From NCBI RefSeq assembly GCF_040409955.1, contig NZ_CP123384.1, positions 930,001 to 994,000 on the forward strand: 64,000 bases of DNA, read 5' to 3'. Under the pieces are notes generated by a model, which did no database searches, was not told the origin of the DNA, and saw nothing but the letters and a program-made list of their open reading frames with translations. The DNA comes from Salipiger sp. H15. GTDB lineage: Bacteria; Pseudomonadota; Alphaproteobacteria; Rhodobacterales; Rhodobacteraceae. Positions 1-64,000 of this stretch are shown here, piece after piece. Made by a program: the position numbers and the translations under genes. Positions within the stretch are counted from its first letter, which is position 1, and every line of letters starts with the position of its first letter.

Positions 1-1025
1 TTCCAGAGCTTCAGCGCCGCGTCCTCGCCATCCTCGACCGGCAGCCAGAGGAAGAACCCGGCGCGCGGCGGCATGTAGCCCGGCACGTTGCCGAAGATGC
101 GGTCCGCCAGCTCGAACTTCTCGAGGTAGAGCGCGCGGTTCTCCTCGACATGCGCCTCGTCCGCCCAGACGCGTTCCGAGACGCGCTGGATGGGCAGCGG
201 CAGCGGCGCGCCGGCAAAGGACTTGTGCTGCTTGATCCGGCGCAGGCTCTCGGGCCCGCCCGCCACGAAGCCCGAGCGCAGCCCGGGCAGGTTCGAGCGT
301 TTCGAGAGCGAGTGGAAGATCACCACGCGCTCGGGATCCGCACCCATCTCGGTCGCCACCTGCAGCGCGCCCACCGGGGCCTCGCCACGGTAGATCTCGG
401 AGTAGCACTCGTCCGCGAGGATCTGGAAATCATGCTTCTCGCCAAGCGCGATCAGCGTCTCCCAGTAGGCGCGGTCCGCCACGGCGCCCTGCGGGTTGGC
501 GGGCGAGCAGAGGTAGACCAGCGCGGTGCGTGCCAGCAGCTCCTCGGGCAGGCCCGCGAGATCGGGCAGGTGGCCATTCTCGGGCGTGGCGTTCACGTAG
601 ACCGGCTCGGCGCCGACCGAGAGCGTGGCGACCGCGTAGACCTGGTAGAAGGGGTTGGGCATCAGCACCACCGGCTGCTGCCCGTTCTTGGTCTCGGGGC
701 AGAGCGCCATCGCGGCGTTGTAGAGCCCCTCGCGGGTGCCGTTGACCGTGGCGATCTGGGTGTCGGGATCGACGCTCACGCCGTAGCGGCGCCCGATCCA
801 GCCGGCGATCGCCTCGCGCAGTTCCAGCGTGCCCTCGTTGGGCGGGTATTTGCCGAGCTCGTGGACATGCGCCGCCAGCACCTCTCCGACGAAGGCCGGG
901 AAGGGATGCTTGGGCTCGCCGATGGTCATGTGGATGACCTCGCCGCCCGGCTCGAAGGAATCGAGCAGCGCCCGCAGGCGCGGAAACGCGTAAGCCGGAA
1001 GGTTCGAAAACCGTTCGGGGAACAT
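1..1025 (-). CDS. PLP-dependent aminotransferase, DapC-like (3' end cut off)
   Basis: Class I/II (fold type I) pyridoxal-phosphate aminotransferase; the first 341 residues are present and the C terminus runs off the left edge. Visible are the substrate-side motif around TIGEPKHPF (residues 34-42), CSPANPQG (173-180), the PLP-pyridine Asp of ILADECYSE (D205, Y208), the Schiff-base lysine in SLSKRSN (K242) and GLR (R250). The family includes succinyldiaminopimelate aminotransferase (DapC), which makes N-succinyl-L,L-DAP for lysine and peptidoglycan. That role fits dapE lying 1.7 kb away, although the two are separated by a permease gene. Start ATG is at 1025. Aspartate or other amino acids remain possible substrates. 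Confidence 0.85.
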   Translation of the reverse strand, partial: MFPERFSNLPAYAFPRLRALLDSFEPGGEVIHMTIGEPKHPFPAFVGEVLAAHVHELGKYPPNEGTLELREAIAGWIGRRYGVSVDPDTQIATVNGTREGLYNAAMALCPETKNGQQPVVLMPNPFYQVYAVATLSVGAEPVYVNATPENGHLPDLAGLPEELLARTALVYLCSPANPQGAVADRAYWETLIALGEKHDFQILADECYSEIYRGEAPVGALQVATEMGADPERVVIFHSLSKRSNLPGLRSGFVAGGPESLRRIKQHKSFAGAPLPLPIQRVSERVWADEAHVEENRALYLEKFELADRIFGNVPGYMPPRAGFFLWLPVEDGEDAALKLW

Positions 1026-1321
1026 GCCAGTACTGCCTCTGTAAGTCGGGATCGTAAGCGCCCCGTTTTGCCGTGAGGATACGCAAGGCAGCGCGGTTCG
1101 TCTACCGCAACTCCACGCAGCGGATGGGCCGTGGCAGGAATGTCGCAACGCGGCAAAATTTTCGCGCCGCCACGGGAGCGCCAGGATTTCCTTCGACGCC
1201 CCCGAGGGTTAGCGCAGGGCGGCAGGCCGCGCGCAGCCAAGCCCGCAAAGCGCGAATCGCGCCCCTGACGCAGGGGCATCCGGACGGACGCGGACGCTGC
1301 GGAAACGAGCAGGAGAGAGCG

Positions 1322-2728
1322 ATGAAATCCGCCGTCCAGATCGCCCCGAAACCGCTCTTCCTCGGCGCGATGATCGCGTTCGCGGTCTGGCTCGGCTGGG
1401 CGCCGCCGCAGGCGCTCAGCCTCGAGCAGGGGCGCATCCTCGGCATCGTGCTGGTGACGCTGACGCTCTGGTCCACGGCACTGGTGCCGGGCTACCTCGC
1501 GAGCCTGATCTTCTTCACCGCGCTGCTGATGCCCGGGCTGGCCACGCCGGCGGTGGTCTTCTCCGGCTTCACCTCGACCGCGAGCTGGCTGATCATCTCG
1601 GGCTTCGTGATCGGCGAGGCGATCTCCGGCTCGGGCCTTGCCGCCCGGCTGGCCCGGGGCATGGCCCCGGCGCTCACCGGCTCCTACGCGCGGCTGCTGT
1701 CGGGGCTGATGCTGCTGGCCATGGCGCTCGGCTTCGTCATGCCCTCGTCGATGGGCCGCGCCGTGGTGCTGGTGCCGATCGGCATGGCGCTGGCGGACCG
1801 GGCAGGCTTCGCGCGGGGCTCGCGCGGGCGCATCGGCATCGCCGTGGTGCTGGCGACGGGCTGTAACCTGCCGAGCTGCGCGATCCTGCCCTCGAACCTG
1901 CCCAACATGGTGCTGACCGGCGCCGCCGACACGATCCTCGGCGTGCAGCTCGGCTATTTCGAGTACCTCGCCCTGCACTACCCGGTGCTCGGGCTGGTGA
2001 AGGCGGCGCTGATCGTCGCGCTGACCCTGCGGCTCTTCCCCGCCACCGCCAGCGCCCCGGCCTTGGCGCCCGCCGACGAGGCCAGCGCCGGGGCCACGCC
2101 GACCGAGACCCGCGCGCAGATCCGCGTCGCGCTGGTGCTGCTGGTGACGCTGGCGCTGTGGATGACCGACCGGCTGCACGGGATCAACGCCGCATGGGTG
2201 GGCATGGGCGCCGCGATCCTGCTGCTGCTGCCGGGCGTCGGCGTGGTGGCGCCCCCCGCCTTCCGGCAGGCGGTGGATTTCGGAATGCTGCTCTTTGTCG
2301 CCGGGGCGCTGGCGCTTGGCGCGGTGGTGCAGGGCTCGGGGCTGGGCGCGGTCGTCGGCGCGGCGCTGCAGAGCGTGCTGCCGCTCGAGCCGGGGCAGGA
2401 CTTCCTCAACTACATGTCGCTGGCGGGCATGGCGATCCTGACGGCGATGCTGACCACCAACCCCGGCGTCCCGGCGGTGCTGACCCCGCTCGCGCCCGAT
2501 CTCGCGCAGGCCAGCGGCTTCGGGATCGAAGCCGTGCTGATGACCCAGGTGCTGGGCTTCTCGACGCTGTTCTTCGCCTACCAGGTGGCGCCGCTGGTGG
2601 TGGCGATGCAGCTCTCGGGCGAGAGGCTCTCGCATCTCGCCCGTCTCATCCTGCCGCTGGGGCTGATCACCGTGGTGATCCTGCTGCCGCTCGACTTCCT
2701 GTGGTGGCGCCTTCTGGGCTGGCTCTGA
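1322..2728 (+). CDS. SLC13/DASS-family anion permease
   Basis: A 468-residue, strongly hydrophobic protein with about 11-12 predicted membrane segments. It matches the divalent anion:Na+ symporter (SLC13) pattern: repeated hairpin-like segments, a GFVMPSSMGRAVVLVPIG stretch near residue 140, and a second repeat with TTNPGVPAVLTPLAPDL near residue 380. Family substrates are sulfate or C4-dicarboxylates moved across the inner membrane; the sequence does not decide which. The start at 1322 is chosen for the AGGAGAGA Shine-Dalgarno just upstream. An open reading frame continues 250 bases further upstream but without a ribosome binding site. The 296-base divergent gap before it shows nothing beyond ordinary promoter space. 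Confidence 0.85.
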   Translation: MKSAVQIAPKPLFLGAMIAFAVWLGWAPPQALSLEQGRILGIVLVTLTLWSTALVPGYLASLIFFTALLMPGLATPAVVFSGFTSTASWLIISGFVIGEAISGSGLAARLARGMAPALTGSYARLLSGLMLLAMALGFVMPSSMGRAVVLVPIGMALADRAGFARGSRGRIGIAVVLATGCNLPSCAILPSNLPNMVLTGAADTILGVQLGYFEYLALHYPVLGLVKAALIVALTLRLFPATASAPALAPADEASAGATPTETRAQIRVALVLLVTLALWMTDRLHGINAAWVGMGAAILLLLPGVGVVAPPAFRQAVDFGMLLFVAGALALGAVVQGSGLGAVVGAALQSVLPLEPGQDFLNYMSLAGMAILTAMLTTNPGVPAVLTPLAPDLAQASGFGIEAVLMTQVLGFSTLFFAYQVAPLVVAMQLSGERLSHLARLILPLGLITVVILLPLDFLWWRLLGWL

Positions 2729-2743
2729 GCCCGGCGCCCCGGT

Positions 2744-3895
2744 TCAGGCGAAGTAGTCGCGCAGCATCCGGGTGTAGATCGCCTTCAGCTGGGTGATCTG
2801 CGCCACCTCGACGTTCTCGTCGACCTGGTGCAGCGTCTTGCCGACGAGGCCGAACTCGACCACCGGGCAGTGGTGCCGCACGAAGCGCGCGTCCGAGGTG
2901 CCGCCCGTGGTCGAGAGCTCGGGAATGCGCCCGGTCTCGGCCTCGACCGATTTCGCCACCAGCTCCGAGAGCGGCCCCGGAGGGGTGAGGAAGGCCTCGC
3001 CCGAGATCTTGATTTTCACCTCGGTGCGGGTGCCGAACTCGGCGTCGACCTTGGCGGTCTCGGCGCGCAACCAGTCCGACAGCGAGGCGCCGGTGTGGAT
3101 GTCGTTGAAGCGGATGTTGAGCGTGGCGCGGGTCTGCGCGGGCACGACGTTGGTCGCCGGGTTGCCGGTGTCGATGGTCACCACCGCCAGCGTCGAGGGG
3201 TCGAAATGGTCGGTGCCCTCGTCGAGCACGTGCGAGGACAGCCGGTCCATCAGCCGCGCCATGGCGGGCATCGGGTTCAGCGCGCGGTGCAGGTAGGCCG
3301 AGTGGCCCTGCTTGCCGGTCATGGTGAAATGCGCGTTCATCGAGCCGCGGCGGCCGATCTTCATCATGTCGCCCATTTCCTCGGGGCAGGTCGGCTCGCC
3401 GACGATGCAGATCGACATGCGCTCGCCCTCGGCGTCCATGTAATCGAGCAGCGCCGTGGTGCCGTCCACCGCGTCGCCCTCCTCGTCGCCGGTGATGGTC
3501 AGCACGATGGCCCCTTCGGGCGGGGTCGCGCGCACGAAGTCGATGGCGGCGGCAGCAAAGGCGGCGACGCCGGACTTCATGTCGGTCGCGCCGCGCCCGT
3601 ACATGATCCCGTCCTTCACCTCGGCGCCGAAGGGATCGACGGTCCAGGCGGCAAGATCGCCCACCGGCACCACGTCGGTATGGCCGTTGAAGCCGAAGCT
3701 CTTCGCGTGGCCCTTCTCGCCCCAGCGGGCGAAGAGGTTGGCGACGCCGCCCCGGTCGACCCGCGTGCAGGCAAAGCCCGCCGCTTCCAGCAGGCCCTGC
3801 AGCAACACCAGCGCGCCGCCCTCCTCGGGGGTGACCGACGGGCAGCGGATGAGGTCGGCGGTCAACTGGACGGGATCGGTGGGCTGGATGGTCAT
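2744..3895 (-). CDS. dapE: Succinyl-diaminopimelate desuccinylase
   Basis: M20 family di-zinc amidohydrolase of 383 residues, normal for DapE. It hydrolyses N-succinyl-L,L-diaminopimelate to L,L-DAP and succinate in the cytoplasm, feeding lysine and peptidoglycan synthesis. Metal and catalytic residues are visible in [10 protein letters not shown] (H72, D74), [10 protein letters not shown] (D105, bridging) and the GDEEG motif (E138/E139). The dimerisation lid domain lies in the middle, around residues 180-290, and contains the [11 protein letters not shown] stretch. It converges on the SLC13 gene with a 15-base gap. The DapC-like aminotransferase in the same window supports the succinylase branch of lysine synthesis. 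Confidence 0.95.
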
Positions 3896-4048
3896 GAGCG
3901 CAACTCCGGTGTGGTTTGCCCTTGGCTACAGCGCGGCGCGCGCGCGTGCAAACGCGATGAGGACGGCGCGCCGCCGCCACGCGCCCGCGGCGCCTCCCCC
4001 CGCGGATATGTTGACCTGCCAGAACGCCCGGGCGCGCGTGTCCCGGGG

Positions 4049-4082
4049 CTTCTTCTCTTTTCAAATACGCATATCCCTCCGG
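4049..4082 (-). repeat. GTATTTG intergenic repeat, copy 1
   Basis: On the minus strand this reads CCGGAGGGATATGCGTATTTG followed by AAAAGAGAAGAAG. The stretch from GCGTATTTG to the end is nearly identical to the copy at 55109-55143 and related to the one at 55011-55043. It lies in the divergent gap between dapE and rnr, in an otherwise featureless 268-base spacer. Similar sequences are, to my knowledge, common between genes in Rhodobacteraceae; their function is unknown. Confidence 0.6.
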
Positions 4083-4163
4083 TGCCACGGGCGCGGCGTC
4101 GGGCAGCACCGGGCCGGCGAGAATCGCGATGACGCTGACGGCGGCGCGTGTTACGGCTGCGGC

Positions 4164-6503
4164 ATGAGCAAATTGCCTTCGAAAGCCGAGATCCTCGACT
4201 GGATCATGGCGCACCCGACCCAGACCGCGAAACGTGACATCGCCAAGGCCTTTGGCATCAAGGGCTCTGCGCGGATCGACCTCAAGCGCATCCTCAAGGA
4301 GCTCGAGGCCGAGGGTCACCTCGAGAAGCGGCACAAGACGTACCGCGACCCGGACCGGCTGCCGCCGGTGTCGGTGCTGCAGGTCAAGGCGCCGGACGAG
4401 AGCGGCGATCTCTTCGCGCAGCCGCTGGAATGGCACGGCGAGGGTGTCGAGCCCATCGTGCTGCTGGTGCTGCGCGCCTCGGACCCGGCGCTCGGCGAGG
4501 GTGACCGCATCCTTGCCAAGCTGCAGGTGGTGCACGAGGCCGACCACAATTACGAGGCGCGGCTCATTCGCAAGATCGGCGTGAGCCCGCGCAAGATCGT
4601 CGGCATCTTCCGCAAGAGCCCCGAGGGCGGGCGGATCGTGCCGATCGACAAGGGCGCCGACAAGGAATGGCTGGTCGCCCCCGACGCCATGGGCGGCGCC
4701 AAGGACGGCGAGCTGGTCGAGGCCGAGCAGGCCGGGCCGCGCGCCTCGCGCATGGGGCTGCCGAAGGCGCGCATCGTGATGCGGCTCGGCGATCCCTCGG
4801 AGCCGCGGGCGGTCTCGCTCATCGCCATCCACCAGCACGGCATCCCGGACGACTTCCCCGCGAAGGTGCTGGAAGAGGCCGACCGGATGAAGCCCGCCGG
4901 GCTCAAGGGCCGGACCGACCTGCGCGAGCTGCCGCTGGTCACCATCGACCCCTCGGATGCGCGCGACCACGACGACGCCTGCTACGCCGAGCCCGACGAG
5001 GATCCGAAGAACCCCGGCGGCCACGTGATCTGGGTCGCCATCGCCGACGTGGCGCATTACGTGCTGCCGGGCTCTCAGCTCGACCGCGAGGCCAAGAAGC
5101 GCGGCAACTCGAGCTACTTCCCCGACCGCGTCGTGCCGATGCTGCCCGACCGGCTGTCGGGCGATCTCTGCTCGCTGCACGAGGGCGTGCCGCGCGCCTG
5201 CATCGCCGTGCGCATGGTGATCGATTCCGAGGGCAACAAGCGCTCGCACAGCTTCGTGCGCGGCCTGATGCGCTCGCCCGCCTCGCTCAACTACGCCGAG
5301 GTGCAGCGGGCCATGGACGGGCAGCCCAACGACAAGACCGGGCCGCTTCTGGATGACGTGATCCGCCCGCTCTACGACGCCTACTACGCCCTGCGCGCGG
5401 CCCGCGAGCGGCGCCAGCCGCTGGATCTGGAGCTGCCCGAGCGCAAGATCGTGCTGGCCGAGGACGGCACCGTCTCCTCGGTGAACTTCGTCGAGCGGCT
5501 CGACGCGCACAAGCTGATCGAGGAGTTCATGATCCTCGCCAACGTCGCCGCGGCCGAGACGCTGATCGCCAAGCGCGTGCCGCTGCTCTTCCGCGTGCAC
5601 GAGGAGCCGCCGCCCGAGAAGCTCGACGCGCTGCGCGAGACGGCGATCGCCTCGGGGCTGACGCTGGCCAAGGGGCAGGTGCTGAAGACCTCGCATCTCA
5701 ACAAGCTGCTGCACGACGCGGCGGGGCGCGAGGATGCCGAGCTCATCAACCTCGCCACGCTGCGCTCGATGACGCAGGCCTATTACAACCCCGAGAACTT
5801 CGGGCACTTCGGCCTCGCGCTGCGCAACTACGCGCATTTCACCTCGCCGATCCGCCGCTACTCGGACCTCATCGTGCACCGCGGCCTGATCACCGCGCAT
5901 GGCTGGGGTGACGACGGGCTGAGCCCCGAGGACATCGAGCGGCTGCAGCAGACCGCCGAGCACATCTCGGACACCGAGCGGCGCTCGATGATGGCCGAGC
6001 GCGACACCACCGACCGCTACCTCGCCTCCTACCTGTCCGAGCGCGTCGGCGCGGAATTCGGCGGGCGGATCAGCGGCATCGCCAAGTTCGGGGTCTTCGT
6101 GAAGCTCGACGAGAGCGGCGCCGACGGGCTGGTGCCGATCCGCAACCTCGGCAACGAGTTCTTCCACTTCGATCGCGACGCGGGCACGCTGATGGGGGCC
6201 GACACCGGCACGCTCATCACGCTCGGCCAGCGGGTGAAGGTGAAGCTGGTGGACGTCACGCCGGTGACCGGCGGCATCGGGCTGGAACTTCTGGAGCTTG
6301 CGGGCGAGCAGATCGAGGCGCCGCGCAGCCGCAAGCCCGCGGGCTTCGGGCGCTTCAAGAAGACGCCGGGCGGGCCGAAGGGCAAGGGACCCAAGGGCCC
6401 GGGCGGCAAGGGCGGACCCGCGCGCCGCAAGGACGTGCAGGCCCGCAAGAAGGACGAGAAGACCGCCCGCAAGGTCAGCCGGACACGTAGAGCCGAGCGT
6501 TGA
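4164..6503 (+). CDS. rnr: Ribonuclease R
   Basis: A 3'-to-5' processive exoribonuclease of 779 residues. It degrades structured RNA and takes part in mRNA turnover and rRNA quality control in the cytoplasm. Order of parts: N-terminal winged helix (about 1-65), OB/cold-shock domains, catalytic RNB domain (about 255-590) with the Mg-binding Asp cluster IDPSDARDHDDA, an S1 domain (about 627-712) with ISGIAKFGVFVKL, and a Lys/Gly/Arg-rich tail of about 50 residues. The start at 4164 gives the family N terminus MSKLPSKAEILDW; the open frame extends upstream but without homology. Its 3' end overlaps the convergent GST gene by 29 bases. Confidence 0.95.
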   Translation: MSKLPSKAEILDWIMAHPTQTAKRDIAKAFGIKGSARIDLKRILKELEAEGHLEKRHKTYRDPDRLPPVSVLQVKAPDESGDLFAQPLEWHGEGVEPIVLLVLRASDPALGEGDRILAKLQVVHEADHNYEARLIRKIGVSPRKIVGIFRKSPEGGRIVPIDKGADKEWLVAPDAMGGAKDGELVEAEQAGPRASRMGLPKARIVMRLGDPSEPRAVSLIAIHQHGIPDDFPAKVLEEADRMKPAGLKGRTDLRELPLVTIDPSDARDHDDACYAEPDEDPKNPGGHVIWVAIADVAHYVLPGSQLDREAKKRGNSSYFPDRVVPMLPDRLSGDLCSLHEGVPRACIAVRMVIDSEGNKRSHSFVRGLMRSPASLNYAEVQRAMDGQPNDKTGPLLDDVIRPLYDAYYALRAARERRQPLDLELPERKIVLAEDGTVSSVNFVERLDAHKLIEEFMILANVAAAETLIAKRVPLLFRVHEEPPPEKLDALRETAIASGLTLAKGQVLKTSHLNKLLHDAAGREDAELINLATLRSMTQAYYNPENFGHFGLALRNYAHFTSPIRRYSDLIVHRGLITAHGWGDDGLSPEDIERLQQTAEHISDTERRSMMAERDTTDRYLASYLSERVGAEFGGRISGIAKFGVFVKLDESGADGLVPIRNLGNEFFHFDRDAGTLMGADTGTLITLGQRVKVKLVDVTPVTGGIGLELLELAGEQIEAPRSRKPAGFGRFKKTPGGPKGKGPKGPGGKGGPARRKDVQARKKDEKTARKVSRTRRAER

Positions 6504-7185
6504 GCGGCGCGTAGAGCGCCTCTCGCCCGCGCGCGACGTAGTCCATGAGCGGCTGCCTCGCGCGCAGCGCCCGGCGCAGCGCGGTGTCGCCGGGCAGACG
6601 GTCGATCATGCTCAGCACCGGCAGCACCGAGGCATCCGCTGCCGTGGGCCGCGCGCCGAAGAGCCACGGCCCCTCGCCCAGCACCGCCACCAGCGCGTCC
6701 ATGTCCATCGAGGCCAGCGCGCAGCGGTCCTCTTCCGAGTAGCGCGCGATGCCCAGCCACGTCATGCCCTGCCGCTGGCCCTCCTGCACCTTGGCCTCGA
6801 GCCCCTCGGGCATGCCCCTGAACACCTCGGGGAAGAAGCGCGGCCAGACCCGGGCGTCGAGCCAGCGGTCATGCGCCATGTGCGGGCGGAGGCTGTCCTC
6901 GGCCATGCGCATCACCGCCTGGGCCATGCCGCGCGCGGCGGCGTCGAAACCGGGGAAGAAATCGGCGCCGCGCGCCTCGAGCCAGCGCTGGATGAGGGCG
7001 CTGTCCGGCACCGTGCCCTGCGGCGTCTCGAGCACCGGCAGCTTGCCGTAGGGCCCCTCGGGCATCGGCACGAAGCGCGGCTCCCAGTCCTCGCCGGACA
7101 TCTGCAGGAGCAGCATGGCCTTGACGCAGAACGGGCTGTTGGAGGGCTCGCCGAGGGCGGGCGGGAAGGAAATCAGGGTCAGCAT
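6475..7185 (-). CDS. Glutathione S-transferase-like protein
   Basis: A 236-residue protein with an N-terminal thioredoxin-like GST fold (about 1-80) and an all-helical C-terminal half. The segment LPVLETPQGTVPDSALIQRW matches the cis-Pro and glutathione-gamma-glutamyl binding region (normally P-V-L-E-x-P-x-G-x-x-x-x-x-S). The N-terminal region resembles the Tom37/metaxin-type GST subgroup seen in proteobacteria. Substrate is unknown. It is transcribed away from a WYL-domain regulator across a 106-base gap, so regulation by that neighbour is plausible but unproven. The start gives MLTLISFPP, a usual beginning for this family. Its last 29 bases overlap the end of rnr. Confidence 0.8.
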   Translation of the reverse strand: MLTLISFPPALGEPSNSPFCVKAMLLLQMSGEDWEPRFVPMPEGPYGKLPVLETPQGTVPDSALIQRWLEARGADFFPGFDAAARGMAQAVMRMAEDSLRPHMAHDRWLDARVWPRFFPEVFRGMPEGLEAKVQEGQRQGMTWLGIARYSEEDRCALASMDMDALVAVLGEGPWLFGARPTAADASVLPVLSMIDRLPGDTALRRALRARQPLMDYVARGREALYAPLNARLYVSG

Positions 7186-7291
7186 GGGAAGGTCCTTTTC
7201 GGGACTTGGAAGGGAATGGGGTGCCGGCCCCTCGGACCCTAGCCGCGGCTCTTGCCGGAAACTGTCAGCAGGGTGCAGGATGATCGCATCC

Positions 7292-7999
7292 ATGTCCCGC
7301 ACCCTACGCCTCTTCCAGCTCATGCAGGCGATGCGCCGCCTGCCCTCGCCCGTCACCGCCGCCACGCTGGCGCAGGAGACGGGGGTGTCGGAACGCACGC
7401 TCTACCGCGACATCGGCGCGCTGCGCGGGCTCGGCGCGGTGATCGACGGCGAGGCGGGCTACGGCTTCACCCTGATCGAGGATCCGCACCTGCCGCCGCT
7501 CTCCTTCGACGAGGACGAGCTCGAGGCGCTGGTGCTGGGGCTGCGCGAGGTCGCGGCGCTGGCCGACCCGGCGCTGGCGCATTCGGCGCGCAACGCGCTG
7601 GCCAAGCTGCGCGCCCGCCTGCCCGAGCGGCAGGCCCACCAGCTGCGCCACGCGGTGCTGACCGCGCACCGCTTCTCGCCCCCTGCCCCGCCCACCATCG
7701 ACGCGGCACTCCTGCGCAGCGCCTGCCGCGAAGAACGGCACATCCGCTTCGACTACCGCGACGCTCAGGGCGCCGCGACGCAGCGCGAGGTGAAGCCGCT
7801 GTCGCTGCTGCTGCTCGACAATTCGCACTGCCTGATCGCCTGGTGCCTGCTGCGCGAGGATTACCGCACCTTCCGGCTCGACCGGATGGCCGCGATGGAG
7901 GTGCTGGGCACCTTCTTCCGCCCCGAGCGCGTGCCGATGCTGCGCGCCTTCATGGCGCGGATGGAGGCCGAGCGGGGCAGCTGCGCCATCCAGCTCTGA
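7292..7999 (+). CDS. YafY/DeoR-type transcriptional regulator with WYL domain
   Basis: A 235-residue DNA-binding protein. The N-terminal winged helix-turn-helix is seen in TLAQETGVSERTLYRDIGAL, and a C-terminal WYL domain follows, which in this family binds ligands or nucleic acid. I chose the ATG at 7292 because family members begin MSRTLRLFQLM. An in-frame ATG at 7280 has AGGA too close to serve it, and the same AGGA is 11 bases before 7292. It is divergent from the GST-like gene and probably controls that gene and itself; no clear operator is visible in the 106-base gap. Confidence 0.85.
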   Translation: MSRTLRLFQLMQAMRRLPSPVTAATLAQETGVSERTLYRDIGALRGLGAVIDGEAGYGFTLIEDPHLPPLSFDEDELEALVLGLREVAALADPALAHSARNALAKLRARLPERQAHQLRHAVLTAHRFSPPAPPTIDAALLRSACREERHIRFDYRDAQGAATQREVKPLSLLLLDNSHCLIAWCLLREDYRTFRLDRMAAMEVLGTFFRPERVPMLRAFMARMEAERGSCAIQL

Positions 8000-8130
8000 G
8001 GGCCGCGCGGGCGCGAGGTCCGCGAGGTCTCGCCGATGGTGCGAAAAGTGATCGCCGCGCGCCCTTCGCAAATCGGCCGGTCCGGGGTAGCCTTTCAGGC
8101 AATAAGAACACGAGCAGTAGGTGACCCCAG

Positions 8131-9420
8131 ATGAAACGGAGCCTTTCCGGCCTCGCGCTGTGCCTCATGGCCACGCAGGTGCAGGCCGAGCGCATAGACG
8201 ACTTTACCGCCCCGGTGATCTCGCAACGCCCGTCGCTGCGCCCGATGGCCTTTGCCGCGGCGGCGCCGGCGCCGGTGGCGCAGGTGGTGCCCTCGAGCGA
8301 GGTGCAGCAGGACTTCGCGCGCTGGCTCGGCGGCTTCCGCGAGCGCGCCCGGGCCGAGGGGATCGGCGAGCGCACGCTCGACGCCGCGCTGCGCAACGTG
8401 GCGCTCGATGCCGACGCGCTGCACAAGATCAACAACCAGGCCGAGTTCACCAAGACGCTCTGGGACTACCTCGGCTCGGCGGTCTCGGACACGCGGATCG
8501 AGAACGGGCGCGCGGCGCTGGCGGCCAATGACCAGCTGCTGCGGCAGATCGAGGCGCGCTACGGCGTCGACCGGCAGGTGGTGCTGGCAATCTGGGGCAT
8601 GGAGAGCGCCTATGGCACCCATCGCGGCACGCATCCGGTGATCCCGGCGCTGGCGACGCTGGCCTACGGCTCGCGGCGGGGTTCCTTCTTCGAGGGCCAG
8701 CTCATCGACGCGCTGCGCATCGTGCAGGACGGCGACACCACCGCCGAGAAGATGACCGGCAGCTGGGCCGGGGCGATGGGGCACACGCAGTTCATCCCGT
8801 CGTCCTACCGCGCGCTGGCGGTGGACTGGACCGGCGACGGCAAGCGCGACATCTGGTCGGACAACCCCGCCGACGCACTGGCCTCGACCGCGCATTACCT
8901 TGCCGAGAACGGCTGGATCCACGGCCAGCCCTGGGGCGTCGAGGTGCAGCTGCCGCGCGGCTTCGACTACGAGCTCGCGGGCAGCACCGACCGCATGCCC
9001 TCGGACTGGGCGAAGCTGGGCGTGGTCGGCATGGACGGGCGCGCGGTGCAGGATTTCGGCGCGGCCAAGCTGCTGCTGCCGGCGGGCTACAAGGGCGCGG
9101 CCTTCCTGACCTTCAAGAACTTCAAGGTGATCTCGCGCTACAACGCCGCCGACGCCTACGTGATCGGGGTCGGGCACCTCGGCGACCGGATCATGGGCGG
9201 TGCGCCGATCCACTCGAGCTGGCCCGACGACGAGCGCGCGCTGACCAGCGACGAGCGCAAGGAGCTGCAGGTACGGCTGAAGCAGGCGGGCTTCGACCCC
9301 TCGGGGGCCGACGGGCGCATCGGGCCGAACACGGTCAAGGCGCTGCGCGACTACCAGCGGGCGGTGGGCGTGGTGCCCGACGGCTACGCCTCGCTCGAGC
9401 TGCTGCACCGGCTGCGCTGA
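8131..9420 (+). CDS. Lytic murein transglycosylase, MltB-type, with peptidoglycan-binding domain
   Basis: A 429-residue exported enzyme that cleaves the MurNAc-GlcNAc bond of peptidoglycan to form 1,6-anhydro products. The signal peptide is about residues 1-19, ending AQVQA-E style with no lipobox, so it is predicted soluble in the periplasm. The SLT_2 catalytic domain spans about 45-340, with the catalytic Glu in IWGMESAYGTHRG (E158) and the GAMGHTQFIPSSY segment. A PG_binding_1 domain closes the protein (about 370-428, DGRIGPNTVKALRDYQ). It is monocistronic and converges on the small secreted protein gene with a 2-base gap. Confidence 0.92.
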   Translation: MKRSLSGLALCLMATQVQAERIDDFTAPVISQRPSLRPMAFAAAAPAPVAQVVPSSEVQQDFARWLGGFRERARAEGIGERTLDAALRNVALDADALHKINNQAEFTKTLWDYLGSAVSDTRIENGRAALAANDQLLRQIEARYGVDRQVVLAIWGMESAYGTHRGTHPVIPALATLAYGSRRGSFFEGQLIDALRIVQDGDTTAEKMTGSWAGAMGHTQFIPSSYRALAVDWTGDGKRDIWSDNPADALASTAHYLAENGWIHGQPWGVEVQLPRGFDYELAGSTDRMPSDWAKLGVVGMDGRAVQDFGAAKLLLPAGYKGAAFLTFKNFKVISRYNAADAYVIGVGHLGDRIMGGAPIHSSWPDDERALTSDERKELQVRLKQAGFDPSGADGRIGPNTVKALRDYQRAVGVVPDGYASLELLHRLR

Positions 9421-9422
9421 GG

Positions 9423-9857
9423 TCAGCGGCAGCCCGGGCCGCAGCTCTTCTCCAGCGCCTTCACCTGGCGGGCGCTGGGTTCCGGCCAGCGGTTGGCGTT
9501 GCAGGGGTCGGCGATCAGCACCAGCCGGCCCTCCTCGCGCTTCAGCAGTGCCGCCATCGGGCCGCTCTCGGCGCTGCCGCACCATGGCCCGTAGCACGAG
9601 ACCCGCAGGGTGATGTGCGCATCGAAGGGGCGGCTGAACCCGCCCTTGCCGAGGCTCCAGCCCCAGAACCGCGCCGGCACCTCGCCCGCGCTGCGCGGCA
9701 CCGTGCCGGTCTCGAGCATCCCGTTCACCGCGATCCACTCGGTCTGCCCGCCCTCGGCGGCGCGCACGTCGCGCGCCACGTCCGGCGGCAGGCACTTCAG
9801 CGCAAAGGCCGGCCCGGCAGTCCAGAGAAGCAGGACGACAAGCGCGCTGCGGATCAC
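9423..9857 (-). CDS. Small secreted Cys-containing protein, function unknown
   Basis: A 144-residue protein with an N-terminal hydrophobic signal ([15 protein letters not shown]) followed directly by LKC, so it is predicted exported. The mature part has about six cysteines ([29 protein letters not shown]), suggesting disulfide bonds in the periplasm. I recognise no domain. The start is GTG at 9857, and that GTG overlaps the nudH stop codon (GTGA), which implies translational coupling to nudH. No upstream ATG in this frame has a credible ribosome binding site. Homologues are probably restricted to Rhodobacteraceae (inference). Confidence 0.7.
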
Positions 9858-10336
9858 AGCTTGTCCCGGAAGGCCGCGATCACCCGCTCGTAGACCGGGC
9901 GCTTGAAGGGCACGATCTGGCCCAGCACCTCGTCCGCCGGCAGCCAGCACCATTCCGAGAATTCCGGGTGCTCGGTCTGGATGTTCACCTGCGCGTCCTC
10001 GCCGTGGAAGCGCAGCAGGAACCACTTCTGCTCCTGCCCCTTGTAGCGGCCCTTCCAGATGCGCGGCACGATGTCATGCGGCAGGTCGTAGGCGAGCCAG
10101 CCGTCGGTCTCGGCCTCGACGGTGACCAGCGAGGGGCTGACGCCGATCTCTTCCTCAAGCTCGCGCAGGGCGGCCTCCCGCGGCGCCTCGCCCTTGTCGA
10201 TCCCGCCCTGCGGCATCTGCCAGGCGGGGATCTCGCTGTCGAGCCGCTGGCCGACGAAGACGTGCCCGGCGGCATTGACGAGCATCACGCCGACGTTGCG
10301 GCGGTAGGGCAGCGCGGCGATCTCTTGGGGGGTCAT
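9854..10336 (-). CDS. nudH: RNA pyrophosphohydrolase (Nudix), NudH/RppH
   Basis: A 160-residue Nudix hydrolase that removes pyrophosphate from 5'-triphosphorylated RNA (or dinucleoside polyphosphates) and so starts mRNA decay. The complete Nudix box GX5EX7REUXEEXGU is present at residues 44-66 (E50, R58, E59, E62, E63). The RppH-type N terminus [11 protein letters not shown] and the C-terminal [13 protein letters not shown] are also present. ATG codons exist at 10345, 10342 and 10336; the last has AGGA at the best spacing (8 bases) and gives the usual [14 protein letters not shown]. Its end overlaps the start of the small secreted gene. It sits downstream of the ctpA terminator. Confidence 0.93.
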
Positions 10337-10413
10337 GGGCATCATCCTGCTTCGTGTGTCGCGGCGCACGCTAGCGCCCGAGGGGCGGATTTGGAAGTGG
10401 CGCCGCAAAAGCA

Positions 10414-10439
10414 AAGGCGCGCCCCTCGGGACGCGCCTT
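10414..10439 (-). terminator. Rho-independent terminator after ctpA
   Basis: A perfect 8-bp stem, AAGGCGCG (10414-10421) pairing with CGCGCCTT (10432-10439), has a 10-base loop. On the minus strand the stem is followed by TTGCTTTTGC. It lies 24 bases after the ctpA stop codon and upstream of nudH, so it separates gpmI-envC-ctpA from nudH. Confidence 0.75.
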
Positions 10440-10462
10440 GCCGGTCTTGCGGGATCACTCCC

Positions 10463-11827
10463 TTACTTGTCGGTCGCCTGCGCCTGCTGCATCAGCACCT
10501 GCTCGTCGCCGAGCACGCTGAGGCCCTTCAGGATGTCGATCGCATAGGCCAGCTGGTAGTCGTCCTGGCGCAGCTTCGCGGCTTCCTCGGCCTTGGCCCG
10601 GTCTTCCTCGATCTGGCGGATCTCGTCCTCGGTCAGGCTGTCGTTGTCGAGCGCGCCGCGCAGGTCGGCCTCGGAGCGGCCGAAGCCCGGGGTCGTGGCC
10701 TCATCCTCCTGCGGCTCGGGCGGACGCTGCTCGACGACGATGTCGGGCGAGACGCCGAGCGCCTGGATCGAGCGGCCCGAGGGCGTGTAGTAGCGCGCGG
10801 TGGTCAGGCGCATCGCGCCATCGCCCCGCAGCGGCATGACCGTCTGCACCGAACCCTTGCCGAAGCTCTTGGTGCCGACGACCACCGCGCGGCGGTGATC
10901 CTTCAGCGCGCCGGCGACGATCTCGGATGCCGAGGCCGAGCCGCCGTTGATCAGCACGACCATCGGCTTGCCGTTCGACAGATCGCCCTCGGTGGCGTTG
11001 TAGCGCTCGCCGTCGGCGGCGTTGCGGCCGCGGGTCGAGACGATCTCGCCCTTGTCGAGGAAGGCGTCGGCGACCTTGATCGCCTGGGTCAGCAGCCCGC
11101 CCGGGTTGTTGCGCAGGTCGAGCACGATGCCGTTGACCTTGTCGGGGCCACCGGCGGCCTCGATCTCCTTGGCCAGCCCCTCTTCGAGGTTGGGATAGGT
11201 CTGGTCGTTGAAGGTGGTGACGCGCAGCACCACGGTATCGCCCTCGCGGCGGGTGCGCACGGCGGTCAGGGTGATGGTGTCGCGGATGATCGAGATGTCG
11301 AAGGGCTCATCCGTGCCCTCGCGCACCACGGTGATGACGATCTCGGAGCCGACCGGCCCGCGCATCTTGTCCACCGCCTCGTCGAGCGACAGGCCGAGCA
11401 CCGACTCGCCGTCCACATGGGTGATGAAGTCACCGGCCTGGACCCCTGCCTCGGCGGCGGGGGTGCCGTCCATCGGCGAGACGACCTTCACGAAGCCGTC
11501 TTCCTGGGTGACCTCGATGCCGAGGCCGCCGAATTCGCCGCGGGTCTGCACGCGCATGTCGGCGGCATCGTCGGGCGGCAGGTAGCTGGAATGCGGGTCG
11601 AGCGAGGTGAGCATGCCGTTGATCGCGGCCTCGATCAGCTTCTTGTCGTCGACCTCGGTGACATACTGCGCGCGGATGCGCTCGAAGATGTCGCCGAAGA
11701 GGTCGAGTTGTTCATAGACGCTGGTGTTCTTCTCGGCTTCCTGGGCGAGCAGCGGGCCGACAAACTGCGTCGTCGCCACCACGCCTGCCACGGTGCCGCC
11801 CACTGCGGCCATCAGAAACTTGTTCAT
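10463..11827 (-). CDS. ctpA: Carboxyl-terminal processing protease, S41A family
   Basis: A 454-residue exported serine protease. An N-terminal signal or membrane anchor covers about residues 1-29. Next come a helical region, a PDZ domain (about 95-170, GGLGIEV and AGDFITHVDGESV), and the S41 protease core. The catalytic Ser-Lys dyad is S299 in NGGSASASEI and K324 in SFGKGSVQT, 25 residues apart as in E. coli Prc. A Glu/Pro-rich tail follows. CtpA enzymes trim periplasmic proteins, including peptidoglycan hydrolases. Here it follows envC by 7 bases, and a cell-wall role with EnvC is a reasonable inference. A terminator follows. Confidence 0.93.
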   Translation of the reverse strand: MNKFLMAAVGGTVAGVVATTQFVGPLLAQEAEKNTSVYEQLDLFGDIFERIRAQYVTEVDDKKLIEAAINGMLTSLDPHSSYLPPDDAADMRVQTRGEFGGLGIEVTQEDGFVKVVSPMDGTPAAEAGVQAGDFITHVDGESVLGLSLDEAVDKMRGPVGSEIVITVVREGTDEPFDISIIRDTITLTAVRTRREGDTVVLRVTTFNDQTYPNLEEGLAKEIEAAGGPDKVNGIVLDLRNNPGGLLTQAIKVADAFLDKGEIVSTRGRNAADGERYNATEGDLSNGKPMVVLINGGSASASEIVAGALKDHRRAVVVGTKSFGKGSVQTVMPLRGDGAMRLTTARYYTPSGRSIQALGVSPDIVVEQRPPEPQEDEATTPGFGRSEADLRGALDNDSLTEDEIRQIEEDRAKAEEAAKLRQDDYQLAYAIDILKGLSVLGDEQVLMQQAQATDK

Positions 11828-11834
11828 CCTCAGA

Positions 11835-12947
11835 TCATCCCTTGTCGCTGGCGAACCATTCTAGCGGGTCCACGGGGGCGTCGCCCTCTCTTACCTCTAT
11901 ATACAGGGTTTCCGTGCGTCCAGCGCCGGAAGCTTCACGTGACGGTGACGCGCTGTCACCTGCCGCATCCCCCATCAGTCCGACCGGAGCCCCCTCGGAG
12001 AGGATTTCCCCAGTGGCGGCATAGGTCTCGTCGAGTCCGGCCAGCACGAAAAGCAGGTCCGGCTGCGGCTCGAGGATCGTCACCAGCCCGTAATCGAGCA
12101 GCGGGCCGGAATAGCGCACGGTGGCGGCGGTGGGCGTGGTGACGATGGCCTGCGGCAGCGTGGCGATGACGATGCCGGGGCGCGAGACCCCGGCCGCATC
12201 CGCCTCGCCCGACAGGCGCAGCACCTGCCCGCGCACCGGCAGCGGCAGCGCGCCGCGCCGCGCGTCGACCGGCGGCAGCGTGTTCGGTGTCTCGCCCTGC
12301 GAGATGTTCGACAGGCCCGAGGCGAAGCCCTCGAGCGTTTCGGTCGCGGCGATGAGGATGGCGGTGCGCACCGGGTCCTCGGTGAAGCGCATCGGCAGGT
12401 CGGTGCGGTCGGCGACCGCCTGGCTCAGCTCGGTGCGCGCCTCCTGCACCCCGGCGAGCCCCGCGCGCAGCGTCTTCGCGGCGTTTTCCTGCAGGCTGCG
12501 CAGCTGCGCCACCTCGTCGAGATCCGAGCGCAGGTCGCGCGCCTCCTGCGCCAGCCCGGGCGTCACCGCCGCCAGCAGCATTCCCGCCCGCGCCGAGCCC
12601 ACCGGCCCCGCCGGGTGCAGCAGCGCCTCGGGCGCGGCGGTGGTGCCGAGGCTCGAGAGCACGCCCAGCAGCTGCGCCACCTCGCCCTCCTGCGCGGCAA
12701 GGCGGCGGCTCAGCTCGGTCTCGCGGATGGCGGCCTCGCGCAGACCGTCGCGCAGCGCGGCGAGCCCGTCCTCGTAGGCCTCGACGGTCAGGGTCAGCGC
12801 CTTCACGCGGTCGCGCGAGGTCTCGGCCTCCGACAGCTGCACCGAGGCTTCCTCGAGCGCCCGCGCCGCCGCGCGCGCGGCATCACCCGGAGCCTGCGCC
12901 AGCGCCGGGCCCGCCATCAGGCAGAGGATCAGCGCGGCGGCTCTCAT
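11835..12947 (-). CDS. envC: EnvC-like murein hydrolase activator with degenerate LytM domain
   Basis: A 370-residue exported protein: signal peptide about 1-17 (ALILCLMAGPALA), long coiled coil about 20-200, then a C-terminal LytM/M23-like fold from about 230. In active M23 enzymes the zinc is bound by HxxxD and HxH. Here those positions read RPGIV and VLA, and the usual DHG is EPQ, so no metal ligand remains. This fits EnvC-type proteins, which activate cell-separation amidases instead of cutting peptidoglycan. ATG at 12947 overlaps the gpmI stop (ATGA). The gpmI-envC-protease order recalls E. coli gpmM-envC. Confidence 0.85.
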   Translation of the reverse strand: MRAAALILCLMAGPALAQAPGDAARAAARALEEASVQLSEAETSRDRVKALTLTVEAYEDGLAALRDGLREAAIRETELSRRLAAQEGEVAQLLGVLSSLGTTAAPEALLHPAGPVGSARAGMLLAAVTPGLAQEARDLRSDLDEVAQLRSLQENAAKTLRAGLAGVQEARTELSQAVADRTDLPMRFTEDPVRTAILIAATETLEGFASGLSNISQGETPNTLPPVDARRGALPLPVRGQVLRLSGEADAAGVSRPGIVIATLPQAIVTTPTAATVRYSGPLLDYGLVTILEPQPDLLFVLAGLDETYAATGEILSEGAPVGLMGDAAGDSASPSREASGAGRTETLYIEVREGDAPVDPLEWFASDKG

Positions 12948-14461
12948 TTGTCGATCAGGCTCGTCCCGGTCATCTCGCCGGGCTGCGGCAGGTTCATCAG
13001 CTGCAGCAGCGTCGGCGCGACGTCGGCAAGGATGCCGTCATGCACGGTCGCGCCCTCGGGCCCGCCGAAGAGGATCACCGGCACCGGGTTGGTGGTGTGG
13101 GCGGTGTGCGGGCCGTTCGTCTCGTCGTCCCACATGGTCTCGCAATTGCCGTGGTCGGCGATCACCAGCATCGCGCCGCCGACCTTCTCGAGCGCCGCGA
13201 CCACCTTGCCGAGCCCGTCGTCCACCGCCTCGCAGGCCTTGATCGCGGCATCGAGATCGCCGGTGTGGCCGACCATGTCGGGGTTGGCGAAGTTGGTGAC
13301 GATGAGGTCATAGCCCTTCTCGATCGCGTCGACAAAGCGCTCGGCCACCTCGGGCTCGGACATCTCGGGCTGCAGGTCGTAGGTCGCCACCTTGGGCGAT
13401 TTGGGCATGAAGCGGTCCTCGCCCTCTTCCGGGGTCTCCTTGCCGCCGTTGAGGAAGAAGGTGACGTGCGGATACTTCTCGGTCTCGGCGAGGCGGAACT
13501 GCGTCAGCCCGTGCTTGGCCACCCATTCGCCCAGCGTGTTGACGATGACCCGTTTGGGATAGGCGGTGGTCATGTAGGCGTTGTGCCTGTCGGAATACTC
13601 GACCATGCCGAGCAGCGCCGAGAGCTCGGGCTTTTCCCGCTCGAACCCGTCGAAGTCCGGCGCACCGATGGCGGCGAGGATCTCGCGCGCGCGGTCGGCG
13701 CGGAAGTTGAGGCAGAAGAACCCGTCGCCCGATTTCAGCCCCGAGTAGCCGCCGACGACCGTGGCGGGGATGAACTCGTCGGTCTTGTCCTTCGCGTAGC
13801 TCTGGGCAACGGCGGTGACCGCGTCGGGGGCGGTCTCTCCCTTGCCGTCCACCATCGCGTCATAGGCGGTCTCGACCCGCTCCCAGCGGTTGTCGCGGTC
13901 CATGGCGTAGTAGCGGCCGATCACCGTGCCGATGCGGGCCCCCTCGGGCAGGCTTTCGGAAAGGTCCCTCACGAAGCCCTCGCCCGATTTCGGCGCCACG
14001 TCGCGGCCGTCGGTGATCGCGTGCAGCACCACCTCGAGCCCCTGATCGACCAGCAGCTTCACCGCCGCCTTGATGTGGGTGATGTGGCCGTGCACGCCGC
14101 CGTCCGAGACGAGGCCCATCAGGTGCGCGCGGCCGCCCGCCGCCTTCACCTTCGCGGCGAAGTCGAGGATGGCCTCGTTGCCGAAGAAGGTCCCGTCCTC
14201 GATCGCGAGGTCGATCTGGCCGAGGTCCATCGCCACGACGCGGCCCGCGCCGATGTTGGTGTGACCCACCTCCGAGTTGCCCATCTGCCCAGTCGGCAGG
14301 CCAACCTCGGGCCCGAAGGTGGTCAGCTTGGCATGCGGGCAGGTGGCGTAGAGCCGGTCCATCGTCGGGGTCTTGGCCAGCGCCGGGGCGTTGTACGCCG
14401 TCTCGTCGCGCAGCCCCCAGCCGTCGAGGATGGTCAGGACAACGGGTTTCGGAGTGGTCAT
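12944..14461 (-). CDS. gpmI: 2,3-bisphosphoglycerate-independent phosphoglycerate mutase
   Basis: A 505-residue Mn-dependent mutase interconverting 3- and 2-phosphoglycerate in lower glycolysis and gluconeogenesis. It belongs to the alkaline phosphatase superfamily. Metal-binding D13 (TILDGWG) and the phosphoserine nucleophile S63 (MGNSEVGHTN) are visible, as are ADHGNCE and GPHTAHTTNPVP near the C terminus. Length is normal. It is the first gene of gpmI-envC-ctpA and shares an ATGA overlap with envC. It starts 79 bases downstream of dctM on the same strand, with no obvious terminator between them, so read-through from the TRAP operon is possible. Confidence 0.95.
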   Translation of the reverse strand: MTTPKPVVLTILDGWGLRDETAYNAPALAKTPTMDRLYATCPHAKLTTFGPEVGLPTGQMGNSEVGHTNIGAGRVVAMDLGQIDLAIEDGTFFGNEAILDFAAKVKAAGGRAHLMGLVSDGGVHGHITHIKAAVKLLVDQGLEVVLHAITDGRDVAPKSGEGFVRDLSESLPEGARIGTVIGRYYAMDRDNRWERVETAYDAMVDGKGETAPDAVTAVAQSYAKDKTDEFIPATVVGGYSGLKSGDGFFCLNFRADRAREILAAIGAPDFDGFEREKPELSALLGMVEYSDRHNAYMTTAYPKRVIVNTLGEWVAKHGLTQFRLAETEKYPHVTFFLNGGKETPEEGEDRFMPKSPKVATYDLQPEMSEPEVAERFVDAIEKGYDLIVTNFANPDMVGHTGDLDAAIKACEAVDDGLGKVVAALEKVGGAMLVIADHGNCETMWDDETNGPHTAHTTNPVPVILFGGPEGATVHDGILADVAPTLLQLMNLPQPGEMTGTSLIDK

Positions 14462-14540
14462 GTCATGGCCCTTCTGCTCGCGATGTTGCGGCAGGTGTAG
14501 CAGGGCCGCGCGGCGATGTGGAGAGCCGCCGCGCGCCGCG

Positions 14541-15821
14541 TCAGCCGAAGATCAGTTTCGGGATGAAGAGCGAGATCTGCGGCACGTAGGTGATCAGCAG
14601 CAGCACGAGGATGTTGACCACCACGAAGGGCCAGACCCCGCCGATGATCTGCGCCACCGGCTTTCCCAGCGTCGAGGAGGCGACGAAGATGTCGAGCCCG
14701 AAGGGCGGCGTGATCATCCCCAGCGAGATGTTCAGCGTGACGATCATGCCGAAATGAACGGGGTCGATGCCCAGCGACTGCGCCACCGGGAAGAGCGGCG
14801 GCACCAGCACCAGCAGCGCCGAGTTCGGGTCGATGAACATGCCCGCGATGAAGAAGCAGAGGTTCGCCACCATCAGGAAGGTGATCCAGCCCGCGTCCAC
14901 AGAGTCCAGCATGCCGATGATCCCGGCGGGCACCTGCGCCAGCGTCACGAAGAACGAGATCAGCCCGCCCATCGCCAGCAGCACGAAGATGATCGCGGTG
15001 TTGATGGCGCTGCGCTCGGTGATCGCGAAGAGGTCGGACCACGTCAGGCTGCGCAGGATGAAGGCCTCGACCACGATGGCGTAGACCACGCTGACCGCCG
15101 CCGCCTCGGTCGGGGTGATGACCCCCGAGTAGATGCCTCCGAGGATGATGACGGGCATCCCGAGCGCCCATTTCGCCTGCCAGATCGCGCAAAGCCGCTC
15201 GGCCCATGGCACGCGCGGCTCGCGAGTCACGCCGGCCTTGCCCGCCTCGAGCCAGACGAAGATCGCGAAGGCGAGGCCGAGCACGATGCCGACGGCGAGC
15301 CCGCCCGCGAAGAGCCGCGAGATCGAGGTGCCGGTCATCCAGCCGTAGACGATGAAGGTGATCGAGGGCGGGATCAGCAGCGAGGTCTCGGCGCTGGCGA
15401 CCAGCAGGCCGAGGCTGAACTTGTCGGAATAGCCCGCGCGGCGCATCTCGGGATAGACCATCCGGCCCATCGCCGCGACCGTCGCCGGGGCCGAGCCCGA
15501 GACCGCGCCGAAGGCCATGGAGCCGCCCACCACCACGTGGCCGATGCCGCCGCGGGTGTGCCCCACGAGCGCCTTCACCACGTTCACCAGCTGCGCCGCG
15601 ATCTGCCCCGCACCCATCAGGTTGGCGGCGAAGATGAAGAACGGAATGGCCAGCAGCGTCGTGTGGTCGATGCCGCCGACGATCTTCTGCACGATCGCCG
15701 GATCGGGCAGCTTGGCGTAGAAGAGTTCCTTGTAGGCCAGCGCGGGCACGCCCAGCACCAGCAGCATCTCGAAGCCCGCAAGCAGCAGGAGCGCGGCGAG
15801 AAGGATGATCAGGATCAGCAT
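14541..15821 (-). CDS. dctM: TRAP transporter large permease, DctM
   Basis: A 426-residue inner-membrane protein with about 12 hydrophobic segments, the large subunit of a tripartite ATP-independent periplasmic transporter. Typical DctM stretches are GGSMAFGAVSGSAPATVAAM, SLLIPPSITFIVYGWMTGTS, TPTEAAAVSVVYA and SLGMITPPFGLDIFVASS. It drives Na+-coupled uptake of a solute delivered by DctP. The start ATG at 15821 shares its A with the TGA stop of dctQ (TGATG), so translation is coupled. It ends 79 bases before gpmI. Confidence 0.93.
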   Translation of the reverse strand: MLILIILLAALLLLAGFEMLLVLGVPALAYKELFYAKLPDPAIVQKIVGGIDHTTLLAIPFFIFAANLMGAGQIAAQLVNVVKALVGHTRGGIGHVVVGGSMAFGAVSGSAPATVAAMGRMVYPEMRRAGYSDKFSLGLLVASAETSLLIPPSITFIVYGWMTGTSISRLFAGGLAVGIVLGLAFAIFVWLEAGKAGVTREPRVPWAERLCAIWQAKWALGMPVIILGGIYSGVITPTEAAAVSVVYAIVVEAFILRSLTWSDLFAITERSAINTAIIFVLLAMGGLISFFVTLAQVPAGIIGMLDSVDAGWITFLMVANLCFFIAGMFIDPNSALLVLVPPLFPVAQSLGIDPVHFGMIVTLNISLGMITPPFGLDIFVASSTLGKPVAQIIGGVWPFVVVNILVLLLITYVPQISLFIPKLIFG

Positions 15822-16318
15822 CACTCGGCCTCCGCCTGCGCCGCGAAGCGGTCGATGAGGCCGAAGAGGCTGAGCCCGTAGCGCAGCCCCAGCAGCAGGA
15901 AGCCGATGACCGGCGCGAGGTAGATCAGCCCCATGGGGATGCCCAGCGTCGGCGAGGTCTGGCCGGATTTCAGCACGAACTGCACCATCTGCACGCCGAG
16001 CCACGCCACGTAGAGCGAGAAGAGCAGCCCCACCGTGTCGATCACCCGCAGCAGCCAGCGCCGCGCGGGTTCGGGGAGTTTCTCGCGCAGGTTGGTGATG
16101 CCGACGTGCTTGCCGCGCTCCAGCGCGAGGCCGAGCGCAAGGAAGACGAGGAAGAGGTTCATCAGCCGCACCGCCTCTTCGATCCAGGCGAAGCGGCTGG
16201 CCATCGTGCCGCCGAACTCGCGCATCACCACGGAGCCGAAGAACAGCGCCACCATGGTCAGGAAGAGCACGACGAGGATCGTGCGCTCGACCTTTCGCAG
16301 GAGGGTGAGAAGGGGCAT
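15821..16318 (-). CDS. dctQ: TRAP transporter small permease, DctQ
   Basis: A 165-residue membrane protein with four predicted transmembrane helices, the small subunit that partners DctM. Typical DctQ sequence includes RFAWIEEAVRLMNLFLVFLA and GKHVGITNLREKLP. The start at 16318 is chosen for GGAG eight bases upstream; an in-frame ATG 48 bases further upstream lacks one. A perfect hairpin (16369-16392) lies between dctP and this gene and probably reduces transcription into dctQM compared with dctP. Confidence 0.9.
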   Translation of the reverse strand: MPLLTLLRKVERTILVVLFLTMVALFFGSVVMREFGGTMASRFAWIEEAVRLMNLFLVFLALGLALERGKHVGITNLREKLPEPARRWLLRVIDTVGLLFSLYVAWLGVQMVQFVLKSGQTSPTLGIPMGLIYLAPVIGFLLLGLRYGLSLFGLIDRFAAQAEAE

Positions 16319-16368
16319 GGGCAATCTCCGGTTCAGCTGGCGGCGGTGGGGCGGCTTATCTTGCAAAG

Positions 16369-16392
16369 AGGCGCCCGGGGGTCCGGGCGCCT
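16369..16392 (-). terminator. Attenuating hairpin between dctP and dctQ
   Basis: Perfect 10-bp inverted repeat, AGGCGCCCGG (16369-16378) with CCGGGCGCCT (16383-16392), and a 4-base loop. On the minus strand it is followed by CTTTGC, a weak U-tract. It lies inside the dctPQM operon, 46 bases after dctP, so it may act as partial terminator or 3' stabiliser for dctP mRNA. Confidence 0.65.
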
Positions 16393-16437
16393 TTCAAGGT
16401 CTTGGAAAGGTTGCGCGCCAAGGGTGGCGCGGCGGGC

Positions 16438-17448
16438 TCACTCAAGCCCGGCGACCGCCTCTTCATAGGTGGCGAGCAGCGCCTTGCCGGTGTCACCGGC
16501 CATGGCGATGTAGGCCTCCGAGGCCGGGCCCCAGGTCACGTCGCGCAGCGCGGCGCGCTCTTCGGGCGAGGCGACGCGCACGTTGGTGCCCGAGTCCTTG
16601 ATCACCTGCAGCGCCTCTTCGACGGCGGCGGCCTTGTGCGCGGTCAGCTCGGGGATGACCTCGGCGAAGGCGCCCTTGATCACGTCCTGGTACTCGGCCG
16701 GCAGGCTCTCCCAGAACATCGGGTTGAAGAGGACCACGTCCTCCATCGCGCCGTGATCAGAGATCACCACGTTTTCCTGCACCTCGTAGAACTTCATGTT
16801 CTTGATGGTGTCGAGCGGGTTCTCCTCGCCGTCCACGACGCCGGTCTGCAGCGAGGTGTAGAGCTCGCCGAAGGGCAGCGCGATGGCCGAGGCGCCGAGC
16901 GCGTTGAACTGCTCGATGAGGATCGAGCTGTCCATCACGCGGAACTTCTGGTCGGCGAAGGCGGCGAGATCGTCGAGCGGCTTGTTCGACGAGAACTGCT
17001 TCTTGCCATTCGGCCAGAGGGTCAGCGCGACCATGCCCTTGTCGGCGAAGGTCGCCAGCAGCGCCTGGCCGAAGGGACCGTCGCGCAGCGCCTGCGCCTT
17101 CGCGGCGTCCTCGGGCAGCAGGTAGGGAATGTCGAGGATCGAGACCGCCGGGTTGAAGCCGCCGAGGAAGGCGGCGGGGGCGACGGTGCCCTCGAGCGTG
17201 CCGAGCTGCACGCCCTCGTTCATCTGGCGCTGGTTGCCCAGCTGGCCCTGCGGGAAGATCTGCAGTTCGACCGCGCCGCCGGTGCGTTCCTTGACCAGCT
17301 CGGCGACCTTCTCGAGGTGCACGTGGCGGCTCTGCGCGGTGCTTTCGAGGTGGCCGATCTTGGCCACGAACTCCTGCGCCGAGGCGGCTCCGGATGCGAG
17401 GGAAAGCGCAAGCGCAAGCGCGGCGCCGGCAAAGCGGGTCATGACCAT
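16438..17448 (-). CDS. dctP: TRAP transporter solute-binding protein, DctP
   Basis: A 336-residue periplasmic binding protein. Signal peptide is about residues 1-25 (ALALSLASGAASA-QEF). The DctP-family core includes GHLESTAQSRHVHLEKV, the region FRVMDSSILIEQFNALGA with the conserved carboxylate-binding Arg, and the ELYTSLQTGVVDGEENPL motif typical of C4-dicarboxylate-type TRAP receptors. Ligand is probably a carboxylate, but the exact one cannot be read from sequence. Of two ATGs, the one at 17448 has GGAG at 8 bases. It is the first gene of dctPQM; a terminator for the upstream DUF6455 operon lies about 140 bases before it. Confidence 0.92.
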   Translation of the reverse strand: MVMTRFAGAALALALSLASGAASAQEFVAKIGHLESTAQSRHVHLEKVAELVKERTGGAVELQIFPQGQLGNQRQMNEGVQLGTLEGTVAPAAFLGGFNPAVSILDIPYLLPEDAAKAQALRDGPFGQALLATFADKGMVALTLWPNGKKQFSSNKPLDDLAAFADQKFRVMDSSILIEQFNALGASAIALPFGELYTSLQTGVVDGEENPLDTIKNMKFYEVQENVVISDHGAMEDVVLFNPMFWESLPAEYQDVIKGAFAEVIPELTAHKAAAVEEALQVIKDSGTNVRVASPEERAALRDVTWGPASEAYIAMAGDTGKALLATYEEAVAGLE

Positions 17449-17587
17449 GCGGGGTACTCCAGAATTTTCAACGCCACTAGCTATCGGCGGCGCGGGGCGC
17501 AAGTCAAAGCGAACCGCCCAGCGCGCGGGCAGGCAGGGCCTGCGGGCCGATTATTTGGGCGCGGCGCCGGAAATCGCCCCGCGGGGC

Positions 17588-17623
17588 AAAAAAAGGCGGC
17601 CCGCCCAGAAGGAAACGGGCCGC
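17588..17623 (-). terminator. Strong Rho-independent terminator of the DUF6455 operon
   Basis: On the minus strand, an 8-bp stem (GCGGCCCG with CGGGCCGC, 17596-17603 and 17616-17623) with a 12-base loop is followed, after two C residues, by seven consecutive T residues (17588-17594). It lies 40 bases after the last DUF6455 gene. It closes that operon and insulates dctP. Confidence 0.85.
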
Positions 17624-17662
17624 AGTGTGATGCACTCCCCTCTCAAAAAAAGTGCACCAATC

Positions 17663-17917
17663 TCAACTCGCGCGGCGCAGCCGCATCAACGGACCCGAGA
17701 TCCGGCAGCCCGGGGGCGGCGCTCCGGCGCCGCTCCGGGGCTCGGCGAGCCATTTCTCGCATTGCTCGACCAGCGCGCAGCCCCGGCAGGCGGCGACCAT
17801 CACCTCGTAGTCCTCAGCACGCAGGTTGCCCCGGCGCATCTGGTCACCGAGGTTGAGCCCCATGACCCGCGCGACGCTTCGCGCCATCCAGAAATGCCGT
17901 GCCTCGTCGCCCAGCAT
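17663..17917 (-). CDS. DUF6455 family small protein, third copy
   Basis: An 84-residue protein without signal peptide, predicted cytoplasmic. It has the motif shared by all three tandem copies, C-x2-C-x5-C-x2-W-L: C44, C47, C53, W56, L57 (ACRGCALVEQCEKWL). The N-terminal half is helical (RHFWMARSVARVMGLNLGDQ) and also resembles the neighbours, including a GDQM/AQAQ/EEKM position followed by a short G/L-rich turn. I assign it to DUF6455, a family of unknown function known mainly from Rhodobacterales. The cysteines could bind zinc or an iron-sulfur cluster; nothing here decides. It begins three bases after the preceding copy. Confidence 0.8.
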   Translation of the reverse strand: MLGDEARHFWMARSVARVMGLNLGDQMRRGNLRAEDYEVMVAACRGCALVEQCEKWLAEPRSGAGAPPPGCRISGPLMRLRRAS

Positions 17918-17920
17918 CCG

Positions 17921-18256
17921 TCACACCTCGTGGCCGAGCCGGTCCTGCAGCGCGGCAAGCCCGGGTCGGTTCGCACAGTCCTCGGGGCAGGCACGCGGCG
18001 CGTCCTGCCCGTCCAGGGATTCTTCCGAGACTTCGGCCCGGAGCGTGAGCCAGTGGTCGCACTCCTCGGTCCAGAGACAGCCGCGACAGCGCAGCACCAT
18101 TCCCGCCCAGTCCGGCTGCGCAAGCATCCCGAGGCGCTGCGCCTGCGCGAGGTCGACGCCGGTGGCGCGGGCCATGCGCTGCACGCGCCAGTAATGCGCC
18201 CGCTCTCCCCCGAGGGGATGCGGACGCGGACCGTTCAGCAGGCTGGCAGAGATCAT
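17921..18256 (-). CDS. DUF6455 family small protein, second copy
   Basis: A 111-residue protein, the longest of three tandem paralogues. The shared motif is RCRGCLWTEECDHWL (C57, C60, C66, W69, L70). The C-terminal extension carries two further cysteines (C90, C94 in RACPEDC), so this copy could ligate a metal with four or five thiols. N-terminal helix resembles the others (HYWRVQRMARATGVDLAQAQ). It lies 4 bases after the first copy and 3 bases before the third, so all three are surely co-transcribed. Start ATG at 18256. Function is unknown; oxygen-dependent expression is inferred from the upstream FNR site. Confidence 0.8.
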   Translation of the reverse strand: MISASLLNGPRPHPLGGERAHYWRVQRMARATGVDLAQAQRLGMLAQPDWAGMVLRCRGCLWTEECDHWLTLRAEVSEESLDGQDAPRACPEDCANRPGLAALQDRLGHEV

Positions 18257-18260
18257 CGCC

Positions 18261-18518
18261 TCAGCCTCCCGCGAGCTGGCGGAAGAGATCGGCGTTGCGG
18301 CAATAGGCGGGCGCCGCCTCGGCGACGCTCTCCTGCGAGTCGAGCCATGTTTCGCAGTCGCAGGGCTTGTGGCACCCGGTGCAGGCGAGGACGGCATCCT
18401 CGAGCCCGCCGAAGCTCAGCTCCCCGCGCAGCATCTTCTCCTCGAGATCGACCCCAAGCGCGCCCGCCATGCGATCGACAAGGGTGGCGTGAAGTTTGAA
18501 ATCCCGGGTTTCCGACAT
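18261..18518 (-). CDS. DUF6455 family small protein, first copy
   Basis: An 85-residue protein opening a three-gene operon. The motif ACTGCHKPCDCETWL gives C46, C49, C55, W58, L59 in the same spacing as the other two copies, plus an extra C53. The N-terminal half (HATLVDRMAGALGVDLEEKM) aligns with the others. A clear GGGAG ribosome binding site precedes ATG 18518. Upstream are a -10-like TAGGCT and a perfect FNR box. No enzyme domain is visible. With its cysteines and anaerobic-type promoter, an electron-transfer, metal-delivery or redox-sensing role is possible but speculative. Confidence 0.82.
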   Translation of the reverse strand: MSETRDFKLHATLVDRMAGALGVDLEEKMLRGELSFGGLEDAVLACTGCHKPCDCETWLDSQESVAEAAPAYCRNADLFRQLAGG

Positions 18519-18558
18519 GGCTCATCTCCCTCATGCACGGCCGAAACGGCCTTACCTG

Positions 18559-18607
18559 AGGTCAGAGCCTAGCCGAGTCGGAGCCTGCCGCCCTTGATGC
18601 ACATCAA
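18559..18607 (-). promoter_or_regulatory. FNR/FnrL-type promoter of the DUF6455 operon
   Basis: TTGATGCACATCAA (18594-18607) is a perfect match to the FNR consensus TTGAT-N4-ATCAA. On the minus strand the hexamer TAGGCT (18571-18566) could serve as -10. It would place transcription start at 18559 and the centre of the FNR box at exactly -41.5, the class II activator position. The leader then holds a small GGCCG-TTT-CGGCC hairpin before the GGGAG site. The box sits just past the M48 stop codon. Activation under low oxygen is inferred. Confidence 0.75.
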
Positions 18608-18609
18608 CG

Positions 18610-19323
18610 TCACACCCCGCCGCCGGCCAGATAGGCCTCGGTGGTGCGGCGCACGGTGTCGATTCTCTCGGAATTCGGCGGATGGGTGCCGAGGAAGCGG
18701 TTTCCGGGATCGGGCAGGCGCTCGAAGAACCGCGCGCCGCGAATCGGATCGAAGCCGCCGCGCAGGGTGATCACCGTGCCGAGCTCGTCCGCCTCGAGTT
18801 CGTAGCCCTTGGTGAAGGTACGCGCACCGACAGAGGCGCCGAACTCCTCGGCGCTGCGCACCGAGGCCTCGTCGGCCCCGGTCATCGCGGCGATGCCCGA
18901 GAAGATGATCGCGCCGATGGCGGCATCCTCCTGCACCCGGTCGAGATGTCCGAGGATGTGGTGCGACGCCTCGTGCCCCATGACGAAGGCCAGCTCGTCG
19001 GCGTTCTGCGCCTCGCGGATCAGCGCGAGGTTGAAGGCCAGCACCGGCCGGCCCTGGCTGTCGCGGGTCTGGAAGGCGTTCGGCGTCTCGTCGGGGCGGT
19101 CGTCCACGACGATCAGGAAATCGCAGTTCGCCCCGTCGCGGGTGATGTTCCGGCACTGGCTTTCGGCCACCGGCTCGACGCGGTGCACGACCTCGGTGAA
19201 CCGCTGCGCCGCCTGCGAGTCGGTGCCCGACAGGGCGTTGCTGCCACCCGTGGGCATCGAGGAGATCGGCGCGACGGCACAGGCCGAGACGAGGAAGGGC
19301 AGTAGGGGCAGAAGTCGGCGCAT
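18610..19323 (-). CDS. M48 family metalloprotease, lipoprotein
   Basis: A 237-residue zinc protease anchored by lipid. The lipobox LVSAC places the modified Cys at residue 15. The zinc motif HEASH is at residues 117-121, inside VMGHEASHHILGH, and the third ligand is probably E177 in YELEADELG. The C-terminal THPPNSERI is also typical of bacterial M48 (BepA/LoiP-like) enzymes that act in periplasmic quality control. I chose ATG 19323 because it gives a compact signal peptide with GGAG 11 bases upstream; ATG at 19350 has no ribosome binding site. The stop codon abuts the FNR box of the next operon. Confidence 0.87.
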   Translation of the reverse strand: MRRLLPLLPFLVSACAVAPISSMPTGGSNALSGTDSQAAQRFTEVVHRVEPVAESQCRNITRDGANCDFLIVVDDRPDETPNAFQTRDSQGRPVLAFNLALIREAQNADELAFVMGHEASHHILGHLDRVQEDAAIGAIIFSGIAAMTGADEASVRSAEEFGASVGARTFTKGYELEADELGTVITLRGGFDPIRGARFFERLPDPGNRFLGTHPPNSERIDTVRRTTEAYLAGGGV

Positions 19324-19501
19324 ACGTCGGGTCGCTCCGGTTCGGGTCATGGCGCAAGGATAGGCGGCGGCGCCCGGCTGCGCCAGTGCCGCGCTGGGTC
19401 GATGGCGGCATTGTGCTTTCCGCGTCGCCCCCCGGCCCGGCGCGGGGGGCGGTACATTTTGTGGATTGTGCGGCGCCGCGCGGCAGGTCTAGGCTGATCG
19501 C

Positions 19502-19735
19502 ATGTTCAGCATCGAGCACGAATTCGACGCCACCGTGGTCACTCTCGTCGACGAGGGCGAGCCGCATCTGCAGGAAGACGTCATTGTCTCGACCTTCGAG
19601 GAATGCGTCACGGTCGAACAGTATGATCCGCGCACCGATACGGTGAACAAGATCACGCTCTCGATGACCCAGATGCGCGATCTCGTCGCCGCGATCGGTC
19701 TGCCCGAGGGCGTCTACACCCGTCAGGGGGAGTGA
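19502..19735 (+). CDS. Conserved small acidic protein, function unknown
   Basis: A 77-residue acidic soluble protein beginning MFSIEHEFDATVVTLVDEG and containing FEECVTVEQYDPRTDTVNKI. It has no signal peptide or membrane segment. Predicted mainly beta strand, then a C-terminal helix (SMTQMRDLVAAIGL). I do not recognise a domain, but its codon use is like the neighbours and the sequence looks like a real folded protein, probably conserved in Rhodobacteraceae. Its stop codon directly abuts the end of the convergent DUF167 gene. Confidence 0.7.
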   Translation: MFSIEHEFDATVVTLVDEGEPHLQEDVIVSTFEECVTVEQYDPRTDTVNKITLSMTQMRDLVAAIGLPEGVYTRQGE

Positions 19736-19993
19736 TCACTCCTCCACCCGGAAGGCCTTGTCCCGCGATGTCGCGCCGCGGACCAGCGTGAGCCTTGATT
19801 TCGGCACCCCCAGCGCCTTGGACAGCAGCTTCACCACCGCCTCGTTGGCCTTGCCGTTCTCCGGCACGGTGGTGACGTAGACGCGGATCTGCCCCTCCTC
19901 CTCGCGGATCTCGTTGCGCGAGGCCCTGGGCGTGACGCGCAGTTCCAGCACCGCGCCCGGCACGGCAAGATGGGAAAGGTCGGGCTTGGCCAT
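19736..19993 (-). CDS. DUF167 (YggU-like) family protein
   Basis: An 85-residue protein of the small DUF167 fold. Conserved features are LRVTPRASRNEI, the VYVTTVPENGKANEAVVKLL stretch (family core P-x-x-G-K-A-N) and VRGATSRDKAFRVE at the end. The biochemical role is unknown. The start at 19993 gives MAKPDLSHL and has GGAG upstream; a longer open frame upstream has no family similarity. It converges tightly with the 77-residue gene. Confidence 0.88.
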   Translation of the reverse strand: MAKPDLSHLAVPGAVLELRVTPRASRNEIREEEGQIRVYVTTVPENGKANEAVVKLLSKALGVPKSRLTLVRGATSRDKAFRVEE

Positions 19994-20157
19994 GCGGGCT
20001 CCTTCGCGGTGGTGCGCGCAGTCATAGCAGCCGGGCCGCCGCCGCGCACCCGTTCCCGCCGCCGCACCAGCCGCCCGGGACAGGCGGCGCATCGCAAGCG
20101 GTTGAATCCCCGCGCCCGAACGCAGACATAGGAGGCGACTGACTTGAGGAGATGGTG

Positions 20158-20736
20158 ATGCCCACCCCCAACCCGCAGGCGATGGACTTCCTGCTCAGCC
20201 GGCGCTCGCGCCCGGCCAAGACCCTGACCGGCCCGGCGCCCGACCGCACGGCGCTGCTGCCGCTGCTGACCGCCGCGGCGCGCACGCCGGACCATGGCAA
20301 GCTCGAGCCCTGGCGCTTCATCGTGCTGGAACGCGGCGCACTCGACCGGCTTGCCGCGGCGGTGACCGCCCGCGCCGCGGCGCTCAACATCGACGAGGAC
20401 CAGGCCGCCAAGGCCCGCGCCGCCTTTGCCGACAGCCCGCTCTGCGTCGCGGTGATCGAGGTGCAGAAGGAAAGCCCGAAGATCCCGCCGCTGGAACAGA
20501 CCTATTCCGCCGGTGCCGTCTGCCTTGCCCTGCTCAACGCCGCGCTCGCCTCGGGCTGGGGCGCCAACTGGCTGACCGGCTGGGCCTCGCAGGACCGGAC
20601 CTTCGTCGCCGAGACGCTGGGACTCTCGGACAACGAGCGCGTCGCGGGCTTCATCCACATCGGCACCGAGACCTCGGCCCCGCCGGACCGCCCCCGCCCC
20701 GACCTCGACGCGATCACCACCTGGATGGACGCATGA
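20158..20736 (+). CDS. Nitroreductase family protein
   Basis: A 192-residue FMN-dependent oxidoreductase of the nitroreductase superfamily, in the YdjA-like small subgroup. Features are the RRSRPAK FMN-phosphate motif near the N terminus, TPDHGKLEPWRFIVLE, and the C-terminal half SAGAVCLALLNAALASGWGA. Physiological substrate is unknown. ATG codons exist at 20152 and 20158; GAGGAG is six bases before the second, so I prefer it. The last bases overlap the start of the EI24 gene (ATGA), which implies co-translation. Confidence 0.88.
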   Translation: MPTPNPQAMDFLLSRRSRPAKTLTGPAPDRTALLPLLTAAARTPDHGKLEPWRFIVLERGALDRLAAAVTARAAALNIDEDQAAKARAAFADSPLCVAVIEVQKESPKIPPLEQTYSAGAVCLALLNAALASGWGANWLTGWASQDRTFVAETLGLSDNERVAGFIHIGTETSAPPDRPRPDLDAITTWMDA

Positions 20737-21434
20737 TCCCGGCCTCCTTCCTTGCCGCGATCGGCCAGATCGGCGACGCGCGCTTCCGCTCGGTTCTGCT
20801 CAAGGGGCTCGGCCTGACGGTCGGGCTCTTCGTGCTGATCTACGTCGTCTTCGTCACCGTGGTCGGCTGGCTGGTCGGCGACACCGTCTCGCTGCCCTGG
20901 ATCGGCGAGGTCACCTGGGTCGACACGGCGATCAGCTGGGGCGCGGTGCCGCTCATGCTGCTGCTGTCGATGGTGCTGATGGTGCCCGTCGCCTCGGCGA
21001 TCACCTCGTTCTTCCTCGACGACGTGGCGCAGGCGGTCGAGGACCGGCACTACCCCGCGCTCGGTCCGGCCACCGAGGTCGGCTTCGGCGAGGCGATGCG
21101 CGACACGCTGAGCTTCCTCGGCGTGATGATCGGGGCGAATATCGTGGCGTTGGTGCTCTACATCTTCTTCGCGCCCTTCGCGCCCTTCATCTTCTGGGGG
21201 CTGAACGGCTTCCTGCTGGGGCGGGAATACTTCACCCTCGCCGCGATGCGCCGCGTCGGGCGGGAACAGGCGGGCGTGCTGCGCCGCCGTCACCTCGTGA
21301 CGATCTGGATCGCCGGTGTGCTGATGGCGCTGCCGCTGACGGTGCCGCTGGTGAACCTGCTGATCCCGATCCTCGGGGCCGCGACCTTTACCCACCTCTT
21401 CCACCGGCTGCAGGGCGAGCGCCCCGCAGGCTAA
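20733..21434 (+). CDS. EI24 domain (CysZ-like) membrane protein
   Basis: A 233-residue membrane protein with four to six predicted transmembrane helices, matching the EI24/CysZ family (FLDDVAQAVEDRHYPAL and APFIFWGLNGFLLGREYF are characteristic). CysZ in E. coli takes up sulfate, but most alphaproteobacterial members are uncharacterised, so I do not assign sulfate transport. ATGA overlap with the nitroreductase gene makes a two-gene operon. It ends 19 bases before the convergent DUF1467 gene. Confidence 0.82.
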   Translation: MIPASFLAAIGQIGDARFRSVLLKGLGLTVGLFVLIYVVFVTVVGWLVGDTVSLPWIGEVTWVDTAISWGAVPLMLLLSMVLMVPVASAITSFFLDDVAQAVEDRHYPALGPATEVGFGEAMRDTLSFLGVMIGANIVALVLYIFFAPFAPFIFWGLNGFLLGREYFTLAAMRRVGREQAGVLRRRHLVTIWIAGVLMALPLTVPLVNLLIPILGAATFTHLFHRLQGERPAG

Positions 21435-21453
21435 GCGCAAGCGTCTGGCGGGG

Positions 21454-21747
21454 TCACCCGCCAGCCGAGACCGGCGGGCCCATCCGGTTGAACATCCAGC
21501 CGTCGATGTCCCGCACCGAGATCATCCCGCTGAAGATGATCGCGGCGAAAATCCCCCAGAGCAAGACAGAGATGCCCGTGGTGATCCAGGCCTTGCGCTT
21601 GAGGTTGTGCACCTCGGGGCTGCCTGCATGGGTGCCGGGCACGATCTGGCCGAGATCGCCCTGCGTCTTCAGCCGCACGGGGATCACGCAGAGGAAGGTC
21701 ATGAACCAGATGACCGCGAAGAGCACGATGCCGGAGGTGATTGCCAT
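21454..21747 (-). CDS. DUF1467 family membrane protein
   Basis: A 97-residue protein with two transmembrane helices (about residues 5-24 and 54-74) joined by a hydrophilic loop, VRLKTQGDLGQIVPGTHAGS. This matches DUF1467, a family of unknown role in alphaproteobacteria that commonly follows methylmalonyl-CoA epimerase, as here with a 9-base gap. Link to propionyl-CoA metabolism is by neighbourhood only. Confidence 0.87.
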   Translation of the reverse strand: MAITSGIVLFAVIWFMTFLCVIPVRLKTQGDLGQIVPGTHAGSPEVHNLKRKAWITTGISVLLWGIFAAIIFSGMISVRDIDGWMFNRMGPPVSAGG

Positions 21748-21756
21748 GATGCGCCC

Positions 21757-22161
21757 TCAGACCTGCTCGAGCTCGACGAGCGTGCCCTGGAAATCCTTCG
21801 GATGCAGGAACAGCACCGGCTTGCCATGCGCGCCGATCTTCGGCTCGCCGCTGCCCAGCACCCGTGCGCCCTGCGCCTTCAGGTGATCGCGCGCGGCGAG
21901 GATGTCCTCGACCTCGTAGCAGACGTGGTGAATGCCGCCCGAGGGGTTCTTTTCCAGGAAGCCGTTGATCGGGGACTCGTCGCCCAGCGGGTAGAGCAGC
22001 TCGATCTTGGTGTTCGGCAGCTCGATGAACACCACCGTCACGCCGTGATCCGGCTCGTCCTGCGGCGCGCCGACTGTGGCGCCCAGCGTGTCACGGTACA
22101 TCGCCGAGGCCGCCTCGAGATCGGGCACGGCAATGGCGACATGGTTGAGACGACCGATCAT
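21757..22161 (-). CDS. mce: Methylmalonyl-CoA epimerase
   Basis: A 134-residue protein of the vicinal-oxygen-chelate (glyoxalase) fold. It converts (2R)- and (2S)-methylmalonyl-CoA, linking propionyl-CoA (or the ethylmalonyl-CoA pathway) to succinyl-CoA. Metal-ligand regions are visible: NHVAIAV (His near residue 6), GGIHHVCYEV (His around 86) and the final GTLVELEQ (Glu). The paired beta-alpha-beta repeats and length match family members. It is first in a two-gene operon with DUF1467. Confidence 0.92.
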   Translation of the reverse strand: MIGRLNHVAIAVPDLEAASAMYRDTLGATVGAPQDEPDHGVTVVFIELPNTKIELLYPLGDESPINGFLEKNPSGGIHHVCYEVEDILAARDHLKAQGARVLGSGEPKIGAHGKPVLFLHPKDFQGTLVELEQV

Positions 22162-22303
22162 GACACTCTCCCTCGAATCCTCGCGTCGCCCGGTTATCGC
22201 GCGGCGGGCCCCTGCCCCGCAAGCCGGGTGCGTCCATTAACCGCCCATTAGGCACGGGGGCGCAGGATGGGCGGGCCCGAGCACCCCAAGGACGGAGGCC
22301 AGC

Positions 22304-23038
22304 ATGACCGAGAGCGACATGACCGAAAGCGACCGCAACACGCCCTTTCCGCCGCGCCCCACCGCCACGCGGCCCCTGCTCGGCATGACCGTGCTGGCGG
22401 TCGAGGACAGCCGCTATGCCTGCGACGCGCTGCGCCTGATGGCGCTGCGCAGCGGCGCGCGCATCCGGCGGGCCGACTGTCTCGAGGCGGCGCGGCGGCA
22501 CCTGTCGCTCTACCGGCCGACGGTGGCGGTGGTCGACCTCGGCCTGCCCGACGGCTCCGGGGCCCAGCTGATCACCGAGCTGGCGTCGCAGAGCCCGCGC
22601 CTGTCGGTGGTGCTGGGGACCAGCGGCGATCCCTTTGCCGAGAACCTGATGCGCGCCGCCGGAGCCGACGGCTTTCTCGAGAAGCCGCTGAGCAGCCTGC
22701 TCGATTTCCAGAATGCGATCCTTGCCGCCCTGCCCGCCAGCCGCAGGCCCTGCGGCATCCGGCTTGTCCCCGACGATCCGATCTGCCCCGACCCGCTGGC
22801 CTATCGCGACGACATCGCCCATGCCGCCGCGCTGCTGCGCGAAGAGCCCGAGCCGGAGCTCACGGATTACCTCGCGCAGTTCCTCGGCGGGCTCGCGCGC
22901 AGCGCCGGGGACTCGGCGCTCGAGACGGCGGCGCTGCGCCTCGCCGCGGCGCGGGCCGACCCCGGCCCCGCCTCCGCCGCGCTGGCGCAGCTTTCCGCCC
23001 TGCTGCAGCAGCGGCTCGCCACCCGCGTCGCCATCTGA
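22304..23038 (+). CDS. Response regulator with receiver domain and unassigned C-terminal half
   Basis: A 244-residue protein. Residues about 25-145 form a CheY-like receiver: acidic pair E34/D35 (AVEDSR), phospho-acceptor D78 (VVDLGLPDGSG), T106 and K127 (EKP). The C-terminal 100 residues are helical and Ala/Leu-rich with no helix-turn-helix or output enzyme that I recognise, so it may work by protein-protein contact. No histidine kinase lies nearby. Start ATG 22304 follows GGAGG by five bases; an ATG five codons later is possible. A hemerythrin gene follows after 81 bases on the same strand. Confidence 0.82.
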   Translation: MTESDMTESDRNTPFPPRPTATRPLLGMTVLAVEDSRYACDALRLMALRSGARIRRADCLEAARRHLSLYRPTVAVVDLGLPDGSGAQLITELASQSPRLSVVLGTSGDPFAENLMRAAGADGFLEKPLSSLLDFQNAILAALPASRRPCGIRLVPDDPICPDPLAYRDDIAHAAALLREEPEPELTDYLAQFLGGLARSAGDSALETAALRLAAARADPGPASAALAQLSALLQQRLATRVAI

Positions 23039-23119
23039 CCCGGCAGCGGGCCGCCGCCCGGAACCGGGCGCGCGTCCTTCGCGTTTCGGCCCCAAAGCCA
23101 CCCTCACGCGGAGAGCCCC

Positions 23120-23596
23120 ATGACCTCGATCTACGACGCCATCAGGAAGGACCACGACACCCATCGCAAGCTGCTGGACCGCATCGACCAGACCCAGGGC
23201 GACAGCCCCGAGCGGCGCGAGGCCTGGACGGCCTTCTACCGGGACATCAAGTCCCACTCCGCCGCCGAGGAGGAGGAGTTCTACGCCGAGCTTATGAAGC
23301 ACACCTGGGGCCAGGACGCCGCCCGCCACTCGGTGCACGAACACGCCGAGATGGACGAGATCCTCGAGGAGCTGAACGAGATGGACATGTCCTCTCCAGG
23401 CTGGCTGACCCGTTTCCGCACGCTCAAGCACGATTACGAGCACCATATGGACGAGGAGGAGGACGAGGTCTTCACCCGCGCCCGCAAGGTGGTCGGCGAG
23501 GAGGACAACGACGCCTACGGCAAGCGCTTCCTCGCGCGCAAGAAGAAGGAAATGGGCCTGATCGAGGAAAAGAAGGAAGACCACCTCGAGGACTGA
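23120..23596 (+). CDS. Hemerythrin domain-containing protein
   Basis: A 158-residue, very acidic, helical protein with a hemerythrin HHE domain. Candidate di-iron ligands are spread over the helices: KDHDTHRKLLDRI (His 12 and 15), HSAAEEEEFYAEL (His 47, Glu 52), SVHEHAEMDEIL, and DYEHHMDEEEDEVF. In other bacteria such proteins bind oxygen or nitric oxide or sense iron. The C terminus is a charged Lys/Glu tail. It may share a transcript with the response regulator 81 bases upstream. Ligand and role cannot be told from sequence. Confidence 0.87.
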   Translation: MTSIYDAIRKDHDTHRKLLDRIDQTQGDSPERREAWTAFYRDIKSHSAAEEEEFYAELMKHTWGQDAARHSVHEHAEMDEILEELNEMDMSSPGWLTRFRTLKHDYEHHMDEEEDEVFTRARKVVGEEDNDAYGKRFLARKKKEMGLIEEKKEDHLED

Positions 23597-23765
23597 ACCC
23601 CGGCCCGGACCATCCCCTGCCGCAGGCCCGGCGCGCCCGGGCCAGCCGCCGCGACGGCGCCGCAACGTCGAGGCAGTTTCCCGCCTTCCCCAACGTCGAA
23701 TCGTTCCATTTTTGTTCGCGAGCTGGCATAGAGCGCGAATGCCCCGCGCGGGGCACGAAAGCCGC

Positions 23766-23801
23766 GTGACATTCGGACGATCAGGGGTCTATATTTCGAC
23801 G
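23766..23801 (+). promoter_or_regulatory. Putative leaderless promoter of the MT-A70 gene
   Basis: GTGACA (23766-23771) and TATATT (23790-23795) make a plausible sigma70 pair with 18-base spacing. Transcription would start at about 23802, which is the A of the methyltransferase ATG. No Shine-Dalgarno sequence lies between the -10 and the ATG. A leaderless transcript is therefore predicted. Confidence 0.5.
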
Positions 23802-24434
23802 ATGACACAAAGCGCTGCGCAACATCTGTCCGAGTTTCTGGGTGAAGACCGGTTCGCCACCGTGATGGCGGACCCGCCGTGGCGGTTTGCCAACCGTACC
23901 GGCAAGGTTGCGCCCGAGCACAAGCGCCTTGCGCGCTACCCCACGATGACGCTGGACGAGATCTGCGCGCTGCCGGTGGCCGGCCACCTGCAGGACGCGG
24001 CGCATTGCTACCTCTGGGTGCCGAACGCGCTGCTGCCCGAGGGGCTGCAGGTGCTGCGCTCCTGGGGGTTCGAGTACCGCTCGAACATCGTCTGGCACAA
24101 GATCCGCAAGGATGGCGGCTCGGACGGGCGCGGCGTGGGATTCTACTTCCGCAACGTGACCGAACTGCTGCTCTTCGGCACCCGCGGCACCGGCGTTCCC
24201 GCCGCGCTGGCGGACCCTCATCGCGTCAACCTCATGCAGACCCGCAAGCGCGAGCATTCGCGCAAGCCGGACGAGCAGTACGAGCTGATCGAGAGCTGCT
24301 CGAAGGGCTCCTACCTCGAGATGTTCGGCCGCGGCGTGCGCGAGGGCTGGACGGTCTGGGGCAACCAGGCCGACGCCGACTACAAGCCCACCTGGAAGAC
24401 CTACAGCTACAATTCGAGCGTCGCGGCGGAGTGA
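23802..24434 (+). CDS. MT-A70 family adenine-N6 methyltransferase, probable modification enzyme
   Basis: A 210-residue SAM-dependent methyltransferase with the MT-A70 catalytic motif DPPW (residues 24-27, VMADPPWRF). Other family features are YPTMTLDEICALPV, SNIVWHKIRKDGG, FYFRNVTELLLFGTRG and EHSRKPDEQYELIESCSKG, with VWGNQ near the end. Bacterial members methylate adenine N6 in DNA (M.MunI belongs to this family). It converges, 60 bases apart, on a BglII-type nuclease gene, so I read it as the protective half of a type II restriction-modification pair. No Shine-Dalgarno precedes ATG 23802. Alternatively, it could be a solitary regulatory methylase. Confidence 0.85.
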   Translation: MTQSAAQHLSEFLGEDRFATVMADPPWRFANRTGKVAPEHKRLARYPTMTLDEICALPVAGHLQDAAHCYLWVPNALLPEGLQVLRSWGFEYRSNIVWHKIRKDGGSDGRGVGFYFRNVTELLLFGTRGTGVPAALADPHRVNLMQTRKREHSRKPDEQYELIESCSKGSYLEMFGRGVREGWTVWGNQADADYKPTWKTYSYNSSVAAE

Positions 24435-24494
24435 TCCGCGCCGCCGCCGCTTTCCCGTAATGTGAACTTGGCGCTGGCCGCCCCGCGCCGCGGG

Positions 24495-25226
24495 TCAGCC
24501 CTGCAGGATCGCGTCCGGAAGGCCGATCAACACCAGCGGACACGGGTTGCCGACGCCGCGGCGCACCCGCTCGTCGAGCTTCGACCAATGCGTGGTCGCC
24601 GTGCCGAACTTGTCGGCGACGAACTTGCGCGCGAAGGCCTCGGGGAAGGTCATGCCCTTGGCCACCTGCGCCTCGACCGCGGTGCGCTGCTTCGAGGTGC
24701 GGTCGCCGATGCCGAGCCGTTGCAGGTCTTCCTCGGACTGCAGCCCGTTCGCCTCGAGCCAGCCGCGGATGCGCGGCAGCATGCGGTCCTGCAGCGAGGA
24801 GCCGCGGGTCACCACGATGCCGAGCGAGATCGCCGACTGCGCGTGCAGGCGCTGGAAATTCTCGAGATCGCGGTCGAAGAACGGATCCTTGTTGTTCCAC
24901 TCGATCTCGAGCGCCAGCCGCCCCGCCCCGGCGCGGCGCACGTGGTCGATCTCGTGCGAGATCGCCTCGCGCTCGACGCCGTCGACGATGGTCTGGACAA
25001 GGAAGTTGTGCTTTTCCCAACCGCGGGCGCTGAGCGCGCGCCGCAGCCGCTGGGTCTGCCCCGACTCGCCGCCGCCGCCGGCGATCAGCTCCGACAGTTC
25101 GATGGTGAACTCCGAGAGCGTCTCGACCAGCTCCGCCGTCTCGTCGGGGAAGTCGACGCTCAGGATCGCCGCGGCATGGTTGCGCACTTCGACATCGAAG
25201 CCGCGGGATCTGAGCGTCTCGAGCAT
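24495..25226 (-). CDS. BglII/BstYI-family type II restriction endonuclease (probable)
   Basis: A 243-residue protein resembling the BglII nuclease family. The catalytic region EIDHVRR-x6-ALEIEWNNKDPFFDRDLENF supplies D94, E107 and E109, a D-x12-E-x-E arrangement. It has Glu in place of the usual catalytic Lys, as in BamHI, and is close to the D...ExQ of BglII. Enzymes of this group cut GATC-centred sites such as RGATCY; the actual site is unknown. ATG 25226 has GGAG at 8 bases, formed by the last codons of aspS. A GTG at 25235 overlapping the aspS stop is the alternative. It converges on the MT-A70 methyltransferase. Confidence 0.75.
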   Translation of the reverse strand: MLETLRSRGFDVEVRNHAAAILSVDFPDETAELVETLSEFTIELSELIAGGGGESGQTQRLRRALSARGWEKHNFLVQTIVDGVEREAISHEIDHVRRAGAGRLALEIEWNNKDPFFDRDLENFQRLHAQSAISLGIVVTRGSSLQDRMLPRIRGWLEANGLQSEEDLQRLGIGDRTSKQRTAVEAQVAKGMTFPEAFARKFVADKFGTATTHWSKLDERVRRGVGNPCPLVLIGLPDAILQG

Positions 25227-25231
25227 CAAGG

Positions 25232-27013
25232 TCACTCCTGCGGAATGACCCGCAGGGACAGTTCCATCAGCTGGTCCGGGCTGGGCTCGGACGGGGCGCG
25301 CATCATCAGGTCCTCGGCGCGCTGGTTCATCGGGAACATGATGACCTCGCGGATGTTCTGCTCATCCGCCAGCAGCATCACGATCCGGTCGATGCCGGCC
25401 GCGCAGCCGCCGTGCGGCGGGGCGCCGTAGTGGAAGGCCTGGTAGAGCGCGCCGAAGCGGTTCTTCACTTCCTCTTCGCCGTAGCCCGCGATCTCGAAGG
25501 CCTTGATCATGATCTCCGGCTTGTGGTTCCGGATCGCGCCCGAGACCAGCTCGTAGCCGTTGCAGGCGAGGTCGTACTGGAAGCCGCGCACGTCCATCGG
25601 ATCGCCCATCAGCGCGTCCATGCCACCCTGCGGCATCGAGAACGGGTTGTGCTCGAAATCGATCTCGCCGGTCTCGGCATCCTTCTCGTAGATCGGGAAG
25701 TCGACGATCCAGGCAAAGGCGAAGCGGTCGGTCTCGGTGAGGCCCAGCTCGGCGCCGATCACGTCGCGCGCCTTGCCCGCCACGCGCTCGAAGCTCGAGG
25801 GCTTGCCGCCAAGGAAGAAGGCCGCGTCGCCGACGCCGAGGCCGAGCTGCTGGCGGATCGCCTCGGTGCGCTCCGGGCCAATGTTCTTGGCGAGCGGGCC
25901 GGCAGCTTCCATCGCGCCGTCGGTCTCGCGCCAGAAGATGTAGCCCATGCCCGGCAGGCCCTCTTTCTGGGCGAAGGCGTTCATCCGGTCGCAGAACTTG
26001 CGCGAGCCGCCAGTCGGCGCGGGGATGGCGCGCACCTCAGTGCCCTCCTGCTCGAGCAGCTTGGCGAAGATCGCGAAGCCCGAGCCGCGGAAGTGCTCGG
26101 AGCAGTCCTGCATCTTGATCGGGTTGCGCAGGTCGGGCTTGTCGGTGCCGTACCACTTGGCCGCGTCGCGGTAGGAGATCTGCGGCCACTCGCCGGGCGC
26201 GTCGACCTTACGGCCGCCGCCGAACTCTTCGAAGATGCCCGCGATCACCGGCGAGACCGTGTCGAACACGTCCTGCTGGGTGACGAAGCTCATCTCCATG
26301 TCGAGCTGGTAGAAGTCGGTGGGCGAGCGGTCGGCGCGCGGGTCCTCGTCGCGGAAGCAGGGCGCGATCTGGAAGTACTTGTCGTAGCCCGACACCATGA
26401 TCAGCTGCTTGAACTGCTGCGGCGCCTGCGGCAGCGCGTAGAACTTGCCCGGGTGCAGTCGCGACGGCACGAGGAAGTCGCGCGCGCCTTCCGGCGAGGA
26501 GGCGGTGATGATCGGCGTCTGGAACTCGCGGAAGCCGTTGCCCCACATGCGGCGGCGGATCGAGGCGACCACGTCCGAGCGCAGCGTCATGTTGCGCTGC
26601 ATGCCCTCGCGGCGCAGGTCGAGGTAGCGATAGCGCAGGCGCGTCTCTTCCGGGTAGTCCTGCTCGCCGAAGACCATCAGCGGCAACTCGTTGGCAGCAC
26701 CCAGCACCTCGATGTCGCGGACGAACACCTCGATCTCGCCGGTCGGGAGCTTGGCGTTCACCAGCTCGGGATCGCGCGCCTTCACCTCGCCGTCGATGCG
26801 GATGCACCATTCGGAGCGCACCTTCTCGACCGCCGCGAAAGCGGGGCTGTCGGGGTCGCACAGGACCTGCGTGATGCCGTAATGGTCGCGCAGGTCGATA
26901 AAGAGAATGCCGCCGTGGTCGCGGATACGGTTCACCCAGCCGGAGAGACGCACGGTCTCGCCCACATTGGCCTTGGTCAGATCTGCGCAGGTATGGCTGC
27001 GATAGGCATGCAT
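25232..27013 (-). CDS. aspS: Aspartyl-tRNA synthetase
   Basis: A 593-residue class IIb synthetase charging tRNA-Asp. Parts in order: OB-fold anticodon-binding domain (about 1-110, [23 protein letters not shown]), class II catalytic core with motif 2 ([10 protein letters not shown], about 220-229), the bacterial GAD insertion (about 290-420), and motif 3 ([14 protein letters not shown] near the end). Length is normal for bacteria. Alphaproteobacterial AspRS is often non-discriminating and works with GatCAB, but I cannot judge that here. Its last codons provide the ribosome binding site of the BglII-like nuclease gene. Confidence 0.97.
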
Positions 27014-27195
27014 GGCTCTTGCCCTTCGGAAACTGCTGGAAAGTTAGGCGCCGATACACCGCTAGAGCCGCGGGAAGTCAAGGGACGCCCTCGGGATTTG
27101 CCATATTTCGTTCATGTTGTAACGTCTGGGAACCTTTTTGCGATTCCAAACGTTTTCGCTCGTTTACAAACAGCAAGCATTATGGGGGTCCGGCA

Positions 27196-28428
27196 ATGTG
27201 GCAATCCGTCCTCGAACGCATTCTCAAAAGGCTCATTGTCGAAGGCCGCTTGCGGGTCACCTGGCCCGACGGCAGCAGCCGCGACTACGGTCCCGGCGCC
27301 GGCCCGAAAGGCGAAGTTTCGCTCACCGACGACAGCATCATCCGCGAGCTCTGCCAAAACCCGGTCATGGCGCTTGGCGAAGGCTACATGGACGGCAGAA
27401 TCGATTGCCCGCCGCACAAGCTCTACGAGCTGATCGCGCTGCTGGTGCGCAACCAGCAGTCGGGCCGGATGCCCAGCTGGTTCACCGCCATGGACCGGAT
27501 GCGCGTGGCGCTGCGCGGCATCGAGCAGCGCAACAACCCGCTGCGCTCGCAATCGAACGTGAAGCACCATTACGACATCTCGGACGATCTCTACCGGCTC
27601 TTCCTCGACGAGGACATGCAGTATTCCTGCGCCTATTTCTCGGATCCCGGGCTCAGCCTCGAGGCGGCGCAGAAGGCCAAGAAGGACCACATCGCGCACA
27701 AGCTGCTGCTGAAGCCCGGCATGCGGGTGCTGGACATCGGCTGCGGCTGGGGCGGCATGGCGCTGACGCTGGCGCGCGACTATGGCGCGCATGTCACCGG
27801 GGTCACCCTCTCCGAGAACCAGCTGGCGACGGCGAAGCGCCGGGCCGAGGCGGCCGGGCTCGCAGGCCGCACCGAGTTCCGCCTGCTCGACTACCGCAAG
27901 ATCGAGGACCGCTTCGACCGGGTGGTCTCTGTCGGGATGCTGGAACACGTCGGCTATCCGCACCTGCGCGAGTATTTCGCCAAGGTGCACGACGTGCTGG
28001 ACCCGGACGGGGTCGCGCTCATCCACACCATCGGCCATACCGCGCCGCCCGCCCCCACCTCGCCGTGGATCGATCGGTACATCTTTCCCGGCGGCTACAT
28101 CCCCAGCCTCTCGGAAGTCTCGTCGGCGGTCGAGAAATCCGGCCTCTGGACCGCCGATGTCGAGGTGCTGCGCGGCCATTACGGCCCGACGCTGAACCAC
28201 TGGCGGCGGCGCTTCGAGGCGGCCTTGCCGAAGGTGCGCGCGCTTGGCTACGACGAGCGCTTCATCCGCATGTGGCGGCTCTACCTCGTGGTCTGCGAGG
28301 CGGCCTTCGAGGAAACCCGGCAGGGCGTCTTCCACATGCAGCTGTCGCACAAGCAATACGCCGTGCCGACGACCCGCGACTATCTCTACGGCCACCACGA
28401 GCAGGAAATGCTGCACGCCGCGCAGTGA
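27196..28428 (+). CDS. cfa: Cyclopropane-fatty-acyl-phospholipid synthase family protein
   Basis: A 410-residue SAM-dependent enzyme of the CFA synthase family, which adds a methylene (or methyl) group to unsaturated acyl chains of membrane phospholipids. The N-terminal lipid-binding domain is about 1-115 (VMALGEGYMDGRID). The catalytic domain has VKHHYDISDDLYRLFLD, the SAM motif VLDIGCGWGG (178-187) and SVGMLEHVGY. C-terminal region includes HYGPTLNHWRRRF, typical of true Cfa. The start at 27196 gives MWQSVLERIL; the frame is open further upstream through promoter DNA that is AT-richer than the coding region. Divergent from aspS. Confidence 0.9.
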   Translation: MWQSVLERILKRLIVEGRLRVTWPDGSSRDYGPGAGPKGEVSLTDDSIIRELCQNPVMALGEGYMDGRIDCPPHKLYELIALLVRNQQSGRMPSWFTAMDRMRVALRGIEQRNNPLRSQSNVKHHYDISDDLYRLFLDEDMQYSCAYFSDPGLSLEAAQKAKKDHIAHKLLLKPGMRVLDIGCGWGGMALTLARDYGAHVTGVTLSENQLATAKRRAEAAGLAGRTEFRLLDYRKIEDRFDRVVSVGMLEHVGYPHLREYFAKVHDVLDPDGVALIHTIGHTAPPAPTSPWIDRYIFPGGYIPSLSEVSSAVEKSGLWTADVEVLRGHYGPTLNHWRRRFEAALPKVRALGYDERFIRMWRLYLVVCEAAFEETRQGVFHMQLSHKQYAVPTTRDYLYGHHEQEMLHAAQ

Positions 28429-28698
28429 ACCGGCCCCGGCAAGCTGCCCTAGCGTGACCCGAGCCGCCGCGCGAGCCCGGATCCCGGGCGCGTCGCCGTG
28501 ACCCTGCGGCAGGCCCGATGCCACCTTCCATGTCACTCCCCTGTCACCGCCATTTGCTTTGCAGAGGAAAACAAGGTGGATCTGGGGTTGCGTGCCCAAA
28601 GCTTCTGTCTATAACGCACGACAATTTGCGGGGAGCGACGACTCCAGCGCGTGCTGCCCCATGCCCGACCGCCACAGACATCACATGAAGGTGCCCCC

Positions 28699-32031
<3,333 letters not shown>

Positions 32032-32052
32032 GCCTCCGGGACCAAATGCAAG

Positions 32053-32081
32053 AAGGGGCGGGAAATTTTCCCGCCCCTTTT
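32053..32081 (+). terminator. Rho-independent terminator after carB
   Basis: A perfect 13-bp stem (AAGGGGCGGGAAA at 32053-32065 pairing with 32067-32079) is followed by TTTTCTTT counting the stem end. It is 22 bases after the carB stop. The reverse strand also yields a usable hairpin, so it may stop livF transcripts from the other side. Confidence 0.88.
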
Positions 32082-32100
32082 CTTTCGTGGCTGAAAGCGC

Positions 32101-32787
32101 CTAGACCCCGAGGTAGCGCTCGGCCACCTCGCCCTTCACCTCGGCGAAGCGCCCGTCCCAGACCGACCGGCCCCGCTCGAGGATCACCGCCCGGTCGGCG
32201 ACCTGCGCCAGTTCCGCGAGCGCCTTGTCCACCACGAGGATCGACAGGCCGCTCTCGCGCTTGAGCAGGGCCAGCGCGTCCCAGATCTCCTGCCGGACCA
32301 GCGGGGCGAGCCCCTCGGTCGCCTCGTCCAGCACCAGCAGGCGCGGGTTGGTCATCAGCGCCCGGCCGATCGCGAGCATCTGCTGCTCGCCCCCGGAAAG
32401 CGTGGCCGAGAGCTGCCCGCGCCGTTCCGCCAGCCGGGGAAACAGCGCCTCGACCCTGGCCTGGTCCCAGGCGCCGGGCCGGGCGGCGGCGATGAGGTTC
32501 TCGGTGACCGTCAGGTCGCGGAAGCAGCGCCGGCCCTCCGGCACCAGCCCCACCCCCAGCCGCGCCACCCTGTGCGAGGGCATCCGGGCGATGTCCTGCC
32601 CGGCAAAGCGCCGCAGCCCGCCCGCCGCCATCATCCCGCAGAGGCAGCGCACCGTGGTGCTCTTGCCCATGCCGTTGCGCCCCATCAGCGCCAGCACCTC
32701 GCCCTCGGCGATCTCCAGCGACACGCCGAAGAGCGCCTGCGAGGCGCCGTAGGAGGCGGTGACCTCGTGCAGTTCCAGAAGGCTCAT
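32101..32787 (-). CDS. livF: Branched-chain amino acid-type ABC transporter ATPase, LivF
   Basis: A 228-residue cytoplasmic ATPase of the HAAT (branched-chain amino acid) importer family. Walker A GRNGMGKST (about 36-44), signature LSGGEQQMLAIGRAL, Walker B LLVLDEATEGLAP. The short C terminus ending VAERYLGV is typical of LivF. Last gene of livJHMGF; ATG 32787 overlaps the livG stop (ATGA). Confidence 0.93.
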   Translation of the reverse strand: MSLLELHEVTASYGASQALFGVSLEIAEGEVLALMGRNGMGKSTTVRCLCGMMAAGGLRRFAGQDIARMPSHRVARLGVGLVPEGRRCFRDLTVTENLIAAARPGAWDQARVEALFPRLAERRGQLSATLSGGEQQMLAIGRALMTNPRLLVLDEATEGLAPLVRQEIWDALALLKRESGLSILVVDKALAELAQVADRAVILERGRSVWDGRFAEVKGEVAERYLGV

Positions 32788-33533
32788 GCCGCGTCTCCAA
32801 GGTAGGCGTCGCGCACCTCGGGGTTGGCGCGGATCTCGTCGACGGTGCCGGTGGCGATAATGCGCCCGTAGACCAGCACCGAGATGCGGTCCGCGAGGGC
32901 GAAGACCGCGTCCATGTCATGCTCGATGAGCAGGATCGGCGCCTCGGTGCGCAGGCCTGAGAGGACCTGCGTCAGCTGCTTCGAGCCCTCGCCGCCCAGC
33001 CCCGCCATCGGCTCGTCCATCAGGAAGGCCTTGGGCTGCAGGGTCAGCGCCACGGCGACCTCGAGCTGGCGGCGCTGGCCGTGGCTGAGCTCGCTGACCA
33101 CGGTGGCGGCGTGACCCGCCAGCCCCATGCGCTCGAGCGCCGCCATCGCGCGGTCCCTCAGCTCGGCCCGGCCGAGCGCCGGGCGGAAGAAGCGGTAGGG
33201 CCTTCCCGAGGCCCCGAGCGCGCCCAGCACCGCGTTCTGCAGCACCGTGTCCTCCATCGCCAGCGCCGAGACCTGGAAGGTCCGACCCAGACCGGCGCGG
33301 GCGCGGGCCATGGTGCTGAGCCCCGTCACGTCGCGGCCGAGGAAATGCACCGTGCCCTCGTCGGGCGCGATATTGCCCGAGAGCTGCTTGATCATCGTCG
33401 ACTTGCCGGCACCGTTCGGGCCGATCACCGCGTGGATCTCTCCCGGGCGCAGGTCGAGCGTGATGCCGTCCGAAGCGCGCAGCGCCCCGAAGCTCTTGAC
33501 CAGCCCGCGGGTTTCCAGAACCGGATCAGTCAT
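32784..33533 (-). CDS. livG: Branched-chain amino acid-type ABC transporter ATPase, LivG
   Basis: A 249-residue ATPase partner of LivF. Walker A GPNGAGKST (about 38-46), signature LSHGQRRQLEVAVAL, Walker B AFLMDEPMAGL, and the LivG-type end TGTVDEIRANPEVRDAYLG. It overlaps livM by 8 bases and livF by 4, so the cluster is translated as a tight unit. Confidence 0.93.
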   Translation of the reverse strand: MTDPVLETRGLVKSFGALRASDGITLDLRPGEIHAVIGPNGAGKSTMIKQLSGNIAPDEGTVHFLGRDVTGLSTMARARAGLGRTFQVSALAMEDTVLQNAVLGALGASGRPYRFFRPALGRAELRDRAMAALERMGLAGHAATVVSELSHGQRRQLEVAVALTLQPKAFLMDEPMAGLGGEGSKQLTQVLSGLRTEAPILLIEHDMDAVFALADRISVLVYGRIIATGTVDEIRANPEVRDAYLGDAA

Positions 33534-34509
33534 GAGCCTTCTCCCGTCCGGCGACCAGCCCGACGATGCCGCCGCGCGCGAAGAGCACCACCGCCAGCAG
33601 CAGCAGCCCCAGCCAGATGTGCCAGAACTCCGACAGCGCCCCGAGCCAGTGCTCGAGCAGCACGTAGACCACCGCGCCGACGACCGGTCCGAAGAGCCGC
33701 CCCACCCCGCCGAGGATCACGAAGACCATGATCTCGCCGCTGGTCTGCCAGCTGAACATGGTCGGGCTAACGAAGCGGTTGAGATCGGCGAAGAGCGCCC
33801 CGGCGAGCCCGGTGATCGCCCCCGAGAGCACGAAGCCCACCAGCCGCAGCCGCACCGGGTCGAGCCCCACCGCCTGCACCCGGTCCGGGCTCTGCCGCGC
33901 CGCGCCGAGGGCGAGGCCGAAGGGGCTGCGCGCCAGCAGGCGCACGCCCAGCAGCACGAGGCAGAGTACCGCGAAGGCAAGGCCGAAGAACTGGATCGGG
34001 TCGAGCGTGTTCAGCCCCGGGAAGCCGTTGCGCACGTAGATCGACAGCCCGTCCTCGCCGCCGTAGCGGCTCCACGAGATCGAGAAGAAGTAGAACATCT
34101 GCCCGAAGGCGAGCGTGATCATGATGAAGTAGACGCCCGAGGTGCGCAGCGCCAGGAGCCCGATCAGCAGCGCCACCAGCGCCGAGACCACCACCGCCAC
34201 CAGCCAGATCAGCGGCATGGAGGTCGAGCCCTCGAACAGGAAGGGCCATTCGAACATCGGCTCGTAGTCCTGCACGTGGCTGGCGAGGATGCCCATGGCA
34301 TAGCCGCCGATGCCGAAGAAGGTCGCGTGGCCAAGGCTCACCAGCCCGCCGAGCCCGAGCGCGAGGTTGAGCCCGACGGCGGCCAACGCGAGGATCGCGG
34401 CGCGGGTCGCCAGCGTGATGGTGAAGGGCTCGCCCATGACATGCGCGGCCAGCGGCACGAGGCCGAGCGCCAGCAGCACCGCGGCGTTGAGAAGACGTTC
34501 GCGGTTCAT
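33526..34509 (-). CDS. livM: Branched-chain amino acid-type ABC transporter permease, LivM
   Basis: A 327-residue inner-membrane permease with about nine hydrophobic segments. LivM-type features are LNLALGLGGLVSLGHATFFGIGG near residue 50 (read as two halves), YFIMITLAFGQMFYF, and the ABC-contact loop around LGAARQSPDRVQAVGLDPVRL. The start at 34509 overlaps the livH stop (ATGA); the frame stays open further upstream inside livH but that part is a shadow. Works with LivH as the transmembrane pair. Confidence 0.92.
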   Translation of the reverse strand: MNRERLLNAAVLLALGLVPLAAHVMGEPFTITLATRAAILALAAVGLNLALGLGGLVSLGHATFFGIGGYAMGILASHVQDYEPMFEWPFLFEGSTSMPLIWLVAVVVSALVALLIGLLALRTSGVYFIMITLAFGQMFYFFSISWSRYGGEDGLSIYVRNGFPGLNTLDPIQFFGLAFAVLCLVLLGVRLLARSPFGLALGAARQSPDRVQAVGLDPVRLRLVGFVLSGAITGLAGALFADLNRFVSPTMFSWQTSGEIMVFVILGGVGRLFGPVVGAVVYVLLEHWLGALSEFWHIWLGLLLLAVVLFARGGIVGLVAGREKAHD

Positions 34510-35426
34510 GACCTGGCTCCGAAAAGTCCGGTGGGTTTCCAGACCAGCACCCCGGCCATCAGCACGTAGATCGCCATCGAGGCCAGCGCGGCACCGGTCT
34601 GCGTGGCGGCGGCGGGCTCCATGAAGAGCGCGAAGATCTGCGGCAGGAAGATTCCGCCCAGCGTGTCGGTGAGCCCGACGAGGATCGCACCCACCAGCGC
34701 GCCCTCGATCGAGCCGATGCCGCCGATGACGATCACCACGAAGGCAAGGATCAGCACCGGCTCGCCCATGCCGACCTGCACCGACTGGATGGCGCCCACC
34801 AGCGCGCCCGCCAGCCCCGCCAGCGCCGCGCCGAGCGCGAAGACCAGCGTGTAGAGCCGGGCGATGTCGACGCCGAGCGCGGCGATCATCTCGCGGTCGT
34901 TCTCGCCCGCGCGGATGCGGATGCCGAGCCGGGTGCGGGCGATCAGCCAGAACAGCAGCGCGGCGACGACGAGCCCCATGCCGATGATGAAGAGCCGGTA
35001 GAGCGGGTACTGGATGCCGCCCGGCAGGGTGACCGGGCCCGAGAGCGCAGCGGGAATGTCGAGATAGAGCGGGAAGGAGCCGAAGACCCACCGCGTGCCT
35101 TCCGAGAAGATCAGGATCAGCGCGAAGGTGGCCAGCACCTGGTCGAGGTGGTCGCGGTCGTAGAGCCTGCGGATCACCAGACGCTCGACCAGCGCGCCCG
35201 CGGCGGCGGCGGCGGCAAGCGCCGCGACCAGCGCCAGCAGGAACGAGCCGGTGGCGGCGGCGGTGGCGGCGGCGGCAAAGGCGCCGATCATGTAGAGCGA
35301 GCCATGGGCGAGGTTGATCAGCCCCATGACGCCGAAGATGAGCGTCAGCCCGGCAGCCATGAGAAACAGCATCACGCCCGATTGCAGCCCGTTGAGGACC
35401 TGCTCGGCGATGAGGATGGGGGTCAT
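34506..35426 (-). CDS. livH: Branched-chain amino acid-type ABC transporter permease, LivH
   Basis: A 306-residue inner-membrane permease. The N-terminal LNGLQSGVMLFLMAAGLTLI and GLINLAHGSLYMIGAF are diagnostic of LivH, as is the coupling region RAGENDREMIAALGVDIARL. About eight transmembrane helices. It is separated from livJ by 112 bases holding a strong hairpin, so the permease-ATPase block may be expressed at a lower level than the binding protein. Confidence 0.92.
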   Translation of the reverse strand: MTPILIAEQVLNGLQSGVMLFLMAAGLTLIFGVMGLINLAHGSLYMIGAFAAAATAAATGSFLLALVAALAAAAAAGALVERLVIRRLYDRDHLDQVLATFALILIFSEGTRWVFGSFPLYLDIPAALSGPVTLPGGIQYPLYRLFIIGMGLVVAALLFWLIARTRLGIRIRAGENDREMIAALGVDIARLYTLVFALGAALAGLAGALVGAIQSVQVGMGEPVLILAFVVIVIGGIGSIEGALVGAILVGLTDTLGGIFLPQIFALFMEPAAATQTGAALASMAIYVLMAGVLVWKPTGLFGARS

Positions 35427-35496
35427 TCTGTGGTCCGTCTCAATTCAGCAGCGGGCCCCGGCCCGCGTCGCCCGACCCGCGGGCCGGGATGGAGAA

Positions 35497-35526
35497 CGGC
35501 CCTCCGCGCTGTCGCTCGGAGGGCCG
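35497..35526 (-). terminator. Hairpin between livJ and livH
   Basis: Perfect 10-bp stem, CGGCCCTCCG (35497-35506) with CGGAGGGCCG (35517-35526), and a 10-base loop. On the minus strand it starts 13 bases after the livJ stop and has only GTTCTCC after it, so it is more likely an mRNA stabiliser or partial terminator than a full stop. Confidence 0.55.
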
Positions 35527-35538
35527 CACCCGTCTGAA

Positions 35539-36669
35539 TTACATCTTGCACTCGGCCTCGTAGGCGTGGCCGCGATCCTCCATCGCCGTGGCGACGATCT
35601 TGTTGGTGAGGATATCGCCTTCCTTGACCACTTCGCGCACGTAGATGTCCTGGATCGGGTGGTGGCTCGGCGAGAACTTGAACTCGCCGCGCACCGACGC
35701 GAAGTCGGCCGCCTCGAGCGCCGCGCGGAAGGCGTCCTTGTCGGCGATGTCGGCCTTGTCCATCGCCGAGATCAGCAGCTGCGCGGTGTCATAGCCCTGC
35801 GCGGCGTAGAGCGACGGCAGGCGGTCGTACTTGGCGAGGTAGGCCTCGACGAAGTGGGCGTTGGCCGCGTTGTCGAGATCCTTGCTCCACTGCGAGGTGT
35901 TCTTCACGCCAAGCGCCGCGTCGCCCACCGCCTGCAGGATGTTCTGGTCGAACGAGAAGGCCGGGCCGACCAGCGGCAGGCCGACGCCGCTGTCGGCGTA
36001 TTGCTTGAGGAACGAGATCCCCATGCCGCCGGGCAGGAAGAAGAACACGCTGTCGGCACCCGAGGCGCGGATCTGCGCGATCTCGGGGGCATAGTCGGTC
36101 TGGCCGAGCTTGGTGTAGACCTCGCCCGCCAGCTCGCCCTTGAAGAAGCGCTTGAAGCCGTTGAGCGAATCCTTACCGGCCGGGTAGTTCGGCGCGAGGA
36201 TGAAGGTCTTCTTGAAGTCGGCGCTGGTGGCATAGGCGCCCGCCGCCTCGTGCAGGTTGTCGTTCTGGTAGGAGACCGAGAAGTAGTTCGGGTTGCAGCC
36301 CGCCCCGGCCAGCTGCGCCGGCGCGGCGTTGGTCGAGAGGTAGAACAGCCCCTGCGCAGTGGCCGCGGGCACGACCGCCATGGCGAGGTTCGACCAGACG
36401 ATGCCGGTCAGCAGGTCGACCTTGTCGGACTGGATCATCTTGTCGGCGATCTGCACCGCGACGTCGGGCTTCTGCTGGTCGTCCTCGACCACCACCGTCA
36501 GATCGCTGCGGCCCGCCTCTTCGACGGCCAGCATGAACCCGTCGCGGGTGTCGATGCCAAGACCTGCACCGCCGCCGGAAAGCGTGGTGATGAGCCCGAC
36601 CTTGACCTCGGCCGAGGCGGCGGAGGCGCAGGCGACGAGCGCTGCGGAGGCGAGAAGATGTTTGAACAT
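35539..36669 (-). CDS. ABC transporter substrate-binding protein, LivJ-type
   Basis: A 376-residue periplasmic binding protein of the type I (leucine/amide) fold. Signal peptide about 1-20 (LLASAALVACASAASA-EVK). Core features are VGLITTLSGGGAGLG, DDQQKPDVAVQIADKMI, and the second lobe with FSFDQNILQAVGDAALG. The Cys in the signal region is not in a convincing lipobox. Ligand unknown: the family binds branched-chain amino acids, amides, urea or aromatic acids. GGGAG precedes ATG 36669. First gene of the five-gene operon, divergent from the ModE-like gene. Confidence 0.9.
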   Translation of the reverse strand: MFKHLLASAALVACASAASAEVKVGLITTLSGGGAGLGIDTRDGFMLAVEEAGRSDLTVVVEDDQQKPDVAVQIADKMIQSDKVDLLTGIVWSNLAMAVVPAATAQGLFYLSTNAAPAQLAGAGCNPNYFSVSYQNDNLHEAAGAYATSADFKKTFILAPNYPAGKDSLNGFKRFFKGELAGEVYTKLGQTDYAPEIAQIRASGADSVFFFLPGGMGISFLKQYADSGVGLPLVGPAFSFDQNILQAVGDAALGVKNTSQWSKDLDNAANAHFVEAYLAKYDRLPSLYAAQGYDTAQLLISAMDKADIADKDAFRAALEAADFASVRGEFKFSPSHHPIQDIYVREVVKEGDILTNKIVATAMEDRGHAYEAECKM

Positions 36670-36860
36670 GAATAACTCCCTGGGTTTCTTCGGGACCGCC
36701 TCTTGCGTGCGACCCGCAGTTTTTTGTGAGGGTCAGTCTTCGCCAGACGCAGTGGAAATACAATGGAAGAAACGCGGCGCGGGCGTCTCGCGTGATCTTT
36801 TCGCCCCGCCGGTGCGTCGAGTGCTTGTCAGCCCAGCCATGATGCGGGAAGACTTTAGGC

Positions 36861-37265
36861 ATGAAAGAGTCCAGACCCGAGACGCAGAGCCCGCCGAGGC
36901 TGCGTCTGCGCATCCTCTTCGGCACCGACGCGATGCTCGGCCCGGGCAAGGCCGACCTGCTGGAGCGTATCCGCGAGACCGGCTCGATCGCCGCCGCGGG
37001 CCGCGCCATGTCGATGAGCTACAAGCGCGCCTGGAGCCTCGTCGAGGAGATGAACCGTGCCTTCCGCGCGCCGCTGGTGGACAGCAGCCGCGGCGGCGCG
37101 AAGGGCGGCGGCGCGCATCTGACCGAGACCGGCGAGGAGGTGCTGGCCAACTACCGGGCGCTCGAGGAGACCATCGCCGAGGCCGGGGCGGACCGGATCG
37201 AGACGCTGCGGGGCCTGCTGCGCGAGACGCCGCTCCCGCCCTCCGATATTCCCGAGGGGAAATAA
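36861..37265 (+). CDS. modE: ModE-like winged-helix regulator without Mop domain
   Basis: A 134-residue protein matching only the N-terminal DNA-binding half of ModE (winged helix: LLERIRETGSIAAAGRAMSM followed by SYKRAWSLVEEMNRAF). E. coli ModE is about 262 residues with two molybdate-binding Mop domains; these are missing here, so this form cannot bind molybdate in the usual way. Such short ModE proteins occur in other alphaproteobacteria. It lies 70 bases before modA, and a palindrome between the two is a likely operator. Divergent from livJ. Confidence 0.85.
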   Translation: MKESRPETQSPPRLRLRILFGTDAMLGPGKADLLERIRETGSIAAAGRAMSMSYKRAWSLVEEMNRAFRAPLVDSSRGGAKGGGAHLTETGEEVLANYRALEETIAEAGADRIETLRGLLRETPLPPSDIPEGK

Positions 37266-37291
37266 CGCTTGCCGGGCGCCCTTGCGATTGC

Positions 37292-37313
37292 GATATGTTT
37301 CGCCGAACATATC
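37292..37313 (+). promoter_or_regulatory. Palindromic operator upstream of modA, candidate Mo-box
   Basis: GATATGTT (37292-37299) and AACATATC (37306-37313) form a perfect 8-bp inverted repeat with a 6-base centre. It is preceded by CGATTGC, so the outer part resembles the CG-TATAT style of proteobacterial ModE sites. It lies 22 bases before the modA ATG, where binding would block transcription. Binding by the adjacent ModE-like protein is inferred. Confidence 0.6.
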
Positions 37314-37334
37314 TATTTCCAAGGATTTTCTCCC

Positions 37335-38123
37335 ATGCCTTTCGCCCGCTCCCTCCGCCCGGCGCTTGCCGCCGCGCTGCTCTCGACCCTCCCCCTCGCC
37401 GCGCAGGCCGAGGAGGTGGTGGTCTTCGCCGCAGCCAGCCTGAAGAACGCCATGGACGAGATCGCCCCCGCCTTCGAGGCCGGCACCGGGCACGAGGTGA
37501 CCGTCTCGCTCGCCGGCTCCTCGGCGCTGGCGCGGCAGATCCAGCAGGGCGCGCCCGCCGACATCTTCATCTCGGCCAACGAGGAATGGATGGACGCGCT
37601 CGATGAGGACGGGCTGGTCCGTGAGGGCACCCGCGGCGACCTGCTGCGCAACTCGATCGTGCTTATCGCCCATGGCAAGGACGCCGCCCCCGTCGAGATC
37701 GGCCCCGGGCTCGACCTCCCCGCGCTGCTGGACGGCGGGCACCTCGCGATGGCGCTGGTCGATGCCGTGCCCGCGGGCATCTACGGCAAGGCGGCGCTGG
37801 AAAGCCTCGGGCTCTGGGACAGCGCGGCGCCGCAGGTGGCGCAGGCGGACAACGTGCGCGCTGCGCTGACGCTGGTCTCGACCGGCGAGGCGCCGCTCGG
37901 CATCGTCTACGCGACGGACGCCGCCGCGGACGAAGGCGTCTCGGTGATCGGCACCTTCCCCAAGGACAGCCACCCGCCCATCGTCTACCCGGCGGCCGGG
38001 CTTGCCGGGCGCGACACCCCGGCCGCGGCCGCCTTCCTCGACTACCTGCACGGGCCCGAGGCGCGCGCCGCCTTCGAGGCGCAGGGCTTCGTGGTGGTGC
38101 CCGCCCCCGGCGCGGGCGGCTGA
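37335..38123 (+). CDS. modA: Molybdate ABC transporter substrate-binding protein
   Basis: A 262-residue periplasmic molybdate/tungstate-binding protein. Signal peptide about 1-21 (LPLAAQA-EEV). Oxyanion-binding features are VFAAASLKNAMDEI near the N terminus of the mature protein, SLAGSSALARQIQQGAPADI (two Ser clusters), and DAVPAGIYGKAALESLGLW with the Tyr typical of ModA. The start at 37335 gives MPFARSLRP. First gene of modABC, with modB 3 bases downstream. Confidence 0.94.
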   Translation: MPFARSLRPALAAALLSTLPLAAQAEEVVVFAAASLKNAMDEIAPAFEAGTGHEVTVSLAGSSALARQIQQGAPADIFISANEEWMDALDEDGLVREGTRGDLLRNSIVLIAHGKDAAPVEIGPGLDLPALLDGGHLAMALVDAVPAGIYGKAALESLGLWDSAAPQVAQADNVRAALTLVSTGEAPLGIVYATDAAADEGVSVIGTFPKDSHPPIVYPAAGLAGRDTPAAAAFLDYLHGPEARAAFEAQGFVVVPAPGAGG

Positions 38124-38126
38124 GGC

Positions 38127-38819
38127 ATGGACTGGCTTGGCCCCGAGGAATGGCAGGCGGTGCGGCTTTCGCTGCGTGTCTCCCTCTGGGCCACGCTCTG
38201 CGGCCTGCCGCCCGCGCTGCTGGCGGCCTATGCGCTGGCGCGCTGGCGCTTTCCCGGCAAGCAGCTGCTCAACGGGCTGGTGCACCTGCCGCTGATCCTG
38301 CCGCCGGTGGTCACCGGCTACCTGCTGCTGCTGACCTTCGGCACGCGCGGCCCCGTCGGCGGCGCGCTGCAGGAGATCGGCGTGGTCTTCGCCTTCCGCT
38401 GGACCGGCGCGGCGCTGGCCGCTGGCGTGATGGCCTTTCCGCTGGTGGTGCGCGCCATCCGGCTCTCGCTCGAGGCGGTGGACCCGAAGCTGGAACAGGC
38501 CGCCGCCACGCTCGGCGCGTCGAAACCCTGGGTCTTCCTGACCGTCACCCTGCCGCTGATCCTGCCCGGGATCATCGCCGGCGCGGTGCTCGGCTTCGCC
38601 AAGGCGATGGGAGAGTTCGGCGCCACGATCACCTTCGTGTCGAACATCCCCGGCCAGACCCAGACCCTGCCCTCGGCGATCTACGCCTTCCTGCAGGTCC
38701 CCGGCGGCGAGAGCGCGGCGCTGCGGCTGGTGGCGGTCTCGGTCGCCGTGGCGATGGGCGCGCTGCTGCTGTCGGAGGCGCTGGCGCGGCGGGCGCAGCG
38801 GCGGGTGGCGGGCACATGA
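38127..38819 (+). CDS. modB: Molybdate ABC transporter permease
   Basis: A 230-residue inner-membrane permease with five or six transmembrane helices. The ModB/CysTW-type coupling sequence is EQAAATLGASKPWVFLTVTLP followed by LILPGIIAGAVLGFAKAMGEFG, and PPVVTGYLLLLTFG lies near the N-terminal third. ATG 38127 is 3 bases after modA; its stop overlaps modC (ATGA). Confidence 0.94.
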   Translation: MDWLGPEEWQAVRLSLRVSLWATLCGLPPALLAAYALARWRFPGKQLLNGLVHLPLILPPVVTGYLLLLTFGTRGPVGGALQEIGVVFAFRWTGAALAAGVMAFPLVVRAIRLSLEAVDPKLEQAAATLGASKPWVFLTVTLPLILPGIIAGAVLGFAKAMGEFGATITFVSNIPGQTQTLPSAIYAFLQVPGGESAALRLVAVSVAVAMGALLLSEALARRAQRRVAGT

Positions 38820-39919
38820 CGCTCTCGGTCGACCTGCGCCACCGCTTCGGCGGCTTCGACCTCGACGCGCGGTTCGAGGCGCCGGCGGGCATCACCGTGC
38901 TCTTCGGGCGCTCCGGCTCAGGCAAGACCACCATCGTCAACGCCGTGGCCGGGCTGCTGCGCCCCGACGCCGGGCGGATCGCGGCGGAGGAGCTGGTGCT
39001 TCTCGACACGGAGCGCGGCCTGTGGCTGCCACCGCACCGGCGCCGGATCGGCTACATCTTCCAGGAGGGGCGGCTCTTCCCGCACCTGTCGGTGCGCCAG
39101 AACCTGCGCTACGGCGCGTGGTTCTCGCCGAGCCGCGCCGCCGCCGCCGACTTCGGCCGCGTCGTCGAGATGCTGGGCATCGGGCCCCTGCTCGACCGCC
39201 GCCCCGGCGCGCTCTCGGGCGGCGAGAAGCAGCGCGTGGCGATCGGGCGCGCCCTGCTCTCGGCACCGCGGATGATCCTTGCCGACGAGCCGCTCGCGGC
39301 ACTGGACGAGGCCCGCAAGTCCGAGATCCTGCCCTATTTCGAGCGGCTCCGCGCCGAGGCCTCGATCCCCATCCTCTACGTCAGCCATTCCGCCGCCGAG
39401 GTCGCCCGGCTTGCCACCACCGTGGTCGCGCTCGAGGCCGGGCGGGTGACGCGGCAGGGCCCCGCCGCCGAGGTGCTCGCCGACCCGGCGGTGACCCCGC
39501 TCGGCGCGCGGGCGGCCGGCGCGGTGCTGCACGCGACCGTCGCGCGGCATCATGACGACGGGCTGACCGAGCTCGACGCCACGGGCACGCCGCTCTTCAT
39601 CCCCCGGCTCGGCGCGGCCCCCGGCACGCAGGTCCGCGTCCGCATCGCCGCGCACGAGGTGATCCTGTCGCGCGCGCGGCCCGAGGGGCTTTCGGCGCTG
39701 AACATCATCAGCGGCCACGTGCAGGAGATCCGCAGCGGCGAGGGGCCGGGGATGCTGGTCTCGCTGGAGACCGGCGCCGGGCGCGTGCTGGCGCGGATCA
39801 CCCGCCGCTCCGCCGCGGCGCTGGAGCTTGCCCCCGGCGTGCCCTGCCACGCGGTGATGAAGACCGTGGCAGTTGCCCCGGAAGACATCGGCGGACCTGT
39901 CAGAAACGACAGTCCGTGA
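38816..39919 (+). CDS. modC: Molybdate ABC transporter ATPase
   Basis: A 367-residue ATPase. Walker A GRSGSGKT (31-38), signature LSGGEKQRVAIGRALLS, Walker B MILADEPLAALD, then a C-terminal TOBE/Mop domain from about 295 (LSALNIISGHVQEIR and ARITRRSAAALEL), as expected for ModC, where it can sense molybdate. The presence of this domain may compensate for its absence from the local ModE-like regulator (inference). ATG 38816 overlaps the modB stop. Confidence 0.94.
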   Translation: MTLSVDLRHRFGGFDLDARFEAPAGITVLFGRSGSGKTTIVNAVAGLLRPDAGRIAAEELVLLDTERGLWLPPHRRRIGYIFQEGRLFPHLSVRQNLRYGAWFSPSRAAAADFGRVVEMLGIGPLLDRRPGALSGGEKQRVAIGRALLSAPRMILADEPLAALDEARKSEILPYFERLRAEASIPILYVSHSAAEVARLATTVVALEAGRVTRQGPAAEVLADPAVTPLGARAAGAVLHATVARHHDDGLTELDATGTPLFIPRLGAAPGTQVRVRIAAHEVILSRARPEGLSALNIISGHVQEIRSGEGPGMLVSLETGAGRVLARITRRSAAALELAPGVPCHAVMKTVAVAPEDIGGPVRNDSP

Positions 39920-39934
39920 TTGCGCGGAGCGCGG

Positions 39935-39964
39935 CGAATATATATCTTTGAGATGTATGTTTCG
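39935..39964 (+). promoter_or_regulatory. Imperfect palindrome upstream of the FCD regulator
   Basis: CGAATATATATC (39935-39946) and GATGTATGTTTCG (39952-39964) form an imperfect inverted repeat around TTTGA. It is AT-rich, contains a -10-like TATATC and lies 27 bases before the regulator's ATG. Candidate self-operator; alternatively a second ModE-type site. Confidence 0.35.
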
Positions 39965-39990
39965 AGTGTCTGAAAAGGACTCACCGGGCC

Positions 39991-40665
39991 ATGACGTCCG
40001 CGGAATTCGACCTTGCCTCCCCTCCTGAATACAAGATTTTCAAGACCTTGCGGGATGCCATTGTGCGCAACCTGATCCCCGCCGGCACGCCCATCCTGAT
40101 GACCCGCGTCGCCGAGGAGAACGCCAGCACGCCCGAGGCCGTGAGCGGCGCCTTCGCTCTGCTGCACGAGCACCGTCTCGCGGTGCGCAGCGCCCCCGAC
40201 CGGGTCACCGTCCTGCCGATCTCTGAGGGGCAGCTGCGCGACGCCTGTTTCCTGCGCGAGCAGGCGGAGGTCGAGATCGTCCGCATCGTCGCCGGGAACG
40301 CCGATTCCGATTTCCTCGGCGAGTTGCGCGAGCAGATCCAGCGCCAGAAGGTGGTCGGCCTGCGCAGCCCGCGCGACCTGCTGCGGCTCGACGACCGCTT
40401 CCACCTGACCCTCGCGGAACGGGCCGGTTTCGGCTCGATCTGGCCGCAGCTGGAAAGCTGGAAGCTCTGCACCGACCGTGTGCGCCATACCGTCGAGGAG
40501 AGCCTCGACCCCGAGCTGATGATCAGCCAGCACAGCGCCATCGTCGACCGCATCGCGATGGGCGACGCCGAGGGCGCGGCGGCGGCGATGCGCTACCACG
40601 TCTGCGGCGTGCTGCGGCAGGTGCCGGAGTACCGGCTCTCGCACAAGGCGCTGCTGGCCGACTGA
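39991..40665 (+). CDS. GntR/FCD-family transcriptional regulator
   Basis: A 224-residue regulator with an N-terminal GntR winged helix (about 10-75; TLRDAIVRNLIPAGTPI, then a shortened recognition region SGAFALLHEHRLAVR) and a C-terminal FCD ligand domain. Metal or effector ligands are suggested by LDDRFHLTLAERAG (Asp, His), QHSAIVDRIAMGD (His) and AAMRYHVC (His). FCD regulators respond to organic acids. Targets unknown; it follows modC by 71 bases on the same strand but an AT-rich palindrome between them suggests its own promoter. Confidence 0.85.
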   Translation: MTSAEFDLASPPEYKIFKTLRDAIVRNLIPAGTPILMTRVAEENASTPEAVSGAFALLHEHRLAVRSAPDRVTVLPISEGQLRDACFLREQAEVEIVRIVAGNADSDFLGELREQIQRQKVVGLRSPRDLLRLDDRFHLTLAERAGFGSIWPQLESWKLCTDRVRHTVEESLDPELMISQHSAIVDRIAMGDAEGAAAAMRYHVCGVLRQVPEYRLSHKALLAD

Positions 40666-40675
40666 GACGGGCGGC

Positions 40676-41590
40676 TCAGCCCTGCGGGGTCATGCCGCCG
40701 CGCGCCTTGAACCGCTTCAGCCCGAGCGCCCGCTCGCGCAGGATGATGGCGATGCCCGAGGCGATGATGATCGCCGAGCCGAGCAGCGTCAGGCCGGTCG
40801 GCACCTCGTCGAAGACCACGTAGCCGATGAGGATGGCAAAGAGGATCGAGGCATAGTCGAAGGGCGCCAGCAGCGCCGCCTCGGCGCCCTTGTAGGCCGA
40901 GGTCAGGAAGATCTGCGCCACGCCGCCGATCAGCCCCGCGCCGATCAGCAACGCCAAGGTCTGGGGCTCGGGCATCACCCAGCCGAAGGGAATGCTCAGC
41001 AGCGACAGCAGCGTGGTGGTCAGCGAGAAGAAGAAGACGATGGCCGAGGTCTGCTCGGTCTGCACCATGCGCCGGATGTGGATCTGCACCAGCGCCCGCA
41101 GCACCGCCGAGGTCAGCACGAAGCCGACGCCCCAGAGCACCGCCGGGCTGGCTTCCTTGACGGTGAGCAGCGGCAGCATGATCACCATGACCCCAAGCAG
41201 GCCGACGAACACCGCCGAGATGCGGAAGAGCCGGATCTTCTCACCCAGCAGCAGCGCCGCGAAGATCACCGTGAGCGGCGGCGCGGCATAGTCGAGCGCG
41301 GTCACCTCGGGCAGCGGCAGCAACCCCAGCGCCGCGAAACCGAAGCCCATGGCCGCGCCGCCGACGATGCCGCGCAGGAAATGCGCCATCGGGCTCGCGA
41401 CCTTGAGCCCGGTCTTCATCTTCCCGGTCCAGACCAGCCAGGCGATGATCACCGGCATGGCGAAGAACGACCGGAAGAACACCGACTCGCCGGTCGGCAC
41501 CTCGTCCGAGACGGCCTTGATCATCGCGGACATGATGACGAAGAGCACCACGGAGGTGAGTTTCAGCGCAATGCCGCGAAGGGGGGACAT
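40676..41590 (-). CDS. DMT-superfamily (EamA) transporter
   Basis: A 304-residue membrane protein with ten predicted helices in two EamA repeats, the drug/metabolite transporter pattern. First repeat includes EVPTGESVFFRSFFAMPVI; the second ends ILIGYVVFDEVPTGLTLLGSAIIIASG. The substrate is unknown. It is convergent with the FCD regulator (10-base gap) and has no operon partner on its own strand: the next gene starts 67 bases before it. Confidence 0.87.
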   Translation of the reverse strand: MSPLRGIALKLTSVVLFVIMSAMIKAVSDEVPTGESVFFRSFFAMPVIIAWLVWTGKMKTGLKVASPMAHFLRGIVGGAAMGFGFAALGLLPLPEVTALDYAAPPLTVIFAALLLGEKIRLFRISAVFVGLLGVMVIMLPLLTVKEASPAVLWGVGFVLTSAVLRALVQIHIRRMVQTEQTSAIVFFFSLTTTLLSLLSIPFGWVMPEPQTLALLIGAGLIGGVAQIFLTSAYKGAEAALLAPFDYASILFAILIGYVVFDEVPTGLTLLGSAIIIASGIAIILRERALGLKRFKARGGMTPQG

Positions 41591-41657
41591 GGGGGCTCCG
41601 GGCGATGCGCCGAACAGGGAAAAATCCCGGGCACACTGGCGCTTGCCCGAGGCAAGG

Positions 41658-42044
41658 TCAACCTGCCGAAGAGCTTCCCGTCTCGAGGCAATGGCGGCGG
41701 AAGGCGCGCTTGAGCATGTCGAGTTCGGCGCGCAGCAGCGACATCTCGGCGCGGATGTCGTCGCCGAGCGCCTCGCCCGCGACCAGCGTGAAACTCTCGA
41801 GAAGATCGCCGCTCGCCGCCTCGCGGATCAGGATGGTCCGCACCCCGTCGCCGATCGCCTCGGCGGGCACCGGCACCTCGAGCGCCCATTGCCCGGGGCT
41901 GCCCATGCCCACAAGGCTCACGCCGCGCACCGGCGCGTCCTCGAGCGTCACGGCGATCTCGGGCTGGCTGCCCTCGGGCCCGGTCAGCATCCCGTGCCAG
42001 ACGCCCTCGCGGAACCGGGTCTTGGTCAGGCTGTACTCGCTCAT
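41658..42044 (-). CDS. Conserved hypothetical protein
   Basis: A 128-residue soluble protein beginning MSEYSLTKTRFREGVWHGML. The first 90 residues look beta-rich (alternating hydrophobics, many Gly/Val), and the last 35 form a helix (MSLLRAELDMLKRAFRRH) that may be a coiled coil. No family recognised. It follows the DUF6478 gene by 13 bases and probably shares its transcript, so the two may act together. Confidence 0.65.
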   Translation of the reverse strand: MSEYSLTKTRFREGVWHGMLTGPEGSQPEIAVTLEDAPVRGVSLVGMGSPGQWALEVPVPAEAIGDGVRTILIREAASGDLLESFTLVAGEALGDDIRAEMSLLRAELDMLKRAFRRHCLETGSSSAG

Positions 42045-42057
42045 GCGCGCTCTCCGC

Positions 42058-42831
42058 TCAGAGTTCCGCCCGCGGGCGGCGGCTGAAGGTCAGGTCCCGC
42101 AGGATGACCTCGTTCATCTCGGGCCCCTCGAAGATCAGGTCGAGCCACATGCCGTCCACCCGCTTCTCGTTGAGCCGGGTGTAGGCGAGGTCGAACTCGA
42201 CGTTGATCTCCTCGGCGTTCAGCGGCAGCTCGCGCACGATCTGCTCGACGTTCGGCCCGTGGCGGATGTTGAGCCGGGTGAAGATCTCGAGCGGCTTCTC
42301 CATCTCCACGATGGTCTCGACCCGCACGAGGTGCCGCCGTCCGAGACCGGCGCAGGCCTCCTGCGGCAGCTCGACCGCCAGCGACAGGTAGCTGCCGCAG
42401 AAGCGGAAGACGTCGAGCCGCAGCCCGAAGGGCGCAAGGTCGGCCTCGCGCAGGTTGCGGATCTGGCGCAGCGTGAGCTCGGTGCGCGGGCAGTCGTGGA
42501 ACAGCGTCACCTCGGCCCCGAGCTGCGCCTTCTCCGGCACCGAGGCGATGCCGGGCTGCGGCAGCGGGCCGCGCCAGAGTTCGGGTCGCCAGGACCAGTC
42601 GGCGTCGGCGGGGCGCGGAAAGGCCTGGTTGCCGATCAGCGGCAGCGCCAGCCGCGCCTCGGCCACGTGCAGGAGCTCGTCGAGCCGGCTGCGCAGGCGG
42701 CGCGCGGCGCGGCGCTGGCGGCGCAGCTCGGGCAGGGGCATCTCGGCCGCGGCACCCGCAAGCCGCGACCAGCGCCGCAGCGCCGCCGCCTGCAGCGCCT
42801 GCCGCATCCACCCGCCCCATTGCCTTGCCAT
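42058..42831 (-). CDS. DUF6478 family protein
   Basis: A 257-residue soluble protein that I assign to DUF6478, a Rhodobacterales family of unknown function. The N-terminal 60 residues are helical and Arg-rich (LPELRRQRRAARRLRSRLDEL). The remainder is beta-rich with WSWRPELWRGPLPQPGIAS, FRFCGSYLSLAVELP and a final LIFEGPEMNEVILRDLTFS. No signal peptide. The start at 42831 gives MARQWGGWMRQAL. Possible coupling with the following 128-residue gene is inferred from the 13-base spacing. Confidence 0.72.
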   Translation of the reverse strand: MARQWGGWMRQALQAAALRRWSRLAGAAAEMPLPELRRQRRAARRLRSRLDELLHVAEARLALPLIGNQAFPRPADADWSWRPELWRGPLPQPGIASVPEKAQLGAEVTLFHDCPRTELTLRQIRNLREADLAPFGLRLDVFRFCGSYLSLAVELPQEACAGLGRRHLVRVETIVEMEKPLEIFTRLNIRHGPNVEQIVRELPLNAEEINVEFDLAYTRLNEKRVDGMWLDLIFEGPEMNEVILRDLTFSRRPRAEL

Positions 42832-42967
42832 GCCCGACCTTCTTCCCTGCCCTGCCCGCCGATCCCGGCGCGCCCCCGTGTTTCCGGCACGCCGCTTCCG
42901 GCGTACGTTCCCGGTGTTATGGCAAATCCTTGCGATCGAATAAACGGGGCCGCGTCGCGTGCGTGGC

Positions 42968-43588
42968 TCAGCGTTGCGCCGCCGCCTCGGGGCTGAGCTG
43001 GGTGATCCGCGCCCGCACCGCCTGCAGCATGGCCGCGCCGTCGCCCCCGGCCAGCACGCCACCGCTCGGCGCGTAGAGCGCCATGACCACCAGCCGCCCG
43101 TTCAGAAGGAAGGCGCCGCGCCAGTGCCGCGGATCGCCGCCGGGCAGCGCCCGGTCACCGCCGCCGGCGAGATAGGCCACCGACAGCCCGTCGCGGATCT
43201 CGCCCCCGGCGAGGCGCAGCCGCCCCGCCTCGGCGGCCAGCGTCTCGGGCGCGGGCACCTCGCCCGCCGCCCCCGCCGGACCGACCGTCACCGTCAGCAT
43301 CATCGGATCGACGACGGCGCCGGTCTCGCCGCCGCTCAGGATCTGGCACGAGGCCAGCACGGCAAAGCCGCGGCCCGCGCCCCGCTTGAGCGTGACGGGA
43401 TCGACGCAATAGCCGCCCGGCCCCGCGACGACCACCGCGCCGCCCTCGAGCACCGCCTGCTGCAGCGGCGGGCGCCCGCTGCCGTTCACGGACTCGCAGG
43501 ATGCCAGCGCCAGAGGCGCCAGGAGCGCCAGGAGCGCCGCGCCGCGTCGTCCGCGCAGGGCGCGGCTGGATCCCGGGATCGCCATCAT
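42968..43588 (-). CDS. Predicted lipoprotein, function unknown
   Basis: A 206-residue protein with an Arg-rich N region, hydrophobic core and lipobox LALASC, so the mature protein starts at about Cys 31 and should be membrane-anchored. The rest is Gly/Ala-rich and predicted beta; it has two more cysteines (GYCVDP, ASCQIL) that may pair. No domain recognised. It reads as a Rhodobacteraceae-specific envelope protein (inference). Two adjacent ATGs (43588, 43585) are equally possible starts. Confidence 0.68.
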   Translation of the reverse strand: MMAIPGSSRALRGRRGAALLALLAPLALASCESVNGSGRPPLQQAVLEGGAVVVAGPGGYCVDPVTLKRGAGRGFAVLASCQILSGGETGAVVDPMMLTVTVGPAGAAGEVPAPETLAAEAGRLRLAGGEIRDGLSVAYLAGGGDRALPGGDPRHWRGAFLLNGRLVVMALYAPSGGVLAGGDGAAMLQAVRARITQLSPEAAAQR

Positions 43589-43777
43589 GCGTTCGGGTTA
43601 GCGAAGCGCCCTGCGCCGCACAAGAAGGAAAGCCGGGCACCTGATCCTTCCGGGAATTGACAGGCCCGGCCAAGCGCCTGAACATCGGGAAGAAAGGACG
43701 GCCGACATGTACGCAGACAGACCCGGGACCGCAGCGTCTCCGGCACGCGCGCCCCGGCACCGGCGGGCCGCGGCGGA

Positions 43778-44665
43778 ATGAGATACCACCCCTTCGTCAT
43801 GCTGACCGCGACCGCAAGGCGCACCGAGCTCTGGCGGCTGGCGCTCGGGCTGGGCTTCGTGCTGGCGGTGAGCTTCGTGCTCGGGCAGTTCCTCTTCGGC
43901 CTGATCATGCTGCTGGTGCCCGCGGATCGCACCGCGGCGCTGGTGCAGGCGGTGCGCGATGCCGATGCCCCGCCGGGCATGCTGCTGCTGCTGCTCTCGA
44001 TGGGCACGCTCGGCGTCGGCGCCGCGCTCGCCGCGCGGGTGCTTCACGATCGCGCGCCGGTGACGCTGGTCGGCCCGCCGCCGCTGGCTCTGGCGCAGTT
44101 CCTGCGCTGCGCCGCCGCCGCCGGGCTCGCCGCCCTGCTTGGCGCGGCGCTGATGGTCTGGGCCGTGGACGAGCCGCTGCACCCGGGCCTTCCGATGCTG
44201 CGCTGGCTGGCGCTGCTGCCGCTGACCCTGCCCGCGATCCTGATCCAGACCGCCTCCGAGGAGCTGTTCTTCCGCGGCTACCTGCAGAGCCAGCTTGCCG
44301 CGCGCCTGCCGCAGCCCTGGGTCTGGCTGAGCCTTCCCTCGGCGCTCTTTGCGCTGGGGCATTACGCGCCCGGCACCTATGGCTCGGCCGCGCCGACCGT
44401 GGTGATCTGGGCCTTCCTCTTCGGCGTCGCCGCCGCCGACCTGACCGCTCGGTCGGGCACGCTCGGCCCCGCCATCGCGCTGCATTTCATGAACAATATC
44501 GTGGCGCTCGCGCTTGTCTCCCCCGAGGGCGACATGTCCGGCCTCGCGCTTTTCCGCTGGCCCTTCGCGCTTGGCGACACCGAGGCGCTGGCCCGGATGC
44601 TGCCGATGGATCTGGTCACCCTGCTGGTCAGCTGGCTCGCCGCGCGGCTTGCCCTGAGACGCTGA
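43778..44665 (+). CDS. CPBP-family intramembrane metalloprotease
   Basis: A 295-residue membrane protein with about eight helices and the CPBP/Abi (PF02517) motifs: EELFFRGYLQ (motif 1, EExxxR), FALGHY (motif 2, FxxxH) and HFMNN (motif 3, HxxxN). The family includes Rce1-type proteases and bacterial proteins acting in immunity or membrane-protein processing; substrate unknown. An ATG at 43799 is an alternative start, as neither has a strong ribosome binding site. Stands alone upstream of accD. Confidence 0.85.
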   Translation: MRYHPFVMLTATARRTELWRLALGLGFVLAVSFVLGQFLFGLIMLLVPADRTAALVQAVRDADAPPGMLLLLLSMGTLGVGAALAARVLHDRAPVTLVGPPPLALAQFLRCAAAAGLAALLGAALMVWAVDEPLHPGLPMLRWLALLPLTLPAILIQTASEELFFRGYLQSQLAARLPQPWVWLSLPSALFALGHYAPGTYGSAAPTVVIWAFLFGVAAADLTARSGTLGPAIALHFMNNIVALALVSPEGDMSGLALFRWPFALGDTEALARMLPMDLVTLLVSWLAARLALRR

Positions 44666-44802
44666 CGCCGCCGCGTTCCGGGGCTCCGGGCCGCGCCCCG
44701 GTGCAGGCCACGATTGCATTTCCCCCGCCTCTTGCTTAAGTCACCGCCAACAGAAAACCGCTGACGCCGCACGGAACGCTCGGAAAACAAGGGCAGCACC
44801 GC

Positions 44803-45753
44803 ATGAACTGGATTACCAACTACGTCCGTCCCCGGATCAACTCGATCTTCTCGCGCCGCGAGGTGCCCGAGAACCTGTGGACCAAATGCGACTCCTGCGG
44901 GACGATGCTCTTCCACCGCGAAGTGGCCGACAACCTCGGCGTCTGCACCAGCTGCAGCCACCACATGAACATCACGCCCCGCGCCCGGTTCAGCGCGCTG
45001 TTCGACGGCGGCGTGTTCAACGAGATCGCGGTGCCCGAGCCGATCACCGACCCGCTGCAGTTCCGCGACCAGAAGAAATACCCCGACCGGATGAAGGCGG
45101 CGCAGAAGTCCACCGGCGAGAAGGAAGCGATGCTCGTCGCCGCCGGCGACATCAACCGCACCCCCGTCGTGGCCTGCGCGCAGGACTTCTCGTTCATGGG
45201 CGGCTCCATGGGCATGTATGTCGGCAACGCGATCATCGCCGCCGCCGAAGAAGCGCGGAAGCTCAAGCGCCCGCTGATCCTGTTCTCGGCTGCCGGCGGC
45301 GCGCGCATGCAGGAAGGCATCCTGTCGCTGATGCAGATGCCGCGCACCACCGTCGCCGTGCAGATGCTGCGCGAGGCGGGCCTGCCCTACATCGTCGTGC
45401 TGACCCACCCCACCACCGGCGGCGTCACCGCCTCCTACGCGATGCTGGGCGACGTGCAGATCGCCGAGCCGGGCTCGCTGATCTGCTTCGCCGGCCCGCG
45501 CGTCATCGAGCAGACCATCCGCGAGAAGCTGCCCGAGGGCTTCCAGCGCGCCGAGTACCTGCTCGAGCACGGCATGCTCGACCGGGTGACCGACCGCCGC
45601 GAACTGCGCACCGAGCTGACCACCATCCTGCGCATGCTGATGGGCCTGCCGCCCGCCGTCGCGGGCGACCTTCCCGCCCCCGGGGCCGAGACCGCGCCGA
45701 CCCCCGCCCCGGCGGAAGAGCCCAAGGCAGAGAAGAAGAAACCCACCAAGTGA
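44803..45753 (+). CDS. accD: Acetyl-CoA carboxylase carboxyltransferase beta subunit
   Basis: A 316-residue subunit that, with AccA, transfers carboxyl from biotin to acetyl-CoA, the committing step of fatty acid synthesis. An N-terminal zinc ribbon carries C29, C32, C48 and C51 (TKCDSCG and CTSCSHH). The carboxyltransferase core includes [15 protein letters not shown] and [13 protein letters not shown] disordered Pro/Ala/Lys-rich tail of about 35 residues ends the protein. Followed by folC with a GTGA overlap, the usual accD-folC pair. Confidence 0.96.
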
Positions 45754-47045
45754 CCAGCGAGAGCAGCGTGACCGGCACCCCCGGCTCGGACGTCATCCTC
45801 GAGAGGATGATGACCCTGCACCCCAAGATCATCGACCTGACGCTCGACCGGGTGTGGCGGCTGCTCGACGCGCTCGACCACCCCGAGCGCGCCCTGCCGC
45901 CGGTGATCCACCTCGCCGGGACCAACGGCAAGGGCTCGACCCAGGCGATGATCCGGGCCGGGCTCGAGGCCGCCGGCAAGCGCGTGCACGCCTATATCTC
46001 GCCGCATCTCGTGCGCTTCCACGAGCGCATCCGTCTCGCAGGCGAGCTGATCTCGGAAGAGGCGCTGAGCGCCGTGCTCGACGAGTGCTGGGAGAAGAAC
46101 CGGCACGAGCAGATCACCTATTTCGAGATCACCACCTGCGCCGCGCTGCTGGCCTTTGCCCGCACGCCCGCCGATTACACGCTGCTGGAGACCGGCCTCG
46201 GCGGCCGTCTCGACGCGACCAACGTCGTCGAGCAGCCCGCGCTGACCATTCTCACGCCGATCTCGCTCGATCACCAGCAGTACCTTGGCGAGACCATCGC
46301 CGAGATCGCCGGTGAAAAGGCCGGCATCCTCAAGCGCGGCGTGCCCTGCGTCGTCGGCCCGCAGCCGGACGAGGCGATGGACGTCATCGAGGCCCGCGCC
46401 GCCCAGCTCGGCGTGCAGCTTCTGGCGCATGGCCAGCACTGGCACGTCTGGGAAGAGCGCGGCCGCATGGTCTACCAGGACGAGACCGGCCTGCTGGACC
46501 TGCCGCTGCCGAACCTGCCGGGCAAGCACCAGCTTGCCAACGCCGGTGCCGCGCTCGCCGCGCTGCGCCACCTCGGCTTCGACGAGCCCGCCTGCGAGGC
46601 GGCTGTGACCAGCGCCGACTGGCCCGCGCGGATGCAGCGCCTGACCCGCGGCCCGCTGACCAGTGCCGCACCGCTGGCCGAGCTCTGGCTCGACGGCGGC
46701 CACAACCCGGCGGCGGGCGAGGCGCTGGCCGAGCATATCGCCCGGATGCCGCGCCGCCCGACGCACCTCATCTGCGGCATGCTGAACACCAAGGACGTCG
46801 GCGGCTACCTGCGCCCGCTCGCATCCGTGGCCGACAGCCTGACCTCGGTGTCGATCCCCGACGCCCCGGCGACGCTCGAGGCCGAGGAGACCGCGCGCAT
46901 CGCCCGCGCCTCCGGCCTGCGCGCCCATGCCGCCCCGAACGTGACCGCCGCGCTTGCCGCGATCACCGCCGAGGAGCCGCGCGCGCGCGTGCTGATCTGC
47001 GGCTCGCTCTATCTCGCGGGCACCGTCCTGCGGGAAAACGGCTGA
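45750..47045 (+). CDS. folC: Bifunctional folylpolyglutamate synthase/dihydrofolate synthase
   Basis: A 431-residue Mur-ligase-type ATPase that adds glutamate to dihydropteroate and to folates. Features are the P-loop [40 protein letters not shown] and the C-terminal [16 protein letters not shown]. The start is probably GTG at 45750, overlapping the accD stop (GTGA); a second GTG at 45768 is also possible and would remove six residues. No ATG is available before the conserved part. The 3' side carries a weak hairpin (47066-47079, CACCA/TGGTG) followed by TTT. Confidence 0.94.
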
Positions 47046-47124
47046 CAAACGGGCTGACCCAGGGGCACCAAGGGTGGTGTTTCGAAAAAAACGGACTCTT
47101 AGGGTTCGTTTAACCAACTATATC

Positions 47125-47405
47125 TTGACGCATCGCGCGATCGTGACCTACGCTTAGAGGTGTAAGGTTTTGCTTCACTGCAATCTGCGCGGCGGAGCAC
47201 TCGGGGACAGTCAGAGTTACGGGGCGGTGCCAGCCAAGTCGGCACCCCAGGGACAGAACAGGCCGCACGGAATTATTGTGCGGTTTCCGCTGCCGGACTC
47301 TCTGCCATGCCCACGGCCCTTCCAGGCCGAAGACGATTTCTATCGCAGGCAGAAAATCTATATAAAACGAGCAGTTTGAAGGGTCCCTCGGGACCCTTCC
47401 TTTTT
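47125..47405 (+). ncRNA. Candidate structured small RNA between folC and zapE
   Basis: This 403-base gap (47046-47448) is the only one over 300 bases and has no credible gene. TTGACG (47125-47130) and TACGCT (47049+100, i.e. 47149-47154) form a possible promoter with 18-base spacing, giving a start near 47161. A strong terminator ends at 47405, so the RNA would be about 245 nt. Internal hairpins: GGTGCC/GGCACC (47226-47231, 47241-47246) and CCGCAC/GTGCGG (47263-47268, 47278-47283). It matches no RNA family I know (not tmRNA, 6S, RNase P or SRP RNA). An unusually long 5' or 3' untranslated region is the alternative. Confidence 0.45.
47378..47405 (+). terminator. Strong Rho-independent terminator upstream of zapE 3' end
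   Basis: GAAGGGTCCC (47378-47387) pairs with GGGACCCTTC (47390-47399), and CTTTTT follows. It is a textbook terminator on the plus strand, 330 bases downstream of folC, too far to be that gene's simple terminator. On the minus strand it could also end zapE transcripts, 44 bases after its stop, though with a poorer U-tract. Confidence 0.88.
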
Positions 47406-47448
47406 GCGTGCCGGCGCCCTCGCGCGCGCGGCGCGAGGCAAGCCTGTC

Positions 47449-48510
47449 TCAGATCGGCTTGCCCCACTCGGCGTCCTGCATCTCGCGCAGGCGGCTGGCG
47501 GTACGCTCGAACTCGAAGGCCCCCGCCCCCTCGATATAGAGGCTCTCGGGCTCGTCCACGGCGCTGGCGATCAGCTTCACCTTCGCCTCGTAGAGCGCGT
47601 CGATCAGCGTCACGAAGCGCTTGGCCTCGTTGAAGTTGCCACGTCCGAGCCGGGGAATGTTCTCGATCACCAGCACCCGCACCGCGTCGGCAAGCGCGAG
47701 GTAGTCGGCCGGGCCCAGCGGCTGGCCGCAGAGATCGTAGAACGAGGCCCGCGCCACGCCGTTCCAGTAGCGCGGCAGCTCGACCTTGCGGGTCTTGATG
47801 TGCAGCGTCAGCACTTCCTCGTGGCCGTGGGTCAGCTCCTGCCAGACGCGGTCGATCTCGGCGCGGGTCTCGGCCGTCACCGGGCAGAAATAGACCTGCG
47901 CCCCCTTCAGCCGGTCCTGCCGGTGGTCCTTTTCCGAGACCAGCTCGCGCACCTCGAGCCGCTCCTTGATCTGCTTGATGAAGGGCAGGAAGAGCTGGCG
48001 GTTGAGCCCGTCCTTGTAAAGCTCGTCCGGCACCCGGTTGGAGGTGGTCACCACCACCGTGCCCGCCGCGAAGAGCTGCTCGAAGAGCCGCCCGACCAGC
48101 ATGGCGTCGCCGATATCGGTGATCTGCATCTCGTCGAAGGCCAGCACCTTCACCGTGTCCGAGACCTTTTTCGCCATCGGCACGACCGGGTCCGACACGC
48201 CCTCGCCGCGCAGCCGGTGCAGGTCGGCCTGCATCTCCTGCATGAAGGCGTGGAAGTGCACCCGGCGCACCGGCACGTGCAGGCTCTCGACGAACATGTC
48301 CATCAGCATGGACTTGCCGCGCCCCACCCCGCCCCAGAGGTAGAGCCCCTTCGGCGGCTCGGGCGCCTTGCGGAAGAAGCCCTTCTTCACCGGCCTGGCA
48401 AGCTCGGCACGGATGCGCTCGAAATGGGGAAGCGCCTCTTCCTGCGCCGGATCGCGCAGCAGCAGGCCCTCGGCCACCTTCTCGTCGTAGAGGTCCATCA
48501 GCGTGGTCAT
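47449..48510 (-). CDS. zapE: Cell division protein ZapE (AFG1-like ATPase)
   Basis: A 353-residue P-loop ATPase of the AFG1/ZapE family. Walker A GGVGRGKSML, Walker B LAFDEMQITD, sensor-like VVTTSNRVPDELY and the C-terminal NFNEAKRFVTLIDALYE. In E. coli ZapE acts on the Z-ring under stress; mitochondrial relatives aid inner-membrane protein turnover. Start ATG 48510 gives MTTLMDLYDEKV; an upstream extension to 48585 has no family similarity. Divergent from the MFS gene. Confidence 0.92.
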   Translation of the reverse strand: MTTLMDLYDEKVAEGLLLRDPAQEEALPHFERIRAELARPVKKGFFRKAPEPPKGLYLWGGVGRGKSMLMDMFVESLHVPVRRVHFHAFMQEMQADLHRLRGEGVSDPVVPMAKKVSDTVKVLAFDEMQITDIGDAMLVGRLFEQLFAAGTVVVTTSNRVPDELYKDGLNRQLFLPFIKQIKERLEVRELVSEKDHRQDRLKGAQVYFCPVTAETRAEIDRVWQELTHGHEEVLTLHIKTRKVELPRYWNGVARASFYDLCGQPLGPADYLALADAVRVLVIENIPRLGRGNFNEAKRFVTLIDALYEAKVKLIASAVDEPESLYIEGAGAFEFERTASRLREMQDAEWGKPI

Positions 48511-48676
48511 GCACGCGCCATAGCGCGGCGCGCGGGGATTGTGTAGGGCCTGCCGGGCGCTTCCGCGCCGCACCGCCGCAATCATTCCGATCCGTGATGT
48601 TTTTCATCAAGATCCGCGAATTGACCCGGCGTTCAGATGTCGTAAAGCTGCCGCGGCGCAGCAGGAGCCTTGCCGA

Positions 48677-49915
48677 ATGACCCGCACCCCTCTCTTCACC
48701 CCCGTCCTCGTGGTGGGATGTCTCATCATCCTCGTCTCCTTCGCGATCCGCGCCAGCTTCGGCGTGTTCCAGATCCCGATCGCGCAGGAGTTCAACTGGC
48801 CGCGTGCCGAGTTCAGCCTCGCCATCGCCATCCAGAACCTTGCCTGGGGCATCGGCCAGCCGATCTTCGGCGCGATGGCCGAGAAGATCGGCGACCGCAA
48901 GGCGATCATCCTCGGCGCCATCATCTACGCCGCCGGCCTCGTGCTCTCGAGCTTCGCCGTCAGCCCCGAGCAGCACCAGATGTACGAGATCCTCGTCGGC
49001 TTCGGCGTCGCGGGCACCGGTTTCGGCGTGATCCTCGCCGTGGTCGGCCGCGCCTCCTCGGACGACAACCGCTCGATGAGCCTTGCCATCGCCACCGCCG
49101 CGGGCAGCGCCGGGCAGATCCTCGGCGCGCCGATGGCCGAGTGGATGCTGAGCATGATGCCCTGGCAGCAGGTGTTCCTGGTGTTCACCGCGGCGATCCT
49201 CGCCGTGCTGCTCTTCCTGCCGCTGATGCGCGCCCCCGCCGCCAGCAAGGCCGAGCTCGAGGAAAGCATGGGCACGATCCTGAAGCGCGCCTTCCGCGAT
49301 CCGTCCTTCTCGCTGATCTTCCTCGGCTTCTTCTCCTGCGGCTACCAGCTGGCCTTCGTCACCGCGCATTTCCCGGCCTTCGTGACCGAGCTCTGCAGCC
49401 CGATCGCCGCGGGCAGCGTGCTGCACAACATCGGCATCACCAGCACCTCGGCGCTTGGCGCGGTCTCCATCGCGGTGATCGGCGTCGCCAATGTCGGCGG
49501 CACGCTGCTCGCCGGCTGGGCGGGCAAGCGCTGGCCGCGCAAGTACCTTCTGGCGCTGATCTACCTCGGCCGGACCATCGCCGCGGCGCTGTTCATCTCG
49601 CTGCCGATCACCCCGGTCAGCGTGCTGGTCTTCTCGGTGGTCATGGGCTCGCTCTGGCTGGCCACCGTGCCGCTGACCTCGGGCCTCGTCGCGCATCTCT
49701 ACGGGCTGCGCTACATGGGCACGCTCTACGGCATCGTGTTCTTCAGCCACCAGCTCGGCGGCTTCCTCGGCGTCTGGCTGGGTGGGCGGATGTACGACAT
49801 CTACGGCGACTACACGCTGGTGTGGTGGATCGGCGTCGGCGTCGGCGCGCTCAGCGCCATCGTGCACCTGCCGGTGCGCGAGACGCCCCGCACGGCGGTC
49901 GCCCAGCCGGCCTGA
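48677..49915 (+). CDS. MFS transporter
   Basis: A 412-residue major facilitator with 12 predicted helices. The loop 2-3 motif reads FGAMAEKIGDRKAI (G-x-x-x-D/E-R-x form) and the second half has LAGWAGKRWPRK in the equivalent place. It resembles the monocarboxylate/oxalate-formate-type branch (FGVFQIPIAQEFNWPRAEFS near the N terminus). Substrate unknown. ATG 48677 has AGGAG nine bases upstream. It converges on the alpha/beta hydrolase gene with a 21-base gap. Confidence 0.87.
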   Translation: MTRTPLFTPVLVVGCLIILVSFAIRASFGVFQIPIAQEFNWPRAEFSLAIAIQNLAWGIGQPIFGAMAEKIGDRKAIILGAIIYAAGLVLSSFAVSPEQHQMYEILVGFGVAGTGFGVILAVVGRASSDDNRSMSLAIATAAGSAGQILGAPMAEWMLSMMPWQQVFLVFTAAILAVLLFLPLMRAPAASKAELEESMGTILKRAFRDPSFSLIFLGFFSCGYQLAFVTAHFPAFVTELCSPIAAGSVLHNIGITSTSALGAVSIAVIGVANVGGTLLAGWAGKRWPRKYLLALIYLGRTIAAALFISLPITPVSVLVFSVVMGSLWLATVPLTSGLVAHLYGLRYMGTLYGIVFFSHQLGGFLGVWLGGRMYDIYGDYTLVWWIGVGVGALSAIVHLPVRETPRTAVAQPA

Positions 49916-49936
49916 GGCCGGCCGGGCGCGCCAGGG

Positions 49937-50878
49937 TCAGGCGAGCTTGCGCGCGCGCTCATCCTTCGAGATGAGCGCCGCAACCTCGCCGGCATGGGTG
50001 TGCGGCAACCCGTGCCAGGCGTCCTCGATCAGCTTCTGCTCCGCCACCGGGTTCCAGACCGAGAGCTGTGCCATGCTGCCCGCCGGCACCATCCGGTCCT
50101 GCCCGCCCCAGATCGCCAGCAGCGGGATCCCCAGCTCGGCAACCCGCCGGTGCGCCGCCTCCTGCGGCTCGAGCAGGCAGCCGCGCAGGCTCGACAGGAC
50201 CGAGCGCACGTAGCCCCGGCGCTCGAGCTCGGCGACGTGCTGGCGGTCGATGTCCGGCACCTCGCTGCGCGCGTCCGAGCTTTCGATGACGTTCTGACGG
50301 TGCGCCTTGGGGAACACCACGTGGAACAGCCAGTCGCCGCTCAGCGGATGCCGCGCCGTCCATTCGACGATGGGCGAGAGCTCGGACTCGATCCCCGCCG
50401 GCGCCAGCAGCACCAGCCGCGAGACCCGCTCGGGCATCTCGGCGGCGAACTGCACCGCCACCGTCGCGCCGAGCGAATAGCCGAGCAGCGTCATCGGTCC
50501 CTGCAGGTTCAGCGCCGCGAGCAGCTCGTGCAGCTGGCGGGTCAGGAAGGCCGGGGTCTGCAGCGCCCGCGGGCGGTCGGAAAGCCCGCGCCCGTAAAGA
50601 TCGTAGACCAGCACCCGCTTGCCCTGCGCTGCGAGGTGACGCGCCAGCGCGTGGAACACCGCCGAAGAGGCGGTCAGCCCGTGGATGCAGACCACCAGCG
50701 GGCCCCGCTCGGGCCCCATCAGCATGTAATGGGTCTCGCCCTGCGAGAGCCGGGCAAACTTGCCCGGCGCCTCGGCACGGCGGGTGTCGTCAAGCTTCCG
50801 GCGGCGGATTTCCCCAATCCCCGGAAGTGCCGCGAGCAGCGGAAGCGCCACACCGATGGCGCCAAGAACGTAGCTCAT
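49937..50878 (-). CDS. Alpha/beta hydrolase
   Basis: A 313-residue alpha/beta hydrolase with an N-terminal hydrophobic segment (VLGAIGVALPLLAALPGIG) that probably anchors it to the membrane. Oxyanion region CIHGLTASSAVFHALA, nucleophile in LLGYSLGATVAVQF, acid in IWGGQDRMVP, and catalytic His in LPHTHAGE. Substrate not predictable. ATG 50878 overlaps the stop of the HAD gene (ATGA), and it ends the run fghA-yaiI-HAD-hydrolase on the minus strand. Confidence 0.85.
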   Translation of the reverse strand: MSYVLGAIGVALPLLAALPGIGEIRRRKLDDTRRAEAPGKFARLSQGETHYMLMGPERGPLVVCIHGLTASSAVFHALARHLAAQGKRVLVYDLYGRGLSDRPRALQTPAFLTRQLHELLAALNLQGPMTLLGYSLGATVAVQFAAEMPERVSRLVLLAPAGIESELSPIVEWTARHPLSGDWLFHVVFPKAHRQNVIESSDARSEVPDIDRQHVAELERRGYVRSVLSSLRGCLLEPQEAAHRRVAELGIPLLAIWGGQDRMVPAGSMAQLSVWNPVAEQKLIEDAWHGLPHTHAGEVAALISKDERARKLA

Positions 50879-51495
50879 GCGGCGTCCCGCTCCGGCAGCA
50901 GCCCGTGGGCGACAAGGCTGCGCGCCCAGCCCTCCGGCCCGTCGAAGAGGTGCACCTGCCAGCCGCGCGCCGCGGCGGCGGCGATATTGTCCTCGCGATC
51001 GTCGGTGAACAGCAGCCGCTCCGGCGCCACCCCGGTCTCGGCCTCGAGCCGCGCGTAGATCTCGGCATCGGGCTTCGTGACGCCCATGTAGCCGGAAATG
51101 AAACGGCGGTCGAATTCCTTGAGGAACGGGTAGACGTCTTCGGCGACCTCGAAGGTGCCGATGCCGAAGTTGCTCAGCGCGAAGACCGGCACGCCGCGGG
51201 CGCGCAGCGCCCTGAGCAGCGCCACCGAGCGCGGGATCTCCGGGCTCGCGAGCTCGATCCAGCTGTCGTGCCAATGCCGGATCTCGTCGTGCCAATCCGG
51301 GTTCTGCACGGCCGCCTCGTAGACGGTGTCTCGAAAGTCCTCGCCCCGGTCGACCCGGTCGTTCATCGCGTGAAGATCAACCTCCGCGAACATCGCCTTG
51401 CGGCGTTGCTCACCCATGAGGCGATCGAAGTATCGCTCGGGCTGCCACTCGATGAGCACGTTCCCGATGTCGAAGACAACAGCTTCGATGGTCAT
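50875..51495 (-). CDS. HAD-family hydrolase
   Basis: A 206-residue haloacid dehalogenase-like phosphatase. Motif I FDIGNVLIEW with nucleophile D9, motif II ALSNFG (Ser), motif III Lys in TKPDAEIY, motif IV LLFTDDREDN. The cap is a small helical insertion (about 20-85). The variant resembles YihX/EpoxHydrolase-N-type HADs that act on sugar phosphates. Lies 3 bases after YaiI-like gene and overlaps the next hydrolase. Confidence 0.88.
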   Translation of the reverse strand: MTIEAVVFDIGNVLIEWQPERYFDRLMGEQRRKAMFAEVDLHAMNDRVDRGEDFRDTVYEAAVQNPDWHDEIRHWHDSWIELASPEIPRSVALLRALRARGVPVFALSNFGIGTFEVAEDVYPFLKEFDRRFISGYMGVTKPDAEIYARLEAETGVAPERLLFTDDREDNIAAAAARGWQVHLFDGPEGWARSLVAHGLLPERDAA

Positions 51496-51498
51496 TTC

Positions 51499-51948
51499 CT
51501 AGTCCCCTGCAGCGCGGACCTCGCGCTCTAGAGCATTTAGGAAACGGGAACGGTCATTCTTTGTAAAGCTCCGGCCTTTCCCGCTCTGGTAGAATGGATC
51601 CGAAGCGCGGATATCTTGCATCAGGTCGCGCATCGCCAGCTGCGCGCCGATGTTGCCGGGGGTGAAGACCTCGCCGTCGGGGCGCAGCACCCGCGCCCCG
51701 CCCTCGATGCAGCGCGCCGCGAGGGGGATGTCGTTGGTGACGACCACATCCCCCCTGCCCGCGCGCTCGGCGATCCACATGTCCGCCTCGTCGGGGCCCG
51801 CCGCCACCGTCACCACCTGCACGAGCGGGTTGCGCGAGGGGCGGAGCCCGCCGTTCGACACCAGCACCATCGGCAGGCGGTGGCGGGTTGCCACGCGCTC
51901 GGCCTCCTCCTTCACCGGGCAGGCATCGGCGTCGATGTAGAGCGTCAC
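51499..51948 (-). CDS. YaiI/YqxD (DUF188) family protein
   Basis: A 149-residue protein of the DUF188 family, distantly PIN/NYN-nuclease-like, with [16 protein letters not shown] at the N terminus, [22 protein letters not shown] and [16 protein letters not shown]. Function unknown. The start is GTG at 51948, overlapping the fghA stop (GTGA), so it is translationally coupled to fghA. The HAD gene follows after 3 bases. Confidence 0.88.
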
Positions 51949-52775
51949 GCGTAGAGCGCCTCTGCGTGGAAGGCGATGTGCTCTTCCATGAAGGTCGAGA
52001 CGAAGAAGTAGCTGTGGTCGTAGCCCGGCTGGGTGCGGAAGCTGCCCGCCTGCCGCTTCGCCGCCATCGCCTCGGCCAGCGCCTCGGGCTTCAAGAGGTG
52101 CAGGAACTGGTCGTTGCCGCCCTGGTCGATCAGCACCGGCCCGTCAAAGCCCTTCTCGCGCATCAGCAGCGTGGAATCATGCGCCGCCCACGTGCTTTCG
52201 TCCGCGCCGAGATAGGCGCCCAGCTGCTTGCGGCCCCAGTCGCTCTGCGTCGGGTTGGCGATCGGCGCGAAGGCCGAGACCGAGCGGAAGCGGCCGGGCA
52301 GCGACATGGCCAGCGTCAGCGCGCCGTGGCCGCCCATCGAGTGGCCGGTGATTGCCTGCCGCTCCATGTCCACCGAGAACTCCTGCCCGATCAGCGCCGG
52401 AAGCTCCTCGGCCACGTAGTCCCACATACGGAAATGCGGCGCCCAGGGCGCCTCGGTGGCATTGACGTAGAAGCCCGCACCCTGCCCGAGGTCATAGGCC
52501 TCGTCGTCGGCCACGCCCTCGCCGCGCGGCGAGGTGTCGGGGAAGACCAGTGCAACGCCCGCCTCGGCGGCCCAGGCCTGCGCCCCGGCCTTGGTCATGG
52601 CGTTCTCATGCGTGCAGGTCAGCCCCGAGAGGTACCACAGCACGGGCACTTCCATGTCCCTGGCCAGTTCGGGCAGGAAGAGCCCGAAGGTCATCTCGCC
52701 GCCGCAGGCATCGGAGGCATGGGTGTAGACCCCCTGCACGCCGCCGAAGCAGCGGTTCTCGGATTTGGTTTGCAT
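51945..52775 (-). CDS. fghA: S-formylglutathione hydrolase
   Basis: A 276-residue esterase-D-type serine hydrolase that releases formate from S-formylglutathione in glutathione-dependent formaldehyde oxidation. N-terminal [31 protein letters not shown], nucleophile S146 in [10 protein letters not shown], and C-terminal [17 protein letters not shown] with the catalytic His. Its usual partner, the class III alcohol dehydrogenase, is not in the window. First gene of a four-gene run coupled by overlaps. Confidence 0.95.
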
Positions 52776-52863
52776 GGTGGCACTCCTGTTTGCGCCCGCG
52801 TTTCGTCGCGCAAGGGCTACCCCGCAGGGACGCCGCCGCGCAAGCGAAAGACGGGGGCAGGGA

Positions 52864-53790
52864 TCAGGGGTGGACCCAGGCGATGACCGCGCTGACCGTG
52901 AGGATGCTCGCCGCCGTCGAGACGAGGATCGCCGCCGAGACCCGCTGCGGCGCGATGCCGTAATGCTGCGCCAGGATGAAGACGTTGCCCGCCACCGGCA
53001 GCGCCGAGGCCGAGACCATCACCGCCGCCTGGAATTCGGTGACCGGGAAGATCACGTAGGCGCCGAGCGCCACGAAGGCCGGGTGCAGCGCCAGCTTGCA
53101 GAAGCTGAGCCATCCCGCCACCGCCAGCCGCTCGGCGCTCTTCGAGGCGAGCGAGGCGCCGATGGCGAAAAGCGCGCCGGGCGTCGCGGCATTGCCGAGG
53201 ATCGCCAGGAACTCGGTGACCGGCGCGGGCAGCGTCAGCCCCGAGCCCGAGACGCAGAGCCCCGCGCCGATCGAGACGATCATCGGGTTCTGCACCAACC
53301 CCAGCGCGACGCGCTTCAGCAGCGCCGGAGAGAGCCGCCCCTCGCGCGCGCCGGTGACGAGGATGACCAGCAGCGTCGAGAAGACGATGAGGTCGATCGA
53401 CAGCATCAGGATGATCGGCCCGACCGCCGCCTGCCCGAGCAGCACCGCCAACATCGGCACGCCGAGAAAGCCGGTGTTGCCGATGGCGGCGCATTGCGCC
53501 TCGATCGCCGTAGTCTGCAGGTTCTGCCGCCGGGCCAGCCCCACCAGCGTCGCCACGGAATAGACCGCGGCCGTGCCGAAGAGATAGGCCGAGGCGACGC
53601 GCGGGTCGAAGATCTCGGAGATCGACAGCGTCGCGGAGAAGCGGAAGAGCATCGCCGAGAGGGCGAAGTAGAAGACGAAGCGGGTGATCGCCGCCACCGA
53701 TTCCTCGGAGAAGAACCTGATCCGCGCGGCCCCGTAGCCGAGGCCGATCAGGGCAAAGAACGGCAGGACCTTGAGAAAGACGGCGAGCAT
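52864..53790 (-). CDS. AEC-family (auxin efflux carrier) transporter
   Basis: A 308-residue membrane protein with ten predicted helices in two inverted five-helix halves, typical of AEC/malonate-type carriers. Conserved parts are LPFFALIGLGYGAARI, AAIGNTGFLGVPMLAVLLG (helix 4 break) and PVAGNVFILAQHYG (helix 9 break). Substrate probably an organic acid, otherwise unknown. It follows the zinc-finger gene by 29 bases on the same strand. Confidence 0.88.
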   Translation of the reverse strand: MLAVFLKVLPFFALIGLGYGAARIRFFSEESVAAITRFVFYFALSAMLFRFSATLSISEIFDPRVASAYLFGTAAVYSVATLVGLARRQNLQTTAIEAQCAAIGNTGFLGVPMLAVLLGQAAVGPIILMLSIDLIVFSTLLVILVTGAREGRLSPALLKRVALGLVQNPMIVSIGAGLCVSGSGLTLPAPVTEFLAILGNAATPGALFAIGASLASKSAERLAVAGWLSFCKLALHPAFVALGAYVIFPVTEFQAAVMVSASALPVAGNVFILAQHYGIAPQRVSAAILVSTAASILTVSAVIAWVHP

Positions 53791-53819
53791 GCAGGAGGGT
53801 CAGGGAGCGCGGCGCGCGC

Positions 53820-53999
53820 TCAGACCTTGCCCTCGAAATCCCGGTGCACGTAGCGCGCGTCGCAATAGGGGCATTCCACCACGCCGCTGTCATGCGGCAG
53901 CGAGAGCCAGACGCGCGGATGCCCAAGCGCCCCCTCACCGCCGTCGCAGGCGATGCGGTAGCTGTCGACGAGTTTGGTCTCGGGCGCCTCGGTGGCCAT
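53820..53999 (-). CDS. Small zinc-finger (CHCC) domain protein
   Basis: A 59-residue protein that fits the zf-CHCC family (related to mitochondrial complex I subunit NDUFS6). Ligands are visible as Cys in YRIACDGG, His in LGHPRVW, and the pair in VECPYCDARYV; the end RDFEGKV is also typical. Many bacterial zf-CHCC proteins stand alone with unknown function; a link to complex I is possible but unproven. It is short, so it is easily missed. It lies 74 bases from a divergent ABC ATPase gene and 29 bases before the AEC gene. Confidence 0.85.
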   Translation of the reverse strand: MATEAPETKLVDSYRIACDGGEGALGHPRVWLSLPHDSGVVECPYCDARYVHRDFEGKV

Positions 54000-54073
54000 G
54001 CTCCGGTTCCCTTTTCACTGGCTTTGCACTACCTGCGTTATGAGACAAGTCAGGCACGGGAGCAAGGCTCGGC

Positions 54074-55000
54074 ATGAGTGACGACGCGATCCGCATCGAG
54101 GGGCTGCGCAAGACCTACACGGGGGGCAAGGAGGCGCTGAAGGGCATAGATCTTTCGGTGCCCCGGGGCTCGATCTTCGGCCTGCTCGGGCCCAATGGCG
54201 CGGGCAAGTCCACGCTGATCAACATCCTTGCCGGGCTGGTGGTCAAGAGCGCCGGCAAGGTCTCGATCTGGGGCTGGGACCAGGACCGCAACCCCCGCCA
54301 GTCGCGCGCCTCGATCGGGGTGATGCCGCAGGAGCTGAACCTCGACCCGTTCTTCTCGCCGCGCGGCGCGCTCGAGGTGCAGGCCGGGCTCTACGGCGTG
54401 CCGAAGCACGACCGCCGCACCGACGAGATCCTCGAGCTGGTCGGGCTGACCGACAAGGCCGAGGCCTATGCCCGCACGCTCTCGGGCGGCATGCGCCGCC
54501 GGCTGCTGCTCGGCAAGGCGCTGGTGCACGCGCCGCACATCCTCGTGCTCGACGAGCCCACCGCCGGCGTCGACATCGAGCTGCGGCAGATGCTCTGGCG
54601 CAACGTGCGCCGGCTCAACGCCGAGCGCGGCATGACCATCATCCTCACCACCCACTACCTCGAGGAGGCCGAGGAGATGTGCGACGAGATCGCCATCATC
54701 AACCACGGCGAGGTCGCGGCGCGCGACAGCACGGCGAACCTGCTCGGCAACATCGACGCCAAGACCATGGTGATCACCCCCGAGACCATGCCCGAGACCC
54801 TGCCGGAGGCGCCCGGCATCACCGCCGAGCGGCGCGAGGGCGGGCTCATCGCGCTCAGCTACCACGCCCGCCGGACCTCGGCCGAGGACGTGCTGGGGAT
54901 GGTGCGCGCGCATGGCATCAGCCTGCGCGACGTGCGCACCGAGCAGGCCAACCTCGAGGACGTCTTCCTCGAGCTCACCCGCAGCCGTCCCGCCGCCTGA
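54074..55000 (+). CDS. ABC-2-type transporter ATPase without adjacent permease
   Basis: A 308-residue ATPase of the drug/polysaccharide-export type (YadG-like). Walker A GPNGAGKST (39-47), signature LSGGMRRRLLLGKAL, Walker B ILVLDEPTAGVD, then an approximately 80-residue C-terminal domain ending ANLEDVFLELTRSR. The matching ABC-2 permease normally lies next to it; here the next gene is HIT on the opposite strand, so the partner must be encoded elsewhere. Followed by a repeat, a 12-bp terminator hairpin, and an inverted copy of the repeat. Confidence 0.9.
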   Translation: MSDDAIRIEGLRKTYTGGKEALKGIDLSVPRGSIFGLLGPNGAGKSTLINILAGLVVKSAGKVSIWGWDQDRNPRQSRASIGVMPQELNLDPFFSPRGALEVQAGLYGVPKHDRRTDEILELVGLTDKAEAYARTLSGGMRRRLLLGKALVHAPHILVLDEPTAGVDIELRQMLWRNVRRLNAERGMTIILTTHYLEEAEEMCDEIAIINHGEVAARDSTANLLGNIDAKTMVITPETMPETLPEAPGITAERREGGLIALSYHARRTSAEDVLGMVRAHGISLRDVRTEQANLEDVFLELTRSRPAA

Positions 55001-55010
55001 GCCGCCGCGC

Positions 55011-55043
55011 CGCCTCCGGCGGGAGTATTTGGAGAAAGATGAA
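55011..55043 (+). repeat. GTATTTG intergenic repeat, copy 2
   Basis: Reads CGCCTCCGGCGGGAGTATTT followed by GGAGAAAGATGAA. Same pattern as the copies at 4049-4082 and 55109-55143, here on the plus strand right after the ABC ATPase gene. It contains the small stem CGCC-TCC-GGCG. Confidence 0.6.
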
Positions 55044-55074
55044 AGGGCGGCGCCAGACCTCCGGCGCCGCCCTT
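55043..55074 (+). terminator. Terminator hairpin between convergent ABC ATPase and HIT genes
   Basis: AAGGGCGGCGCC (55043-55054) pairs perfectly over 12 bp with GGCGCCGCCCTT (55063-55074), with an 8-base loop, followed by CCTGTT. The U-tract is interrupted, so efficiency is uncertain. It is placed between two facing genes and may serve both strands. Confidence 0.65.
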
Positions 55075-55108
55075 CCTGTTCGACGTTCGGCAGGGGCGCG
55101 CCCCCTGC

Positions 55109-55143
55109 CTTCTTCTCTTTCCAAATACGCCCGCCGGAGGCGG
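55109..55143 (-). repeat. GTATTTG intergenic repeat, copy 3, inverted to copy 2
   Basis: On the minus strand reads CCGCCTCCGGCGGGCGTATT then TGGAAAGAGAAGAAG. It lies 35 bases before the HIT stop codon and faces copy 2 across the terminator. Its GCGTATTTG...AGAGAAGAAG part matches copy 1 at all but one position. Confidence 0.6.
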
Positions 55144-55178
55144 TCCTGCCCGCCCCGCCGGCGCGGCGCCGGGATGGG

Positions 55179-55547
55179 TCAGCCCTGCGACAGCATCCGG
55201 CCGAGCGGCCGCCCGGCGAGGATGTGCACGTGCAGGTGCGGCACCTCCTGCACCCCGGCCTCGCCGGCGTTGGCGATCAGGCGGAAGCCGCCCTCCGCGA
55301 CGCCCTCCATCTCGCAGACCTTGCCGATGGTGCGGGTGAAGTCGAGGATCTCGGCGTCCGAGGCGGTCTGCGCGAAATCGTCGTAGCAGACGTAGGCGCC
55401 CTTGGGGATCACCAGCACATGGGTCGGCGCCTGCGGGCGGATGTCGCGGAAGGCGAGGCTGTGCTCGGTCTCGAGCACCGTGCTGTTCGGGATCTCGCCC
55501 CGGAGGATCTTCGCGAAGATGTTCTGGTCGTCGTAGCTGTAGCCCAT
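55179..55547 (-). CDS. HIT-family nucleotide-binding hydrolase (HinT-like)
   Basis: A 122-residue histidine-triad protein with the catalytic triad HLHVHI (H104, H106, H108). N-terminal FAKILRGEIPNSTVLE and THVLVIPKGAY are conserved family features. HinT enzymes hydrolyse AMP-lysine-like phosphoramidates. It lies 9 bases after the glycosyltransferase gene on the same strand. Confidence 0.92.
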   Translation of the reverse strand: MGYSYDDQNIFAKILRGEIPNSTVLETEHSLAFRDIRPQAPTHVLVIPKGAYVCYDDFAQTASDAEILDFTRTIGKVCEMEGVAEGGFRLIANAGEAGVQEVPHLHVHILAGRPLGRMLSQG

Positions 55548-55556
55548 TGGCTTCCC

Positions 55557-57131
55557 TCAATCGGAATAGAGTTGGTCGTCGGAGACGATCTGCCGGGCCA
55601 CGCCCGGCGAGACCGAAAGGAACTGTGCCACCGCCTGCGCCTGCGCCTCGCGCGGGTCGAGCTCGCGCAGGTGCAGGTGATCGGGCAGCTGCGCGTCACG
55701 CAGCGCGTCGCTCTCGTGCAGGATGTCGTTGCGGATGGTCGGCACGAGCCGCGCCATGGCCGCCTCGGTGGTGCGCTCCCCGGCCAGCCCGATGCGCGTC
55801 GCGTGGCCGGCAAGGAAGCTGTCCGAGAACTCGCAGTCGATCTGCAGCAGCCGGGTGCGGGCGCGGTCGCGGCTGAAATCCTCGATCAGGTCGAGATTGC
55901 CCGGATCGAGGCAGATCACCAACCGCTCGCGACCGAAGGACTCGTAGAGCATCCGCATCAGCGCCCGGCGGTGGCGGTGGCGCTTGTCCATGCTCGACTG
56001 CAGCCCGCCGAGGTCGGGCAGCTCGCAGCTTTCCTCGTTGAAGAGATAGTCGATGCAGGGCAGCCCGGTCGCCTCGCGGATGCGCCCGATCAGCCGCTTG
56101 GCCACGTGCCATTTCTTGCACACGAGGATCAGCAGTTCGCGCTCGCGCCCGAGCGAGCTCTCGGTCTCCCAGAAGCGCGGCGCGAAGCGGTGCCCGTCCC
56201 GGCCCTTCTCGGTGAGGAACTGGTAGAGCGAGCGCCCCTCCCCCGAGATCTCGAACCGCACCCGCTCGGAGGAATAGAGCACGCCGAGCCGGCGCTTGAG
56301 ATCGAGCGCGCCGGGGCTGATCTTGCGGGCGAAGAGGTAGTCCTGTGCCAGAAGGAGGTCGTAGTGGTCGTTGTAGAAGGTGACCGGCATCCCGTAGTCC
56401 GAGAACATCAGGAAGGTCAGCGTGCGGTTCTCGATCTCGGGCTCGGGCACGAGGTGGCGCACCAGCGTCTGGAAGAAGGTCTCGTCGGGAATCCACGTGC
56501 CGCGGAAGAAGCGCACCACGTCGGGCCGCCCGGCGATGAACGCGAGGATCGCCTCGACCGTGCGCCGCCGCAGGCACCACCATTGCGAGCCGATCATCAC
56601 GTCGAGATCGGCGGGGATCTTCCGCTTCAGCCCGAGCCGCTTCTGCAGCTCGAACATGGCGTAGAAGCGTCGCTTCTGGGTGCGCTCGTTGAAATGGTGG
56701 CGGTAGATCAGCCGCTCTTCCTTCCAGCCGGTCCTGATCCAGCCGGAGGTGAAGAAGTCGACGCTCTCGATGTAGTCCGCCTCGCGCGCGTCGAGCCGCT
56801 CATGCGCATATTCGGCCGACTTGATCGCCATGCAGTCGCCCGAGACCATGTAGAAATGCGTCGCGCGCGGGAACCGCTCGAGCGCCGCCTCGACGGCGTT
56901 CAGCGTCGCCTGCACCAGCGACCAGGCGCCCCAGCCGCATTTCACCCGGCGCGAGAAGGTGACGTTAGGGTTGTCCGCCAGCGCCGCGCGGATGCGCTCG
57001 TAGTCGGCCTGCGGCGCGCCGGCGTCGAAATGGATGGCCATGCAGTCGCCCACGGCGGTCAGGCTCTGCGCCTGCTTGATGATCGCCTCGGGATCCCTGT
57101 GGCACAGCAATATGAAGGCAATCTTCGCCAA
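55557..57131 (-). CDS. Core-2/I-branching-type glycosyltransferase with DUF5928-like C-terminal part
   Basis: A 524-residue protein. Residues about 1-260 resemble the beta-1,6-N-acetylglucosaminyltransferase (core-2/I-branching, also xylosyltransferase) fold: AKIAFILLCHRDPE, GWGAWSLVQATLNAVEAAL, THFYMVSGDCMAI, IGSQWWCLRRRTVEAIL and WIPDETFFQTLV. The C-terminal half contains a P-loop-like nucleotide region (ELLILVCKKWHVAKRLIGRI) and looks like DUF5928. No ATG is available at the N terminus; the start is probably TTG at 57131 (family proteins begin M-A-K-I-A-F), or TTG at 57149. Divergent from a sulfotransferase gene. Confidence 0.8.
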   Translation of the reverse strand: MAKIAFILLCHRDPEAIIKQAQSLTAVGDCMAIHFDAGAPQADYERIRAALADNPNVTFSRRVKCGWGAWSLVQATLNAVEAALERFPRATHFYMVSGDCMAIKSAEYAHERLDAREADYIESVDFFTSGWIRTGWKEERLIYRHHFNERTQKRRFYAMFELQKRLGLKRKIPADLDVMIGSQWWCLRRRTVEAILAFIAGRPDVVRFFRGTWIPDETFFQTLVRHLVPEPEIENRTLTFLMFSDYGMPVTFYNDHYDLLLAQDYLFARKISPGALDLKRRLGVLYSSERVRFEISGEGRSLYQFLTEKGRDGHRFAPRFWETESSLGRERELLILVCKKWHVAKRLIGRIREATGLPCIDYLFNEESCELPDLGGLQSSMDKRHRHRRALMRMLYESFGRERLVICLDPGNLDLIEDFSRDRARTRLLQIDCEFSDSFLAGHATRIGLAGERTTEAAMARLVPTIRNDILHESDALRDAQLPDHLHLRELDPREAQAQAVAQFLSVSPGVARQIVSDDQLYSD

Positions 57132-57267
57132 AGGATCAGGTCCGCCCAATTTTCGCCCGTTTCATCGCCTTTACCCGCGCGGAGGCGTTGAACAGGCCGA
57201 TGTCTTTTGCTTTTTTGCATGCAGAGGGAGCCCGCGACAAGCCGGGCAGGTACGAGGAGCGGGCGGT

Positions 57268-58086
57268 ATGGGGTTTCCGGGCACATGGATGACCGAGAGC
57301 GAGAGCATGGTCTATCGCGTGGTGCCCAAATGCGCCTGCTCGACCATCGGCCAGATCATGTACTACTCGGACCACGGGCAGTTCTACGACGGCGACATCC
57401 ATGACGCCGGGCAGGGCCTGCACAAATGGGCCCGCGACGAGAGCCAGGGCGCGATCCGCGCCAATGTGAAGACCCGCGGCGCCTATGCCTTCACCTGCGT
57501 GCGCAACCCCTACAGCCGCATCCTGTCGAGCTTCTTCGACAAGATCTGCGGCATCCAGCGCAACGGCAACCGCTACCGCGGCAACCTCGTGCCGATGCTG
57601 GTGCAGAAATACGGGATCGAGGTCGGCGGCGAGGATGGCAAGGAAGAGTTCGACCAGGTCCGCTCGTTCCGCCGCTTCCTGCTCTTTGCCCGCGACACCA
57701 TCCGCTGGCGTCGTCCGATGGACCCCGACATCCACTGGTCGGCCATGTCGGGCCATGTCTCGACCTTCATCGTGAACGGCGGGCGCTACGACCGGATCTT
57801 CTGGACGGAACGCTTCGACGAGGGGATGCAGGGCGTGCTCGACAAGGTGCAGACGCGGGTCCCTGTCGATCTGCAAGCCATCCCCCGCTTCAACGAATCC
57901 GAGGGTCACGGTCCGAAGCGCGCGCATCCGGTCGAGGACTATTTCGACGACCTGTCGATGCATCTCGTCTACGAGATCTACAAGCGCGACTTCGAGCTCT
58001 TCCGCTATGATTTCGAGAACCCGGCGAACAAGATGCCGCTCGGCGAGATCGACCTCGACGAGGTGCACGCCAAGCTCGGCGACTGA
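57268..58086 (+). CDS. Carbohydrate sulfotransferase-like protein (sulfotransferase family 2)
   Basis: A 272-residue protein with PAPS-binding signatures of the HNK-1/chondroitin-type sulfotransferases: 5'-phosphosulfate loop RVVPKCACSTIGQIMYY (17-33) and 3'-phosphate motif FTCVRNPYSRILSSFFDK (R78, S82). It is predicted cytoplasmic and would transfer sulfate from PAPS to a sugar. GAGGAG lies eight bases before ATG 57268. It is divergent from, and 136 bases away from, the core-2-type glycosyltransferase. The pair suggests synthesis or decoration of a sulfated polysaccharide (inference). Confidence 0.83.
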   Translation: MGFPGTWMTESESMVYRVVPKCACSTIGQIMYYSDHGQFYDGDIHDAGQGLHKWARDESQGAIRANVKTRGAYAFTCVRNPYSRILSSFFDKICGIQRNGNRYRGNLVPMLVQKYGIEVGGEDGKEEFDQVRSFRRFLLFARDTIRWRRPMDPDIHWSAMSGHVSTFIVNGGRYDRIFWTERFDEGMQGVLDKVQTRVPVDLQAIPRFNESEGHGPKRAHPVEDYFDDLSMHLVYEIYKRDFELFRYDFENPANKMPLGEIDLDEVHAKLGD

Positions 58087-58102
58087 GCGCCGGGGCCGCG
58101 CG

Positions 58103-58705
58103 TCAGGTGATGCGCAGGTAGCCGAAGACCGCCGGGAGCAGCCGCGCCTCGATGGCGGCAAGGTCGGATTCCTCGGCCAGCAGCGCCGCGTGCACCATGC
58201 CCCGGCAGAGCGCCGAAAGATCGCGCGCGGCGATCTCGGGCTGCGCGATGCCGAAGCGCCGCAGCAGGGCCACCATCGCCGCGTCGACCTCCGCCCCCAC
58301 GGCGCAGACATCGGGCCCCAGCGGCAGCTGCGTCTCGGCCTTCTCAAGCTCGCGCGACAGCACCGGCGCGCGGGCGTGGTGCAGGATGGCGGCGTGCAGC
58401 ACGGTGGCCGCCGCCTCGCGCAACCCCATCGCGTGCGCCGCCGCGACCGCCTGCGCCATGTCCTCGAAGAACTGCGCCTTCTGCCGCCGGATCAGCTCGG
58501 CAAGGATTGTCTCCTTGTTGGGGAAATACTGGTAGAGCGTGCCGATGCTCACCCCCGCCCGGTCGGCCACACCATTGGTGGTCAGCGCGGCGGCGCCGCC
58601 GGCCTCAAGAATCTGAGTCGCGGCGGTCAGGATCGCCTCGACCGAGGCGCGCGAGCGGCCCTGACGCGGTGTTTTCCGGGGAGATAGCGCTGCGATCTGG
58701 GCCAT
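58103..58705 (-). CDS. TetR-family transcriptional regulator
   Basis: A 200-residue repressor-type protein. The helix-turn-helix lies at about 20-65 (ILTAATQILEAGGAAALTTN, GVADRAGVSIGTLYQYFPNK). The C-terminal domain is helical and ligand-binding, substrate unknown. It is divergent from an SDR gene across 77 bases that hold a small palindrome, so it probably controls that gene and itself. It converges on the sulfotransferase gene with a 16-base gap. Confidence 0.9.
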   Translation of the reverse strand: MAQIAALSPRKTPRQGRSRASVEAILTAATQILEAGGAAALTTNGVADRAGVSIGTLYQYFPNKETILAELIRRQKAQFFEDMAQAVAAAHAMGLREAAATVLHAAILHHARAPVLSRELEKAETQLPLGPDVCAVGAEVDAAMVALLRRFGIAQPEIAARDLSALCRGMVHAALLAEESDLAAIEARLLPAVFGYLRIT

Positions 58706-58732
58706 GGCGGAATGCGAGTAGGAAACCTGAGG

Positions 58733-58746
58733 GAATGCTCACATTC
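58733..58746. promoter_or_regulatory. Candidate TetR operator between tetR-like and SDR genes
   Basis: GAATG (58733-58737) and CATTC (58742-58746) form a perfect inverted repeat around CTCA. A further GAATG half site is at 58709-58713. Position in the middle of the 77-base divergent gap suits control of both genes. Short, so it could be chance. Confidence 0.4.
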
Positions 58747-58782
58747 TACCCCGGACAGAGGATCGCACAAGGGGAAACCGCC

Positions 58783-59538
58783 ATGACCGGGTACTGGAAC
58801 GGCCGCAAGGTGCTGCTGACCGGCGCGACGCGCGGCATCGGCCTTGCCATGGCCGAGCAGCTGGCGCGCGAAGGCGCGACGGTGCTGGGCGTGGCCCGCA
58901 ACCTTGCCGCGCTCGACGAGATGGCGCGCCGGCTCGGCCCGCGCTTCGACGGGCTCGAGGCGGACCTCGGTGATCCCGAGATCCCCCGCGGCGTGGTCAA
59001 CTGGGTGGCCGACGCGCATCCGGACTGCTCGGTGCTGATCAACAACGCCGCGGTGATGAGCCACCCGCTGCTCACCGACGGCGGCAACCACGATGTCGGG
59101 ATCGAGGAGGAAGTGCAGATCAACCTGATCGCCCCCATGCAGATCGCCACGGCGCTGCTGCCGCGCCTTGCAGCCCAGCCGGGCGCGCGGATCGTCAACG
59201 TTACCTCGGGGCTGGCCGTCGCGCCGAAGACCGACGCGCCGATCTACTGCGCCACCAAGGCGGCGCTGCGCAGCTTCACCCGCAGCCTGCGTTACCAGGC
59301 CGAGGACGCCGGGCTGCGCATCCGCATCTGCGAGGCGCTGCTGCCCTCGGTGAACACCTCGCTGTCGCGCGGGCGGGCGGAGCGCAAGATGCCCGCCCTC
59401 GAGGCCGCCGCCGCGATCCTCGCCGGGGCCGAGGCCGGAAAGCCCGAGATCTGGATCGGTCGGACCCGGCTGCTGCGCCGGGTGATGCGCCTGTCACCCG
59501 CGCTGGCGCACGGGATCATGCGCCGGATCGAGGCCTGA
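58783..59538 (+). CDS. Short-chain dehydrogenase/reductase
   Basis: A 251-residue Rossmann-fold oxidoreductase. Cofactor motif TGATRGIG (13-20), NNAAV (87-91), catalytic S142, Y155 and K159 (TSG, YCATK). It resembles DltE-like classical SDRs (ATK with LRSFTRSLRYQ). Asp at the end of beta 2 is absent (ARN), so NADP is more likely than NAD. Substrate unknown; probably regulated by the divergent TetR protein. ATG 58783 is preceded by GGGGAAA. Confidence 0.88.
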   Translation: MTGYWNGRKVLLTGATRGIGLAMAEQLAREGATVLGVARNLAALDEMARRLGPRFDGLEADLGDPEIPRGVVNWVADAHPDCSVLINNAAVMSHPLLTDGGNHDVGIEEEVQINLIAPMQIATALLPRLAAQPGARIVNVTSGLAVAPKTDAPIYCATKAALRSFTRSLRYQAEDAGLRIRICEALLPSVNTSLSRGRAERKMPALEAAAAILAGAEAGKPEIWIGRTRLLRRVMRLSPALAHGIMRRIEA

Positions 59539-59540
59539 GC

Positions 59541-60143
59541 TCAGCCCTCGAGCTCTTCCGAGGGAATCATCGGGAAGAACGCGCCGGACGACCAGAGGCC
59601 GAACCAGCGCGCGCCCTCGTGCTCGTGGTGCTGCCCGAGCTCGACCAGCCGGTAGAAGCTCTTGCGGTCGATCAGCGCCTCGAGGTTGCGGCGCACGTGG
59701 ATGTAGGGCGATGGCTCGCCGGTTTCGGCATCGCGCACGACGCGGATCGGATGCTCGGGCCCGGCCACCGCGAAATCGCCGACATGGGTCTGGAAGGTCA
59801 GCACCTGCGCATCGCCGTCGCCCTCGGCCTCGAAGTCGGTGGCGACGAAGGGCGCGTCCTCGACGGTGATGCCGACCCGCTCGACCGGGGTGACGAGGAA
59901 ATAATCGTCGCCGTCCTTCCGCAGGATCGACGAGAACAGCTTCACCAGCTCGAAGCGCCCGATCGGCGTGCCGAGGTAGAACCACGTGCCGTCGCGGGCG
60001 ATCCGCATGTCGAGATCGCCGCAGAACGGCGGATTCCAGCGTTCGACCGGCGGCAGTCCGCGCCCGGAAGCGGCGCGCGCTGCAGCAGCAATGCCGTCAG
60101 CCGAGGGAGTCACGTAATTTTGTGTGCGCATTGCTTTTGCCAT
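59541..60143 (-). CDS. DUF1285 family protein
   Basis: A 200-residue soluble protein of DUF1285, common in alphaproteobacteria and usually beside MoxR/DUF58 genes as here. Features are WNPPFCGDLDMRIARDGTWFYLGTPIGR and FSSILRKDGDDYFLVTPVER read as separate strands, and VRRNLEALIDRKSFYRL near the end. Function unknown. ATG 60143 has GGGGGTG upstream; ATG 60131 is an alternative. Divergent from the MoxR gene by 57 bases and therefore likely co-regulated with it. Confidence 0.87.
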   Translation of the reverse strand: MAKAMRTQNYVTPSADGIAAAARAASGRGLPPVERWNPPFCGDLDMRIARDGTWFYLGTPIGRFELVKLFSSILRKDGDDYFLVTPVERVGITVEDAPFVATDFEAEGDGDAQVLTFQTHVGDFAVAGPEHPIRVVRDAETGEPSPYIHVRRNLEALIDRKSFYRLVELGQHHEHEGARWFGLWSSGAFFPMIPSEELEG

Positions 60144-60200
60144 TTTTCACCCCCGCGATACACTCGCTTCGGTAAAGGATTTACGCAAGGGAGTCTCCCC

Positions 60201-61202
60201 ATGGCCGAAGACCTGGTCGCCGAGATCGAGGCGCTGGAAGAAAAGCTCGCCGAAGCCAAGTCGGCGATCACCCGGCGCTTCATCGGGCAGGAACGGGTCG
60301 TCGACCTGACCCTCGCCGCGCTGCTCTGCGGCGGGCACGCGCTGCTCATCGGCCTGCCCGGGCTCGGCAAGACCCGGCTGGTCGAAACCCTGTCGACGGT
60401 GATGGGCCTCAACGGCAACCGCGTGCAGTTCACCCCAGACCTGATGCCCGCCGACATCCTCGGCTCCGAGGTGCTGGAAACCGCCGCCGACGGCAGCCGC
60501 GCCTTCAAGTTCCTGCCCGGCCCGGTCTTCTGCCAGCTGCTGATGGCGGACGAGATCAACCGCGCCTCGCCGCGCACGCAGTCGGCCCTGTTGCAGGCCA
60601 TGCAGGAGAAATCGGTGACCATCGGCGGGGAAACGCGCCAGCTCGAGCTGCCGTTCCACGTGCTCGCCACGCAGAACCCGATCGAGCAGGAAGGCACCTA
60701 CCCCCTGCCCGAGGCGCAGCTCGACCGCTTCCTCGTGCAGATCGACGTGGCCTATCCCGACCGCAAGACCGAGAAGGACATCCTGCTGGCAACCACCGGC
60801 ACCGAGGAGGCGCAGGCGCACCAGGTCTTCGATCCCGCCACGCTGATGGCCGCGCAGCACCTGCTGCGCCGGATGCCGGTGGGCGACGCGGTGGTCGAGA
60901 TGATCCTCGACCTCGTGCGCGCCTTCCGGCCCAGCGATCCCTCGTCCTCGGCGCGGGTGCGCGACACCGTCGCCTGGGGCCCCGGCCCGCGTGCCGCGCA
61001 GGCGCTGATGCTGACCGTGCGCGCCCGCGCGCTGCTGCAGGGGCGCCTTGCCCCCTCGCCCGAGGACGTGATGGACATGGCCCGCCCGGTGCTGGTGCAC
61101 CGCATGGCGCTGACCTTCTCGGCCCGCGCCCGCGGCGAAAGCCTCGGCGCCCTCATCGACGAGGTCTGCAGCACGCTGGAGCCCTCCGAGGCCGCCGCTT
61201 GA
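60201..61202 (+). CDS. MoxR-family AAA+ ATPase
   Basis: A 333-residue AAA_3 ATPase. Walker A GLPGLGKT (51-58), Walker B LLMADEINRASPRTQ, and the family segment ATQNPIEQEGTYPLPEAQLDRF. MoxR proteins act as chaperones, often for proteins with VWA domains, in envelope stress or metal insertion. It heads an operon with DUF58 and BatA-like genes; the DUF58 start overlaps its stop. ATG 60201 is chosen from the AAGGGAG upstream and MAEDLVAEIEAL family start. Confidence 0.92.
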   Translation: MAEDLVAEIEALEEKLAEAKSAITRRFIGQERVVDLTLAALLCGGHALLIGLPGLGKTRLVETLSTVMGLNGNRVQFTPDLMPADILGSEVLETAADGSRAFKFLPGPVFCQLLMADEINRASPRTQSALLQAMQEKSVTIGGETRQLELPFHVLATQNPIEQEGTYPLPEAQLDRFLVQIDVAYPDRKTEKDILLATTGTEEAQAHQVFDPATLMAAQHLLRRMPVGDAVVEMILDLVRAFRPSDPSSSARVRDTVAWGPGPRAAQALMLTVRARALLQGRLAPSPEDVMDMARPVLVHRMALTFSARARGESLGALIDEVCSTLEPSEAAA

Positions 61203-62077
61203 TCACCCCCGTCGCCCAGCTCCGCAAGAGCGCCCAGGAAGAGGCCGCGCGGTTCCCGGCCCTGCTGGCGCGTGCCGAGCATCTCGCCGGCACCGTCCTG
61301 CTGGGCGAGCACGGCCGGCGACGCTCGGGGCTCGGGGACGATTTCTGGCAGTACCGCCCGCTGCGCCCCGGCGACACCTACCGCTCGATCGACTGGCGCC
61401 GCTCGGGCCGCGGCGACGACCAGTATGTGCGCGAGCGCGAATGGCAGATCGCGCAGAGCGTGCAGCTCTGGGTCGATACCGGCGCGTCCATGCGCTTTAC
61501 CTCGCACCGCGACCTGCCCAGCAAGGGCGACCGCGCGCGGCTGGTGGCGCTGGCCGTCGGCATCCTGCTGATCCGCGGCGGCGAGCGGGTGGGCTTCACC
61601 GGCTGGTCGCTGCCGCCGCGCAACGGCGACATCCAGATCCTGCGCCTTGCCGAGGCGCTGACGAAGGACGGCGACGAGGACTACTCCGAGCCCGAGGCGC
61701 GCGGCATGATCCCGCACGCGCGGGCCATGTTCGTCTCGGATTTCCTCGGCGACATCGCCCCGGTGGAGGCGGCGCTGACCAAGGCCGCCGACCGCGGCGT
61801 GCGCGGGGTCCTGCTGCAGGTGCTCGACCCCTCGGAAGAGACCTTCCCGTTCAAGGGCCGGACGATTTTCGAAAGCGTCGGCAAGACCCTGGCCCATGAG
61901 ACGCTGAAGGCCGGCGACCTGCGCGAGCGCTATCTCGAGCGCCTCGCCGAGCGCAAGGCGCGACTGGACCATCTGTCTCGCTTAACTGGTTGGCAATTTA
62001 TGTGCCATCATACGAGCGACAGCGCGCAGAACGCCCTGCTCTGGGTCTATCGCGCGATGGATGGAGGGCACGGATGA
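61199..62077 (+). CDS. DUF58 domain protein
   Basis: A 292-residue VWA-related protein of DUF58, with LLGEHGRRRSGLGDDFWQYR and PGDTYRSIDWRRSGRGDDQ, the diagnostic P-G-D...D-W-R block near residue 60. It works with MoxR in a conserved but poorly understood envelope module. The start is TTG at 61199, overlapping the moxR stop (TTGA); no ATG is available in the N-terminal part. Ends with an ATGA overlap to the next gene. Confidence 0.9.
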   Translation: MITPVAQLRKSAQEEAARFPALLARAEHLAGTVLLGEHGRRRSGLGDDFWQYRPLRPGDTYRSIDWRRSGRGDDQYVREREWQIAQSVQLWVDTGASMRFTSHRDLPSKGDRARLVALAVGILLIRGGERVGFTGWSLPPRNGDIQILRLAEALTKDGDEDYSEPEARGMIPHARAMFVSDFLGDIAPVEAALTKAADRGVRGVLLQVLDPSEETFPFKGRTIFESVGKTLAHETLKAGDLRERYLERLAERKARLDHLSRLTGWQFMCHHTSDSAQNALLWVYRAMDGGHG

Positions 62078-64000
62078 CCGTACTCGGCCCGCTGGGCTTC
62101 ACCGCCCCCTGGCTCCTGCTGGGGCTGCTTGCCCTGCCGGTGCTCTGGGTTATCCTCCGCGCCGTCCCCCCGGCCCCGATCCGGCGCCTGTTCCCTGGCG
62201 TGGTGCTGCTGCTCGGGCTCAAGGACGACGACCAGGTCACCGACCGCACCCCCTGGTGGCTGCTGCTGCTGCGCCTGCTGGCCGTGGCGGCGGTGATAAT
62301 CGGGCTGGCCGGGCCGATCCTGAACCCCGAGGACGACTCGCAATCCGTGGGCACCGGCCCGCTGCTCGTGGTGATGGACGCCAGCTGGTCCTCTGCCGCC
62401 GACTGGCGCGCGCGTCAGACCGCGCTCGATGCGCTGCTCTCGCGGGCCGAGCGCGAGGCGCGGCCGGTCGCGGTGATCCGCCTGACCGAACCCGAGGTGC
62501 CGCAGTTCCAGCAGGCCGCCGTGATGCGCTCACGCCTGTCGGGGCTGCAGCCCGAGCCCTGGGAGCCCGGCGAGGAGCACGTGACCCGCGCACTGTCGAT
62601 GCTGCCCGAGGGGGATTTCGACAGCTACTGGATGTCCGACGGGCTTGCCCGCGACAGCCGCGAGCCGCTGCTCGACGCGCTGATGGAGCACGGGCAGGTC
62701 ACCGTCTTCGAAAGCCCGCGCAACCTGACCGCGCTGCTGCCGCCGCGCTTCGAGGACGGGCATGTCCAGCTGACCGCCCGCCGCCTGCACCCCGGCGCCG
62801 CGCGCGAGATTTCCATCGCCGGGCACGGACTCGACCCGGCGGGCAACCCCGCCGTGCTGGTCCGCGCGCCGCTCACCTTCGCCGAGGGTGCCTCGGAAGG
62901 CCAGCTCGACCTCTCGCTGCCCGCCGAGCTGCGCGCCCGCATCACCCGCTTCGAGATCGACGGTGCCCGCAGCGCCGGCGCGGTCAGCCTGCCCGACGAC
63001 AGCCTGCGCCGCCGCGAGGTCGCGCTGATCGCCGGGAACGAGAACCGCGAGGGGCTCGAGCTGCTCTCGCCGCTCTACTATCTTCACAAGGCGCTGGAAG
63101 AGGATGTCGACATCCTCGACGGTGCGCTGACCGAGGTGCTGCCCGCCAACCCCGACGTGATCGTGCTCGCCGACGTGGCGACGCTTGGCCCGGGCGAGGC
63201 CGAGGGCGTGACCGAATGGCTCGAGAAGGGCGGCACGCTGCTGCGCTTTGCCGGGCCGCGGCTGGCCGCCTCGGACCTCTCGCGCGACCGCGAGGACCCG
63301 CTGATGCCCGTGCGCCTGCGCGCCGGCGGGCGCTCGGTCGGCGGCGCGATGAGCTGGGGCGAGCCGAAATCGCTGGCCCCCTTCCCAGAGGGCAGCCCGT
63401 TCGAGGGGCTCCGGATCCCGGCCGACGTCACCGTGACCAGCCAGGTCATGGCGCAGCCCGACCCGACCCTCGCCGAGCGCGTCATCGCCCAGCTGAGCGA
63501 CGGCACCCCGCTGGTGACCCGCAAGCGCGTCGGACAGGGGCAGGTCGTGCTCTTCCACGTCACCGCCAACGCCGAATGGTCCACACTGCCGCTCTCGGGG
63601 CTCTTCGTGCAGATGCTCGAGCGGCTGGCGATCTCGGCCATGCCCGCGACCCCCGACCCCGAAGAACTGGTGGGCACCATGTGGCAACCCATTCGCGTGC
63701 TCGACGGCTTCGGCGCCGTGGTCGATGCGGGCACCCTGCCCGGCGTGCCCGGCGAGGCGCTGCTCTCCGCCCCGCTCGGCCCCGAGCTGCGCCCCGGCCT
63801 CTACCAGGGCGAGGATCGCAGCCTCGCGCGCAACGTGGTGACCGAGGACACGGTGCTCGAACCCGCCGTCTGGCCCGACACGGTGCCGGTCGAGGGGATG
63901 ACCCGGCCACAGGAGACCCCGCTCGCCGGCTGGCTGCTGGCGCTGGCGATCGCGCTGCTGCTCGCCGATGTCATCGCCTCGCTCGCCCTCTCGGGCCGGC
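62074..64000 (+). CDS. BatA-like membrane protein of the MoxR-DUF58 operon (3' end cut off)
   Basis: The first 642 residues of a larger inner-membrane protein. The N terminus has the BatA domain pair of helices (LGPLGFTAPWLLLGLLALPVL at about 3-23 and LLLLRLLAVAAVIIGLAGPIL at about 62-82). A VWA-like segment follows (LLVVMDASWSSAADWRARQT), then a periplasmic or cytoplasmic stretch with an additional Rossmann-like unit near 305-400 and a further helix at the right edge (LAGWLLALAIALLLADVIASL). Family members usually continue with a DUF4159 domain, which would be outside the window. ATGA overlap with the DUF58 gene. Confidence 0.88.
   Translation, partial: MTVLGPLGFTAPWLLLGLLALPVLWVILRAVPPAPIRRLFPGVVLLLGLKDDDQVTDRTPWWLLLLRLLAVAAVIIGLAGPILNPEDDSQSVGTGPLLVVMDASWSSAADWRARQTALDALLSRAEREARPVAVIRLTEPEVPQFQQAAVMRSRLSGLQPEPWEPGEEHVTRALSMLPEGDFDSYWMSDGLARDSREPLLDALMEHGQVTVFESPRNLTALLPPRFEDGHVQLTARRLHPGAAREISIAGHGLDPAGNPAVLVRAPLTFAEGASEGQLDLSLPAELRARITRFEIDGARSAGAVSLPDDSLRRREVALIAGNENREGLELLSPLYYLHKALEEDVDILDGALTEVLPANPDVIVLADVATLGPGEAEGVTEWLEKGGTLLRFAGPRLAASDLSRDREDPLMPVRLRAGGRSVGGAMSWGEPKSLAPFPEGSPFEGLRIPADVTVTSQVMAQPDPTLAERVIAQLSDGTPLVTRKRVGQGQVVLFHVTANAEWSTLPLSGLFVQMLERLAISAMPATPDPEELVGTMWQPIRVLDGFGAVVDAGTLPGVPGEALLSAPLGPELRPGLYQGEDRSLARNVVTEDTVLEPAVWPDTVPVEGMTRPQETPLAGWLLALAIALLLADVIASLALSGR

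Follow-up and report, generated by a model that had tools for sequence, protein, structure and literature searches.

What condition turns on a family of small proteins that has no described function? Three tandem genes in the 64-kb window (the whole stretch of DNA analysed here) encode members of one such family, DUF6455, and an FNR-type box stands immediately before them. We consider it highly likely, judging from sequence and its conservation, that this site works as a class II FNR-type promoter, at which FnrL activates the three-gene operon at low oxygen. Under such conditions FnrL, an iron-sulfur regulator of the CRP/FNR type, would bind TTGATGTGCATCAA centred at -41.5 and contact RNA polymerase, and transcription from about 18559 through the three DUF6455 genes would be turned on. 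The features of the locus are collected in Table 1.

Table 1. Features of the DUF6455 locus, in window positions.
Feature	Position	Strand	Basis and remarks
FNR/FnrL box TTGATGTGCATCAA, palindromic half-sites, centre 18600.5	18594..18607	-	Sequence; kept 5' of DUF6455 lead genes
-10 hexamer TAGGCT	18566..18571	-	Read from sequence; A-11 and T-7 kept in register among relatives
Predicted transcription start (+1) for a box at -41.5	18559	-	Geometry
Ribosome-binding-site-like AGGGAG before DUF6455 gene 1	18526..18531	-	Read from sequence
DUF6455 gene 1, 85 aa, C46-x2-C49-x5-C55 ... C73	18261..18518	-	Pfam PF20056, E 7e-31; AlphaFold2 model
DUF6455 gene 2, 111 aa	17921..18256	-	Pfam PF20056, E 8.8e-19
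DUF6455 gene 3, 84 aa	17663..17917	-	Pfam PF20056, E 2.4e-18
M48-family peptidase gene, directly upstream	18610..19350	-	Pfam PF01435; syntenic neighbour, not necessarily in the operon

Box, -10 element and gene order at the locus

The sequence-only reading had described the box as a perfect TTGAT-N4-ATCAA, and TTGATGCACATCAA, the window letters at 18594-18607, matches that pattern exactly. This is the sole site in the window with zero or one mismatch. Shuffled sequence gave a mean of 0.42 such matches per 64 kb and at least one match in 36 of 100 shuffles, so a near-match alone in 64 kb is unremarkable; what is noteworthy about the box is its perfect match together with its placement and conservation. 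The 6.1-Mb genome holds 11 perfect palindromic sites, this one included, and the reversed pattern, used as a whole-genome control, yields no perfect site.

The same reading had claimed that the spacing to a TAGGCT hexamer puts the box centre at -41.5, and the geometry bears this out: with the hexamer at 18571-18566 on the minus strand, the predicted +1 falls at 18559. The box, the -10 hexamer, a 41-nt leader and AGGGAG are all found within the 91-bp intergenic gap, ahead of the ATG at 18518. Site type, a predicted centre at -41.5 with a -10 element, a cognate regulator gene in the genome and conservation at orthologues are together those of a class II promoter.

All three proteins score far above the PF20056 gathering score of 23.7 bits (106.6, 67.8 and 66.4 bits), and in a profile search they were the genome's only DUF6455 matches. 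Gaps of just 4 and 3 nt separate their genes, which we therefore read as one operon; the corresponding gaps in relatives are likewise short, mostly -4 to 40 nt. TRAP transporter genes DctM, DctQ and DctP (window 14541-17445) come after the DUF6455 genes here; at 34 of 55 other loci that place is taken by RimO, on the opposite strand. A gene for a CDGSH-type iron-sulfur protein lies just downstream of the operon, on the opposite strand, at 11 of 55 loci; an example is at 3754-4071 (minus) of L059, a copy on which PF09360 was confirmed. The gene neighbours of the DUF6455 loci were examined for a functional clue and none was found.

Conservation of the box and its register among relatives

The search of relatives matched DUF6455 in 81 of 195 genomes, counting the own genome, and sampling over the class matched it in 26 of 387. 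That the box should also precede orthologous operons had been set out beforehand as a check on the sequence-only reading, and the prediction held. A box with at most two mismatches lies in the 150 bp before the lead gene in 114 of 128 non-redundant DUF6455 clusters. The best site is perfect in 24 clusters, one mismatch off in 71, two off in 19 and at least three off in 14; the count omits one cluster with less than 120 bp upstream and 22 of 150 with identical last 60 bp. At the genome level, such a box precedes one or more clusters in 75 of 81, and all 20 same-genus genomes have it at one mismatch or fewer. Two overlapping samples agree with the survey. The 30 best-scoring loci (own included) all carry the box at no more than two mismatches, its centre 57-82 bp before the start, as do all 42 named genome loci in Salipiger, Alloyangia, Tropicibacter, Roseovarius, Shimia, Tateyamaria and others; the two samples share species (e.g., L038, L044) and are not independent, and the named set was found with one peptide pattern, 42 of its 224 stretches being relatives. 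As read from these alignments, a box before DUF6455 is a conserved feature of the protein family in Rhodobacteraceae.

Several results bear on the idea that the palindrome arose by chance or is a relic, and that DUF6455 is expressed constitutively or by read-through from M48. Read-through may occur at the window locus, where the M48 stop codon is 2 bp from the box, and an M48 homologue is present at 49 of 55 DUF6455 loci, at 48 of them as the same-strand upstream neighbour. However, the distance from the M48 stop codon to the box ranges from 6 to 1886 bp, which implies that the box follows DUF6455 and not M48. The upstream regions of neighbouring genes contain a box at two mismatches or fewer in 1 of 103 cases in total (M48 1/49; nitroreductase 0/29; RimO 0/25, these being the 25 of 34 RimO genes with sufficient upstream sequence), non-lead DUF6455 genes in 4 of 107, and the reversed pattern reaches that level in 1 of the same 128 lead-gene regions. 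The box and the -10 register are also kept where the surrounding bases are not. A chance or relic box, with the genes expressed by read-through or constitutively, is very improbable in our estimation.

Most of the clusters and genomes that lack the box (14/128 and 6/81) carry divergent DUF6455 proteins; where the lead protein is of the main type, 81 of 82 clusters have the box. The six DUF6455 genomes without a box at two or fewer mismatches are G026, G037, G083, G087, G177 and G184, the last two of which lie outside the taxonomic family. Divergent proteins whose upstream regions hold no FNR-type box (best 3-5 mismatches) are those at L102, L110, L148, L150, L152, L153 and L154. The existence of these divergent members implies that some of the protein family may be under other control.

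Beyond the taxonomic family, 200 bp upstream of 16 loci (L177, L179, L180, L182-L193 and L195) were searched; the box appears at one mismatch or fewer in 5 and at two or fewer in 8, compared with 5% and 9% of random 200-bp windows from those loci, boxes included. L181 was missed by the HMM, and L194 and L196 fall below the Pfam cut-off; L106 and L109, covered by the 128-cluster survey, carry no box. Start codons are uncertain in this set, so we take its signal only as a hint that an FNR-type box precedes DUF6455 outside the taxonomic family as well.

Alignment on the box used 113 of the 128 clusters (box at two or fewer mismatches, 45-115 bp from the start), of which 100 promoters were kept. 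It gave the consensus TTGAY-C-T-G-N-R-TCAAGG, in agreement with the published FnrN/FixK motif TTGANCNNGATCAANG (PMC4999443). The conservation of the box in this alignment is partly circular because the box was picked by its own score; the -10 columns played no part in that choice. A hexamer stands 22 bp after the box, with A at -11 in 72% and T at -7 in 78% of the promoters. The A-11/T-7 pair occurs in the exact -41.5 register in 66 of 100, one base to either side in 12 (-1) and 13 (+1), and in 0 to 6 at each of 18 other shifts. When each promoter is allowed one best register, 64 are exact, 25 are one base off, 5 lie elsewhere and 6 have none. Conservation across species thus extends from the box to its distance from the -10.

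This register also bears on the direction of control. FnrL is reported to repress some of its targets (PMC5398030), and the box could in principle be mainly a repressor or dual site at which FnrL shuts the operon off. However, a box at -41.5 relative to a conserved -10 has the position of activated promoters; among E. coli FNR-activated promoters with a known start, 19 of 23 sites are reported at -41.5 within 4 nt (PMC3688515). We give repression a very small chance. With an activating-position box kept before DUF6455 in most relatives examined, low oxygen is very probably the condition under which the family is made.

The candidate activator and its signal

A neighbour scan covered 8 of the 10 other perfect boxes in the genome (all except L009 and L012), and six of the ten were found to adjoin genes of the FnrL-target type: those for cytochrome c peroxidase, ccoN with Usp, COX2 with TldD, cytochrome bd subunit I, 5-aminolevulinate synthase (hemA) and a c-type cytochrome. 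Two more perfect boxes (L013 and L014, on G000:C2) lie near genes for a GntR/UTRA regulator and a solute-binding protein, which are not known to be usual FnrL targets.

FnrL itself is encoded in the genome (L155). The protein has an N-terminal C-x2-C-x7-C-x2-C, a central CC and ETVSR in the recognition helix, and scores 466.5 bits against the NCBIfam FnrL equivalog NF045989 (cut-off 300); the stretch encoding its helix-turn-helix region and the ccoN/usp box are some 3.3 kb apart. The FnrL of D. shibae is reported to carry an oxygen-labile Fe-S cluster (PMC5398030). Within the taxonomic family, 70 of 80 genomes, a few of them less than 90% complete, have an FnrL match at E 1e-40 or better, some of these matches being only 46-60% identical and possibly not orthologues. 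The match is present in all 46 genomes with DUF6455 and in 24 of 34 without (Fisher p 8e-5, uncorrected for relatedness). Since 34 of the 80 relatives have no DUF6455, the protein family is not needed for the FnrL response as such. No link between pufM and DUF6455 was found among the compared family genomes. The locus resembles the Rhodobacterales FnrL (FnrN) regulon in its TTGAY-N4-RTCAA followed by GG, its -41.5 register, its FnrL gene and the companion boxes at ccoN/usp, coxB, hemA and cytochrome c peroxidase genes.

The box might be used and yet have another CRP/FNR protein as its main activator, either a Dnr/NnrR-like regulator of the NO type or L159, with NO, nitrogen oxides or something else as the signal. 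FNR, FixK and DNR sites are reported to be very similar (PMC2908626), and the genome has nine HTH_Crp_2 matches above the Pfam cut-off among 19 at E 0.001. L159 is among the matches; encoded on another contig (G000:C5:42709-42924), it is a second FNR-like protein with C-x2-C-x7-C and ETLCR, Cys replacing Ser in the recognition helix. NnrS is weakly associated with DUF6455 (28/46 vs 11/34, p 0.014, uncorrected for relatedness or for the number of tests). Set against this, 18 of the 46 DUF6455 genomes have no NnrS whereas none is without an FnrL match, and the six perfect boxes described above lie next to oxidase, heme, peroxidase or cytochrome genes. We regard a different main activator as unlikely, if less so than the chance and repressor readings, and infer that FnrL rather than another CRP/FNR protein activates the operon, that oxygen is the signal and that transcription starts at 18559.

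DUF6455 proteins and their standing in the literature

The description of the three products as Cys-rich is a fair one, with 4 to 5 Cys per 84-111 residues. Across 94 sequences C46, C55 and C73 are invariant and C49 is at least 90% conserved. The C-x2-C-x5-C core, a description drawn from alignments and not a Pfam rule, occurs in 280 of 295 HMM hits, a figure in which the same gene in overlapping loci is counted repeatedly. The AlphaFold2 model of the gene 1 product has five helices (mean pLDDT 87.5, pTM 0.75); a search for a structural relative found none, which says little for a small helical protein. A Pfam scan of the three window proteins to E 10 returned DUF6455 only, with no similarity to the Wbl profile, HMMER filters dropping most matches above about E 0.1. 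The conserved core with its fourth Cys suggests a putative metal site, perhaps Fe-S. We put at about even the chance that the DUF6455 products form small helical folds and use their four conserved Cys to coordinate a metal centre, Fe-S or Zn, that serves low-oxygen metabolism.

Similar Cys arrangements are found in other proteins. The Wbl proteins of actinobacteria are, like DUF6455, small and helical with four conserved Cys, and their C-x2-C-x5-C spacing comes with the distant Cys placed first. They differ from DUF6455 in this Cys order and in phylum, and the window proteins match DUF6455 alone in Pfam. Wbl is described as a four-helix bundle, three helices of which are held by a [4Fe-4S] cluster (PMC5741622). 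DUF6455 could be an alphaproteobacterial counterpart of WhiB-like proteins, that is, oxygen- or NO-labile small Fe-S proteins under FnrL that form a second redox-sensing layer or bind sigma/RNAP or enzymes as partners, different paralogue sets responding to different signals; we consider this a doubtful proposal. RseC/RnfF shares C-x2-C-x5-C; in RseC an oxygen-sensitive Fe-S cluster is reported to form at this motif, and the protein has two transmembrane helices (PMC11729352), unlike the small five-helix model of DUF6455. The Cys of E. coli FNR reported as C20, C23 and C29 (PMC5398030) have the same spacing as the DUF6455 core. Shared spacing of this kind points towards a metal site but does not prove one.

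DUF6455 is unnamed in the examined parts of six FnrL regulon papers (PMC2908626, PMC4263372, PMC4634722, PMC4999443, PMC4344238 and PMC5398030). Papers on this regulon list many 'hypothetical' targets, among which the link between DUF6455 and FnrL may already sit unnamed. Table 1 of Dufour 2010 gives core-FNR ortholog set 2905 as 'hypothetical protein' with no R. sphaeroides locus (PMC2908626); this set could be the DUF6455 family.

The mechanism is already known in kind, and the new part is DUF6455 as a target family. A family without a described function gains a physiological condition, with an FNR-type box before it in 75 of 81 genomes, mostly in class II register, and becomes testable for a low-oxygen phenotype. 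The FnrL regulon in turn gains a lineage-conserved target, one unnamed in the examined parts of the regulon papers.

In a search of full-text literature, as far as the texts were covered, PF20056 appeared nowhere and DUF6455 was mentioned only in an Azospirillum RNA-seq paper, a table of which has a DUF6455 gene rising with ethylene (PMC11819568). Large plasmids of Thioclava (five records) and Pseudosulfitobacter (one record) carry genes for DUF6455 relatives too, at 34-36% identity, the records being CP155823.1, NZ_CP149933.1, NZ_CP135445.1, NZ_CP149517.1, NZ_CP149928.1 and CP069018.1.
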